The notes under the pieces: generated by a model
Databases searched by the model: none
The model's input: only the letters and a program-made list of their open reading frames with translations
Told to the model about the DNA's origin: nothing
Program-made: the position numbers and the translations under genes
In this document: positions 1 to 44,670 of the stretch, one piece after another
How the letters are laid out: the number at the start of each line of letters is the position of its first letter
Position numbering within the stretch: the first letter of the stretch is position 1
Assembly (NCBI GenBank): GCA_027307335.1
Contig: DAHUXD010000007.1
Coordinates: forward strand, 1-44,670
Length of the DNA: 44,670 nt
From: Acidobacteriota bacterium
GTDB taxonomy: Bacteria; Acidobacteriota; Thermoanaerobaculia; UBA5066; Gp7-AA6
Direction of reading: 5' to 3'

Positions 1-1
1 G

Positions 2-1006
2 CCGCCGCCGCCCGCGCCGCTGCCGGCCGCCGTCAAGACGGCCCTCGAGTCGGTCGCGGGCAAGAACGCAAGCGACGCCGGCTTCTGGGCCGGTCCGTTC
101 CGGTCCGCCACCGGCGACCAGTTCCTGGCGCTCCAGTTCTACCTGGCGTCCAACAAGCCCGCCTTCTCCGCCAACGTGCCGCTGAAGTTCGGCGGCATGG
201 TCACCGACGAGTCCGGCAAGGAGGTCGACTCCTTCTGGGAGGACGCCAACTTCACCGAGGTCACGGAGGGCACGCGCAAGGATCGGGTCTTCGACCGCTC
301 GGTGACGCTGCAGCCCGGCAGCTACAAGGGCACGTTCGGCCTCTTCACCGCCGAGGGGCAGCCGCCGGTCGCCTCCGGATCGACCAGCTTCAAGCTCGAG
401 GGCAAGTCGACGGACTTCGGCGTGTCGCCGCTGATCCTCTCGAGCGGGCTGACGCCACTGACCAAGCGCCCCGGCCCGACCGATCCGTTCGTCTTCGGCT
501 CGGACAAGCCGATCCGGGTCGATCCCAAGGGCGACCGTAGCTTCCTGAAGAGCGACAGCCTCTGGTACTTCTACAGCGTCGAGAATCCGGTGATCCCAGC
601 GGCGACCGGCGACGCGGCGGCCGCCGCTCCCGCTCCCTCGACGACGCCGGCGGCCCCCGGAGCGGCCGCGCCGGCTCCCGCCACCGACGCGCCGAAGCCG
701 CGCGTCATGACACGCATCAACGTCCAGCGGGACGGCCAGGACGCGTTCGCCCCGTTCACGGGCCCTGCGGAGCTCGTCCAGACCTCGCCGGGCGTGTACA
801 GCACCGGCAACGAGATCCCGCTCGCGTCGTTCGAGCCCGGTTACTACACGTTCATGATCACCGTGTGGGACTTGAACGGCCCGAAGGGCGCGGCGCGCAA
901 GACCATCGAGCGCAAGGAGGACTTCGTCGTCCTCATGCCGGATGGTTCCCTGCCCCCGAAGAACGCGCCGAAGGCGGCGCCGGCGCCGAAGAAGAAGGCG
1001 TCGTAG
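2..1006 (+). CDS. Unassigned protein, 5' end outside the window
   Basis: The reading frame is open from the left edge, so only the last 334 residues or so are visible and the true start lies upstream. The GTG at 176 is internal, because the same frame continues without a stop to the edge. The visible part has two beta-rich segments joined by an Ala/Pro-rich linker (roughly residues 200-235 of the visible part) and ends in a basic Ala/Pro/Lys tail. I do not recognise the family. It resembles the C-terminal parts of secreted GWxTD-type acidobacterial proteins, but that is only an impression. The stop is TAG at 1004-1006 and a strong terminator follows 20 bases later, so it is the last gene of its transcript. 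Confidence 0.75.
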   Translation, partial: PPPPAPLPAAVKTALESVAGKNASDAGFWAGPFRSATGDQFLALQFYLASNKPAFSANVPLKFGGMVTDESGKEVDSFWEDANFTEVTEGTRKDRVFDRSVTLQPGSYKGTFGLFTAEGQPPVASGSTSFKLEGKSTDFGVSPLILSSGLTPLTKRPGPTDPFVFGSDKPIRVDPKGDRSFLKSDSLWYFYSVENPVIPAATGDAAAAAPAPSTTPAAPGAAAPAPATDAPKPRVMTRINVQRDGQDAFAPFTGPAELVQTSPGVYSTGNEIPLASFEPGYYTFMITVWDLNGPKGAARKTIERKEDFVVLMPDGSLPPKNAPKAAPAPKKKAS

Positions 1007-1026
1007 GGGGATCTCTCCGATGACAG

Positions 1027-1059
1027 AAACGGCCCGGCGAATGCCGGGCCGTTTTGTTT
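1027..1059 (+). terminator. Rho-independent terminator
   Basis: A perfect 12-bp stem (1027-1038 with 1043-1054) closes a 4-base loop and runs into a T-rich tail, TTTTGTTT. It sits 20 bases after the stop of the first gene and ends that transcript. Confidence 0.9.
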
Positions 1060-1063
1060 GATC

Positions 1064-1107
1064 CGCCCCCCTCGCCCTCAGCCTTCCCCCCGCCGGGGGG
1101 GAGGGGA
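1064..1107 (-). repeat. REP-like GC palindrome, copy 1 (divergent)
   Basis: This stretch reads CCCCTCGCCCTCAGCC, then a CCCCCCGCCGGGGGG palindrome, then GAGGGGACG. It resembles the reverse complement of the copies at 42853 and 44126. It lies between the converging ends of the first gene and the VWA gene. It is the most degenerate of the five copies. Confidence 0.5.
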
Positions 1108-1133
1108 CGTGGCTGGTAAGGGCCCTCCTCGCG

Positions 1134-2789
1134 TTATTCGATGTGCACGTTGGCGCGCGCGGTCCCCATCTTCCCGCTCTGCGGGTCGCGGACGTTGACC
1201 ACGATGCGGTAGTTGCCCTTCTTCGTCTGGAGCTGCGCGGCGTAGCGGACGAACGCTCCGGCCTTCGGCTTGCCGGCCGGGATCTCGAAGGTCGTCTCCT
1301 GCCGGTTCATCGGACTGGTGTTGCCCTTGTCGTCGACCGCGCCGATGTAGAACTCGGCGCGCGCGCTCTCCTTCTCTCCCTGCGGCACGAAGGTCAGAGC
1401 CTCCGCCGGCACGAGGACGGTGATCGGCAGCAGGTAGACTTTCTTGTCCGGCGTCGCGGGCGCCGTCTCGATTTTCGCGGGAATCGCGCTGTACGAAAGG
1501 TCGGTCTCCATCGTGGCGAGCGCGCGGGTCTCGATCTTCTGGGACTCCGTCATCGGCGCCCAGCCCTTCCGCGAGCGGACCGTCAGCCCGGGCCGATTCA
1601 CGGTGACGTCCACCTTCTGGTAGCCGGTGATGCCGAGCTTCGACAGCGTGATGCCGAGCGTGTAGTAGTTGGAGACCTGCTTGTAGATGCGCGACAGGCC
1701 CTGCTGGAAGTCGTTCGTGTTCAGGAGCGCCAGCCCGCCGGTGTCGGTCGCCATCATCTGCAGAGGGGTCTGGCGGTCCTGCTGAGCCGCGAAGCGCAGG
1801 TTCGGCCGCTGCTCGATCGCGAGCACGTTGGTCGCGGGGGAGCCCTCGCCGGCCGGCGTGCCCTCGCCCGTCAGGCCGGTCGCGTCCACCGTGTAAAACG
1901 TGACCTGGACCTCGTTGGCCTTCTGGATCATGGCGTTGATGCGCTCCGGGACCTGCCGCACGTCGATGTTCGACATCGACGGCAGGTAGTTGCCGGTCGC
2001 GTACTGGGCCATGACGTACCCCGGCTGATACTCGTATCCGCCCGAGACGAACAGGAACGCGCGCTTGCCGTTCAGCGGCGTGAGCGTGACGAGCTCGCGC
2101 TGGATGCTGCCGAGCATGTCCTGGATCTCGGCGCCGACCTCCTGGCCGTATTGCTGCGCGAGCTGGATGCGGGAGCCGAGCGTCCTCCGGCTGCCGCTGA
2201 AACCGTTGATCATGGCGATCGTCTGCTCCTGCGTCTGCAGGCGCGACATGCCGACGGTCTCCTTCTCCATGCCCGCGAGCTCGGCCATCACGAGCTCCTT
2301 GCTCGTGGTCCAGTCGACGAGCACTCGCGGAGCGCGGTCGAACAGGACGACGCGCACGGCGTCGTTCGGGCCGAGGCGCGTCGTGAAGTCGCGGATCGTG
2401 CTGAGCGCGCGGTTGCGCAGCCCCGGCGGCAGGTAGCCGGTGTCGACGTAGATGAGGAAGTTGCGCGGGACGTAGGCCGACTCCTCGGCCTGCTTGTACG
2501 TCGAGAGCACCCGCTCGGGAGGCGCGGTCGCGAGGTCCGGAGCGTGGAACGTTCCCTCGTTGATGAGGGCGAAATAGTCGATCGGAACGGGCTTGCCGCC
2601 GATCTGGACGGTGAAGTCGTCCTTCCTCAGGTCGGTGACGGGGTTGCCGGCCGCATCGGTGACGTCCACGTCGAGATTCAGGACCCGCACCTCGACGCTC
2701 TCCGAAAACGTCGGGAGCTGCGCCGGCTGCTGGGCGAAGACCGTGGCCGCCGCGAGGAGCAGGGCAACGGCCGTTCTCTGAGCTGTCAT
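1134..2789 (-). CDS. Secreted VWFA-related domain protein
   Basis: A 551-residue exported protein. A signal peptide is visible at residues 1-20, with a hydrophobic core and Ala-Gln cleavage site. A short beta domain (about 30-85) precedes a von Willebrand factor A-like domain with the start FLIYVDTGYL and later FLFVSGGYEY. The motif D-T-G-Y-L departs from the ideal DxSxS metal site, which is common in this subgroup. The family (VWFA-related acidobacterial domain) is abundant in Acidobacteriota; its function is not established and adhesion or surface-protein binding is assumed. The ATG at 2789 is chosen because the signal peptide starts there. It converges on the left-edge gene. Confidence 0.85.
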   Translation of the reverse strand: MTAQRTAVALLLAAATVFAQQPAQLPTFSESVEVRVLNLDVDVTDAAGNPVTDLRKDDFTVQIGGKPVPIDYFALINEGTFHAPDLATAPPERVLSTYKQAEESAYVPRNFLIYVDTGYLPPGLRNRALSTIRDFTTRLGPNDAVRVVLFDRAPRVLVDWTTSKELVMAELAGMEKETVGMSRLQTQEQTIAMINGFSGSRRTLGSRIQLAQQYGQEVGAEIQDMLGSIQRELVTLTPLNGKRAFLFVSGGYEYQPGYVMAQYATGNYLPSMSNIDVRQVPERINAMIQKANEVQVTFYTVDATGLTGEGTPAGEGSPATNVLAIEQRPNLRFAAQQDRQTPLQMMATDTGGLALLNTNDFQQGLSRIYKQVSNYYTLGITLSKLGITGYQKVDVTVNRPGLTVRSRKGWAPMTESQKIETRALATMETDLSYSAIPAKIETAPATPDKKVYLLPITVLVPAEALTFVPQGEKESARAEFYIGAVDDKGNTSPMNRQETTFEIPAGKPKAGAFVRYAAQLQTKKGNYRIVVNVRDPQSGKMGTARANVHIE

Positions 2790-2925
2790 GCGCGATCCTT
2801 TCTGGCCGGGCCCCGTTCGGGGCTGGGGCGCACCGGGAGAACCCCTGGAGGCGGTCCCGGATTCCGGAGTGTCCTGATTTTAGGAAAAAACTAAAAAAGG
2901 GTGGGGGAGGGAGCGTCGGCCGGCG

Positions 2926-4347
2926 TCATTCCCGATGGGTGACCACCGGGTCGAGCCCGAGGTAGTCGAACAGCATGTTGACCTCGTTCGTCAGCTCGTC
3001 CGCCTCGAGATCACCGCCCGCGTCCGGGTCCAGGCTGCCGATCGCGCAGCCCGGTACCGCCGAGCGCGCCTGGCGGACGACCGCCGCGGACGCGCTCGGA
3101 TCCGTGCCGTCGTCCGAGAGGACGGCCTCGAAGTCGCGGGGAAGGCCCCAGATCTCCGCGCGCGCCCGGCCGACCGCCGGCCGGTAGGTCTCGAGGACCG
3201 AGCCCCGGAAACTGCCGGAGGAGAGATTCATCTCCCGGACGATCTCGAAGAGGTCGGCGTAGCCGATGCAGTGGAGGAGGCCGAGCGTGTAGCCCCGCTC
3301 CTTCGTGATGCCGAAGCGCTCCGCGAACCTCCCGGCCGCGACCGCGGCGGCGAGGCTCGCCCGCCGCAGCGCTCGCGCCGCCGGGTCGCCGGCTGGCAGC
3401 GCCGGGAAATCGGGCGAGGACAGGCGGTCGATCAGGACGGTCGCGGCGCGCGGGCCGATGCGGTCGAGCGCGTCGGGCACCGTGCCGACCGAGTTCTCGC
3501 GGTCGACCGAGAGCGAGTTCGCGAGGATGAGGAGATCGAGCGTCAGGTACGGATCGAGCGCGGCGATCGGCACGATCGCGGCCGGATCGAGGGGCGGCTT
3601 GCGCTTCAGGAGCTCGAGCAACAGCGTCGCCGTGTCGGAGTGCACGGGCCGCATGAGGTAGTTGCGGATGAGCCGTTCCCGCAGGCGCCGGGCGAACTCG
3701 CGGAAACGCATCGCGTGGCCGCGCGCCTCGAGCGGGTCGAGGGTCGGTCCCATCCGCTCGGCCGACTCCCAGAAGTGCTCCTCGATCCCCTCCGGCAGGA
3801 AGGGCAGCACCCAGGCATCGGCCGCCTCCCACGTCTCGCGGCGCTCCTTGCGGGAGAGCCGGTGCGTGTCGTCGAGCTGCTTGACGCCCTGGAACGCGAG
3901 CGCCTGGCCGCGGAGCGTCAGACCGATCCGGAGGATCGGCTGGACGCGGTACGTCGGGTCGTACTCGAAGTTCGCCTCGCGCCACTCGAAGATCTCGAAG
4001 AGGAGCTTGCGCGCGAGGTCCTCGACGCGCAGCGACAGCCCGTCGAGCGTGTCGTGGTTCATGTCGAGGATCAGGCGCGTCAGGTTCTCCTGCGTCGTCA
4101 TGTTCCGCGCCAGGAGCTCGTACAGGGTCGCGGCCGGGAGCGCGCCGCTCCGGAGGAGGTGGACGCCGAGGCGGTGGCGGGGGAGCGACCCCGACACGTA
4201 GACGATCTCGCCGTCCTTCCAATCGAGGGTGCGGCGGTCGTGGCCGCGCGTGACCGTGAGTCTCCCCGACCGGCGGTTCAGCTCCATCCACTGGAGAAGA
4301 TCCGCCAGTCCGAAGACCTCGAGTCTTCCGCGGAAGTGTTCCGTCAT
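2926..4347 (-). CDS. DUF4388 (PATAN) and HDOD-like regulator
   Basis: A 473-residue cytoplasmic protein. Residues 1-100 match a DUF4388/PATAN module ([19 protein letters not shown], then a [11 protein letters not shown] strand), a regulatory domain found in response-regulator and gliding/twitching proteins. A helical HDOD-like region follows, from about residue 225. It contains [14 protein letters not shown] and [16 protein letters not shown], but lacks a catalytic HD pair, as is usual for HDOD. The frame stays open far upstream, antisense to the mutase gene. The ATG at 4347 is chosen because the DUF4388 homology begins at once and the mutase gene starts divergently 72 bases away. A signalling or scaffold role is likely; partners are unknown. 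Confidence 0.75.
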
Positions 4348-4419
4348 GAAGTGTTTCGGCGTGATTTTACCACCCCGTCCGGAGGGCCCGCGCGGCGCGG
4401 CCGTGACAGAATCCGCGCC

Positions 4420-6012
<1,593 letters not shown>

Positions 6013-6292
6013 CTGAAGTCCGGCTTAAGTTTCGGTACCTGAGTCGCTTGCGCGTGTGGAAAAGACCCCGTCGTCATTTTGGCGCCGCACGATTTCTGCA
6101 CATCGGCTTGGGCACGCCGGGTAAATTGCTGATTACAGGAAGCTTCCGGCATCGCACAGAGGATGGTGCAATCCGACCCGGAGGCGTCGGTTTCGGCCTT
6201 TTTTTGGGGCTTTCCGCAGTGATTTCGACAGGCTTTTCCGCCGAATCTTCGGAAAACTGAGTTTCGTCAAGCGGGCGCGAACTTCGGGCGCT
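6013..6292. other. Gene-free, AT-richer spacer with several inverted repeats
   Basis: This 280-base spacer between the mutase and endonuclease III is visibly less GC-rich than its neighbours. It holds a perfect palindrome GGAAGCTTCC at 6138-6147. CCGAC/GTCGG (6173-6177 with 6186-6190) is followed by seven Ts at 6199-6205, a possible weak terminator for the mutase. TTTTCCG/CGGAAAA pairs 6234-6240 with 6250-6256. A 70-codon plus-strand frame at 6048-6260 has no ribosome site or recognisable protein and is not called. Confidence 0.5.
6173..6205 (+). terminator. Possible weak terminator after the mutase gene
   Basis: A 5-bp stem (CCGAC with GTCGG, 8-base loop) is followed, 8 bases later, by seven Ts. 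The stem is short and the T-run is displaced, so this is tentative. Confidence 0.3.
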
Positions 6293-6952
6293 CTACACGC
6301 CGATTTTGGGGCACTGCGGGTTCACCGGGCAGACCTCGCAGCGGGGCTTCCGGGCGACGCAGATCTGCCGTCCGTGGGCGATCAGGAGGTGGGCTCCCAT
6401 GGTCCGGCGGCCCTTCGGAACGAGGGCGTTCAGGTCGCCCTCGACCTTGACCGGATCGGCCTCGCGCGTGAACCCGAGGCGCCGGGAGAGGCGGCCGACG
6501 TGGGTGTCCACGACGAAGCCCTCGTCCTTGCCGAACGCGTTGCCGAGCACCACGTTCGCGGTCTTGCGGCCGACGCCGGGCAGACGGACGAGCGCCTCCA
6601 TCGTGTCCGGGACCTTTCCGCCGTGCTCCGCCGCGATGGCGGCGGCGGCGGCCCGGATCGACTTCGCCTTCGAGTTGAAGAACCCGGTCGAGCGGATCTC
6701 GCGCTCGAGCACGCCCCTCGGGGACCGCGCGTAGTCGGCGGCGGTCCGGTACTTCGCGAAGAGCTGGGGAGTCACCATGTTGACGCGCACGTCGGTGCAC
6801 TGCGCCGACAGGATCGTCGCGACGAGCAACTCGAGGGGAGTGCGGTGGTCGAGCGCGCACTTCGCCTCCGGGTACGCCTTCGCGAGCCGCCGGAGCACCG
6901 TCGCCGCGCGGCGCTTCTTCTCCTCGAACGTCTCCTTCGGCTTCTTCGCCAT
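6293..6952 (-). CDS. nth: Endonuclease III
   Basis: A 219-residue base-excision DNA glycosylase/AP lyase that removes oxidised pyrimidines. The helix-hairpin-helix motif LPGVGRKTANVV carries the catalytic Lys130, and the catalytic Asp149 sits in VVDTHVGRLSRRLG. The C-terminal 4Fe-4S cluster ligands Cys198, Cys205, Cys208 and Cys214 have the classic C-x6-C-x2-C-x5-C spacing. Length and order match the family. The ATG at 6952 is 25 bases from the divergent 5'-nucleotidase start, so the two promoters must overlap. Confidence 0.95.
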   Translation of the reverse strand: MAKKPKETFEEKKRRAATVLRRLAKAYPEAKCALDHRTPLELLVATILSAQCTDVRVNMVTPQLFAKYRTAADYARSPRGVLEREIRSTGFFNSKAKSIRAAAAAIAAEHGGKVPDTMEALVRLPGVGRKTANVVLGNAFGKDEGFVVDTHVGRLSRRLGFTREADPVKVEGDLNALVPKGRRTMGAHLLIAHGRQICVARKPRCEVCPVNPQCPKIGV

Positions 6953-6977
6953 GCGCCCGGCATTCTAGACTTGGTCG

Positions 6978-8546
6978 ATGCGCCCGCTCCGCCTCGCCGC
7001 CGGAATTCTGCTGTGTGCGGCGCGGCTGTCGGGCGTCACCCTGACGATCCTCCACACGTCCGACCTCCATGGACACGTCCATCCGCACGACGCGCTCGCC
7101 GACGCGGATCGCGGCGAGGGCCTCGCGCGCGTCGCGACCGCCGTCGCGGCCGTGCGGGCGGAGGGCGGCGCGGTCCTCCTGCTCGACTCCGGCGACACGA
7201 TCGAGGGCGCTCCGGAGCAGGCGCTCGTCTTCGCGGGAAGGATCGGCGGCGGCGGCGATCCAATCGTCGGCGCCATGAACCGCGTCGGCTACGACGCGAT
7301 GGCGGTCGGCAACCACGAGTTCGACTTCGGGCTCGAGCGCCTCGAGGCCTCGCGGAAGGAGGCGCGGTTCCCGTGGCTTTCGGCGAACGCGCTCGGCCCG
7401 GACGGGGAGCCGGCCTTCGCGCCCTACATCGTGAAGGAGGTCGCGGGCGTGCGCGTCGGCATCCTGGGCCTCGTCACCCCGCACGTTGCGAACTGGGAGA
7501 GCCCGTCGCTCCTGGGGGGCCTGCGCTTCGGCGACTCCGTCGAGGCGGCAAGGAAGTGGGTGCCGGTGCTCCGCGGGAAGGAGCGCTGCGACCTCGTGGT
7601 CGTCCTCGCGCACGAGGGATTCGAAAAAGATCCCCGCACGGGCCGCGAGCGGCGGGACTCCGGCGAGAACCAGTCGTACGCCGTCGCGACCGAGGTCGAG
7701 GGCATCGATCTCGTCCTCTCCGGGCACGCCCATGCGATCGTCCCGCCGACCCGGCTGGGAAAGACATGGGTCTCGCAGCCGGGCCGCTTCGGCAACACGC
7801 TCACGCGCTTCGACGTCACGCTCTCGCCGGCGGACGGGAAGTGGTCCGTCACCAGCGTCTCGGGACGAAACCTGAGGATGCGGCGCGTTCCGCCGGATGC
7901 CGGAATCGTCGCGTCGATCGCACGCGTCGAGGCGGAGACGATGGCGGCCCTTGCCGAGGAGCTGGCGGTGGTCGATTCCCCCGTCTCCTTCCGCGGGACG
8001 CGACGGGAGGACAACGCGGCGCTCGACTGGCTGCAGGCCGTGCAGATGCGGGACTCGGGCGCGGATCTGTCCTTCGCCTCGCTCCTGCCCGCCGAGCTGC
8101 CGGCCTGGGCCGCCGGGCCGCTGACGCTCCGCCAGGTCTGGGCGTTCTACCCTTACGAAAACGGCCTCGTCACAGTCGAGGCGACGGGCCGGCAGGTCCG
8201 CGCGGCGCTCGAGCGGGCCGCCGGATGCCTGGGCCGCCCGGAGGAGTTCGGCCGGAACTGCGACGCGCTCGAGGGCGCGGAGTACGCCGTCGACCTGTCG
8301 CTTCCGGAGGGCCGGCGCGTCGTCTCGCTGAAGCGGGGCGGGCGCGACGTCGCCGACGGCGAGGTCTTCCGCGTCGCGCTCAATTCCTACCGCGCCTCGG
8401 GCGGCGGCGGCTACCCGATGTGGAAGTCCGCGAAGCGGATCGCCCAGAAGGGCAACCTGCGCGATCTCCTCGCCGCCGATGCCCGCGCGAGGAAGCGGCT
8501 GCTCCTCGCGGCCGACGGCAACTGGAAGGTGATCGGCGCGCCGTGA
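6978..8546 (+). CDS. Exported 5'-nucleotidase / metallophosphatase
   Basis: A 522-residue protein with an N-terminal signal peptide (about residues 1-20), then a calcineurin-type metallophosphatase domain. Metal-binding motifs in order: ILHTSDLHGH, LLDSGDTIEG, AVGNHEFDFG, VVLAHEG and LVLSGHAHA. The 5'-nucleotidase C-terminal substrate domain follows (about 320-500), with VWAFYPYENGLVTVEATG and FRVALNSYRASGGGGYP. It should hydrolyse nucleotides or UDP-sugars outside the cytoplasm, releasing phosphate, which fits the phosphate theme of the window although no PHO box is seen before it. It overlaps the next gene by 4 bases (GTGA), so the two are likely co-translated. Confidence 0.88.
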   Translation: MRPLRLAAGILLCAARLSGVTLTILHTSDLHGHVHPHDALADADRGEGLARVATAVAAVRAEGGAVLLLDSGDTIEGAPEQALVFAGRIGGGGDPIVGAMNRVGYDAMAVGNHEFDFGLERLEASRKEARFPWLSANALGPDGEPAFAPYIVKEVAGVRVGILGLVTPHVANWESPSLLGGLRFGDSVEAARKWVPVLRGKERCDLVVVLAHEGFEKDPRTGRERRDSGENQSYAVATEVEGIDLVLSGHAHAIVPPTRLGKTWVSQPGRFGNTLTRFDVTLSPADGKWSVTSVSGRNLRMRRVPPDAGIVASIARVEAETMAALAEELAVVDSPVSFRGTRREDNAALDWLQAVQMRDSGADLSFASLLPAELPAWAAGPLTLRQVWAFYPYENGLVTVEATGRQVRAALERAAGCLGRPEEFGRNCDALEGAEYAVDLSLPEGRRVVSLKRGGRDVADGEVFRVALNSYRASGGGGYPMWKSAKRIAQKGNLRDLLAADARARKRLLLAADGNWKVIGAP

Positions 8547-9190
8547 AGCCGGACGAGAAGGGGATCGTCGAGGCGTTTCACCGCCTCTACTACGACGGAC
8601 CGGAGGGCGAAGGCCGCGTCCATCACCGGACCCGCTGGATGGGCGTGCCGTGCCTGAAGACGCCCCTCGATCTCTGGATCTACCAGGAGATCCTGTTCGA
8701 GGTGCGGCCGGACGTCGTCGTCGAGACGGGCACTCACCTCGGCGGGAGCGCCCTCTTCCTCGCGCAGATGATGGACCTCCACGGCCGCGGCGAGGTCGTC
8801 TCGATCGACGTCCTCGACGCGCCCGCCCGCCCGAAGCATCCGCGGATCCGCTACGTTCACGGCTCGAGCGCGGACGAGAGCCTCGTGCGCGCGGTCTTCG
8901 CCGGGCGCCCCGCGGGCGAAACGACGCTGGTCGTCCTGGACTCGGACCACGGGAGGGACCACGTCCGTCGCGAGCTCGAGCTCTTCGCGCCCTTCGTCTC
9001 GAGGGGGAGCTACCTGATCGTCGAGGACTCGAACGTCAACGGCCACCCGGTGTTGCCCGAGCACGGGCCGGGCCCGGCCGAGGCGATCGCCCCGTTCCTG
9101 GCCGCGCACCCGGAGTTCGCGCGGGACGCGTCGCGGGAGAAGTTCCTGCTGACCTACAACCCGGGCGGGTACCTGAAGAGGGTTCGGTGA
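8543..9190 (+). CDS. CmcI-like (cephalosporin hydroxylase family) methyltransferase
   Basis: A 215-residue Rossmann-fold protein of the CmcI / rhamnosyl O-methyltransferase family. Features seen: the substrate-side motif LDLWIYQEILFEVRPDVVVETGTHLGGSALF (given only to mark residues about 40-70) with the SAM-binding ETGTHLGGS, then GEVVSIDVL (acidic residue after strand 2), LVVLDSDHGRDHV, and LIVEDSNVNGHPV near the end. Members methylate or otherwise modify small secondary metabolites or sugars; the substrate is unknown. The GTG start overlaps the stop of the 5'-nucleotidase (GTGA), the only reasonable start in this frame. A REP-like repeat follows directly. Confidence 0.75.
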   Translation: MKPDEKGIVEAFHRLYYDGPEGEGRVHHRTRWMGVPCLKTPLDLWIYQEILFEVRPDVVVETGTHLGGSALFLAQMMDLHGRGEVVSIDVLDAPARPKHPRIRYVHGSSADESLVRAVFAGRPAGETTLVVLDSDHGRDHVRRELELFAPFVSRGSYLIVEDSNVNGHPVLPEHGPGPAEAIAPFLAAHPEFARDASREKFLLTYNPGGYLKRVR

Positions 9191-9197
9191 ACGATCT

Positions 9198-9297
9198 CCC
9201 CTCTCCCACCGGGAGCCGTCCACCGAAGGCAGACCCCCGGCGGTAGGCAACGCCGGCCGTCGAGGCCGGCGGTATCGGGGCCGGGGGTGAGGGGCGT
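9198..9297 (+). repeat. REP-like GC palindrome, copy 2 (expanded)
   Basis: The outer parts, CTCCCCTCTCCCACCGGGAG at the left and GGCCGGGGGTGAGGGGCG at the right, match the copies at 42853 and 44126. An extra 50 bases or so separate them, including an inner hairpin CGCCGGCC/GGCCGGCG. It occupies the space between the methyltransferase and the converging oxidoreductase gene. Confidence 0.65.
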
Positions 9298-9299
9298 GA

Positions 9300-10892
9300 C
9301 TAGGCGCGCGCCCTGAGGTCCTTCGCGATCTCGCGCGCCGCGTTCGCGCCGGGGGCGCCCGTGACGCCGCCGCCCGGGTGCGTGCCCGAGCCGCAGAGGT
9401 AGAGCCCTCGGACCGGCGTCCGATACTGCGCCCAGCCGAGCAGAGGGCGCATCGTGAACACCTGGTCGAGCGCCGGCTCGCCGTGGAAGACCTGGCCGCC
9501 GGTGAGGCCGTAGGTCTCCTCGAGGTCGAGCGGGGTCAGCACCTGGCGGTGCTTCACCATTCCGGTCAGTCCCGGCGCGTACCGCTCCAGGGTCCCGACC
9601 ACGGCGTCGCCGAGCGCTTCCTTCTTCGACTTCCAGTCGCCGTCCTTCAGCTTCGTCGGCGCGAACTGCGCGACGACCGACATGACGTGCTTGCCGGACG
9701 GCGCGAGCGAGGGATCGGTCAGCGTCGGGATCGTGACGTCGCAGTACGGCGACTCCGAGAAGTGGCCGTACTTGGCGGCGTCGAAGGCGCGCTCGAGGTA
9801 GTCGATGTCGGGGCCGATGTGGATGCGGCCGGCGAGCGCGCCGGAGGCGCCGTTCTTCGCGGCCGGGAACTGCGGGAGGCCGTCGAGCGCCAGGTGCACC
9901 TTCGCGATCGAGCCGAGCGCGCGGTAGTTGCGGACCTTCTGGACGAATCCCGGGTCGAGGTCGACCGGGTCCACGAGGCCGAGCAGCGTGCGCTTCGGGT
10001 CGGCGTTCGAGACGACCGCGCGTCCGAGCACCTCCTCGCCGGTCTTCAGCACGGCGCCCACGGCGGCGCCGTCGCGGGTCGCGAGCCGAGCGACCTCGGC
10101 GCCGGTGCGCACCTCGACGCCGAGCGCCCTCGCCGCGGCGAGCAGCGCCTGCGTCAGCGCGCCCATGCCGCCGCGCACGAACGTCGCCGAGCCGGCGGCG
10201 TTGGGCTCGAGCGCGGCGCCGATCAGGACGCCGAGGCTCGTCCCCGCCGACCAGGGGCCCGCGAAGACGCCGTAGATGCCGCGCGCCGCGATCGCGGCCC
10301 GCAGCAGCTCCGTCTCGAAGAACTCCGAGACCAGGTCCGCGACGGCCATGGGACCCCAGCGGAGCAGCCGGAACGCGTCCTTCTTCGGCAGCGCGCGGAA
10401 CTTGCGGCCGACGCCGAGGAGCTGCCACATCTCGCCCATCGACGGCTCGTCGATCGACGGCGGCGTCATGGTGAGGAACGGCGCGAGCAGCCGGCCGAGG
10501 CGGCCGAGCGACTCGTGGAACGCGAGATACCCCTTCGCGTCGTGCGGCGAGACGCGCTCGATGCCGGCGGCGGTCTTGCGTGCGTCCGCGTGGAGCGTGA
10601 TCGAAGGGCCCTCGAGCGCGGGCGCGAACACGCGCGCCTCGGTCTCGATCGTGGAGAGCCCGTGCCGGTCGAGCGCGAGGTCCCGGGCGATCGACGGCAG
10701 GAACGGCCCGGCCGTGTGCAGGATCGAGGAGACCCGGAACCCCTTCGCGAACTCCTCCGTCACGGCGATCCCGCCGACGACGGGGCGGCGCTCCAGGACG
10801 ACCGTCTTCAGGCCGGCCTTCGCGAGGTAGCACGCGGCGACGAGTCCATTGGGCCCGCCACCGACGACGACGACGTCCTTCTTCTCGGCCAT
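9300..10892 (-). CDS. FAD-dependent oxidoreductase, phytoene-desaturase/PYROXD2-like (paralogue 2)
   Basis: A 530-residue flavoprotein. The N-terminal dinucleotide-binding motif [21 protein letters not shown] and following [14 protein letters not shown] are typical of the carotenoid desaturase/amine oxidase superfamily. The C-terminal FAD-contact motif [20 protein letters not shown] is intact. It is collinear with the upstream paralogue over its whole length (shared [11 protein letters not shown] and [10 protein letters not shown] segments). Its ATG lies 8 bases after the stop of that gene, so they form an operon. The substrate is unknown. The family includes carotenoid desaturases, but no phytoene synthase or lycopene cyclase is nearby; the divergent Rieske and GcvT-like genes suggest another substrate. 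Confidence 0.8.
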
Positions 10893-10900
10893 TACACTTT

Positions 10901-12484
10901 CTAGCGCTTCCAGTCCGCGAGCACCTTCTCGGCCGCGTTCTTGCCGTTCGCGCCCATGATGCCGCCGCCCGGGTGCGTCGCCGAGCCGCACATGTAGAGA
11001 TTCCGGATCGGCGTGCGGTACTGCGCCCAGCCCGGCGCGGGCCGCAGGAAGAAGAGCTGCTCGAGCGTCAGCTCGCCCTGGAAGATGTTGCCCTCGGAGA
11101 GCCCCCACTCGCGCTCGAGGTCGAGCGGCGTGACCACCTGGCGGTGCTTGATGATGCTCTTGATGTTCGGCGCGTGCTCCGCGATCGTGTCGATGACCGT
11201 GTCGCCGAAGTTCTCCTTCTCCTTGTCCCAGTCCGAGTCCTTCAGCTTGTACGGCGCGTACTGGACGAAGCACGACATGACGTGCTTGCCCGGCGGCGCG
11301 AGCGACGGGTCCGTCAGCGTCGGGATGACCATGTCGATGTACGGCCGGCGCGAGAAGCGGCCGTACTTGGCGTCGTCATACGCGCGCTCCATGTACTCGA
11401 CGGCCGGCGAGATCGAGATCGCGCCGCGCAGGTGCGCGCCGGGACCGGGGATCGACCGGAACTCCGGCAGCGCGTCCAGCGCGAGGTTGACCTTGCCCGA
11501 CGAGCCGCGGAACTTGTAGCGCCGGATGTCCTCGACGAAGTCCTCCGGCAGCTCCTTCTCGCCGATCATCTTCATGAACGTCAGGCGCGGGTCGACGCTC
11601 GAGGAGACGACCGACGCCTCGACCTCGTCGCCGTTCTCGAGCACGACGCCCGTGGCGCGCCCGTTCGACAGCTTGATCTTCGCGATCGGCGCCTGCGTGC
11701 GGATCTCGACGCCGGCCTCCCGGGCCGCATCGCCGATCGCGTTCGAGATCGCGCCGGTACCGCCGCGCGCGAAGCCCCAGGATCGGAATGCGCCGTCGAT
11801 CTCGCCCATGTAGTGGTGGAGGAGGACGTAGGCCGTGCCGGGCGAGCGGACGCCGAGAAACGTGCCGATGATCCCGGAGGCGGACATCGTGGCCTTCAGC
11901 ACGTCGGTCTCGAACCACTGGTCGAGGAAGTCGACGGCCGACATCGTCATCAGCTGGACCTGGTTGTACTGGTCCTCCGCCGAAAGATTCTGGAAGCGCC
12001 GGCCGAGGAACAGCAGGTCCTGGAGGCCCTTCCACTGGAGCTTCGTCGGGTCGGGCGGCGTCATGCCGAGGATCGGCTTGACGAAGCGGCCCATGTCCGC
12101 CATCGCCTTTCCGTACTCGTCGTAGGCGTCGGCATCGAGCTTCGAGTGCCGGGCGATCTCGCGCCGGGTCTTGCCGTGGTCGTTGACGCGCCAGAGATAG
12201 TCGCCGTTCAGCATGGGCGTGAACGTGCCGTCGAGCGGCAGGATCTCGAGGCCGTGCCGGGGCAGGTCGAGGTCCCGAATGATCTCGGGCCGCAGGAGCG
12301 ACACGACGTACGAGCAGACCGAGAACTTGAAGCCGGGGAAGACCTCTTCCGTCACGGCCGCGCCGCCGAGGACGTGGCGGCGCTCGAGCACGAGCACCTT
12401 CTTCCCCGCCTTCGCGAGATAGGCGGCATGGATGAGGCCGTTGTGCCCGCCTCCGATGACGACGACGTCGTACTTCGCGCTCAT
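10901..12484 (-). CDS. FAD-dependent oxidoreductase, phytoene-desaturase/PYROXD2-like (paralogue 1)
   Basis: A 527-residue flavoprotein, first gene of the leftward operon. The FAD motif [21 protein letters not shown] begins at residue 7 and the C-terminal flavin motif [20 protein letters not shown] is intact. The frame extends upstream of ATG 12484, but the homology starts right after this ATG and AGGGGAAA lies about 11-18 bases before it, so this start is chosen. It is a tandem paralogue of the next gene; two related flavoproteins side by side may form a heteromer or act in sequence. It is divergent from the GcvT-like gene across a 149-base regulatory space. Confidence 0.8.
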
Positions 12485-12532
12485 GCGATTCGAGATTTCC
12501 CCTGTTTGTGACCGCGGGTTTCGAGCGGCGCC

Positions 12533-12562
12533 TTGCCGCCGGCGCCGCAGCATACTTATAAT
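12533..12562 (+). promoter_or_regulatory. Sigma-70-type promoter for the GcvT-like/Rieske operon
   Basis: A perfect TATAAT (12557-12562) is preceded 18 bases upstream by TTGCCG (12533-12538). The predicted start near 12569 gives a leader of about 65 bases. The leader holds a 9-bp stem with one G-U pair (12578-12586 with 12605-12613). Confidence 0.55.
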
Positions 12563-12633
12563 TCCGCGCCGCGACAAGGTGAGCATGACCCGGCGTCACG
12601 GCGAATGCTCGCCTTTGAAATCCGAGGTTACAA

Positions 12634-13833
12634 GTGCCGATCGGGACCGCCGTCCACGAGAGAACCCTTCCGCTCTGCGAGAGCCTGAACTACCGCGAGT
12701 GGTCCGGCTACTACGCCGTCAGCGCCTACGAGGCGCACCACGAGCACGAGTACAACGCGATCCGCAACGCAGCCGCGCTCATCGACATCTCGCCGCTCTT
12801 CAAGTATCGCCTCACCGGTCCCGACGCCACGCGCCTCGTGGACCGGATCATCACGCGGGACGTCCGGAAGATTCCCGTCGGCTCGGTCGTGTACACCCCC
12901 TGGTGCGACGAGCACGGCAAGACGATCGACGACGGCACGGTCTCGCGTCTCGCGGAGAACACGTACCGCTGGACGGCGGCGGACCCGAGCCTGCGCTGGT
13001 TCCACCAGAACGCGCTCGGTCTCGACGTGAAGATCGAGGACGTCTCCGAGCAGGTCGCGGCGCTCGCGCTGCAGGGGCCGACGTCCGGCCGGCTCCTCCG
13101 GAACGTCGCCGAGGCCGACATCGAGAACCTCAAGTACTTCAAGGTCACGTCCGGAAAGATCGCGGGCGTGCCGGTCGACATCTCGCGGACCGGCTACACG
13201 GGCGACCTCGGCTACGAGATCTGGATCCCCTGGAAGGACGCCGTGCGCGTGTGGGACGAGCTGATGAAGAAGGGCAAGGCGTTCGACATCCACGCCGCCG
13301 GCATGCTCGCGCTCGACGTCTCGCGCGTCGAGGCCGGCCTCCTGCTGATCGACGTGGACTTCTTCGGCTCGAAGAAGGCCCTGATCGGCGCGCAGAAGTA
13401 CACGCCCTACGAGATGGGCCTCGGCCGGCTCGTGGCGCCCGGGAAGGGCCGCTTCGTCGGCCAGGACGCGCTGCGCCGCGAGGCGAAGACGGGACCGGCG
13501 CGCGAGATCGTGGGCCTCGAGCTCTCCTGGAATTCCGTCGAGGCGATCTACGAGAAGCTGAACCTCGCTCCCCAGATCCCGGCCGCGGCGTCGCGGGTCT
13601 CGGTGCCGGTCTACCGGGAGGGCGCGCAGGTCGGCAAGGCGACCTCGACCACCTGGTCGCCCACGCTGAAGAAGATGATCGCGCTCGCGACGGTCGCGCG
13701 CGGGTCGACCGCGGTCGGCTCGCGGCTCGAGATGGAGGTCACGGTGGAGGCCGTGCGGCACCGGGTGCCGGCGGCCGTCGTGAAGACGCCGTTCTTCAAT
13801 CCTCCACGGAAGACGGCGACGCCCGTCATCTGA
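12634..13833 (+). CDS. GcvT-like (aminomethyltransferase family) folate-dependent protein
   Basis: A 399-residue protein of the glycine-cleavage T / DmdA superfamily, which moves one-carbon units from N- or S-methyl groups to tetrahydrofolate. Seen: NAAALIDISPLFKYRLTGPDA, LALQGPTSGRLL, ISRTGYTGDLGYEIW (folate-site region) and, near the end, the C-terminal barrel (roughly residues 290-385). It is longer and more divergent than a true GcvT, and no GcvH or GcvP gene is near, so a role in glycine cleavage is unlikely. The GTG start has GAGG 6 bases upstream. It is followed 8 bases later by the Rieske oxygenase gene. A demethylase in a methylated-amine pathway is the best guess. Confidence 0.75.
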   Translation: MPIGTAVHERTLPLCESLNYREWSGYYAVSAYEAHHEHEYNAIRNAAALIDISPLFKYRLTGPDATRLVDRIITRDVRKIPVGSVVYTPWCDEHGKTIDDGTVSRLAENTYRWTAADPSLRWFHQNALGLDVKIEDVSEQVAALALQGPTSGRLLRNVAEADIENLKYFKVTSGKIAGVPVDISRTGYTGDLGYEIWIPWKDAVRVWDELMKKGKAFDIHAAGMLALDVSRVEAGLLLIDVDFFGSKKALIGAQKYTPYEMGLGRLVAPGKGRFVGQDALRREAKTGPAREIVGLELSWNSVEAIYEKLNLAPQIPAAASRVSVPVYREGAQVGKATSTTWSPTLKKMIALATVARGSTAVGSRLEMEVTVEAVRHRVPAAVVKTPFFNPPRKTATPVI

Positions 13834-13841
13834 GGTCCGCG

Positions 13842-14954
13842 ATGGAATCGGCTTCGGTCCGGGACATCCTCGACTCCTACGACGCGCGGGCGCCGCTCGC
13901 GGATGCCTGGACGATTCCCGCGCCGTGGTACGTCGACGAGCGGATCGCGGAGCTCGAGCGCTCGACGGTCTTCTCGAAGTCCTGGCAGATGGTCGCGCGG
14001 ATCGACCAGCTCGGAGAGCCCGGCAGCTACGTCACGGCGCTCCTCGCCGGCGAGCCGATCGTCGTCGTGCGCGGCGAGGACGGGCAGATCCGCGGCTTCT
14101 TCAACGTCTGCCGCCACCACGCCGCCTCGGTGATGACCGAGCCCGAGGGCCGGGCGCCGATCCTGCGCTGCCCGTACCACGGCTGGACGTACTCGCTCTC
14201 CGGCGAGCTCAAGGGCACCCCCGACTTCGCCGGCGTCTGCGGGTTCGACAAGGCGAAGAACGGACTGATGCCGGTCGAGACCGCGGTGTGGGAGAAGTTC
14301 GTGTTCGTGCGGCTGACGCCGGGCGGCCCTTCTCTCGAGCGCTCGCTCGGGCCGCTCGTCGAGCAGTTCCGCCGGCTCGACCTCCCGCGCTTTCACTTCT
14401 TCGAGCGCCGGCGCTGGACCTTCGAGTGCAACTGGAAGGTGTTCGTCGACAACTATCTCGACGGGGGGTACCACGTCCCGCACCTCCACAAGGGCCTGTC
14501 CTCCGTGCTCGACTACAGCGGCTACACGATCGAGACCGGCGACAACTGGTGCCTGCAGTGGAGCCCGATCGACCACTCGAACGCGGAGAGCGGCGTCGCC
14601 GCCGTGCGGCAGGGAGACAAGGCGCTCTACTACTGGCTCTGGCCGAACTTCATGGTCAACTGGTACGAGGGCGTGATGGACACGAACCTCGTGCGGCCGC
14701 TCGGCGCCGGCAAGGCCGAGGTGATCTTCGACTTCTACTTTACCGACGTGTCCTCCCCGGAGGCGATCGCGAGGAACCGCGCGTCGATCGACGTCGGCAA
14801 CCGCGTGCAGGACGAGGACCTCGCGATCTGCGACTCGGTCCAGCGGGGGCTCGGCTCGCGCGCCTACAACGCGGGGCGGCTGTCCGTGCGGCGCGAGGGC
14901 GGGGAGCTTCTCTTCCACCGCCTGCTCGCCGCGGAGCTGAAGGCCGGCCTCTAG
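13842..14954 (+). CDS. Rieske non-heme iron oxygenase, choline-monooxygenase-like
   Basis: A 370-residue oxygenase alpha subunit. The Rieske 2Fe-2S ligands are Cys90, His92, Cys110 and His113 (C-x-H-x17-C-x2-H). The mononuclear iron triad is His211 and His216 in DNYLDGGYHVPHLHK, with Asp326 in VQDEDLAICDSVQRGL. The form YLDGGYHVP with a late QRGL motif is like choline monooxygenase and betaine/carnitine oxygenases rather than aromatic dioxygenases. An electron-donating reductase is needed but none is adjacent. GAGG lies 6 bases before ATG 13842. The stop overlaps the stop of the opposing gene (shared CTAG at 14951-14954). The substrate is probably a quaternary amine or related methylated compound. 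Confidence 0.82.
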   Translation: MESASVRDILDSYDARAPLADAWTIPAPWYVDERIAELERSTVFSKSWQMVARIDQLGEPGSYVTALLAGEPIVVVRGEDGQIRGFFNVCRHHAASVMTEPEGRAPILRCPYHGWTYSLSGELKGTPDFAGVCGFDKAKNGLMPVETAVWEKFVFVRLTPGGPSLERSLGPLVEQFRRLDLPRFHFFERRRWTFECNWKVFVDNYLDGGYHVPHLHKGLSSVLDYSGYTIETGDNWCLQWSPIDHSNAESGVAAVRQGDKALYYWLWPNFMVNWYEGVMDTNLVRPLGAGKAEVIFDFYFTDVSSPEAIARNRASIDVGNRVQDEDLAICDSVQRGLGSRAYNAGRLSVRREGGELLFHRLLAAELKAGL

Positions 14955-17176
14955 GCTCCCGCGGCTCCCTGGCTCCAGAACGCCTGTTCCTCCTGGAGCT
15001 TCTGCTCGATCCCCTCGACCGGGAGCGGGCGGCTCACCCAGTAGCCCTGCATCTCGTCGCAGCCGTACTTCTGCAGCAGCTGGAACTGGTCGCGCGTCTC
15101 GACGCCCTCGGCGATGACCGAGAGGCGCGAGCCGTGCGCCATCTCGACGATGGCCCGCACGATGCCGGCGTCGGCGGGATTGGTCGGCAGGTCGGTGACG
15201 AACGACTTGTCGATCTTCAGCGAGGTGACCGGGAAGCTCTTGAGGTAGCTCATCGACGAGTAGCCGGTGCCGAAGTCGTCGATCGCGATTCCGACGCCCA
15301 TCTGGCGCAGCGTGTTGAGGTTCGCGACGACGATCTCCGCGCCCTCCATCGCGATCGACTCGGTGATCTCGACCTCGAGGTGCTTCGGTTCGAGGCTGGA
15401 CCGGGTCAGGGCGTCGTCTACGATGGAGACGAGGCCGCGCTCGCGGAACTGACGCGCGGAGAAGTTGACCGACATCCGGAGCATCAGGCCCATGTCGATC
15501 CACTTCTTGAGCTGGGCGGTCGCGACCTTCAGGACCCACGTGCCGAGCGGCAGGATGAGCCCGGTCTCCTCGGCGAGGGGAATGAACGTCGCGGGAGAGA
15601 GGAACCCGCGCTGCGGGTGCTGCCAGCGGATGAGCGCCTCGAGGCCCACGATCCTGCCGGAGCCGAGGCTCACGAGCGGCTGGTAGTGCAGGACGAACTC
15701 GTCCTTGTCGAGCGCCACCCGCATCCCGTTCTGGAGCTCGAGACGCTCGACCGCCAGGGCCGTCAGCTCGGGCGTGCAGAGCTCGAACGTGTTGCCGCCG
15801 TTGTCCTTGGCGCGGTACATGGCGGCGTCGGCGTTGCGGAGCAGTTCCTCGGCGTCCTGCCCGTCCTCGGGGAACGTCGCCACACCGACGCTCGCGGTGA
15901 CCTGCAGGCTGCGGTCGTCGACCTCGACGGGCCGGCCCATCAGGCCGAGGAGCTTCTGCGCGAACGTCGACATGTCGCCGCTCTGCTTGAGGTCCGGCAC
16001 CAGGATCAGGAACTCGTCGCTGCCGATGCGCGCGATGGTGTCGACCTCGCGCACACCGCGGGTCAGCCGCAGGGCGAGCGACTGCAGCAGGCGGTCGCCG
16101 GTCGCATGGCCCCAGGTGTCATTGACGAACTTGAAGCCATCGAGGTCGAGATGGACGACGGCCAGCTTGCGGTTGTAGCGCCGCGACTGGGCGAGCTCCG
16201 TCTCCAGCCGCTCGAGGAAGCGGATCCGGTTGGGGAGACGCGTCAGCGGGTCGACGAGGGCACGCTCGGCGGCCTGCGCCTCGGCGCGGACGCGCTCGGT
16301 GACGTCGAGCAGGGTCCCGAAGAGGGCGCCGCGCCCGTCGAGCTGCGCCGGTGTCTCGTGGACTTCGACGTGAACCACCCGGCCGTCCCGGCGGACGGCG
16401 CGGAACGTGTGGGCCGGCTGTTCGTCGGCGAGGAACTGCCCGCGGAGGCGCGCGAGGACTCCCGCCCGATCGTCCGCGAACACGAGCGGCGCGACCTCGG
16501 CGCCGTGGAGGTCCGTGGCGTCGTATCCCAGGATCTCGGCGAGCCGCGGGTTGGCGTAGCGGAACCGCTCGTTCTGGATGACGTAGGTGCCGACGGCCGA
16601 TTGTTCGACCAGCCGCCGGTACTCGGCCTCCGTGAGCATGCCGGCCGGGCTGCGGTCCCCGTGCGCGATCCGCTCGCCCTGCGCGAGCACCTCCTGGCCG
16701 CCGAGTCGGATGTCGAACTGTCGCGCCGCCTCGCGCGCGAGCTCCCGGAGGCGCTCGAGGGTGTCTCCGGTCGACTCGCGGGGCGCCCCGTCGAGCACGG
16801 AGAGCGTTCCGATCGCGCCCGCCCGCGAGGTCCAGATCGGCACGCCGGCGAAGAAGCGGAGGCCCTTCGCGTCGCCCTTCGACGCGAAACGCTCGTCGGC
16901 GTCCAGATCCGCGAAAACGACGCCGTCCCGGGTGCGGATCGTCTCCGCGCACAGTCGGAGCAGACGGGTCGTCTCGGAAGCGCCCAGGGGACCCCGGGAC
17001 TTGAACCACTGGTGGCCGGACTCGACGACCGATAGGGCCGCGATGCGCGCGCCGCAGGCTTCGGCAGCCTGACGTGTCACCTCGTCGAACAGCGCTTCCG
17101 CGGCCGCCGTGACGGCGCCGGCCCGCGCGGCGGGCCCCGGACGAGCGGTGGCCCCGCTGTCGGACGATCCACTCAT
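14951..17176 (-). CDS. GAF-PAS-GGDEF-EAL cyclic-di-GMP protein
   Basis: A 741-residue cytoplasmic signalling protein with no membrane segment. Order: GAF sensor (about 20-165), PAS (about 180-295), diguanylate cyclase domain (about 305-465) and EAL phosphodiesterase domain (about 480-735). The cyclase signature reads RIGSDEF, with Ser for the second Gly. This variant can be active or degenerate, so cyclase activity is uncertain. The EAL domain keeps GLEALIRWQHP, NFSARQF, EITESIAM, IDDFGTGYSS, KIDKSFV and VIAEGVET, the metal and catalytic residues, so c-di-GMP hydrolysis is expected. TACAAT 30 bases upstream of the ATG could be its -10 element. The 3' end overlaps the Rieske stop by 4 bases. 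Confidence 0.92.
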   Translation of the reverse strand: MSGSSDSGATARPGPAARAGAVTAAAEALFDEVTRQAAEACGARIAALSVVESGHQWFKSRGPLGASETTRLLRLCAETIRTRDGVVFADLDADERFASKGDAKGLRFFAGVPIWTSRAGAIGTLSVLDGAPRESTGDTLERLRELAREAARQFDIRLGGQEVLAQGERIAHGDRSPAGMLTEAEYRRLVEQSAVGTYVIQNERFRYANPRLAEILGYDATDLHGAEVAPLVFADDRAGVLARLRGQFLADEQPAHTFRAVRRDGRVVHVEVHETPAQLDGRGALFGTLLDVTERVRAEAQAAERALVDPLTRLPNRIRFLERLETELAQSRRYNRKLAVVHLDLDGFKFVNDTWGHATGDRLLQSLALRLTRGVREVDTIARIGSDEFLILVPDLKQSGDMSTFAQKLLGLMGRPVEVDDRSLQVTASVGVATFPEDGQDAEELLRNADAAMYRAKDNGGNTFELCTPELTALAVERLELQNGMRVALDKDEFVLHYQPLVSLGSGRIVGLEALIRWQHPQRGFLSPATFIPLAEETGLILPLGTWVLKVATAQLKKWIDMGLMLRMSVNFSARQFRERGLVSIVDDALTRSSLEPKHLEVEITESIAMEGAEIVVANLNTLRQMGVGIAIDDFGTGYSSMSYLKSFPVTSLKIDKSFVTDLPTNPADAGIVRAIVEMAHGSRLSVIAEGVETRDQFQLLQKYGCDEMQGYWVSRPLPVEGIEQKLQEEQAFWSQGAAGA

Positions 17177-17225
17177 GTCTTTTTCGGCTATGGAGCCTGC
17201 CTATTGTAGCAGGCCAGGGCTGGGA

Positions 17226-18047
17226 CTACGCGCGGGCGCGGGCCCGGACGTGTGTGCGCAGGGGCACAACGCGCCCGCCGGTACGGGAGGCCGCGACGGC
17301 CTCGGCGCGCGCCGAGGCGAGGGCCGGTTCCAGGACCGCGAGGAGCCGCTCGATCTCTGCGGCGAGGATCACCGTGCCGCGGCGCTCCGACTCGGAGCGG
17401 CTTCCCGCCAGACGTTTGCGGAAGGCGCGCAGGTCGTGCCAGCGGCCGAGGGCCTCGTCGAGCGCGCGCTCGCGGGCGGCGTCGGGATGCTCCGGAAGCC
17501 CGAGGGCGACGAGATCGTCGGCGAGCGACCGAGCCCGCCGCGCCACGCGCCGACAGCGCCGGAACGCGCCCTCGTCCTTCCCGTCGAGAGGCCGCTCGAG
17601 CGCGGCGGCCACGTCCCGGTGCGCCCTCGAGATCCGATCGAGCGTGCGGGGGGATTCCTTGCGCGACAGGCGCTCGAGACGGCGACGGAGACGACGCATG
17701 CGGCGCCCCTCGGTGGCACGCGAGGTTCTCGCGGCGGCGTCCTCGGTCTGCCTCTCCCAGTGCGTCACGAGCGCCGCCACGGCTTCGGGCGACACTAGGC
17801 CGAGGCGTCCCACGCGATCGAGCAGGCGCCGATCGACGGCGAGGCGGCGCGGACGCGCGAAGGCGCGCGCCAGAGCGCGCGCAAGCTTCTCAACGCGCGG
17901 GCGCCCGAGGGCGCCGGAGGTCGTCGCGATCGCCTGGAGGGTCCGGCGGAGTTCCTCGACGCTTCCCGGGTTCCCTCGGCGGGTTGCCTGACGGCTTTCG
18001 TCGAGGGCGCGGGCGCGGGCCTTCCAGACTCCCGAGACCGGATTCAC
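17226..18047 (-). CDS. CHAD-like, Arg-rich alpha-helical protein
   Basis: A 273-residue, strongly basic, all-helical protein. It resembles the CHAD domain, whose members bind inorganic polyphosphate through Arg/Lys-lined pores and localise to polyphosphate granules. Seen are the regularly spaced Arg pairs (GRRMRRLRRRLERLSRK, FRRCRRVARRAR) and LGRWHDLRAFRKRLAG, which matches the late CHAD helix. The signatures are weaker than in the second CHAD gene at 28498, so the call is less sure. It is divergent from ppx. The start is GTG at 18047, only 7 bases downstream of a TATAAT on the same strand, which predicts a leaderless message. The function fits polyphosphate binding, by inference. Confidence 0.6.
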   Translation of the reverse strand: MNPVSGVWKARARALDESRQATRRGNPGSVEELRRTLQAIATTSGALGRPRVEKLARALARAFARPRRLAVDRRLLDRVGRLGLVSPEAVAALVTHWERQTEDAAARTSRATEGRRMRRLRRRLERLSRKESPRTLDRISRAHRDVAAALERPLDGKDEGAFRRCRRVARRARSLADDLVALGLPEHPDAARERALDEALGRWHDLRAFRKRLAGSRSESERRGTVILAAEIERLLAVLEPALASARAEAVAASRTGGRVVPLRTHVRARARA

Positions 18048-18054
18048 GGGCGCT

Positions 18055-18060
18055 ATTATA
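18055..18060 (-). promoter_or_regulatory. -10 element giving a leaderless CHAD-like mRNA
   Basis: A perfect TATAAT on the minus strand sits 7 bases before the GTG start at 18047, so transcription should begin at or within a base or two of the start codon. No Shine-Dalgarno sequence is present. No clear -35 hexamer is seen. Confidence 0.5.
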
Positions 18061-18081
18061 GGGATGGAAAAGGGGATTTGG

Positions 18082-18111
18082 CTTCACGCTCCCTTCACGC
18101 CGGCTTCACGC
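18082..18111 (+). promoter_or_regulatory. Putative PHO box, three identical units
   Basis: CTTCACG occurs three times at 18082, 18093 and 18104, exactly 11 bases apart. In fact 8 bases (CTTCACGC) are identical in each unit. The 7+4 geometry is that of PhoB/PhoP direct-repeat boxes. It lies in the divergent space between the CHAD-like gene and ppx, 35 bases before ppx. No convincing -10 was found at the usual distance. Confidence 0.7.
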
Positions 18112-18145
18112 CGTTCCGACCGATGCGGGGCAAACTCGGCCCGGC

Positions 18146-19744
18146 ATGAAGTCCCTCGCGGCCATCGACATCGGCACCAACTCGATCAAGCTCCTCGTGG
18201 CGAATGTCGAGGAAGACGGTGCCCTAAACGTCGTCCTGCGCGAGAAGTCGATGGTCCGCCTCGGCAGCGAGACGCTGCGGACGGGCCGGATGTCGCCGGA
18301 GGCGATCGAGGCAGGGGCCTCGACCGTCGAGCACCTGGCCCGTCTCGCGTCGAGCTCGGGGGCAGAGGTCGTCCGGACCGTCGCGACGTGCGCCGTCCGC
18401 GAGGCGGCCAACTCGGACGAGTTTGTGGCCGCGGTCAAGAAGCGCACGGGCCTCCGGGTGGACGTCATCTCGGGCGAGGAAGAGGCCCGGCTCATCAATC
18501 TGGCCATCCGGAGCGAGTTCCCGGCGTCGAACGACCCGCTCTTCATGATCGACATCGGCGGGGGGTCGACCGAGCTCGTCGTGTCGAGCGGAGCGCGCGT
18601 GCTCCTGACCGAGAGCCTGCCGATCGGCGTCGTCCGACTGTCCGACCGCCTCGGCAAGAACGACCCGCCCTCGGAGAACGACCTCCGCGAGATGAAGCGG
18701 GCGATCCGAGCCGCCGCCCGGCGGGCCGCGCAGTCCGTGCGGAAGAAGGGCTTCAAGACCTGCGTGGGCTCGTCGGGGACGATTCAGTCCCTCTCGCTCG
18801 TGCACGAGGCGGCGGTCCTGGGCCGCGAGCCGAACCCGACGGGCCACCGCACCCTCACGCGAGCGGGGCTCAAGAAAGTCAACCGTTTGCTGCGCCGGAC
18901 TACAGAGAAGGAAAAGCTGCGCCTCCCCGGCCTCGACCCCCGGCGCCGCGACATCGCTGTGCCGGGCGGACTCCTCCTCGCTTGGATCCTGAAGCGCGCG
19001 GGCGCGGAGGCGATCGTCGTGGGCGAGCGGGGTCTCCGCGAGGGACTGCTGCTCGACTACGTCGCCCGGCATGGCGAGGTCCGCCTGCCGGTCAACCGCG
19101 ACATTCGCGCCCGGAGCGTCGACCGCCTCCTCCGGCGCGGCAACGCCGAGGTGCTCCACGCGGCCCACGTCGCGCGCCTCACGCTCGAGATCTTCGACCA
19201 GACGCACGCCCTCCATCAGCTGACGGCGACCGAGCGCGAGTGGCTCCAGTACGGCGCGCTCCTCCACGATATCGGGTGCTACATCGGCTACGCGAAGCAC
19301 CAGCGCCACTCCTACTACCTGATCACCCACGGGGACCTGACGGGCTTCTCGGCCGACGAGATCGAGGTCATGGCCTCGCTCGCGCGCTACCACAAGGGCG
19401 GCCGGCCGAAGAAGACCCACGAGAACTGGCGTCGCCTCGATCCCTACCTCCAAGCGGTCGTCGAGAAGCTCGCCGGGATCCTTCGCATCGCGGACGGTCT
19501 CGACCAGAGCCACCGCCAGATCGTCACCGCCGTCTCCTGCAAGCTGCGAGCACGTCGCCTCGAAATTACGGCGAGCGCACGCGCGGACTGTGAGGCGGAG
19601 CTCGACGGCGCCCGCAAGAAAGGCGATCTCTTCGAGCGCGTGTTCGACAGGGGGCTCTCGATCAAGGCTGTCGCGATCGGCTCCGGCGAGGCCGTGCACC
19701 AGAAGGATCTCGAGATATTGTCGGCCGATGCCCTCTGGAACTGA
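18146..19744 (+). CDS. ppx: Exopolyphosphatase / pppGpp phosphatase
   Basis: A 532-residue Ppx/GppA protein that removes terminal phosphate from polyphosphate or pppGpp. The ASKHA fold is visible: phosphate-1 motif AAIDIGTNSIKLLVA (residue 5 on), LISGEEEARL-like VISGEEEARL, phosphate-2 motif FMIDIGGGSTELVV, and CVGSSGTIQSL. A C-terminal HD-like domain (about 320-500) carries LLHDIGCYIGYAKHQRHSYYLI. The long form with an HD domain resembles E. coli Ppx rather than short Ppx. PhoU follows 24 bases later and a three-unit PHO box lies upstream, so it is likely Pho-controlled. Ppx versus GppA cannot be told from sequence alone; the context favours polyphosphate. Confidence 0.9.
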   Translation: MKSLAAIDIGTNSIKLLVANVEEDGALNVVLREKSMVRLGSETLRTGRMSPEAIEAGASTVEHLARLASSSGAEVVRTVATCAVREAANSDEFVAAVKKRTGLRVDVISGEEEARLINLAIRSEFPASNDPLFMIDIGGGSTELVVSSGARVLLTESLPIGVVRLSDRLGKNDPPSENDLREMKRAIRAAARRAAQSVRKKGFKTCVGSSGTIQSLSLVHEAAVLGREPNPTGHRTLTRAGLKKVNRLLRRTTEKEKLRLPGLDPRRRDIAVPGGLLLAWILKRAGAEAIVVGERGLREGLLLDYVARHGEVRLPVNRDIRARSVDRLLRRGNAEVLHAAHVARLTLEIFDQTHALHQLTATEREWLQYGALLHDIGCYIGYAKHQRHSYYLITHGDLTGFSADEIEVMASLARYHKGGRPKKTHENWRRLDPYLQAVVEKLAGILRIADGLDQSHRQIVTAVSCKLRARRLEITASARADCEAELDGARKKGDLFERVFDRGLSIKAVAIGSGEAVHQKDLEILSADALWN

Positions 19745-19768
19745 GGGAGCACATCCAGGAGAACCACC

Positions 19769-20440
19769 ATGAAGGAACATTTTTCGGAGCAGCTCGAGGA
19801 CCTCCGCCGGCAGCTCATTCTGATGGGCGGGGAGGTCGAGCGTCAGATCCATCGCGCGATCGAGTCGCTCACCGAGATGGACGCCGAGAAGGCGCGCGCA
19901 GTCATCGCCGCCGACGAGGAGATCGACCGCATGGAGATGGGGATCGAAGAGGGGGCCATCTCGCTGCTCGCCCTGCAGCAGCCCGTCGCCGTGGACCTGC
20001 GATTCCTTGTCGCCGTCCTCAAGATCAACTCGGACCTCGAGCGCATCGGCGATCACGCCGTCAACATCGCCGAGGGCGCCGAGCGGCTGGCCGGGCAGCG
20101 GCCGTTCAAGCCCTTCATCGACATCCCGTACATGGCCGACGTCGCCATGTCGATGCTCAAGCAGTCGCTCGACGCCTTCGTCAATCGCGACGCCGACCTC
20201 GCGCGCCGCGTCATCAAGAAGGACGACATCCTGGACGAGAAGAACGTCTCGATCATCCGGGAGCTCCTGACGTACATCGCCGAGTACCCCGCGCTGACGA
20301 CCTACTGCATCGAGCTCATCTCGATCTCGAAGAACCTCGAGCGGGTCGGGGACCTCGCGACCAACATCTGCGAGGACACGATCTTCATCGCCGAGGCGCG
20401 CTGGGTGAAGCACCACGCGACCGAAATCGGGAGGCCGTAG
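19769..20440 (+). CDS. phoU: Phosphate signalling protein PhoU
   Basis: A 223-residue all-helical protein made of two PhoU three-helix repeats. The metal-binding acidic motifs are visible in each repeat: SDLERIGDHAVNIAEGAE in the first and KNLERVGDLATNICED in the second. PhoU couples the Pst transporter to the PhoR kinase and keeps the Pho regulon off when phosphate is plentiful. AGGAGA lies about 7 bases before the ATG. Unusually, it sits behind ppx and about 10 kb from the pst operon, not at the end of pst. Confidence 0.95.
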   Translation: MKEHFSEQLEDLRRQLILMGGEVERQIHRAIESLTEMDAEKARAVIAADEEIDRMEMGIEEGAISLLALQQPVAVDLRFLVAVLKINSDLERIGDHAVNIAEGAERLAGQRPFKPFIDIPYMADVAMSMLKQSLDAFVNRDADLARRVIKKDDILDEKNVSIIRELLTYIAEYPALTTYCIELISISKNLERVGDLATNICEDTIFIAEARWVKHHATEIGRP

Positions 20441-20458
20441 CCGCCGCTCCGGACCCGG

Positions 20459-21754
20459 ATGTCCCACTCCTCTTTCCTCTGGGGCGTCGCCACCTCCGCC
20501 TACCAGATCGAGGGCGCCGCCGAGAACGACTGGACCGACTGGGAGCGGCAGGCGCGGCTGAAGGTGCCCGACGAGCGCTGCGGCGCCGGCGCCGGGCATC
20601 GGGAGCGCTGGCGCGCGGACCTCTCGCTGATTCCCTCGGTGGGCGCGAACGCCTACCGGCTCTCCGTCGAGCGCAGCGTCGTCGAGCCCGAATCCGGGTT
20701 CTTCTCCGACGAGGCGCTCGCGTTCGAGCGGCGCCGTGTCGACGCCCTGGTGCGGATGGGGATCGAGCCCATGGTCACCCTCCACCACTACACGCACCCG
20801 CTCTGGTTCTGGGCGGACGGCGGCTGGGAGGACCCCGGAAGCATCGCGTCGTTCCGCAGGTACGCGGCGACCGTCGCGGACGCCCTCGGCCCGGGCGTGC
20901 GCCACTGGGTCACGCTCAACGAGCCGATCGTGTTCCTGCTCGGCGGTTACCTCGGCGGCCTGATCCCGCCGGGGCAGCGGCGTTTCGCCGGCGCCGCCCG
21001 GGCGCTCGAGCACCTGCTGCGGGCGCACACGGAGGCCGCCGCCGTCGTGCGGGAGCGGATCCCCGGCGCGCGCATCGGCATCGCGCACAACATGCTCGAC
21101 TTCGCCCCGGAGCGGCGGGGAAGCGCGCTCGACCGCCGCCTGGCGCGCGCGGGCGAGCGGCTCTACAACGCGGCGCTCCTCGAGGCGATCGCGACCGGTC
21201 GGATGGACTGGGCGTTTCCCGGCTCCGGCCGCGCGCGCTTCGCGGTCCCCGGGTTCCCCGAGGCGAACGACTTCGTCGGCGTCAACTACTACAGCCGCGT
21301 GCACATCCGCTTCCGCGGCGTGCCGGGATCGGTCGGCGGGTTCGCGTACCGCGACCCCGCCGCCCGCGGCCTGACCGACACTGGCTGGGAGATCCATCCC
21401 GAGGGGTTCGACCGCGTCCTGCGGCAGGCGGAGAACGCGGGCCGGCCGATCCTGGTGACCGAGAACGGCATCGCCACGCGCAACGACGCCGTGCGGCGGG
21501 ATTTCCTGCGCGAGCACGCCCTCGTCCTGCGGCACCGGCTCTCCGCCGGCGCGCCGATCGAGGGCTACTTCTACTGGTCCCTCCTCGACAACTTCGAGTG
21601 GCTCGAGGGCTTCCGTCCGCGCTTCGGACTGTTCGAGGTGGACTACTCGACGTTCGCGCGCCGCCGCCGCCCGTCGGCCGACCTCTTCGCCGAGCTCGGC
21701 CGGGGCTTCACGCGGGCAGCGGACGGAAGCGCTTCCGCCGCCGGTCGAAGGTGA
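20459..21754 (+). CDS. GH1 family beta-glycosidase
   Basis: A 431-residue cytoplasmic TIM-barrel glycosidase. The N-terminal FLWGVATSAYQIEGA and WTDWE are GH1 hallmarks. The acid/base Glu155 lies in VTLNEP and the nucleophile Glu335 in VTENG. YFYWSLLDNFEWLEGF and RFGLFEVDY close the active site. Substrate (beta-glucoside, beta-galactoside or similar) cannot be set from sequence. The start is 18 bases after the phoU stop, so it may be co-transcribed with ppx-phoU. The last 47 bases overlap the opposing PHP gene. Confidence 0.92.
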   Translation: MSHSSFLWGVATSAYQIEGAAENDWTDWERQARLKVPDERCGAGAGHRERWRADLSLIPSVGANAYRLSVERSVVEPESGFFSDEALAFERRRVDALVRMGIEPMVTLHHYTHPLWFWADGGWEDPGSIASFRRYAATVADALGPGVRHWVTLNEPIVFLLGGYLGGLIPPGQRRFAGAARALEHLLRAHTEAAAVVRERIPGARIGIAHNMLDFAPERRGSALDRRLARAGERLYNAALLEAIATGRMDWAFPGSGRARFAVPGFPEANDFVGVNYYSRVHIRFRGVPGSVGGFAYRDPAARGLTDTGWEIHPEGFDRVLRQAENAGRPILVTENGIATRNDAVRRDFLREHALVLRHRLSAGAPIEGYFYWSLLDNFEWLEGFRPRFGLFEVDYSTFARRRRPSADLFAELGRGFTRAADGSASAAGRR

Positions 21755-22538
21755 CGAACTCGCGCACGCCGGCCTCGCGGGCCGCCGCCAGCGTCCGGGC
21801 GTAGCCCCAGCCCACCTCCGCCGGCGCGTGGGCGTCGGACGAGAACGTCACCGGGATCCCGAGGGAAACGGCGCGGGCGAGCAGGCGCGGCTCCGGATAG
21901 AGCTCGGCGACCGGCTTGCGCAGCCCGGCCGACGAGATCTCGATCGCGCATCCCGACTCCCTCGCCGCCGCGAGCGCCGCCGCCTCCGCGTCCTCGAGCG
22001 GCGACCCCGGCCGGTGGCCGTGCTTCTTCGGCAGGTCGAAATGGGTGAGCACGTCGAAGAACCCGGTGCGCGCGGCCTGTGCGAGGAGGCGGTAGTAGTC
22101 GCGGTAGAGGACCTCGACGCCCTCGGCCTTGAAGCGCGCGGGCGAGGTCGCGGGATCGTCGATCCAGCCGCCCGCGACCCAGTGCACGGACCCGAGGACG
22201 ACGTCCCAGTCGGCGCGCGCGAGCCAGCGGGACAACGCCTCCTCGTGCCCCTCCGCATAGTCGGCCTCGAGCCCGAGCCGCACCGGAATCTCGGCGGCGA
22301 ACTCGCGCCGCAGCGCCTCGACCTCCGCGACGTAGTCGTCGAGCTCCTCTTCCTTCATGGCGAGTTTGGGGTCCCGGCGTTCGAGCGGCAGGAAATAGAG
22401 GGGGATGTGGTCGGTGAAGGCCATCTCGCACAGGCCGAGTGCGAGCGCGCGTCGCACGAAGTCCTCCGAGGCGCCTCCGGCGTGGCCGCAGCGCCGGGTG
22501 TGGACGTGATAGTCGGGCAGGCCGCGCATGGACGGCAT
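21708..22538 (-). CDS. PHP-domain phosphatase, histidinol-phosphatase-like
   Basis: A 276-residue PHP-family metal-dependent phosphoesterase of the HisK-like histidinol-phosphatase type. Metal ligands are in DYHVHTRRCGHA near the N-terminus, MAFTDHIPL, GLEADYAEGHEE, VLGSVHWVAGG, VLTHFDLPKKHG and TFSSDAHAPAEVGWG. No other his genes are near, so the substrate could be another sugar- or alcohol-phosphate. Starts at 22538 or at an internal ATG at 22529 are both possible; the homology begins just after the second. Its 3' end overlaps the converging glycosidase gene by 47 bases. Confidence 0.82.
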   Translation of the reverse strand: MPSMRGLPDYHVHTRRCGHAGGASEDFVRRALALGLCEMAFTDHIPLYFLPLERRDPKLAMKEEELDDYVAEVEALRREFAAEIPVRLGLEADYAEGHEEALSRWLARADWDVVLGSVHWVAGGWIDDPATSPARFKAEGVEVLYRDYYRLLAQAARTGFFDVLTHFDLPKKHGHRPGSPLEDAEAAALAAARESGCAIEISSAGLRKPVAELYPEPRLLARAVSLGIPVTFSSDAHAPAEVGWGYARTLAAAREAGVREFVTFDRRRKRFRPLPA

Positions 22539-22554
22539 TATCGACGTTGCGGAT

Positions 22555-22588
22555 CTTCACGTCGTCTTAAGGAGCCCCGCCGTACGCT
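22555..22588 (+). promoter_or_regulatory. Putative PHO box and -10 for a leaderless gene
   Basis: CTTCACG (22555) and CTTAAGG (22566) are 11 bases apart. Ten bases downstream, TACGCT (22583-22588) fits the TANNNT -10 pattern of GC-rich bacteria. Six bases later comes the ATG at 22595, which has no Shine-Dalgarno sequence, so the transcript may be leaderless. Confidence 0.55.
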
Positions 22589-22594
22589 CCCGCC

Positions 22595-23098
22595 ATGCAG
22601 CACCTGCACGGGCCCATCGGATTCTGCGAGTGCGGACGTCCGGTCGAGTTCCGGCAGGCCGCGGGCTCGGGCGCGCACCGCGAGGTTTCCTGCGCGTGCG
22701 GGAGCCGCCACGACGTCGAGTACGGCCCGACCGGCTGGGTCGCGATCGCCCGGTTGACGCCGGAACGCTCGCTCCCGCTGTCGGGCTTCTCGGTGGCGCT
22801 GCGTCTGGCGCCGGACGCCGAGCGGTTCCGTTTCTCGTTCCCGCTGCATGGGGACGCGGAGCTTCCCGTGCACATCCTCTTCTCGCGGTCGCAGGGGCGC
22901 GCCGAGGTCAAGGCGGCCGATCTGAAGGTGTTCACGGTGGACGGCGTGGGCCTCCCGACCGATGCCCGGCGGCGCTGGATCTCCTGGTGGCAGGAGCGTC
23001 GCCCCTCGATGGGGACGTTCTTCCCGCCTCCCCGGAGGGTCGGAAGACTGCCGGTCGCGCGCACGGCGCGGCGCCCGACCCTCGCCCCGGCGCGCTGA
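22595..23098 (+). CDS. Unassigned small protein with two CxC pairs
   Basis: A 167-residue protein I do not recognise. Near the N-terminus CECGRPVEF and, 20 residues on, CACGSRHDVEYG give two C-x-C pairs that could bind zinc or another metal. The middle part (about 60-120) alternates like a beta domain (FRFSFPLHGDAELPVHILFS). The tail is rich in Arg, Pro and Ala and looks disordered. No signal peptide or membrane segment is seen. Codon use matches the neighbours. It is preceded by a PHO-box-like repeat and a -10 positioned for a leaderless message, so it may be a new phosphate-starvation gene. Confidence 0.65.
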   Translation: MQHLHGPIGFCECGRPVEFRQAAGSGAHREVSCACGSRHDVEYGPTGWVAIARLTPERSLPLSGFSVALRLAPDAERFRFSFPLHGDAELPVHILFSRSQGRAEVKAADLKVFTVDGVGLPTDARRRWISWWQERRPSMGTFFPPPRRVGRLPVARTARRPTLAPAR

Positions 23099-23105
23099 CG
23101 ACCCG

Positions 23106-23134
23106 CTTCACGCGGTCCTTACCCCGGTTTTCCG
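23106..23134 (+). promoter_or_regulatory. Possible PHO box before the PHP-GT21 operon
   Basis: Units CTTCACG (23106), CCTTACC (23117) and TTTTCCG (23128) are spaced by 11 bases. The first is identical to the ppx-box unit; the other two match it at four of seven bases each. It lies 61 bases before the PHP gene. No clear -10 was found. Confidence 0.4.
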
Positions 23135-23194
23135 TTCCCTGAGGCTCCGCCTCGCCCGATCTTCGCGTCCGCGGCGGACACTGCGGACGTTCCG

Positions 23195-23905
23195 ATGCTG
23201 CTCTGCGACTTCCACGTGCACACCACCTATTCGGACGGGGTCCTGCCCCTCCCGAAGGTCATCGACCTGTTCGGGCAGGCGGGCCACGACGTCATCGCGA
23301 TCACCGACCACGTCGTCAACTCCGACAGCGGCCTCGGGAAGATCGCGCACCGCATCCGCCACAGCCTGGACCCGGAGAGCTGGAAGCGCTACCGCGACGA
23401 GATCGAACGCGAGGCCGAGCGGGCGCGGGAGGTCTACGGGATGCTCGTCCTCCCGGGGGCGGAGATGACCCGCAACACGATCAACCGGGACACCTCGGTG
23501 CACGTCCTCGCCCTCGGCCTCGACGAGTTCCTCTCCGCGGACGGCGATCCCCTCGAGATGATCCGGGAGATCCGCGCGCGCGGGGCGGTCTCGGTGGCAT
23601 GCCATCCGCATGAGATGAGCGAGTGGTTCGCGAACACGTGGTACCTCTGGAACCGCCGCAAGCGCGTCTCCCCGCTGCTCGATCTCTGGGAGGTCGGCTG
23701 CCGCTGGGAGCTCTATCCCGTCATCTCGCGGGAAAATCTGCCGCACCTCGCCAACAGCGACTTCCATCGGCCAGAGCACCTCTACGCCTGGAAATCGCTC
23801 GTCCCCGCCGAAAAGACCCGCGAAAGCGTGCTCGCCGCGCTCCGGCGGGGCAGCGGGATCGGCATCCTGCGCCTCGAGCCCGAAAGGGCGGCGGTCTCGG
23901 CGTGA
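23195..23905 (+). CDS. PHP-domain metal-dependent phosphoesterase
   Basis: A 236-residue stand-alone PHP protein, of the short type related to the trpH/YciV group. Metal-site motifs in order: CDFHVHTTYSDG (residues 4-15), IAITDHVVNSDSG, VLPGAEMT, VSVACHPHEMSEW and HLANSDFHRPEHL. It is distinct from the histidinol-phosphatase-like protein at 21708. Its stop overlaps the GTG of the glycosyltransferase by 4 bases (GTGA), so the two are co-translated and probably act in one pathway. The substrate is unknown: nucleotides, RNA ends or a phosphorylated lipid or sugar precursor are possible. Confidence 0.8.
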   Translation: MLLCDFHVHTTYSDGVLPLPKVIDLFGQAGHDVIAITDHVVNSDSGLGKIAHRIRHSLDPESWKRYRDEIEREAERAREVYGMLVLPGAEMTRNTINRDTSVHVLALGLDEFLSADGDPLEMIREIRARGAVSVACHPHEMSEWFANTWYLWNRRKRVSPLLDLWEVGCRWELYPVISRENLPHLANSDFHRPEHLYAWKSLVPAEKTRESVLAALRRGSGIGILRLEPERAAVSA

Positions 23906-25125
23906 GGGCGCTCGCCGCCGCCGGTCTCGCCGGCCTCGGCGTGTCCACGGTCCTCTACGCGATCGCCGCGGCGGAGGTGCGCCGGCTCCGGAGAACGGCG
24001 GTCGGCCACCGCGTGCCGGGGTTCTCGCCGCCCGTGTCCATCCTGAAGCCCCTCCGCGGCCTCGACGAGGACCTCGAGGAGAACCTCGAGTCGTTCTTCC
24101 GCCTGAGGTATCCGCTCTACGAGATCGTCTTTTCGTTCGCCGATCGCGCGGACCCGGCGTACCCGATCGCGCGGCGCGTCGCCGACCGGCATCCGAGCGT
24201 GCCGGCGGCGTTCGTTTTCGACCCGCGCGACTCCGGCGGCAACGCCAAGGTCGACCGGCTCGCCGCCGCGGCGGAGCACGCGCGCCACCGGCTGCTGATG
24301 TTCTCCGACGGGAACGTCCGGGTCCGGCCGGATTTTCTCGGTCGCGCCGTCTCTCACTTCGCCGACCACCGCGTGGGCCTCGTCTCCCACCTCTTCGCGG
24401 CCGAGGGCGCCGAGAGCTTCGCCTCGCGCGTCGAGGCGCTCTACTTGAACGGTTGTCTCCTGCCCGGCACCGCCGCGATCTCGGGAATCCTCAAGATGCC
24501 CTGCGTCGTGGGGAAATCGATCCTCGTCTCCCGCACCGCCCTGGAGGTGGGAGGAGGGTTCCGGGCCCTTCAGCACTATCTCGCGGAGGACTACCTCATC
24601 GGCCGCGAGGTCCGGCGCGCGGGGTACCGCGTCGTGCTGTCGGCCGACATCATCGACACCGCGGAGGTGAGCAAGACGCCGCGCGCGGTGTGGGACCGCC
24701 ACCGCCGCTGGGCCATCATGCGCCGTCACCTCGGCGGTGTCCTCTATCTGGCGGAGTCCTTCTCCGGCGCGCTGCCCTGGGCCGCCGCGGCCGCAGCGAA
24801 CGGGGCCTGGCGGCCGGCCGCCGTCCTTCTCGGCATCCGTTATCTGCTCGAAGGGCATCTGGCGGCGGGACTCGAGAGGCCGCATACCGTGCTCGACCGG
24901 CTGCTGCTTCCCGTCCGGGACCTCTTCTCGACGGCGGTCTTCCTGGCGGGGCTCGTCGGAAACCGGGTGACCTGGAGGGGCCGCCGCCTCGCCGTCGGCC
25001 CGGAGACGCGCATCGGCGACCGCGCGACACGGACCTGGAGCGATCGGCTTCCGGGCCTCGACGACGAGCGAGGCAAGGCGGCTTCGCCTCCCTCGCCCGG
25101 TCCGGTCGAGGTCGCGACGAGGTAA
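23902..25125 (+). CDS. Membrane glycosyltransferase, ceramide-glucosyltransferase/HpnI-like (GT21)
   Basis: A 407-residue inner-membrane glycosyltransferase. An N-terminal membrane helix (about 1-25) is followed by the GT-A domain: PPVSILKPLRGLDEDLEENL (D1 region), LLMFSDGNVRVRPDFL (DxD-like metal site), and DRHRRWAIM, which holds the (Q/R)xxRW motif of processive and ceramide-type enzymes. Two or three C-terminal membrane segments follow (about 290-370). Relatives glucosylate ceramide or other membrane lipids, or add an amino sugar to hopanoids (HpnI). No hopanoid genes are seen. Coupling to a PHP protein and a possible PHO box suggests glycolipid synthesis when phosphate is scarce; that is inference. 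Confidence 0.78.
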   Translation: MRALAAAGLAGLGVSTVLYAIAAAEVRRLRRTAVGHRVPGFSPPVSILKPLRGLDEDLEENLESFFRLRYPLYEIVFSFADRADPAYPIARRVADRHPSVPAAFVFDPRDSGGNAKVDRLAAAAEHARHRLLMFSDGNVRVRPDFLGRAVSHFADHRVGLVSHLFAAEGAESFASRVEALYLNGCLLPGTAAISGILKMPCVVGKSILVSRTALEVGGGFRALQHYLAEDYLIGREVRRAGYRVVLSADIIDTAEVSKTPRAVWDRHRRWAIMRRHLGGVLYLAESFSGALPWAAAAAANGAWRPAAVLLGIRYLLEGHLAAGLERPHTVLDRLLLPVRDLFSTAVFLAGLVGNRVTWRGRRLAVGPETRIGDRATRTWSDRLPGLDDERGKAASPPSPGPVEVATR

Positions 25126-25165
25126 CGAGCACAACGGCGTTCGGAGCCCGGGTCCGTCGGCCCGA

Positions 25166-25185
25166 CGCGGCGTTTCCTCGCCGCG
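25166..25185. other. Hairpin between two converging genes
   Basis: A perfect 7-bp stem CGCGGCG/CGCCGCG with loop TTTCCT lies between the stops of the glycosyltransferase and ppk genes. It has no T-run on either side. It could help end transcription from both directions. Confidence 0.35.
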
Positions 25186-25187
25186 GG

Positions 25188-27308
25188 TTAGAGAGAGGGG
25201 ACGGCCTTGAGGCCGCGGCGCGCGAGCCGGTCGACGAGATCGCTCTGCGCGTCGCGCGACGCCTCGCCCGGCGCGGGGTGGCGCCGGACGTAGGAGCCGT
25301 CGGGCTGCAGGTCGCGGGCCCGCGAGTTGTCCGCGCGGAACTCCGCGAAGATCTCCTGGCGGATCTTCTCCTTCGCCTTCTCGTCGAGAACGGGGACCAT
25401 CAGCTCGACGCGCGCGAAGAAGTTGCGGGGCATCCAGTCGGCGCTCGAGAGGTAGATCTCCTCCTCCTCGCCGACGCCGAAGGAGAAGGCGCGGCTGTGC
25501 TCGAGGAAGCGACCGACGACGCTCGACACGCGGATCGTCTCGGAGACGCCGGGAACCCCCGGGCGCAGGCAGCAGATGCCGCGCACGGCGAGGTCGATGG
25601 GAACGCCCGCCTGCGAAGCGCGGTACAGCGCGCGGATGACCGAGGGATCCACGAGCGCGTTCATCTTCGCCACGATGCCGGAGGGCTTGCCCTGGCGAGC
25701 CTTCTCGGCCTCCGCGTCGATCAGCGAGAGAACCTTCTCGTGGAGGCCCGACGGTGCGACGGTGAGCCGGCGGTACTTCGTCTTCCGCGAGAACCCCGTC
25801 AGGAAGTTGAAGAGCTCGGAGGCGTCGTGGCCGAAGTCGGCCCGCGCCGTGAAGAGCCCGAGGTCCGTGTAGACCCGCGCCGTCGCCCGGTTGTAGTTGC
25901 CGGTGCCGACGTGGACGTAGCGCCGCATGGTCGTGCCCTCGCGGCGGACGACCAGCGCGATCTTGGCGTGGGTCTTCAGGCCGCCGACGCCGTACGCGAC
26001 GTGGACGCCCGCGCGCTCGAGCGAGCGCGCCCACTGGATGTTGTTCTCCTCGTCGAAGCGCGCCTTCAGCTCGACGAGCACCGCGACCTGCTTGCCGTTC
26101 TCGGCGGCCCGGGCGAGCGCGTCGACGATCGGCGAGTCGGTGCCCGTGCGATACAGCGTCATCTTGATCGCGAGCACGTCGCGATCGTCGGCGGCGCGCT
26201 CGAGGAAGTGCAGGACGGGATCGAACGAGTCGTAGGGCTGGTGGAGGAGCACGTCGCCCTTGCGGATGATGTCGAACACGTTCGCGGGCGGATCGAAGAG
26301 GCCGCGCGACGCCGGCAGGAAGGGGGAGTCCTTCAGCTGGGGCAGATCGAGCTTCATCACCGACAGGAGATCGGCGGCGCCGAGCGGCCCGTCGGTCTCG
26401 TAGACGTCATCCGGCTCGAGCTCGAGCTCGGTGCGGAGCAGCTCCCGGACCGTCTCGGGGCAGCGCCTCTCGACCTCGAGACGGATCGCCGCGCCGAACC
26501 GCCGGCGCCGGACGTTCTCCGCGACGCTGTCGAGCAGGTCTCCGGCCTCGTCCTCGCGGATCTCGATGTCGGCGTCGCGCGTGACGCGGAAGGCCGAGGC
26601 GCCGAGGATCTGCATCCCCGGAAACAGGCGGTCGAGGTTCGCCTCGACGAGCTTCTCGAGCGGGATGAACTCGAAGGTCCGTTCCGGCGCGCCGGGGATC
26701 GGCACGAACCTTCCGAGCGAAGCGGGGACCTTGACGCGCGCGAAAGCGGCCCGCTTCTCCTTCTTCTCCGCGAGCTCGACGGCGAGCGAGAGCGAGAGGT
26801 TGGAGACGAAGGGGAAAGGGTGCGCGGGGTCGAACGCGAGCGGCGTCAGCACCGGGAAGACGACGCTCTCGAAATAGGCCGACAGCTCCTTGCGGCGCTC
26901 GGGCTCGATCTCGGTCCACTCGAGAATGCGCACCCCGGCTTCGGCGAGGCGCGGCCGCAGATCGTCCAGGAGAAGGCGCGTCGCGACGCCGGCGTCGTTT
27001 TCGACGATCTCCCGGATGCGGCGGAGCTGCTCCGGCGCCGACAGGCCGTCCGCGCTCCGCTCGGTGACCGACGCCTCGAGCTGCTCGTGCAGGCCCGAGA
27101 CGCGGATCATGAAGAACTCGTCTAAGTTCGAGTGGAAGATCGAGAGGAACTTCACCCGCTCGAGCAGGGGCCAGGACGGATCGAGCGCCTCCTCGAGGAC
27201 GCGGCGATTGAAGGCGAGCCACGAAATCTCGCGGTTGAAGTAGAGCGAGTGGTCCGTGAGCCGATCTTCCGGAGTCCCGCCCGCACCGATGTATTGGACT
27301 TCGCTCAT
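25188..27308 (-). CDS. ppk1: Polyphosphate kinase 1
   Basis: A 706-residue Ppk1 that builds polyphosphate from ATP reversibly. All four domains are present: N-terminal helical (YFNREISWLAFNRRVL from residue 23), head domain, and two PLD-like catalytic domains. The autophosphorylated His466 lies in YVHVGTGNYNRATA and the second active-site His604 in VGRFLEHSRAF. LYRTGTDSPIVDAL and VELKARFDEENNIQWAR carry the conserved catalytic-site Arg and Lys residues. The length is normal. The ATG at 27308 gives the expected N-terminus. It is transcribed toward the glycosyltransferase gene and is divergent, over 253 bases, from the MerR gene. With ppx, it sets polyphosphate level. Confidence 0.96.
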   Translation of the reverse strand: MSEVQYIGAGGTPEDRLTDHSLYFNREISWLAFNRRVLEEALDPSWPLLERVKFLSIFHSNLDEFFMIRVSGLHEQLEASVTERSADGLSAPEQLRRIREIVENDAGVATRLLLDDLRPRLAEAGVRILEWTEIEPERRKELSAYFESVVFPVLTPLAFDPAHPFPFVSNLSLSLAVELAEKKEKRAAFARVKVPASLGRFVPIPGAPERTFEFIPLEKLVEANLDRLFPGMQILGASAFRVTRDADIEIREDEAGDLLDSVAENVRRRRFGAAIRLEVERRCPETVRELLRTELELEPDDVYETDGPLGAADLLSVMKLDLPQLKDSPFLPASRGLFDPPANVFDIIRKGDVLLHQPYDSFDPVLHFLERAADDRDVLAIKMTLYRTGTDSPIVDALARAAENGKQVAVLVELKARFDEENNIQWARSLERAGVHVAYGVGGLKTHAKIALVVRREGTTMRRYVHVGTGNYNRATARVYTDLGLFTARADFGHDASELFNFLTGFSRKTKYRRLTVAPSGLHEKVLSLIDAEAEKARQGKPSGIVAKMNALVDPSVIRALYRASQAGVPIDLAVRGICCLRPGVPGVSETIRVSSVVGRFLEHSRAFSFGVGEEEEIYLSSADWMPRNFFARVELMVPVLDEKAKEKIRQEIFAEFRADNSRARDLQPDGSYVRRHPAPGEASRDAQSDLVDRLARRGLKAVPSL

Positions 27309-27520
27309 GGTTCCTCGTCTGCGAAGGAAAAGGCGACCCGCAAGTTACCACCGAGGCCGTTCCCGCATGTGAAGTCAGGAGGGGTCGGATCCGTCCTCCT
27401 GCGAAACCTCTGTCGAGACAATTTGATTTATCACTTCGCGGGGAGCGAACGGGATACAGATGTTGGTGCTTCTGATGTTTAGCAAGGGTTGAGCCCGGGG
27501 CCGCCGGGCGGCTCACCCGT

Positions 27521-27556
27521 CTGGATTTGTCCAGATTCGTATCTTGACATATTGTC
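27521..27556 (+). promoter_or_regulatory. Promoter and operator candidates of the MerR gene
   Basis: TTGTCC (27527-27532), 17 bases, then TATTGT (27550-27555) forms a sigma-70-like promoter ending 6 bases before ATG 27562, so a leaderless message is predicted. Two inverted repeats overlap it: CTGGA/TCCAG (27521-27534, 4-base loop) and GACA/TGTC (27546-27556, 3-base loop). Another TGTC/GACA pair lies at 27412-27421. These are candidates for autoregulation. Confidence 0.45.
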
Positions 27557-27561
27557 GGGGC

Positions 27562-28482
27562 ATGGATGCCCGCTCGACCCCCCCCGCCGTGGCCGAACGG
27601 CTCCTTTCGATCGGAGCGGTGGCGCGCGCGACGGGGCTGTCGCCGGACGCGCTCCGGGTCTGGCAGAAGCGCTACGGATTCCCGCTGCCGCAGCGAAAGG
27701 GCTCCGGGCATCGTCTGTATTCGCCCGGCGACGTGCGGCGCCTGCGCCGCATCGCGGAGGCCCTCGCGCGCGGGCACCGGCCGGGTCAGGTCGTGGCGCT
27801 CTCCGAGCCGCGGCTCGAGTCGCTCCTGCACGAATCGTCGGCTCCCGCCTCGAGCGCGGCGCCCCTCGCGCCGCTCGCCGGTTGGATGTCCTTCGTGCGC
27901 GAACACGCGGGCGCGGAGCTCGGCGCGGAGCTCCTCGCCGAGGCGGGGCGGTTGGGTCCGCTCGGATTCATCCGGGACCGCGTGGCGCCCATGATCGAGG
28001 CCGTCGGCGAAGCGTGGTCGCTGGGTGAGCTCGGCATCGCGCACGAGCACTTCTTCTCCGAGCGGCTTTCGGACGTCCTCCGCTCGCTCCGGCTGCCCTT
28101 CGAGCGGAGCCCCGCCGGCCCTCGCCTCGTGCTCGCGGCGTTCCCGGGCGAGACGCACGGACTCGGCCTCCAGATCGCCGCGTTTCTCGCGGCGACCGCC
28201 GGCCTCGAGCCCCACGTTCTCGGCGCCGACACGCCGCTCGCGGAGATCGTCGCCGCCGTCCGCGCGCGCCGCCCCGCCGCCGTGGGCATCAGCATCTCGG
28301 TCTCGACGGGCGGCGCCGCGTCGCGCGAGCGCCTGGCGGAGCTCCGGCGCGCCGTTCCGGCCGCGATTCCCGTTCTGGTCGGGGGAGGGGGCGCGCGGCG
28401 CAGCCGTCCGCCCGGAGGCTGCGTGATCGTCGAGGAGCTCGAGAGCGCCCAGGCCTGGATGCGGCGGCTCGCCGCCGCCTGA
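27562..28482 (+). CDS. MerR-type regulator with B12-binding domain (CarH/LitR-like)
   Basis: A 306-residue regulator. Residues 15-80 form a MerR winged helix-turn-helix (LLSIGAVARATGLSPDALRV, then RLYSPGDVRRLRRI). Residues 110-175 form the helical bundle with the W-x9-EH motif (Trp152, Glu162, His163) that contacts the upper face of adenosylcobalamin in CarH. Residues 185-290 form the B12 Rossmann domain with ExHxxG (Glu197, His199), where the His is the lower ligand. All CarH ligand motifs are therefore kept, so a B12-dependent, light-responsive repressor is plausible. A TTG at 27544 would add six residues but lies in the promoter. Targets could include itself, ppk1 or distant genes. Confidence 0.83.
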   Translation: MDARSTPPAVAERLLSIGAVARATGLSPDALRVWQKRYGFPLPQRKGSGHRLYSPGDVRRLRRIAEALARGHRPGQVVALSEPRLESLLHESSAPASSAAPLAPLAGWMSFVREHAGAELGAELLAEAGRLGPLGFIRDRVAPMIEAVGEAWSLGELGIAHEHFFSERLSDVLRSLRLPFERSPAGPRLVLAAFPGETHGLGLQIAAFLAATAGLEPHVLGADTPLAEIVAAVRARRPAAVGISISVSTGGAASRERLAELRRAVPAAIPVLVGGGGARRSRPPGGCVIVEELESAQAWMRRLAAA

Positions 28483-28497
28483 GCCCGCCGCGTTCGT

Positions 28498-29418
28498 CTA
28501 TCCCCGCTCGGCCAGCACCTCCCGCGCGAAGTCTCCGGCAGGCGGCGCGAACATCTCCTGGCCGCGGAGGAGGAGCTCGCGCGACCGCTCGGCGATCGTC
28601 GAGTGGATCGCCCCGGTCAGTCCCGGAGCGTCCGGAAGCACGCCGCGCGCGATCCGCGCCTGGAGCGCCGCCTCGAGCAGGATGAGGTCCGTGGTCTCGC
28701 CGAGGTCCTCGGCGAGCGCCGAGAGCCTCTTCTCCCGCCGGCGCAGCGCCGGACTTCCCGAAGACGCGAGCATCTCGACCTGGTAGCGCAGCTCCTTGAC
28801 GCGCTTGCGCCACTCGTGGAAATCGGCGTCGGCGCGCGTCTCGATCGCGCGCTCGAGCGTCGCTCGGACGCGCCGGGCGCTCCGCGTGAGACCGCGGTCG
28901 AGGTCCTCCATCGAAAAGGTCTCCGGGAGCACGACCCGCAACGCCGCGGGGAGCGGCTGGAGGATCTCGCTGCCCTTCTCGAGCGCCCGCCGCGCCTCGT
29001 CGCCGTCCTCGCCGCTCTCGCGCTCGAGCACGGACTCGATCTCCGCTCGCTCCGGATCGTTTCCGGGAGGGACGAGGCGAAGCGAGGCCAGAAGGACGTC
29101 GGCGTCGCGCAGCGCGCCCGTCTCGGCGAACGCGCGGCGCAGCTCGCGCGAGAAGCCGCGCGCGGTCTTCTTGCCGAGCGCCGGCCGGAGCAGCGAGACG
29201 ACCGCGCGCACGCGCCGGACGGACTTCCGGTACTCGTGGACGGATTCCACCGGTTCCGCGGCGGCTCGCCGCGCCACCGCGCGCGCATAGCGGATCGTTC
29301 GCGCGAAGGCGAGCAGCAGCGACTCCCGCAGCGTCGCGGAGCGCCGCATCGCGAGCTTGCGTCCCGCGGGACGCCGCGGCGGCGCCAGGAGCCGGCGCAC
29401 GACCGGGTCCGTGGCCAT
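28498..29418 (-). CDS. CHAD domain protein
   Basis: A 306-residue basic helical protein with two clear CHAD signatures: VHEYRKSVRRVRAVVSLL (first half) and DFHEWRKRVKELRYQVEML (second half), each with His and spaced Arg/Lys residues that bind phosphate. CHAD proteins bind inorganic polyphosphate and co-localise with granules. The frame is open further upstream, but ATG 29418 begins just before the domain. It lies 8 bases after TACGAT, a TANNNT -10 on the minus strand, so a nearly leaderless message is likely. It is encoded between the MerR regulator and the porin, close to ppk1, which fits a polyphosphate role. Confidence 0.88.
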   Translation of the reverse strand: MATDPVVRRLLAPPRRPAGRKLAMRRSATLRESLLLAFARTIRYARAVARRAAAEPVESVHEYRKSVRRVRAVVSLLRPALGKKTARGFSRELRRAFAETGALRDADVLLASLRLVPPGNDPERAEIESVLERESGEDGDEARRALEKGSEILQPLPAALRVVLPETFSMEDLDRGLTRSARRVRATLERAIETRADADFHEWRKRVKELRYQVEMLASSGSPALRRREKRLSALAEDLGETTDLILLEAALQARIARGVLPDAPGLTGAIHSTIAERSRELLLRGQEMFAPPAGDFAREVLAERG

Positions 29419-29583
29419 GAACGCGCATCGTATCGCGCTCACGCGGGACGGGAGGATCGCGTGACGTGAGCCGGTTGAGTCGGGGAAGGGAATCTCCCGT
29501 GGGTCCGGTCTTCGATAAGCTTGTCCGTAGTTTCCCCGTCGGGCCCGCAGGGAGGGAAGCGCGAGAACTTCCAAGAAGCGATG

Positions 29584-29696
29584 TTTACGCGAAACTTACA
29601 TTCCGCCGCTCGCGCCTTCACGGCACGACGTCACCCTTCGACGCACTGCGTCTCGCGTCCCTTCCTTCCGCCCCGAGCGATCGGGGCCCTTTTTTT
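29584..29696 (+). ncRNA. Candidate small RNA ending at an orphan terminator
   Basis: No gene on this strand ends before the terminator at 29671-29696; the nearest plus-strand gene stops 1.2 kb upstream, behind an opposing gene. PHO-like units TTTACGC (29584) and CTTACAT (29595) are 11 bases apart and could drive a short transcript of roughly 60-100 bases. No -10 was identified, so the start is unknown. The span given covers the possible promoter and transcript. Confidence 0.3.
29671..29696 (+). terminator. Intrinsic terminator without an obvious gene
   Basis: CCCCGA/TCGGGG (6-bp stem, loop GCGA) is followed by CCC and seven Ts at 29690-29696. It shields the porin promoter from upstream transcription, or ends a small RNA. 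Confidence 0.7.
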
Positions 29697-29717
29697 GGGC
29701 GCATTTTGGGCTGCGCG

Positions 29718-29772
29718 ATTCACGAACAGTTGACCGGACCTTCTAACCGTCTTTACGTGGCAAACCTACGGT
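29718..29772 (+). promoter_or_regulatory. Putative four-unit PHO box and -10 of the porin gene
   Basis: Units ATTCACG (29718), GTTGACC (29729), CTTCTAA (29740) and CTTTACG (29751) are each exactly 11 bases apart. Nine bases after the last unit, TACGGT (29767-29772) fits a TANNNT -10, the spacing known for PhoB-activated promoters. The leader would be about 55 bases, ending in GGAGGAG before the ATG. Confidence 0.7.
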
Positions 29773-29832
29773 TGCCCCGCCAACCCCTTTTGAGACAGGC
29801 GAACCGAAACAGTTTGATTCGGAGGAGAGGCG

Positions 29833-31398
29833 ATGAAGAGACTGGCGATACTGGCACTCGCGCTCGCGCTCGTCGCGGGCAACGCATTCGCGCAGGATGC
29901 GTCCGGCTCCGGCAAGGATCCAGCGCCCACCCCGGCTCAGCTCGAGGAGATGAAGCGTGCGCTCGCGGCTCAGCAGGAGCAGCTCGAGAAACTGAAGAAA
30001 GAGGCGGCGGAACGCGACAAGGCGCTTCAGGAGATGCAGAAGCAGGTCGAGGAACAGCAGAAGCAGGTCCAGGACCAGCTGAAGCAGACCGAGGCCGCAG
30101 CCAAGCAGACCGAGGCGGCCGCGAAGCAGACCGAGGCGGCCGCGAATGCGGCGGCGCAGGCGGCCGAGGCGGCGAAGGCCAACCAGTTCCAGGGGCCGGC
30201 CGACCAGAATCTCGAGAAGCCGGGCGTCTACCAGGCATCCCTGAACAAGTCGCTCGCGGCGCTGCTGCAGCAGCCGAACCCCAACACCCAGCTGGTGACG
30301 CCGCCGTGGGCGGTGCTGAAGATCGCCGACAACGTGGTCTTCCGCTTCGGCTCCGTCATCCAGCCGACGTACGAGGCGCTCCAGGACCCCAACAGCGCCG
30401 GGTACTCGCAGAACTTCTACCTGCGGCGCGCCCGGTTCAACGTCACGGCCAACCTTCCCGAGAACGTCACCGTCTTCTTCCAGACCGACGATCCGCGCGT
30501 CGGATACTCGGGCACCACCGGCCAGAAGAACATCAACTCGGGCTTCCTGGTCCAGGACGCCTACGCGCAGTGGAATTTCCTGGGCCACGCGATGGCGCTC
30601 CAGGGCGGTGAATTCCTCGTCCCGCAAAACCGTCAGGTGCTGACGAGCGTTGCCACGTTCCTCGCGCTCGACCTCCCGACCTGGTCGCAGCAGGAGGGCA
30701 CGATCCTCGAGTGGAACGGCGGCCGGGACTACGGCGTGGGATTGAACGGCGCGCTCCTCAACGATCACCTGACCTACCGCACCGGCGTCTTCGAGGGCTA
30801 CCGCGCTCCGACGTCTCCGCAGGAGCCGCCCCTCGGCCCGGCCGCCGGTGCCCGGAACTCGCTCATGTTCGCCGGCCGCGTCCAGTACGACGTGTTCGAC
30901 ACGGAGTACGTGTACGCCTACCCGGGCACCAACCTCGGCAAGAAGAAGATGCTCGCGTTCGCCGGCTGGTACCAGGCCCAGAACTCCTACAAGGGCTACG
31001 GCGGCGACGTGTTCTTCGACTGGCCGGTTCTCCAGGGCGACGCGGTCACGGTCGAGGGCGACTACATGCACTTCGACGGCCACCGGGAGGTCTTCAACGA
31101 CAACGGAACGAACAACACGCTTCCCGAGCAGTACACGGTGTACACGAACGCCGGCTACTACTTCTGCCAGCTGAAGCTCCAGCCGTTCGTCCGCTACGAG
31201 TTCCTCCACTACACCGACGACGTCGTCAATCTGGCCAAGGGACAGCAGCGCGTGGGCGGTGGCTTCAACTATTACGTCTACGGGCAGAACTTCAAGATCG
31301 TCCCCTACTACGAGCGCATCCTCCCGAAGTCGCAGCCGGTGACGGCGCAGCTCAAGGACTTCAACCGGTTCGTCCTGGAGCTCCAGGGCTCCTTCTAG
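29833..31398 (+). CDS. Phosphate-type (OprP/OprO-like) outer-membrane porin
   Basis: A 521-residue exported protein. Signal peptide at 1-21 (cleaved after NAFA). Residues 30-115 form a Gln/Lys/Glu/Ala-rich coiled coil. The rest is a beta-barrel of amphipathic strands (LRRARFNVTANLPENVTVFFQTDD, YDVFDTEYVYAYPG) ending in FVLELQGSF, whose terminal Phe is the outer-membrane assembly signal. OprP-like porins let phosphate cross the outer membrane. Within the coiled coil, a 7-residue unit (KQTEAAA) is repeated three times, encoded by 21-base repeats. GGAGGAG lies just before the ATG. A PHO box upstream and a terminator downstream make it a single-gene unit ahead of pst. Confidence 0.82.
   Translation: MKRLAILALALALVAGNAFAQDASGSGKDPAPTPAQLEEMKRALAAQQEQLEKLKKEAAERDKALQEMQKQVEEQQKQVQDQLKQTEAAAKQTEAAAKQTEAAANAAAQAAEAAKANQFQGPADQNLEKPGVYQASLNKSLAALLQQPNPNTQLVTPPWAVLKIADNVVFRFGSVIQPTYEALQDPNSAGYSQNFYLRRARFNVTANLPENVTVFFQTDDPRVGYSGTTGQKNINSGFLVQDAYAQWNFLGHAMALQGGEFLVPQNRQVLTSVATFLALDLPTWSQQEGTILEWNGGRDYGVGLNGALLNDHLTYRTGVFEGYRAPTSPQEPPLGPAAGARNSLMFAGRVQYDVFDTEYVYAYPGTNLGKKKMLAFAGWYQAQNSYKGYGGDVFFDWPVLQGDAVTVEGDYMHFDGHREVFNDNGTNNTLPEQYTVYTNAGYYFCQLKLQPFVRYEFLHYTDDVVNLAKGQQRVGGGFNYYVYGQNFKIVPYYERILPKSQPVTAQLKDFNRFVLELQGSF
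30082..30144 (+). repeat. Three 21-base tandem repeats in the porin coiled coil
   Basis: Units at 30082-30102, 30103-30123 and 30124-30144 each encode K-Q-T-E-A-A-A. They differ only at synonymous positions; the second and third are identical. Such in-frame heptad units can expand or contract without shifting the frame. Confidence 0.85.
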
Positions 31399-31415
31399 CC
31401 CCGGCAGGCTTTCGA

Positions 31416-31455
31416 GGGCGGCGAGGGCCGGACCTTCGCCGCCCTTTGCTTTTTT
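31416..31455 (+). terminator. Rho-independent terminator after the porin
   Basis: GGGCGGCGA (31416-31424) pairs perfectly with TCGCCGCCC (31436-31444), and the stem extends inward by about three more pairs. A T-rich tail (TTTGCTTTTTT) follows. It separates the porin from the pst promoter. Confidence 0.9.
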
Positions 31456-31485
31456 CGGAAGCCGGTCCCGATCGGGCGGGTGCGT

Positions 31486-31514
31486 TTTAACAGCAGTTTC
31501 ACGGGGACTTAACG
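31486..31514 (+). promoter_or_regulatory. Putative PHO box of the pst operon
   Basis: TTTAACA (31486), TTTCACG (31497) and CTTAACG (31508) are exactly 11 bases apart. They lie 36 bases before pstS, where a PHO box is expected. No good -10 could be picked out downstream. Confidence 0.75.
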
Positions 31515-31550
31515 CGCGAACTTCATCTTCCCGGGCCGGAGGAGAGAGGC

Positions 31551-32573
31551 ATGAAGTCGACGAAGGTCTTCCTCGCACTCGGGCTCGGCCTGCTCGCGGC
31601 GCTCGCCGCGACCGGTCAGACCACGCCGATCAACGGGGCCGGCGCGACGTTTCCGTACCCGATCTACTCGAAGTGGTTTTCCGAGTACAACAAGCTGCAC
31701 CCCGAGGTCGAGATCAACTACCAGTCGATCGGCTCGGGCGGCGGCATCCGCCAGATGACGGAGCAGACCGTTTTCTTCGGCGCGACGGACGGGCCGATGA
31801 ACGAGGAGCAGATCAAGAAGGCGCCCGGACCGATCCTGCATCTGCCGACGGTGCTCGGCGCGGTCGTCCCCGTGTACAACATCCCGGGGGTCGACGCGTC
31901 CCTGAAGTTCTCCGGCAAGCTCCTCGCCGACATCATCCTCGGCAAGGTCTCGAAGTGGAACGACGCGGCGATCACGGCCGCAAACCCGGGCGTCAAGCTC
32001 CCGGCGGCCGACATCGTCGTCGTGCACCGGTCCGACGGATCCGGCACGACGTACATCTTCGTCGATTACCTTTCGAAGGTCTCGCCCGAGTTCAAGGAGA
32101 AGGTCGGCGTCAACACCTCGGTGAACTGGCCCGTGGGCGTCGGCGGCAAGGGCAACGAGGGCGTCGCCGGTCTCGTCAAGCAGACGCCGGGCGCCATCGG
32201 CTACGTCGAGCTGATCTACGCCCTCCAGAACAAGATCTCGTTCGGCTCGGTGCAGAACGCCGGCGGAGAGTTCATCGTGGCCTCGCTCGACTCGGTGACC
32301 GCCGCCGCGGCCGGAGCGGCGAAGTCGATGCCCTCGGACTTCCGCGTCTCGATCACGAACGCCCCCGGAAAGGGCGTCTATCCCATTTCCTCGTTCACCT
32401 GGCTGCTCTTCTACGAGAACCCGACCGACAAGCCGAGGGCGAAAATCATGGTGGACTTCATGAAGTGGGCGCTGACCGAGGGACAGAAGTACTGCAAGGA
32501 CCTCGGCTACGCGCCCCTGCCGAAGGAAGTCGTGGCGCTCGAGACCGAAGCCCTCAAGCGCATCAAGCTGTAA
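31551..32573 (+). CDS. pstS: Phosphate ABC transporter, periplasmic binding protein
   Basis: A 340-residue periplasmic phosphate-binding protein. A signal peptide (1-22) precedes INGAGATFPYPIYSKWFSEYN, the classic PstS start with the phosphate-contacting backbone. IGSGGGIRQMTEQTVFFGATDGPM and VHRSDGSGTTYIFVDYLS supply the remaining phosphate ligands (Ser, Asp, Arg, Ser, Gly, Thr). GYVELIYALQNK and a C-terminal CKDLGYAPLP are also typical. There is no lipobox. GGAGGAGAG precedes the ATG. It is the first gene of pstSCAB-phoBR. Confidence 0.97.
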   Translation: MKSTKVFLALGLGLLAALAATGQTTPINGAGATFPYPIYSKWFSEYNKLHPEVEINYQSIGSGGGIRQMTEQTVFFGATDGPMNEEQIKKAPGPILHLPTVLGAVVPVYNIPGVDASLKFSGKLLADIILGKVSKWNDAAITAANPGVKLPAADIVVVHRSDGSGTTYIFVDYLSKVSPEFKEKVGVNTSVNWPVGVGGKGNEGVAGLVKQTPGAIGYVELIYALQNKISFGSVQNAGGEFIVASLDSVTAAAAGAAKSMPSDFRVSITNAPGKGVYPISSFTWLLFYENPTDKPRAKIMVDFMKWALTEGQKYCKDLGYAPLPKEVVALETEALKRIKL

Positions 32574-32586
32574 TCGGAAGGCGAGC

Positions 32587-33567
32587 ATGAAATCCCCGTC
32601 CTCTCGCCGGAGCGCCGACGACCGCGGCTTCCGCCTGGGGACGGGGTTCTTCGCGCTGCTCGTCGTGCTGCTCGTCGCGGGCATCTTCTGGGAGCTCTAC
32701 CGGACGTCGCAGCTCTCGCTCGCGAAGTTCGGGTTCCGGTTCTGGACCGGAAAGACGTGGGACCCGGTGTCGGGCGAGTTCGGGGCCCTGCCGTTCATCT
32801 GGGGAACGCTCTACTCGTCGATCCTCGCGATGCTGATCTCGACCCCGATCGCCCTCGGCATCGCGATCTACCTCTCCGAGCTCTCGCCGCGGCGTCTCCG
32901 GACCCCGCTGGCGTTTCTGACGGAGCTGCTCGCCGCGGTGCCGTCGATCGTGTACGGGCTGTGGGGCGTCTTCGTCCTCGTGCCGATCGTGCGGAAGCTC
33001 CAGGTCGTCACTCCGGACTGGCTGAAGAAGGTGCCTCTGTTCTCGGGGCCGCCGCTCGGCGTGGGCATGGGCGCGGCGGCGCTGATCCTCGCCGTCATGG
33101 TGATTCCTTTTACATCCTCCGTCGCGCGCGAGGTCCTGAAGGCCGTGCCCGCGTCGCAGCGCGAGGCCGCCTACGCGCTCGGCGCCACGCGCTGGGAGGC
33201 GATCCGGGCGGCGCTCCGCTTCGGCCGCACCGGCATCATCGGCGCGGTCATCCTCGGATTCGGCCGCGCGGTCGGCGAGACGATGGCCGTGACGATGGTC
33301 ATCGGCAACAATCCGCAGATCAAGGCATCCCTGTTCGCGCCCCAGTACACGATGGCAGCGGTCATCGCGAACGAGTTCACCGAAGCGGCCGACGATCTGT
33401 ATCTGTCCGCTCTGATCGAGATCGGCCTCGTGCTGTTCGTGATCACGGTGTTCATCAACGCGATCTCGCGGCTCCTGATCTGGAGCGTGACGCGCGAGGT
33501 CAAGGCGCAGGTGCCGAAGCCCACCGCGACGGTGGCGTTCGCCGCCCCGACCGGAGGCGGGCAGTGA
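32587..33567 (+). CDS. pstC: Phosphate ABC transporter permease PstC
   Basis: A 326-residue inner-membrane permease with six predicted membrane helices. The ABC-interaction (EAA) loop reads [25 protein letters not shown]. The N-terminal part has [23 protein letters not shown] and, later, IPIVYGLWG-like [15 protein letters not shown], both characteristic of PstC. It starts 13 bases after pstS and overlaps pstA by 4 bases. It forms the transmembrane pore with PstA. Confidence 0.96.
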
Positions 33568-34412
33568 ACAGGACGCGCCGCCGCAAGGCTTTCTCCGGCA
33601 TCGTCGTCTTCCTGTGCGGCGCCGCCGTCTTCCTCGCGCTCATCCCGCTCTTCTTCGTCTTCGGATACGTCATCGAGAAAGGCTTCTCGTCCCTGAGCTG
33701 GGACTTCTTCACCCGGATGCCGAAGCCCGTCGGCGAGCCGGGCGGCGGCATGGCGAACGCGATGGTCGGGACCGTGTACCTCATCGTCATCGCCGGCGCC
33801 TTCGCCGTGCCGGTCGGCGTGATCGCGGGCGTTTACTTGACCGAGTACGGCAAGAAGACGTTCGGCTCGCTCGTGCGGTTCACGGCCGACGTCTTGAACG
33901 GCGTGCCGTCGATCGTCATCGGCATCTTCGCGTACGGCCTCGCGGTCCTGCCGGTCAAGCACTTCTCGGCGCTCGCCGGCGGCCTCGCGCTCGGCTTCAT
34001 GATGATCCCGATCATCACGCGGACGACCGAGGAGCTCCTGAACCTCGTGCCGGGAACCCTGCGCGAGGGCGCGCTGGCGCTCGGCGCCACGCGGGCCCGG
34101 GCGGCGTTCTCGGTCATGGTGCCCGCGGCGCTGCCCGGGATCATGACCGGCGTCCTCGTCGCGCTCGCTCGGATCGCGGGCGAGACGGCGCCCCTTCTCT
34201 TCACCGCCTTCAACAACCGGTATTTCTCGACGAGCCTCGTCCAGCCGATCTCGTCGCTGCCGGTCCAGATCTACACGTACGCCGTCTCGCCCTACGAGGA
34301 CTGGCACCGGCAGGCCTGGGCCGGGGCGCTCGTGCTCGTCGGATTCGTGTTCGTCTTCTCCGTTCTGGCCCGGGTGGTCACGCGGCGGCTCGAGCGGATG
34401 CACCGCGCATGA
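33564..34412 (+). CDS. pstA: Phosphate ABC transporter permease PstA
   Basis: A 282-residue inner-membrane permease. It has an N-terminal membrane helix, the periplasmic loop [22 protein letters not shown], and the EAA loop [24 protein letters not shown]. The C-terminal part has [17 protein letters not shown], typical of PstA. The start is GTG at 33564, overlapping the pstC stop (GTGA); no in-frame ATG fits better. The stop overlaps the ATG of pstB by 4 bases (ATGA). Confidence 0.96.
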
Positions 34413-35263
34413 GCGAAACGGTGGTGAGCGAAATGGAGACATCGGCGGGAGGTCCGGCGCCCGGGGCGGAGCCGACGAGCGCGGCGGCCGTGTCGTCGTT
34501 GGCGGGACGGAAGATCCGGATGGAGTCGAAGAGGCTCAACTTCCACTATGGCCCGAAGCAGGCGCTCTGGGACATCTCGCTGCAGATCCCGGAGAAGACG
34601 GTGACTGCCTTCATCGGGCCGTCGGGCTGCGGCAAGTCGACGTTCCTGCGCTGCCTCAACCGGATGAACGACATCATCCCGGACACGCGCGTCGAGGGCG
34701 ACGTGCTCCTCGACGGCAACGACATCTACGGTCCGGGCACCGACATCGTCGACCTGCGCCGCCGGGTCGGCATGGTCTTTCAGAAGTCGAACCCGTTCCC
34801 GAAGTCGATCTTCGAGAACGTCGCCTACGGTCTGAAGATCAACGGCCTCGCGTCCCGGGGGGAGATGCCCGAGAGGGTCGAGAAGGCGCTCCGCCGCGCG
34901 GCGCTCTGGGACGAGGTGAAGGACCGCCTCGACGCCTCGGCGATGGGCCTCTCCGGGGGCCAGCAACAGCGCCTCTGCATCGCGCGGGCGGTGGCGGTCG
35001 AGCCGGAGGTCCTCCTCATGGACGAGCCGTGCTCGGCGCTCGACCCGATCGCGACGGGCAAGGTGGAAGAGCTGATCCACGAGCTGCAGCGCGAGTTCAC
35101 GATCGTGATCGTCACCCACAACATGCAGCAGGCGGCGCGCGTCTCCGAGTTCACGGCGTTTTTCATGCTGGGCCGGCTGGTCGAGCACGACCGGACCGAG
35201 AAGCTGTTCACGAACCCGGGCCAGAAGATCACCGAGGACTACATCACGGGCCGTTTTGGTTAG
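34409..35263 (+). CDS. pstB: Phosphate ABC transporter ATPase PstB
   Basis: A 284-residue ATPase that powers PstCA. Walker A is GPSGCGKST, the Q-loop [19 protein letters not shown], the signature LSGGQQQRL, Walker [14 protein letters not shown] and the switch His in VTHNMQQA. Before residue 35 there is an Ala/Ser/Pro-rich extension longer than in E. coli PstB, so a later start is possible. ATG 34409 is kept because it overlaps the pstA stop as ATGA. The gene ends 16 bases before phoB. Confidence 0.97.
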
Positions 35264-35279
35264 AAGGAGCGGGGGCAAA

Positions 35280-36035
35280 ATGAAAGCCGTGGCGACCAGG
35301 GGAAAGGACGGGGCGGCGCGGGGCGAGGCCCACACGGGCGCGATGAAGCGCATCGCGCTCATCGAGGACGACGCCGACATCGCCTACACGATCCGACTGA
35401 ACCTGCGGAAGGAGAAGCGCTACCAGGTCGAGCACTACATCTCCGGTCTCGCGGCGCTCGCCGCCGTGCAGGAGAAGCCGTTCGACCTCGTCATCCTCGA
35501 CCTGAATCTGCCCGACATCGACGGGCTCGCGCTCTGCCGGGAGCTCCGGCGCGCCGACGAGACGCGCAAGGTCCCGATCATCATGCTCACCGCGCGCGTC
35601 GAGGAGCGCGACAAGCTGCTCGGCTTCGAGATCGGCGCGGACGACTACATCACCAAGCCCTTCTCGATGCGCGAGCTGCTCGCGCGGGTGAACGCGCACC
35701 TGCGCCGGGTCGCGGCCTTCGAGACGTCGGAGGAGGAGATCTTCCGCGACGGCGAGCTCGTCGTCGACCGCGCGCGGTTCGAGGTCACGCTGCAGGGAGC
35801 GCGCGTGCACCTGACGAAGAAGGAATTCGACCTGCTCTGGCTCCTGATCCGGAACCGGAACCGTGTCGTGACGCGCGACGCGATCCTCGCCCGGCTCTGG
35901 GACTACGACGCCGACGTCGAGACGCGGACGGTCGACGTCCACATTCGCGCCCTCCGGCGCAAGCTCGGCGACGCGCGCATCGAAACGGTCGTCGGCCTCG
36001 GATATCGCTACCGCGAGGCGGCGCCGGCGAAGTAG
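35280..36035 (+). CDS. phoB: Phosphate regulon response regulator PhoB
   Basis: A 251-residue OmpR-family response regulator. The receiver domain has the acidic pair EDD, phosphoacceptor Asp74 in LVILDLNLPDIDG, Thr in IIMLTAR and Lys in ITKPF. The C-terminal winged helix (about 155-250) ends in RALRRKLGDARIETVVGLGYRYR. ATG 35280 has a strong AAGGAG 9 bases upstream. An internal ATG at 35343 would give a protein with the phosphoacceptor at position 53, as in E. coli PhoB, so the 21-residue extension may be unused. It is expected to bind the 11-base PHO repeats seen in the window. Confidence 0.92.
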   Translation: MKAVATRGKDGAARGEAHTGAMKRIALIEDDADIAYTIRLNLRKEKRYQVEHYISGLAALAAVQEKPFDLVILDLNLPDIDGLALCRELRRADETRKVPIIMLTARVEERDKLLGFEIGADDYITKPFSMRELLARVNAHLRRVAAFETSEEEIFRDGELVVDRARFEVTLQGARVHLTKKEFDLLWLLIRNRNRVVTRDAILARLWDYDADVETRTVDVHIRALRRKLGDARIETVVGLGYRYREAAPAK

Positions 36036-36046
36036 GCTGGTGGCCG

Positions 36047-36063
36047 CCGCCGGCCCCCGGCGG
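36047..36063. other. GC hairpin between phoB and phoR
   Basis: CCGCCGG/CCGGCGG (7 bp, loop CCC) lies in the 45-base gap between phoB and phoR. It has no T-run, so it is probably a partial attenuator or an mRNA-stability hairpin rather than a full terminator. Confidence 0.35.
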
Positions 36064-36080
36064 TCTGCCGGCTCGTCTGC

Positions 36081-37811
36081 ATGAGGCTCCGCGCCCGATT
36101 CACCTTCCTGTTCGCCGCGCTCGCGGCGCTCGCAGGAATCTTCCTCGTGGCCGTCTCGGACGCGACGCTCCGCCGCGCCGTCCACGATCGCGTCGCCGAG
36201 CGCTTTCGCCGCGAGCTCGAGCACCTGACCTCCGACCTCGCCCGCGTGCCGCTCGACGCCGAGAGCCTCGACGCGTTCCTGCGCCGGTCGGCCGCGGAGC
36301 TCGAGTGCCGCATCACCGACATCGGCCCCGACGGGCGCGTCCGCCACGACACCGACCTGCTGCCGGCGGACGTGCCCGCGATGGAGAACCACGCGCGGCG
36401 CCCGGAGGTCGTCGAGGCGCTCGCGAACGGTATCGGGTCGTCGCAGCGGACCTCGCCGACCGAACAGAAGCCCATGCTCTACGTCGCGCGGCGGCTGCCG
36501 GACGGCGGCGTGTTGCGCCTCGCGATTGCCCAGGCGCGCCTGCAGCAGGTGGAGCTCGGTTATCTCTGGACCATGAGGGCGGCGACGTTCGCGGTCTGCC
36601 TGCTGCTCTTCCTGATCGGCGCCAGCGCTTCGCGCCGCTTCTCCGAGCCCGTCGCCGAGCTGACGCGCGCGGCCTCGGCGGTCGCCGCGGGCGACTTCGC
36701 CCGCGACCTGCCGACCGCCGGCGGCGAGGAGGTGCAGCTGCTCGGCGCCGCGATGCAGCGGATGAAGGGGGCGCTCAACCAGGCGGTCCAGCGCGCGGAG
36801 TCGGAGAGACGGTTGACCGCGATGGTCTTCGAGCGCCTGCCGGACGGGCTCGTCGTCGTCGACGCGAAGCTGCGAGTGCTCGAGGCGAACGGCCGGTTCG
36901 CCGAGATGACAGGGATTCCGGCGCCGGCCGGCCGCGGGATCTACGAGGTCCTCCGCGAGCGGCCCCTCCACGACTGCTTCGAGGCGACGGTGCACACCGG
37001 CGAGCACACCGAGAAGACAGTGCGTCTTCCCGACGATCGCGTGTGGCAGATCGCGGTCGCCCCGCTGCCCGACGCGCACCGCGCGGCGGCCGTCGGCGTC
37101 CTGCGCGACGTCACGCGGATCGAGCGGACGGAGGCGATGCGCCGCACCTTCGTGGCGGACGTGTCCCACGAGCTGCGCACGCCGATCGCCTCGATCGCCG
37201 CGGCGGCCGAGACGCTCGCCGACAGCGAGCCGGACCGCGCCGAGAGCGCCGAGCTGCTCGGCCTGATCCGTCGCCAGTCGGACCGGATGCGCGAGCTCAT
37301 CGACGACCTCATGGACCTCGCGCAGATCGAGAGCGGCGCCGTGCCGCTCGTGCGCGAGGCGATCCCCCTGCGCGAGCTGCTCGCGGAGGTGGCCGAGGAC
37401 CTCGAGCCGGCGGCGAGGGAATGCGGCGTTTCGGTGCGCGTCCAGGGGGATGACGCGATCACGGCGATGGGCGACCGGCGGCGCGTCGGCCAGCTCGCGC
37501 GCAACCTGCTGGACAACGCGATCAAGTTCTCGCCGCGCGGCGCGCCGGTCGTGGTGCGCGTCTTCCGGCAATCCGGCCGGACCGGCTTCTCCGTCGAGGA
37601 CCTCGGCCCGGGCATTCCGAAGTCCGAGCGCGACAAGATCTTCCAGCGCTTCTATCAGGTGGACCGCTCCCGCTCGAAGATGCGCCCGGGCTCGGGACTG
37701 GGCCTCGCGATCGTCAAGCACATCGCGCAGCTCCACGGGGCCGTCGTCGACGTCGAGGGCGAGGCGGGCGAGGGCTCGACGTTCCGGGTCAGCTTCCCGG
37801 CGGCCGCTTAG
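36081..37811 (+). CDS. phoR: Phosphate regulon sensor histidine kinase PhoR
   Basis: A 576-residue membrane sensor kinase. Two membrane segments (about 8-26 and 162-182) flank a periplasmic region of about 135 residues, larger than in E. coli PhoR. HAMP (185-235), PAS (about 245-345), HisKA with His363 in FVADVSHELRTPIAS, and HATPase with NLLDNAIKFS, LGPGIPKSE and GSGLGLAIVKHI follow in order. The large periplasmic part and gene order resemble the PhoR/WalK type of Gram-positives and Acidobacteriota. It lies 45 bases after phoB and should phosphorylate it when phosphate is low, with PhoU as the inhibitor. Confidence 0.9.
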   Translation: MRLRARFTFLFAALAALAGIFLVAVSDATLRRAVHDRVAERFRRELEHLTSDLARVPLDAESLDAFLRRSAAELECRITDIGPDGRVRHDTDLLPADVPAMENHARRPEVVEALANGIGSSQRTSPTEQKPMLYVARRLPDGGVLRLAIAQARLQQVELGYLWTMRAATFAVCLLLFLIGASASRRFSEPVAELTRAASAVAAGDFARDLPTAGGEEVQLLGAAMQRMKGALNQAVQRAESERRLTAMVFERLPDGLVVVDAKLRVLEANGRFAEMTGIPAPAGRGIYEVLRERPLHDCFEATVHTGEHTEKTVRLPDDRVWQIAVAPLPDAHRAAAVGVLRDVTRIERTEAMRRTFVADVSHELRTPIASIAAAAETLADSEPDRAESAELLGLIRRQSDRMRELIDDLMDLAQIESGAVPLVREAIPLRELLAEVAEDLEPAARECGVSVRVQGDDAITAMGDRRRVGQLARNLLDNAIKFSPRGAPVVVRVFRQSGRTGFSVEDLGPGIPKSERDKIFQRFYQVDRSRSKMRPGSGLGLAIVKHIAQLHGAVVDVEGEAGEGSTFRVSFPAAA

Positions 37812-37862
37812 GGTCCGCGGCGGGAGAACGCCGCGACGACCTGAAGCGCGCGCGAAGATGCG

Positions 37863-37893
37863 CGTCAAGACCGCCTGAAGTCTGGGATAGGAT
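37863..37893 (+). promoter_or_regulatory. Possible promoter of the DUF47-pit pair
   Basis: TAGGAT (37888-37893) fits a TANNNT -10 and precedes the ATG by 21 bases. Upstream, CGTCAAG (37863) and CCTGAAG (37874) are 11 bases apart. Read on the minus strand they become CTTCAGG and CTTGACG, PHO-like but in reversed orientation, so the assignment is weak. Confidence 0.35.
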
Positions 37894-37914
37894 GACGCCG
37901 CTTTCGAGGCGTCC

Positions 37915-38529
37915 ATGCTGAACTTTCTCCCCCGCGACGAAAAGTATTTCGAGCGTTTCACGGAGCTCGCCGTCCGCATCCACGAGGCGGCGAAGATCCT
38001 GGCCCGCTTCTTTCGCGGCGAGTCGCCGGTCGCGACCGTGGCCGACCAGGTGAAGCGGCTCGAGCACGAGTGCGACGAGATCTCCCACGAGATCCTCCGG
38101 GGCATCGATCGGACCTTCATCACTCCGATCGACCGGGAAGACATTCACCACCTGGCCGTCCGCCTCGACGACGTGATCGACCTGATCGACGGCACGGTCC
38201 GCCGGCTGTCGATCTTCGGGATCGACAAACCGACGCCGGTCTCGCTCAAGCTGGCCGAGCTGATCGTCACGACCACCGGAGAGCTGGTCGAGGCCGTGTC
38301 TCAGCTGCGCCAGCAGAAGGGCGTGATGCCCAAGTGCATCCGGATCAAGCAGCTCGAGAACGAGGGCGACGTCGTCTACCAGGAGGCCATCGCCGGTCTC
38401 TTCCGCGAGAACCTGCCCGCGATCGAGGTCATCAAGTGGAAGGAGATCTACGACAACATGGAGCGCTGCGTCGATTCGTGCGTCGGCGTCGCGCACGTGC
38501 TCGAGAGCGTGGTCCTGAAGCACTCCTGA
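37915..38529 (+). CDS. DUF47 (PhoU-like) accessory protein of the PiT transporter
   Basis: A 204-residue all-helical DUF47 protein, the PhoU-related family usually encoded just before a PiT transporter. Seen: MLNFLPRDEKYFERFTELA, the family's typical N-terminus, the acidic motif HECDEISHEI, DREDIHHLAVRLDDVIDLIDG, and KWKEIYDNMERCVDSC at the end. These Glu/Asp clusters bind metal in PhoU-like folds. It is thought to control PiT activity. It lies 103 bases after phoR and 16 bases before pit. Confidence 0.93.
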   Translation: MLNFLPRDEKYFERFTELAVRIHEAAKILARFFRGESPVATVADQVKRLEHECDEISHEILRGIDRTFITPIDREDIHHLAVRLDDVIDLIDGTVRRLSIFGIDKPTPVSLKLAELIVTTTGELVEAVSQLRQQKGVMPKCIRIKQLENEGDVVYQEAIAGLFRENLPAIEVIKWKEIYDNMERCVDSCVGVAHVLESVVLKHS

Positions 38530-38545
38530 GCGCCGCTCCAGCGCG

Positions 38546-39577
38546 ATGGCCTACGTCCTTCTCATCATCGGGATCGCGCTCGTCTTCGACTTCATCAACG
38601 GGATGCACGACTCGGCGAACTCGATCGCCACGGTCGTGTCCACGCGGGTGCTCTCACCCCTCGTGGCGGTGTTCTGGGCGGCGTTCTTCAACTTCGTCGC
38701 GGCCTTCGTCTTCGGCACCGCGGTCGCCAAGACGATCGGGTCGGGGCTGATCGACGTCTCGGTCGTCAACTCGGACGTCGTGCTCGGCGGACTCTGCGGC
38801 GCCATCGTCTGGAACCTCATCACCTGGTACTTCGGGATCCCGTCCTCGTCGTCCCACGCCCTGATCGGGGGCTACGCGGGCGCCGCGGTCGCGCGCGTCG
38901 GGGTGCGGGCGATCGTCCCGGGGATGGCGTGGGTCAAGACCCTCGCCTTCATCGTGCTGTCGCCCCTGATCGGCATGGCGGCCGGTTTCGTCCTGATGGT
39001 CGCGGTGTCGTGGATCTTCCACCGCGCGCCGTACGGTTCGGTGGACCGCTGGTTCCGGCGGGCGCAGCTCGGGTCGGCCGCGGCCTTCTCGCTCTCGCAC
39101 GGGACCAACGACGCCCAGAAGACGATGGGCATCATCGCGAGCCTCCTCGTCGCCAACGAGACGCTCTTTCGCGACCCGGGCTCGGTCCTCCACTGGATGC
39201 ACCTGCCCGACATGAAGGCGATTCCCTGGTGGATCATCCTCTCGGCGCACGCGGCCATCGGCCTGGGGACCCTGACGGGCGGTTGGCGCATCGTGCGCAC
39301 GATGGGCACCCGGATCACCAAGTTGAAGCCGTTCTCGGGATTCTGCGCGGAGACGGGCGCCGCCGGCACCGTGATCCTCGCCTCCGTCCTGGGCATCCCG
39401 GTCTCGACGACGCACACGATCACGGGCGCGGTCATCGGCGTCGGCGCGACGCAGCGCGTCTCGGCGGTGCGCTGGGGCGTCGCGGGGCGCATCGTCTACG
39501 CCTGGATCCTCACGATCCCCATGGCCGGCGCGATCGGCGCGCTCGCCTACGGCGTCCTCTCCGCCGTCTCGCGGTAG
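38546..39577 (+). CDS. pit: PiT family inorganic phosphate transporter
   Basis: A 343-residue inner-membrane transporter with about ten hydrophobic segments. Both halves carry the PiT signature: FDFINGMHDSANSIATVV near the N-terminus and LSHGTNDAQKTMGIIA in the second half. GIPSSSSHALIGGYAG and GIPVSTTHTITGAVIG are the paired re-entrant motifs. It takes up metal-phosphate driven by protons or sodium, with lower affinity than Pst. It is the last gene of the phosphate region. Confidence 0.95.
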   Translation: MAYVLLIIGIALVFDFINGMHDSANSIATVVSTRVLSPLVAVFWAAFFNFVAAFVFGTAVAKTIGSGLIDVSVVNSDVVLGGLCGAIVWNLITWYFGIPSSSSHALIGGYAGAAVARVGVRAIVPGMAWVKTLAFIVLSPLIGMAAGFVLMVAVSWIFHRAPYGSVDRWFRRAQLGSAAAFSLSHGTNDAQKTMGIIASLLVANETLFRDPGSVLHWMHLPDMKAIPWWIILSAHAAIGLGTLTGGWRIVRTMGTRITKLKPFSGFCAETGAAGTVILASVLGIPVSTTHTITGAVIGVGATQRVSAVRWGVAGRIVYAWILTIPMAGAIGALAYGVLSAVSR

Positions 39578-39599
39578 AGCTCCCCGAGGGCCTCGCCGC

Positions 39600-39629
39600 A
39601 AAAAAATGAGCCCCCCGTCGCCGGGGGGC
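39600..39629 (-). terminator. Hairpin with T-run only on the minus strand
   Basis: GCCCCCCG/CGGGGGGC (39610-39617 with 39622-39629, loop TCGC) is preceded by seven As at 39600-39606, which would be a U-tail only for leftward transcription. No leftward gene is known here. On the plus strand it may still act as a pause or processing hairpin after pit. Confidence 0.4.
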
Positions 39630-39633
39630 ACCG

Positions 39634-39675
39634 AAGGAGGAGATCTGTGCGTCTTCTGCCTCCTTGTACGGAGGG
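39634..39675 (+). promoter_or_regulatory. Alternative-pairing leader before the rRNA methyltransferase gene
   Basis: AAGGAGG (39634-39640) can pair with CCTCCTT (39659-39665). CCTCC (39659-39663) can instead pair with GGAGG at 39670-39675. The two pairings exclude each other. AAGGAGG is also a perfect Shine-Dalgarno sequence for the short frame at 39647, so one pairing would hide it. Confidence 0.35.
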
Positions 39676-39724
39676 GGTCCGGTGCGCGTTGAGGTCGAGG
39701 GTGTATTTTTCGTGCCCGGGATGA
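39647..39724 (+). CDS. Possible 25-residue leader peptide
   Basis: GTG at 39647 has a perfect AAGGAGG 6 bases upstream, the best ribosome site in this region, and opens a 25-codon frame ending in TGA at 39722-39724. The peptide has three Cys and four Arg and resembles nothing known. It ends 22 bases before the TTG start of the methyltransferase gene. Translation could affect the hairpins in which its own start region takes part. Chance is a serious alternative. Confidence 0.3.
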   Translation: MRLLPPCTEGVRCALRSRVYFSCPG

Positions 39725-39746
39725 TGCCCTCCAGCGGGAATATTTC

Positions 39747-40937
39747 TTGATCCGTCTGCTTCTCAAGCCCGGCCGCGACGAGTCGGTGCGGCGCCGCCAC
39801 CCCTGGCTCTTCTCGGGCGCGATCGCTTCCGCCGAAGGCGACGGCTCGGACGGTCTCGCCGAGGTCGCGGACGCGGCGGGCCGCGTGCTCGCGCACGGCG
39901 CGTACTCGCCGGGCTCGCAGATCGTCGCGCGGCTCTGGACGTTCGACGGCCGGCTTCCCGGCGACGAGCTCTTCCGCGAGCGCTTCCACGCCGCGCGGCG
40001 GCTCCGCGAGGAGGTCCTGCCGCCGGAGACGACCGGGTATCGCGCCGTCAACTCGGAGGGAGACGCGTGCCCGGGCGTTCTGCTCGACGTGTACGGGGAG
40101 ACCGCGGTGCTCGAGCTCCTGACCGAGGGCATCGAGGCCTGGGGCGCGGCGCTCGAGTCTGCGGCGCGGGAGGCGTTCGCGCCGGGGGAGCTGATCGTGA
40201 AGCGCAGCGGAGGAGAACGAGACCGTGCGAGATCACGCCCCTCACCCCGGCCCTCGCCCGGGGGGAGAGGGGGTCTCGAGGAAGGGCGCCGCGCGCCCTT
40301 CCTCGAAAATGGCCTGCGCTTCGTCGCCGACGTCGGCGCGGGGCAGAAGACGGGGTTCTTCCTCGACCAGCGCGAGAACCGCTCCCGGCTCCGCGCCCTC
40401 GCGCGGGGCCGCGGCGTGCTCAACCTCTTCTCCTACTCGGGCGCCTTCTCGATCGCGGCCCTCGCGGGCGGCGCCGTGCGCGCGGTCGACGTGGATTCGT
40501 CGGCCGCCGCGCTCGAGCTCGCTCGGGAGCACCGGGCCGCCAACGGCTTCGCCGCCGAGGATCGCGACTTCGTCGAGGCGGACGTGTTCGAGGACGTGCG
40601 GCGGCGCGCCGCGGCGGGGGAGCGGTGGGACGTGGTCGTCTGCGATCCGCCGGCCTTCGCGAAGAAGCGCGCGGACGTCGACCGCGCCGCGCGGGGATAC
40701 AAGGACGTCAACCGCGTCGCGATGGGGCTCGTCGCGCCGGGCGGCTGGCTGCTGACGTGCTCGTGCTCGGGGCTCGTCGACCCGGACCTCTTCCAGAAGA
40801 TCGTGTTCGCCGCGAGCCTCGATGCGGGCGTGCCGTTCTCGATCTCGGCGCGGCAGGGCGCGGGCGCGGACCATCCGGTGTCGCTCGACTGTCCCGAGGG
40901 CGAATATTTGAAGGGATTCTGGCTCCGCCGGGCATGA
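39747..40937 (+). CDS. rlmI: RlmI-type 23S rRNA (cytosine-5) methyltransferase
   Basis: A 396-residue class I SAM-dependent methyltransferase. An N-terminal PUA-like domain (1-70, RHPWLFSGAI) and central domain are followed by a Rossmann domain: GQKTGFFLDQRENR, VLNLFSYSGAFSIAA (SAM site), VVVCDPPAFAKKR (motif IV), and TCSCSG with the catalytic Cys. It should make m5C in 23S rRNA, as E. coli RlmI does at C1962. The start is TTG at 39747; no in-frame ATG fits. Residues about 161-186 are an in-frame insertion encoded by a REP-like palindrome, placed in the linker just before the catalytic domain, so activity may be kept. Confidence 0.88.
   Translation: MIRLLLKPGRDESVRRRHPWLFSGAIASAEGDGSDGLAEVADAAGRVLAHGAYSPGSQIVARLWTFDGRLPGDELFRERFHAARRLREEVLPPETTGYRAVNSEGDACPGVLLDVYGETAVLELLTEGIEAWGAALESAAREAFAPGELIVKRSGGERDRARSRPSPRPSPGGRGGLEEGRRAPFLENGLRFVADVGAGQKTGFFLDQRENRSRLRALARGRGVLNLFSYSGAFSIAALAGGAVRAVDVDSSAAALELAREHRAANGFAAEDRDFVEADVFEDVRRRAAAGERWDVVVCDPPAFAKKRADVDRAARGYKDVNRVAMGLVAPGGWLLTCSCSGLVDPDLFQKIVFAASLDAGVPFSISARQGAGADHPVSLDCPEGEYLKGFWLRRA
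40227..40306 (-). repeat. REP-like palindrome inserted in frame in rlmI, copy 3
   Basis: Two parts: CGCCCCTCACCCCGGCCCTC with GGGGGAGAGGGGG, as in the other copies, then a perfect 14-bp hairpin (40276-40289 with 40293-40306, loop CGC). Together they encode about 26 residues, rich in Arg, Pro, Gly and Ser, in the rlmI frame without a stop. Confidence 0.8.
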
Positions 40938-40967
40938 GGCCGGGGCCCGGGAGGTTATGATCGGCCG

Positions 40968-42839
40968 GTGATTGGGGCGCGCCGGATTCTGGGGCCTCTC
41001 TTCGGGATCGCGCTCGCGGCGGGCGTCCGGACGGCCCGCGCCGCCGATCAGAAGGTCCCGCCGCCGGTCGTCGAGGTCGGGCCCGCGGAGTTCCACGCGA
41101 CCACGCCGTACCCTCCCGTGCCCAGACGCTCCGATCTCGCCATGGCGGGGGGGCACCTTCCGGCCGACGCCCGCCACGACCTGGGCCCGCTCTCGGACGC
41201 CGAGCGCGCTCGACTGACGGCTCCCGATCGCCGCGGCGGGGGCCGCGCGAAGCGCGAGCGCATCGGCCTCTCGCGCCCCCTCCCGGGCGAGGTCGGCTTC
41301 CCCGCCCTGCCGTCGGACCTGGCGGCGGGTGCGTCGCGGACGGTCGGCGGCGGCCTCCTCGAGAGAGCCGCGGACGGGAGCCTCGTGTGGACGGCCTCGT
41401 TCTCCTCGGCGGGAGCCGGGGGACTTCGGCTCTACTTCAGCGCCGCGCGCCTGCCCGCGGGCAGCCTCGTCTACGTCTACGGCGGCGCCGACGAGATTCA
41501 CGGTCCCTACGACTTCAGCTCCGGCATCCGTCCGGAAGGCTTCTGGACGAACACGGTCCACGCGGACACGATCGTCCTCGAGGTCCGGATTCCCGCCGCC
41601 GCCGACGCCTCGGCGCTGTCGAAGGCCCTCCTCGTCGTGGGCAACCTCGTTCACCTCGAGCATCCGGTTTTCGCGCCTTCGACCTCGGGGAAGGCGTCGC
41701 CGTCCGCGCAACCCAAGTCCGACACCTGCTTCGTCGATCGCGCCTGCGTCACGGTGCAGGACTGGCCCGGGATCGTCGCGGCGTCGAACGCCGTCGCGCA
41801 GCTCACTTTCACCGACCAGGGTAGCGCCTACATCTGCACGGGCGGACTCCTCAATACTTCGCCCTCGAGCAACATCCCCTATCTGCTGACCGCGAACCAC
41901 TGCTTCGACAACCAGTCGGCGGCGACGTCGCTCGAGGCCGTCTGGCAGTACCGCCGGGCGTCCTGCAACGGGCCTCTTCCCGACGAGAACCAGTTCCCGA
42001 GCACCCTCGGCTCGACGCTCCTCGCCACCGCCAACGCCTCGAGCTCGAGCGACTTCACCTTCGTGCAACTGTCGTCTCCTCCGCCCCCCGGCAGCGTGAT
42101 GCTTGGCTGGACGACGGCCGATTTCCTCGGTACGGCCGGGCTCGTCGGATACCGGCTCAGCTACCCCATCAGCACTGACATGACCTACGTGGTGCCCCAG
42201 ATCTACACGCGCGACCAGCTCGTCGCGGTGTCGGACGCGGATTCCTGCGCGAGCCAGGGCATCTCCCCGAGCCGTTTTCTCTACGAGACGGACATTCAGG
42301 GCGGGACGGGCGGCGGCAGCTCCGGCTCGCCGCTGATGCTCGAGGATCTCCGGGTCATCGGGCAGGAGTACGGCGCCTGCGGCTCCAACCAGAGCGACAA
42401 CTGCGACAACGTCAGCAACTGGTCCGTCGACGGCGCGTTCAGCTACACCTTCCCCGCGCTCAAGCAGTGGCTGCAGCCGGGAGCGCCGGGGGCGTGCGTC
42501 GCGAACGCGACGACGCTCTGCCTCGACAACGCGCGCTTCCGCGTGACGGCCTTCTATGCGACGTCGGCGGGGGCGAGCGGGACCGGCATGGGCGTGCCGC
42601 TGACCGGAGACTCCGGTTACTTCTGGTTCTTCTCCGCGGACAACATCGAGCTCGTCGTGAAGGTGCTCACGGGCTGCGGGGTCAACAACAAGTTCTGGGT
42701 CTTCACCGGCGGCCTGACGAACGTCGGCGTCACGCTGCTCGTCGAGGACACGCTGACCGGCGCCTCGAAGGCGTACCCGAATCCGGTCGGCACCGCGTAC
42801 CTCCCGCTGCAGGACACGAACGCCTTCCCCTGCCCCTGA
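40968..42839 (+). CDS. Secreted trypsin-like serine protease with C-terminal module
   Basis: A 623-residue exported protein. Signal peptide at 1-25, a propeptide and beta domain to about 245, then a chymotrypsin/lysyl-endopeptidase-like domain (about 250-480). The catalytic triad is His311 in LLTANHC, Asp362 in SDFTFVQL and Ser452 in GGGSSGSPLM. The last 120 residues (from CVANATTLCLDNARFRV through GYFWFFSADNIELVVKV) form a module I associate with many secreted Acidobacteriota proteins; its function is unknown. The start is GTG 40968 with GAGG 13 bases upstream, so the spacing is poor, but the signal peptide begins here. A role in extracellular protein use is likely. Confidence 0.85.
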   Translation: MIGARRILGPLFGIALAAGVRTARAADQKVPPPVVEVGPAEFHATTPYPPVPRRSDLAMAGGHLPADARHDLGPLSDAERARLTAPDRRGGGRAKRERIGLSRPLPGEVGFPALPSDLAAGASRTVGGGLLERAADGSLVWTASFSSAGAGGLRLYFSAARLPAGSLVYVYGGADEIHGPYDFSSGIRPEGFWTNTVHADTIVLEVRIPAAADASALSKALLVVGNLVHLEHPVFAPSTSGKASPSAQPKSDTCFVDRACVTVQDWPGIVAASNAVAQLTFTDQGSAYICTGGLLNTSPSSNIPYLLTANHCFDNQSAATSLEAVWQYRRASCNGPLPDENQFPSTLGSTLLATANASSSSDFTFVQLSSPPPPGSVMLGWTTADFLGTAGLVGYRLSYPISTDMTYVVPQIYTRDQLVAVSDADSCASQGISPSRFLYETDIQGGTGGGSSGSPLMLEDLRVIGQEYGACGSNQSDNCDNVSNWSVDGAFSYTFPALKQWLQPGAPGACVANATTLCLDNARFRVTAFYATSAGASGTGMGVPLTGDSGYFWFFSADNIELVVKVLTGCGVNNKFWVFTGGLTNVGVTLLVEDTLTGASKAYPNPVGTAYLPLQDTNAFPCP

Positions 42840-42852
42840 CAAGAAACCGACG

Positions 42853-42891
42853 CCCCTCTCCCTCCGGGAGCGGGGCCGGGGGTGAGGGGCG
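42853..42891 (+). repeat. REP-like GC palindrome, copy 4
   Basis: CGCCCCTC at the left pairs with GAGGGGCG at the right, enclosing CTCCCTCCGGGAG and GGGGCCGGGGGT. It lies in the 91-base gap between the protease stop and the acyl-CoA dehydrogenase start. Confidence 0.75.
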
Positions 42892-42930
42892 CGATCGAGC
42901 CGGGCAGCCTGCCGTTATACTCCGCCTCCC

Positions 42931-44103
<1,173 letters not shown>

Positions 44104-44125
44104 CGACGCGGCGCGCAGCGCCGCC

Positions 44126-44170
44126 TCCGCCTCCTCCCTCTCCCTCCGGGAGAGGGCTGGGGTGAGGGGC
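44126..44170 (+). repeat. REP-like GC palindrome, copy 5
   Basis: CTCCCTCTCCCTCCGGGAGA continues into GGGCTGGGGTGAGGGGCG. It is the best match to copy 4 and lies between the acyl-CoA dehydrogenase stop and the next gene. Confidence 0.75.
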
Positions 44171-44190
44171 GTCCGAGTGACGAGGTCCTA

Positions 44191-44670
44191 ATGGGTCAGA
44201 CGAGAATGTTCCGGGACCGCGTGGTCTCGATGGAACAGACCTTCGAGGGCGGCGAGAAGCATCTCCCGCTCCTGAAGGACATCTGCGCGGAGGCGCTTCC
44301 GGGCTTCGAGCTGCGCGGGCACTCGCTCGAGCACGAGCGGGACCTCTTCGTCATGGACTTCGAGAACGCCGAGGGCGTCCGGCGCCGGATCTGCTGGACG
44401 CGGATGGTGCTGTTCGACGCGGAGCGCATTCCGACGCTCGCGGGCGATCCCGCGGCGGCGCTCCGCGCGAAGATCGTGGAGCTCGTCCGCGGGCAGGCGT
44501 CGAAGCCCGAGATCCTGGTGACCTTCCGGCACCTCGAGGAGGGCTGGGTGGATACGCCCGAGCCGCGCCGCGAGGGGCGGCGCCGGCGTCGCGGACGCGG
44601 CGGCCGCGGAGGCGAACGGGGCGGGCGACCGGCAGCGGGACCGGCCCAGGGCTCGCCGCCGCAGCGCGAT
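44191..44670 (+). CDS. Unassigned protein with Arg/Gly-rich tail, cut by the right edge
   Basis: The frame from ATG 44191 stays open through all 160 codons to the window edge, so the 3' end is missing. Residues 1-125 look globular (FEGGEKHLPLLKDICAEALP, then HERDLFVMDFENAEG and a CWTRMVLFDAERIP strand). From about residue 130, an Arg/Gly-rich stretch (RREGRRRRRGRGGRGG) leads into a Pro/Ala-rich region. Such tails often bind RNA or DNA, but the family is not recognised. The start is chosen as the first ATG after the REP-like repeat; an internal ATG follows at residue 6. Codon use matches the neighbours. Confidence 0.7.
   Translation, partial: MGQTRMFRDRVVSMEQTFEGGEKHLPLLKDICAEALPGFELRGHSLEHERDLFVMDFENAEGVRRRICWTRMVLFDAERIPTLAGDPAAALRAKIVELVRGQASKPEILVTFRHLEEGWVDTPEPRREGRRRRRGRGGRGGERGGRPAAGPAQGSPPQRD

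Follow-up and report, generated by a model that had tools for sequence, protein, structure and literature searches.

A PHO-box-type array as predicted phosphate-starvation promoter of an ExtI-like porin gene in a member of the Acidobacteriota

Introduction

In the PHO box of Escherichia coli the activator replaces the −35 element in front of a weak −10 element, and the core binding region of Bacillus subtilis PhoP consists of four TT-AC repeats about 11 bases apart, like the array described here, with a less rigid repeat spacing. OprP and OprO of Pseudomonas are phosphate porins, and their role would likewise be filled by an outer-membrane porin that is phosphate-inducible. In general, PHO boxes are composed of direct repeats of 11 bases, seven of which are better conserved in every unit, and are bound head to tail; the unit of S. 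coelicolor is GTTCACC (PMC4415409).

Acidobacteriota are abundant soil bacteria that are often short of phosphate. A description of a PHO box for Acidobacteriota was not found in the titles and abstracts of open papers, which is weak evidence that the acidobacterial PHO box is undescribed. An earlier note on the DNA analysed here had claimed a PHO box with a correctly placed −10 element before a porin gene, and this reading is supported at the sequence level by genome ranking, sister boxes and conserved geometry.

Materials and Methods

The window is the whole stretch of DNA that was analysed (44,670 nt) and corresponds to contig C15 of a 4.37-Mb assembly with 65 contigs and a completeness of 96.5%. 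Genome-wide statistics were obtained by pattern searches, each with a reversed-pattern control. A sequence-only covariance model of 55 columns was built from the pstS promoters of 16 relatives, chiefly from AT-richer genomes. For the distance between array and −10 element, 27 pstS promoters of relatives were chosen by unit score alone and blind to the −10 element. In a second test, 25 promoters of relatives (21 before a porin gene preceding pstS and 4 before pstS) were anchored on their two best adjacent units. Terminator-like hairpins were read from the sequence by eye.

Results and Discussion

Array and −10 element in front of the porin gene

The window carries a phosphate cluster comprising ppx, phoU, ppk, a porin gene, pstS, pstC, pstA, pstB and the genes of a PhoB-type regulator, a PhoR/PnpS-type kinase, a DUF47 (PhoU-like) protein and a PHO4-family transporter. 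Features are on the + strand if not stated differently. The exopolyphosphatase gene ppx (18146..19744; PF02541, E 7e-64) and phoU (19769..20440; PF01895, E 3e-49) lie 5′ of the porin gene (29833..31398, ATG at 29833), which is followed by pstS (31551..32573; TIGR00975, E 3e-121), pstC (32587..33567; TIGR02138, E 2e-88), a putative pstA (33564..34412) assigned by its position, open frame and permease-like translation, and pstB (34409..35263; TIGR00972, E 1e-119, residues 303-549 of a longer open frame). The pstS closest to that of the window (83% identical) is found in a metagenome-assembled genome titled Elusimicrobia, a title that is possibly wrong, and there pstC, phoB and phoR follow in the same order (L068).

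Four head-to-tail units in exact 11-base steps precede the porin gene, namely ATTCACG (29718..29724), GTTGACC (29729..29735), CTTCTAA (29740..29746) and CTTTACG (29751..29757), and nine bases (TGGCAAACC) separate the last unit from the −10 element TACGGT (29767..29772). All of these coordinates had been given exactly in the earlier note. TTNAC is present in three of the four units, which resemble a known PHO consensus; the third is weak, with TT kept and AC missing. Unit 2 agrees only in part with the YTTCACG-like unit proposed earlier and unit 3 is poor, and the complete YTTCACG occurs only before ppx. The consensus was refined to TTNAC.

Just 5′ of the array, a terminator-like hairpin (CCCCGA-gcga-TCGGGG, then CCCTTTTTTT; 29671..29696) would insulate the porin promoter from upstream, and a second one (GGCGGCGA...TCGCCGCC with a T-rich tail; 31417..31456) is located between the porin gene and pstS. 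As such hairpins lie on both sides, the porin gene would be its own transcription unit. We consider it highly probable that the array and TACGGT together constitute a PHO-box-type phosphate-starvation promoter of this gene.

Regulator and sensor kinase of the phosphate cluster

The PhoB-type response regulator (35256..36035, start codon uncertain) contains Response_reg and Trans_reg_C; its best NCBIfam match is TIGR02154 PhoB with 207 bits, below the cut-off of 296, and its nearest solved structure is RegX3. The adjacent sensor kinase (36081..37811) reaches 291 bits with the PnpS and 264 bits with the PhoR model, both below cut-off. A cognate pair of PhoB/PhoP type, a winged-helix response regulator and a kinase, is thus present at scores below the equivalog cut-offs, and its location in the pst cluster favours a Pho role despite these scores. 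Relatives are indicative of an acidobacterial origin. The recognition helix of the regulator is HIRALRR, compared with HIRSLRR, HIRSLRK or HIRNLRK in near relatives and HVKRLR, HVRRLR or HVGRLR in more distant ones. Such differences could bear on unit specificity.

Direct repeats are bound by many OmpR-family regulators, and the sub-cut-off score of the cluster's PhoB would also fit a real array that is bound by a different member of this family. This is very unlikely, however, given that the arrays gather before phosphate genes, that a PhoB-type regulator is encoded within the pst cluster and that the units fit the S. coelicolor PHO consensus.

Sister promoters and genome-wide distribution of arrays

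No other PHO box in the genome is as clean as that before ppx-phoU, where three exact CTTCACG units in 11-base steps (18082-18110) are followed by TCCGACC (whole array 18082..18121) and, after nine bases, by CAAACT (18131-18136). The PHO box of pstS reads TTTAACA GCAG TTTCACG GGGA CTTAACG (31486..31514) and is followed after nine bases by CATCTT (31524-31529). A further array of four units with TAATTT nine bases on is located on the − strand of contig C28 (G000:C28:40210-40247, L066) at the gene of a secreted PF04185 phosphoesterase, which is likely a further Pho gene.

When up to two mismatches were allowed, the genome contained two four-unit TTNAC arrays, one before ppx-phoU and the other before this porin gene (reversed control 0). 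Allowing a third mismatch raised the number to five (reversed control 1), of which four precede ppx-phoU, the porin gene, pstS and the phosphoesterase gene on C28 and one is within a coding region on C62. For three units, a limit of one mismatch likewise gave two arrays (ppx and pstS; reversed control 0), and a limit of two mismatches gave a modest excess (17 vs 9 in the control), 5 of the 17 lying in the three phosphate promoters of the window. Two-unit matches with up to three mismatches (668, compared with 399 for the reversed pattern) are frequent everywhere and carry zero weight as proof. The earlier note had suggested checking whether such arrays are equally common in coding regions. Run computationally, this check left the reading unrefuted and showed that three- and four-unit arrays are enriched at phosphate genes relative to the rest of the genome, with a near-exclusive siting before these genes and almost none elsewhere.

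Less likely still is an origin of the porin array by chance, from TT-containing 7-mers that happen to line up in fairly AT-rich intergenic DNA. Scored in its own intergenic region with a relatives-trained matrix, the array has a value that 49 of 5000 Markov sequences also reached (p ~0.01), and two-unit matches abound genome-wide, both of which favour chance; the four-unit ranking in the genome, the two sister boxes in the cluster and a −10 element at the conserved offset speak against it. The stand-alone p-value is modest, and the case for a PHO box rests on genome-wide ranking, sister boxes and conserved geometry. Among four-unit arrays in the window, a relatives-only matrix ranks that of pstS first and that of the porin gene second. 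The covariance model did not report the porin array in its scan of the window and gave zero matches genome-wide.

In relatives of the same order, similar arrays were observed before pstS, a Porin_O_P gene, a PstS-like gene and a phosphodiesterase gene; another four-unit array (L151, G009:C29:933) precedes a CarboxypepD_reg/outer-membrane barrel gene that lacks an obvious link to phosphate. A tandem porin pair lies before pstS in G001 (contig C159; L171 and L174), with an array only at the copy nearer pstS. This comparison excludes the porin regions of G004 and G006.

Three further candidates in the window were left uncounted. The AT-rich two-unit array TGTAATC ATTTACC (6109-6157, − strand) points into the 3′ end of a methylmalonyl-CoA mutase gene and is probably due to chance. 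The array CTTCACG CCTTACC TTTTCCG (23106-23134, + strand), 89 bases 5′ of a PHP-domain gene (23195), has no −10 element at the expected offset. The pairs CTTCAGG/CTTGACG and CTTCGCG/CTTCAGG (37840-37880, − strand) between phoR and the DUF47 gene are on the strand opposite DUF47-pit.

Conserved distance between array and −10 element

Exactly nine bases past the last unit, YANNNT is found in all four phosphate-gene promoters (TACGGT for the porin gene, CAAACT for ppx, CATCTT for pstS and TAATTT for the phosphoesterase gene), compared with 0.7% of window positions; the coding-region array on C62 has AGCGCG there. A fixed distance to the −10 element is thus a feature of these arrays. Of the 27 pstS promoters of acidobacterial relatives, 17 have TA nine bases past the last unit, and the other 24 offsets total 21. 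The two-unit anchor of the second test was obtained in 19 of the 25 promoters (15 of porin genes and 4 of pstS) and not in the remaining 6, which include L086 and L096; the layout is not universal among the porin promoters of relatives. Among the 19, TA is present at offset 31, equal to two more units plus nine bases, in 12, a count that 0 of 2000 shuffles reach at any offset. Because relatives are non-independent evolutionary samples, the counts of 17/27 and 12/19 overstate the number of separate events. The −10 placement claimed earlier is thereby independently conserved in relatives. Before the porin genes of L084 and L092, the best-array scan placed the best four-unit array inside or past the start region, and two-unit anchoring on ATTAACC/TGTAACG revealed TATCCT and TATTCT where the −10 element is expected.

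The −10 hexamers of the relatives include TACGCT, TATCGT, TACATT and TAGCGT and are close to TACGGT of the window. Their units 1 and 2 are strong, and units 3 and 4 are often CGAAACA or similar, with AC kept and TT lost. The porin array, in which the third unit is the weak one, loosely matches this pattern of degenerate downstream units.

Least likely of all is an ordinary, phosphate-unrelated sigma-70 promoter with TTGACC (29730-29735; 5/6 of the −35 consensus) and TTACGT (29753-29758) at a 17-base spacer, since TTACGT meets only 2/6 of the −10 consensus and both the 11-base phasing and the offset of TACGGT would be left unaccounted for.

Proposed phosphate-starvation switch

According to the PHO-box reading, the PhoB-type regulator encoded 5.5 kb downstream would, once phosphorylated, occupy the four head-to-tail 11-base units as two dimers. 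With the last unit nine bases 5′ of a weak −10 element, the activator would occupy the −35 position and offset the missing −35 element by recruiting sigma-70 RNA polymerase, presumably through contact with sigma, and transcription is predicted to start at about position 29779. It is plausible that binding of one PhoB dimer to the strong pair favours that of a second to the weak pair adjoining the polymerase. Phosphate shortage would thus induce the porin gene, and pstS, ppx-phoU and the secreted phosphoesterase gene would respond from sister promoters of the same layout. We infer phosphate as the cargo of the porin.

The porin and its apparent change in the pst slot

The porin gene encodes an outer-membrane porin of 521 aa that is ExtI-like and has an apparent signal peptide and a coiled-coil-like N-terminal region. 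With E 4e-30 and 104.8 bits against NCBIfam porin_ExtI (NF040900; cut-off 150), the protein is, as judged by the profile match, a relative of ExtI and not an equivalog. Pfam Porin_O_P (PF07396) gave no match to it at E 1 and was matched by four of eight aligned members of its family.

Many Acidobacteriota have a porin of 360-390 residues encoded directly 5′ of pstS. Among the pst-linked porins scanned, Porin_O_P was clear in L148, just above cut-off in L085 and just below it in L069. A profile comparison of the window-porin family with the pst-linked porins was weak (probability 32%, E 5e-4). A profile of 16 pst-linked porins found matches in G001, which belongs to the same family, and in G004 and G006 of the same order; it had no match in this genome, at its completeness of 96.5%, nor in G002, where pstS likewise went undetected. 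For the close homologues of the window porin that were retrieved from relatives, the flanking sequence inspected (about 1.5 kb) was free of pstS. In L058, phoU, a very distant match to the window porin and a PstS-like gene stand in a row, and a three-unit array (CTTTACG CTTTACT GTTCATG, at 821) is present between phoU and the porin gene. When the porin or either of the two porin profiles was searched against PDB sequences, nothing credible was returned, and an AlphaFold2 model from the single porin sequence had a mean pLDDT of 39 and was set aside.

Since the pst-slot porin of the relatives was not found here and an ExtI-like porin is in place, it appears that the porin changed under a Pho promoter that was either retained or regained. 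The wider proposal is a fixed Pho layout shared among Acidobacteriota (two strong units, then two that are often degenerate, nine bases and TANNNT), under which the ExtI-type porin of this lineage replaced a Porin_O_P-type porin beside pstS. It is put forward tentatively, as somewhat more apt to be wrong than right. The layout may serve as a search pattern for phosphate regulons of Acidobacteriota, and the ExtI-type porin becomes a candidate phosphate channel.

Comparison with known PHO boxes and phosphate porins

The array has the same 11-base head-to-tail repeat layout as the PHO box of E. coli PhoB, but the E. coli unit is CTGTCAT instead of TTNAC. The S. coelicolor PhoP unit GTTCACC is nearly identical to ATTCACG and CTTCACG of the window; the number of units varies in S. 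coelicolor arrays as it does here, although the phylum differs. Compared with OprP, OprO and Porin_O_P, the window porin is nearest to the Geobacter ExtI model and has a coiled-coil-like N-terminal region. Taken together, the predicted porin promoter is a well-supported added case of a known type of switch and ordinary in kind; what it would add to the described systems is a searchable promoter layout common to Acidobacteriota, together with a possible case of porin change under a promoter that is conserved.

Follow-up and report, generated by a model that had tools for sequence, protein, structure and literature searches.

A copy of the BoxC motif, which occurs between genes of E. coli and many other bacteria and is also described as a G/C-rich class II intrastrand triplex motif (TM), lies in frame inside an rlmI-like gene of an uncultured Acidobacterium. 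This copy probably became part of a flexible linker of the RlmI-like protein and was tolerated there, and adjacent native sequence was copied in inverted orientation. A mostly extragenic repeat that is tolerated in flexible protein linkers is the best reading of our results. A repeat of this bacterium is now tied to a named motif whose biophysics are known, and BoxC/TM becomes readable as protein, although all its E. coli copies are reported to be intergenic.

Identity and dispersal of the repeat

In the window, which is the whole 44,670-nt stretch of DNA analysed here, the gene for an RlmI-like 23S rRNA (cytosine-C5) methyltransferase occupied positions 39747–40937 of the + strand, with a TTG start codon and 396 encoded amino acid residues. 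Positions 40239–40271 of this gene fitted exactly, on the minus strand, the consensus of the E. coli motif, CCCTCNCCC-N3-6-GGGNGAGGG-N3-GGGNGAGGG (PMC4666352). This motif, TM (TMECO), was earlier called BoxC or PIT element (Holder et al., 2015, PMC4666352). The minus strand of the rlmI copy read CCCTCTCCC-CCC-GGGCGAGGG-CCG-GGGTGAGGG and had the same three blocks as BoxC/TM together with a CCG loop, which is type B in the TM scheme (PMC4666352). The repeat in rlmI is the known BoxC/TM motif, 33–37 nt in length and C-rich/G-rich, and not a new family. The member of the dispersed family spanned positions 40235–40273 of the rlmI ORF. A wider repeat-related stretch was found at 40227–40275 of the + strand; its ends are approximate and its shared 5' edge, GATCACGC, differed among the copies. 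On the + strand, the TM copy with its edges encoded about residues 164–176 (RPSPRPSPGGRGG).

In complete genomes of E. coli, a stretch of 36 nt was identical to the repeat consensus of the genome studied here, for instance in the phnK-phnL spacer, and DNA similar to the repeat was present in 4402 of 5426 E. coli genomes. The triplex folding of the TM single strand was demonstrated by CD and NMR, and a stable triplex in vivo was not found by Holder et al. (PMC4666352). A search of the window against Rfam returned no family at its gathering score, and a literature search gave one unrelated paper for the repeat DNA and no paper for the repeat-encoded peptides.

The dispersal of the repeat was far above that expected by chance, as CCCTCACCCC had 115 exact matches in the 4.37-Mb genome compared with 5 for the reversed control. 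BLAST recovered dozens of copies in the same genome, the best of which were 95% identical to the rlmI copy over 39–41 nt. When two mismatches were allowed, CCCTCACCCCNNCCCTC was found four times in the window, with 0.29 expected. Two further copies, both on the minus strand, were situated in intergenic spacers, at 42854–42894 downstream of the ORF at 40968–42839 and at 44136–44172 after an ORF that ends at 44103 and looks like an acyl-CoA dehydrogenase gene. A degenerate partial copy with the core CCCTCACCCCCGGCCCC was at 9259–9299 of the minus strand. The window also held other repeated sequences. Positions 9337–12484 contained two diverged copies of neighbouring stretches with 73–76% identity and a spacing of about 1595 bp, which suggest a tandem gene duplication, and four in-register copies of a 21-nt tandem repeat were found at 30060–30164, inside a long + strand ORF starting near 29833.

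From the stretches around the genome matches, 107 distinct copies were gathered, and the genes near them were called by a script using codon usage learned from the window, so that the following counts rest on our own calls and not on annotation. The copies were mainly intergenic (86), 15 overlapped a gene edge, several of them encoding C-terminal tails, and 6 were internal to five ORFs. Where intergenic copies had two neighbours, these were tandem in 41 cases, convergent in 37 and divergent in 4. Thus, the original prediction of a dispersed, mainly intergenic repeat was borne out, and by the same counts its spread does not favour coding sequence. The strict TM consensus was fitted by 34 of the 107 copies, and the rest had longer second spacers or mismatches. 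Similar to BoxC/TM of E. coli, the repeat was dispersed and inverted pairs of different loop types were found. Different from E. coli, however, many copies had longer second spacers (GGTAG, GCGTAG), and six were inside ORFs, whereas all E. coli copies are reported as intergenic (PMC4666352). The rlmI copy, internal and in frame, also departs from this location, a feature that was reported for E. coli and lies outside the sequence definition of TM. Many loci of the GGTAG-spacer subfamily (e.g., L004, L016, L022, and L086) had a conserved T-rich tail like GTGTCGTTTCTTTGTATGGC behind the motif; part of the family may thus have a unit longer than BoxC.

The repeat had been labelled REP-like. If a Y1 (RAYT-like) transposase had moved it into rlmI, as a non-autonomous REP/RPE-type unit that spreads through genes, this would account for its dispersal, its occasional close inverted pairs and its presence in several genes. 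The genome contained two Y1_Tnp genes, and the outcome resembles that of Rickettsia palindromic elements (RPEs) and of intragenic REPs. However, neither Y1_Tnp gene was flanked by repeat copies, as no TM-like copy was found within about 1.5 kb of either, and the flanks of the copies showed no target-site duplication above shuffled partners. In E. coli, no tie of TM to mobile elements was found by Holder et al. (PMC4666352). Moreover, the published CGTC/GTAG tags and stems differ from the BoxC/TM motif. CGTC REPs are defined by a tag at the end of the stem-loop and a stem of 8–9 bp whose first and second pairs are A-T (PMC3733652). Membership in the GTAG/CGTC REPs was considered and rejected, as the stem CCCTCTCCC/GGGAGAGGG had no adjoining tag in the listed copies inspected by eye. 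Where GACG was present, it was beyond the third block and not at the stem. Transposase-driven movement is therefore unlikely, and the REP-like label gives way to the published BoxC/TM motif, which is neither an RPE nor a GTAG/CGTC REP.

The likeness to both systems lies in their effect on genes. Similar to the rlmI copy, RPEs are palindromic repeats that sit in frame in unrelated genes whose proteins tolerate them. RPEs, however, are about 150 bp long and nearly half of them are in ORFs (PMC10969869), compared with 6 of the 107 copies here; they were compared by their described length and location (PMC10969869, PMC3733652). Given the in-frame location and the further coding copies, the comparison with RPEs drawn by the original prediction is fair as to effect, although not as to identity. 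GTAG/CGTC REPs are palindromes of 20–40 bp that also form dimers and are mostly between tandem or convergent genes, with a minority in ORFs (Di Nocera et al., 2013, PMC3733652). Different from these REPs, the stem here carried no tag, and in its place a third C-rich block lay before the stem. In-gene palindromic repeats are already known from RPEs and GTAG/CGTC REPs, and the coding sequence is an unusual location for BoxC/TM. No paper on coding BoxC was found in the literature searched, which was mostly outside subscription journals.

The RlmI-like protein and its linker

The RlmI-like protein matched PRK15128 over residues 2–393 in a profile comparison (E = 8.3e-89) and E. coli RlmI (3c0k) with E = 7.9e-85. 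The full-length match and the conserved catalytic residues, D300-P-P and C340, place it among the RlmI-like proteins. As its score of 298 bits was below the curated equivalog cut-off of PRK15128 (712 bits), its exact rRNA target is only putative. All 38 alignment columns that were invariant in 32 orthologues were kept here, including D300-P-P and C340. The dN/dS ratios against the nearest relative were 0.24 for the part upstream of the insert and 0.15 for the downstream part, values that mostly reflect the time before insertion. The AlphaFold2 model, built with 32 orthologues, had a mean pLDDT of 91.1, and pLDDT fell below 50 only at residues 159–176, which contain the repeat-encoded residues 164–176. 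In the model, low confidence is thus confined to the linker.

The 396-codon ORF was uninterrupted despite the repeat, and its sequence gave no sign of a broken gene, in agreement with the in-frame insertion claimed at the outset. Together with the model, these features suggest that the enzyme may stay intact despite the in-frame repeat, and we infer that the RlmI-like protein probably works. A decaying gene, i.e., a pseudogene in the making, would be consistent with the disturbance of the linker by the insert and with a strong hairpin (−56 kcal/mol) that the mRNA can form, but the open frame, the conserved residues, a positive coding score on both sides of the insert and the confident model argue against decay. 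In addition, no second rlmI was found in the genome, so that this is the sole copy. We consider decay very improbable. Even less probable is an assembly chimera, for which the fragmented state of the draft genome (65 contigs) and the repeated nature of the motif could speak. The sequences on either side are parts of one gene, in order and in frame, the motif is presumably shorter than a typical read, and several other genes are alike.

The segment delimited by the conserved ER and PF comprised 25 residues here, compared with 16 and 19 in two orthologues of the same family, from the closest relative (G001) and from G002, respectively. In more distant members of the order, the native linker was either similar in length or far shorter. 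E. coli RlmI has its own linker at the site and, with 396 residues, is equal in length to the protein studied here. The net gain was about 6–10 residues relative to the closest relatives and zero relative to E. coli RlmI, which does not agree with the addition of about 26 residues proposed originally. The net gain is small because orthologues possess a native linker at the site, and the repeat thus occupies a linker of variable length. The repeat-derived linker sequence was found in none of the aligned orthologues. A segment of similar length without any repeat, named beforehand as a sign of native linker, was therefore found in orthologues, but not with the same sequence.

The similar length of the linker in orthologues, including E. 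coli RlmI, is what would be expected if a native linker had come to resemble the repeat through convergence of Arg/Pro codons in GC-rich DNA, but this hardly credible reading is already refuted at the sequence level by the exact TM consensus, by a match of 41 nt to another genome copy with 95% identity (E = 4.8e-12, the best BLAST match), by the codon-usage score of −16.8 in the block holding the element, nearly all other blocks being positive, and by the absence of the sequence from orthologues.

Under the preferred reading of a tolerated BoxC/TM copy, the motif would have joined the flexible linker that connects the middle domain of RlmI to its SAM domain. There it would occupy a variable-length linker already present in orthologues and be read through without a stop codon, and its tolerance would be due to the lack of conserved structure in the loop.

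The 14-bp hairpin beside the repeat

A perfect hairpin adjoined the repeat. Its 5' arm, TCGAGGAAGGGCGC, was at 40276–40289 and its 3' arm, GCGCCCTTCCTCGA, at 40293–40306, both given for the + strand; the arms were perfectly complementary, with a 3-nt loop at 40290–40292. Perfect inverted repeats of at least 14 bp were found in 0.03% of control 80-bp windows. The 3' arm encodes A-P-F-L-E, which is conserved in orthologues (with codons such as GTA CCT TTT CTC GAA and GTC CCG TTT CTC GAG), and is thus native to rlmI. The 5' arm, which lies outside the repeat family, repeats these native downstream codons in inverted orientation, and no counterpart of it was found in orthologues or in the flanks of other repeat copies.

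The hairpin was also considered as part of the repeat. This was rejected, as BLAST matches of the family stopped near 40278, a few weaker ones going slightly beyond, and the one-mismatch counts of GAGGAAGGGCGC were only slightly higher (84 + 97) than those of the reversed control (72 + 70). Beside the other copies, no regular palindromes were found beyond adjacent TM copies and ordinary hairpins. Thus, the perfect 14-bp hairpin noticed originally does exist, but it does not belong to the repeat family, its 3' arm being native and the hairpin itself being absent from the flanks of other copies. Judged from the sequence, the hairpin represents native DNA duplicated locally in inverted orientation.

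Such a duplication may have arisen via template switching, as a single case that was noticed post hoc. A replication fork would stall at the repeat, and a template switch would copy 14–17 nt of native rlmI sequence in inverted orientation. PIT/BoxC elements arrest DNA polymerase in vitro, and an excess of small changes is clustered at TM loci among E. coli strains (PMC4666352). Given these two observations, a stall at TM would be a natural trigger of the template switch, and TM may have triggered it here. Similar to quasipalindrome template-switch mutations, the hairpin is perfect and one arm looks newly copied from the native arm in inverted orientation. Different from them, it adjoins a polymerase-arrest motif in a coding region, as one example with a putative mechanism. 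If the palindrome is a scar of template switching, coding copies would form a natural, frame-checked record of the effect of an arrest motif on adjacent DNA.

Coding copies in other genes and genomes

A search of the genome for further coding copies found five internal copies in four more ORFs. Single in-frame copies were in the genes for a two-domain glycosyltransferase, a kinase-TonB protein and a multihaem cytochrome with TPRs, and two inverted copies were in the gene for a TolB-like beta-propeller protein, whose C-terminal part is amidohydrolase-like by eye. In each of the five ORFs including rlmI, the coding score dipped at or beside the element and was positive on both sides. Five of the six frames of the consensus were open, so that an in-frame state is not improbable given a fitting length.

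The net gain of the cytochrome was 4 residues relative to G001 and 11 relative to G002. The linker of the kinase-TonB protein was variable throughout among relatives, and the glycosyltransferase orthologues aligned poorly at the element. The inverted pair of the beta-propeller protein added about 39 residues relative to the relative from G002, and this pair is a cleaner case of presence and absence than rlmI. The two copies are 25 nt apart, at 1495–1594 of locus L188 (G000:C18:110400-113500). The G002 relative (L251, G002:C30:4573-6875) was found as separate matching pieces that lack query residues 542–654, one of them with a stop codon; this allele may thus be broken.

The nearest named relative of the host was an Acidobacteria gp7 AA6 genome, and the host probably belongs to Thermoanaerobaculia. 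The spread of the repeat among Acidobacteriota was patchy. A stricter pattern was found in 11 of 199 Acidobacteriota genomes, and a looser one gave no copies in G001 and 12 in G002. Plasmids of several bacteria, among them Azospirillum and Klebsiella, carried related copies, and only three matches, all weak, were to phages. BoxC/TM might be a recurrent source of protein linkers that crosses phyla (Acidobacteriota, Proteobacteria) and remodels neighbouring codons through polymerase arrest, a broader proposal that we regard as possible but doubtful.

In-frame copies were also found in three annotated genes of proteobacterial plasmids. The dihydrolipoamide acetyltransferase gene of a Sphingomonas plasmid contained a BoxC/TM copy in an open frame (L285, 2001–2043), rbbA of an Azospirillum plasmid apparently contained two (L286, 3001–3038), also in an open frame, and the BREX-2 gene pglX of a Polaromonas plasmid contained one in an open frame (L287, 4001–4035).
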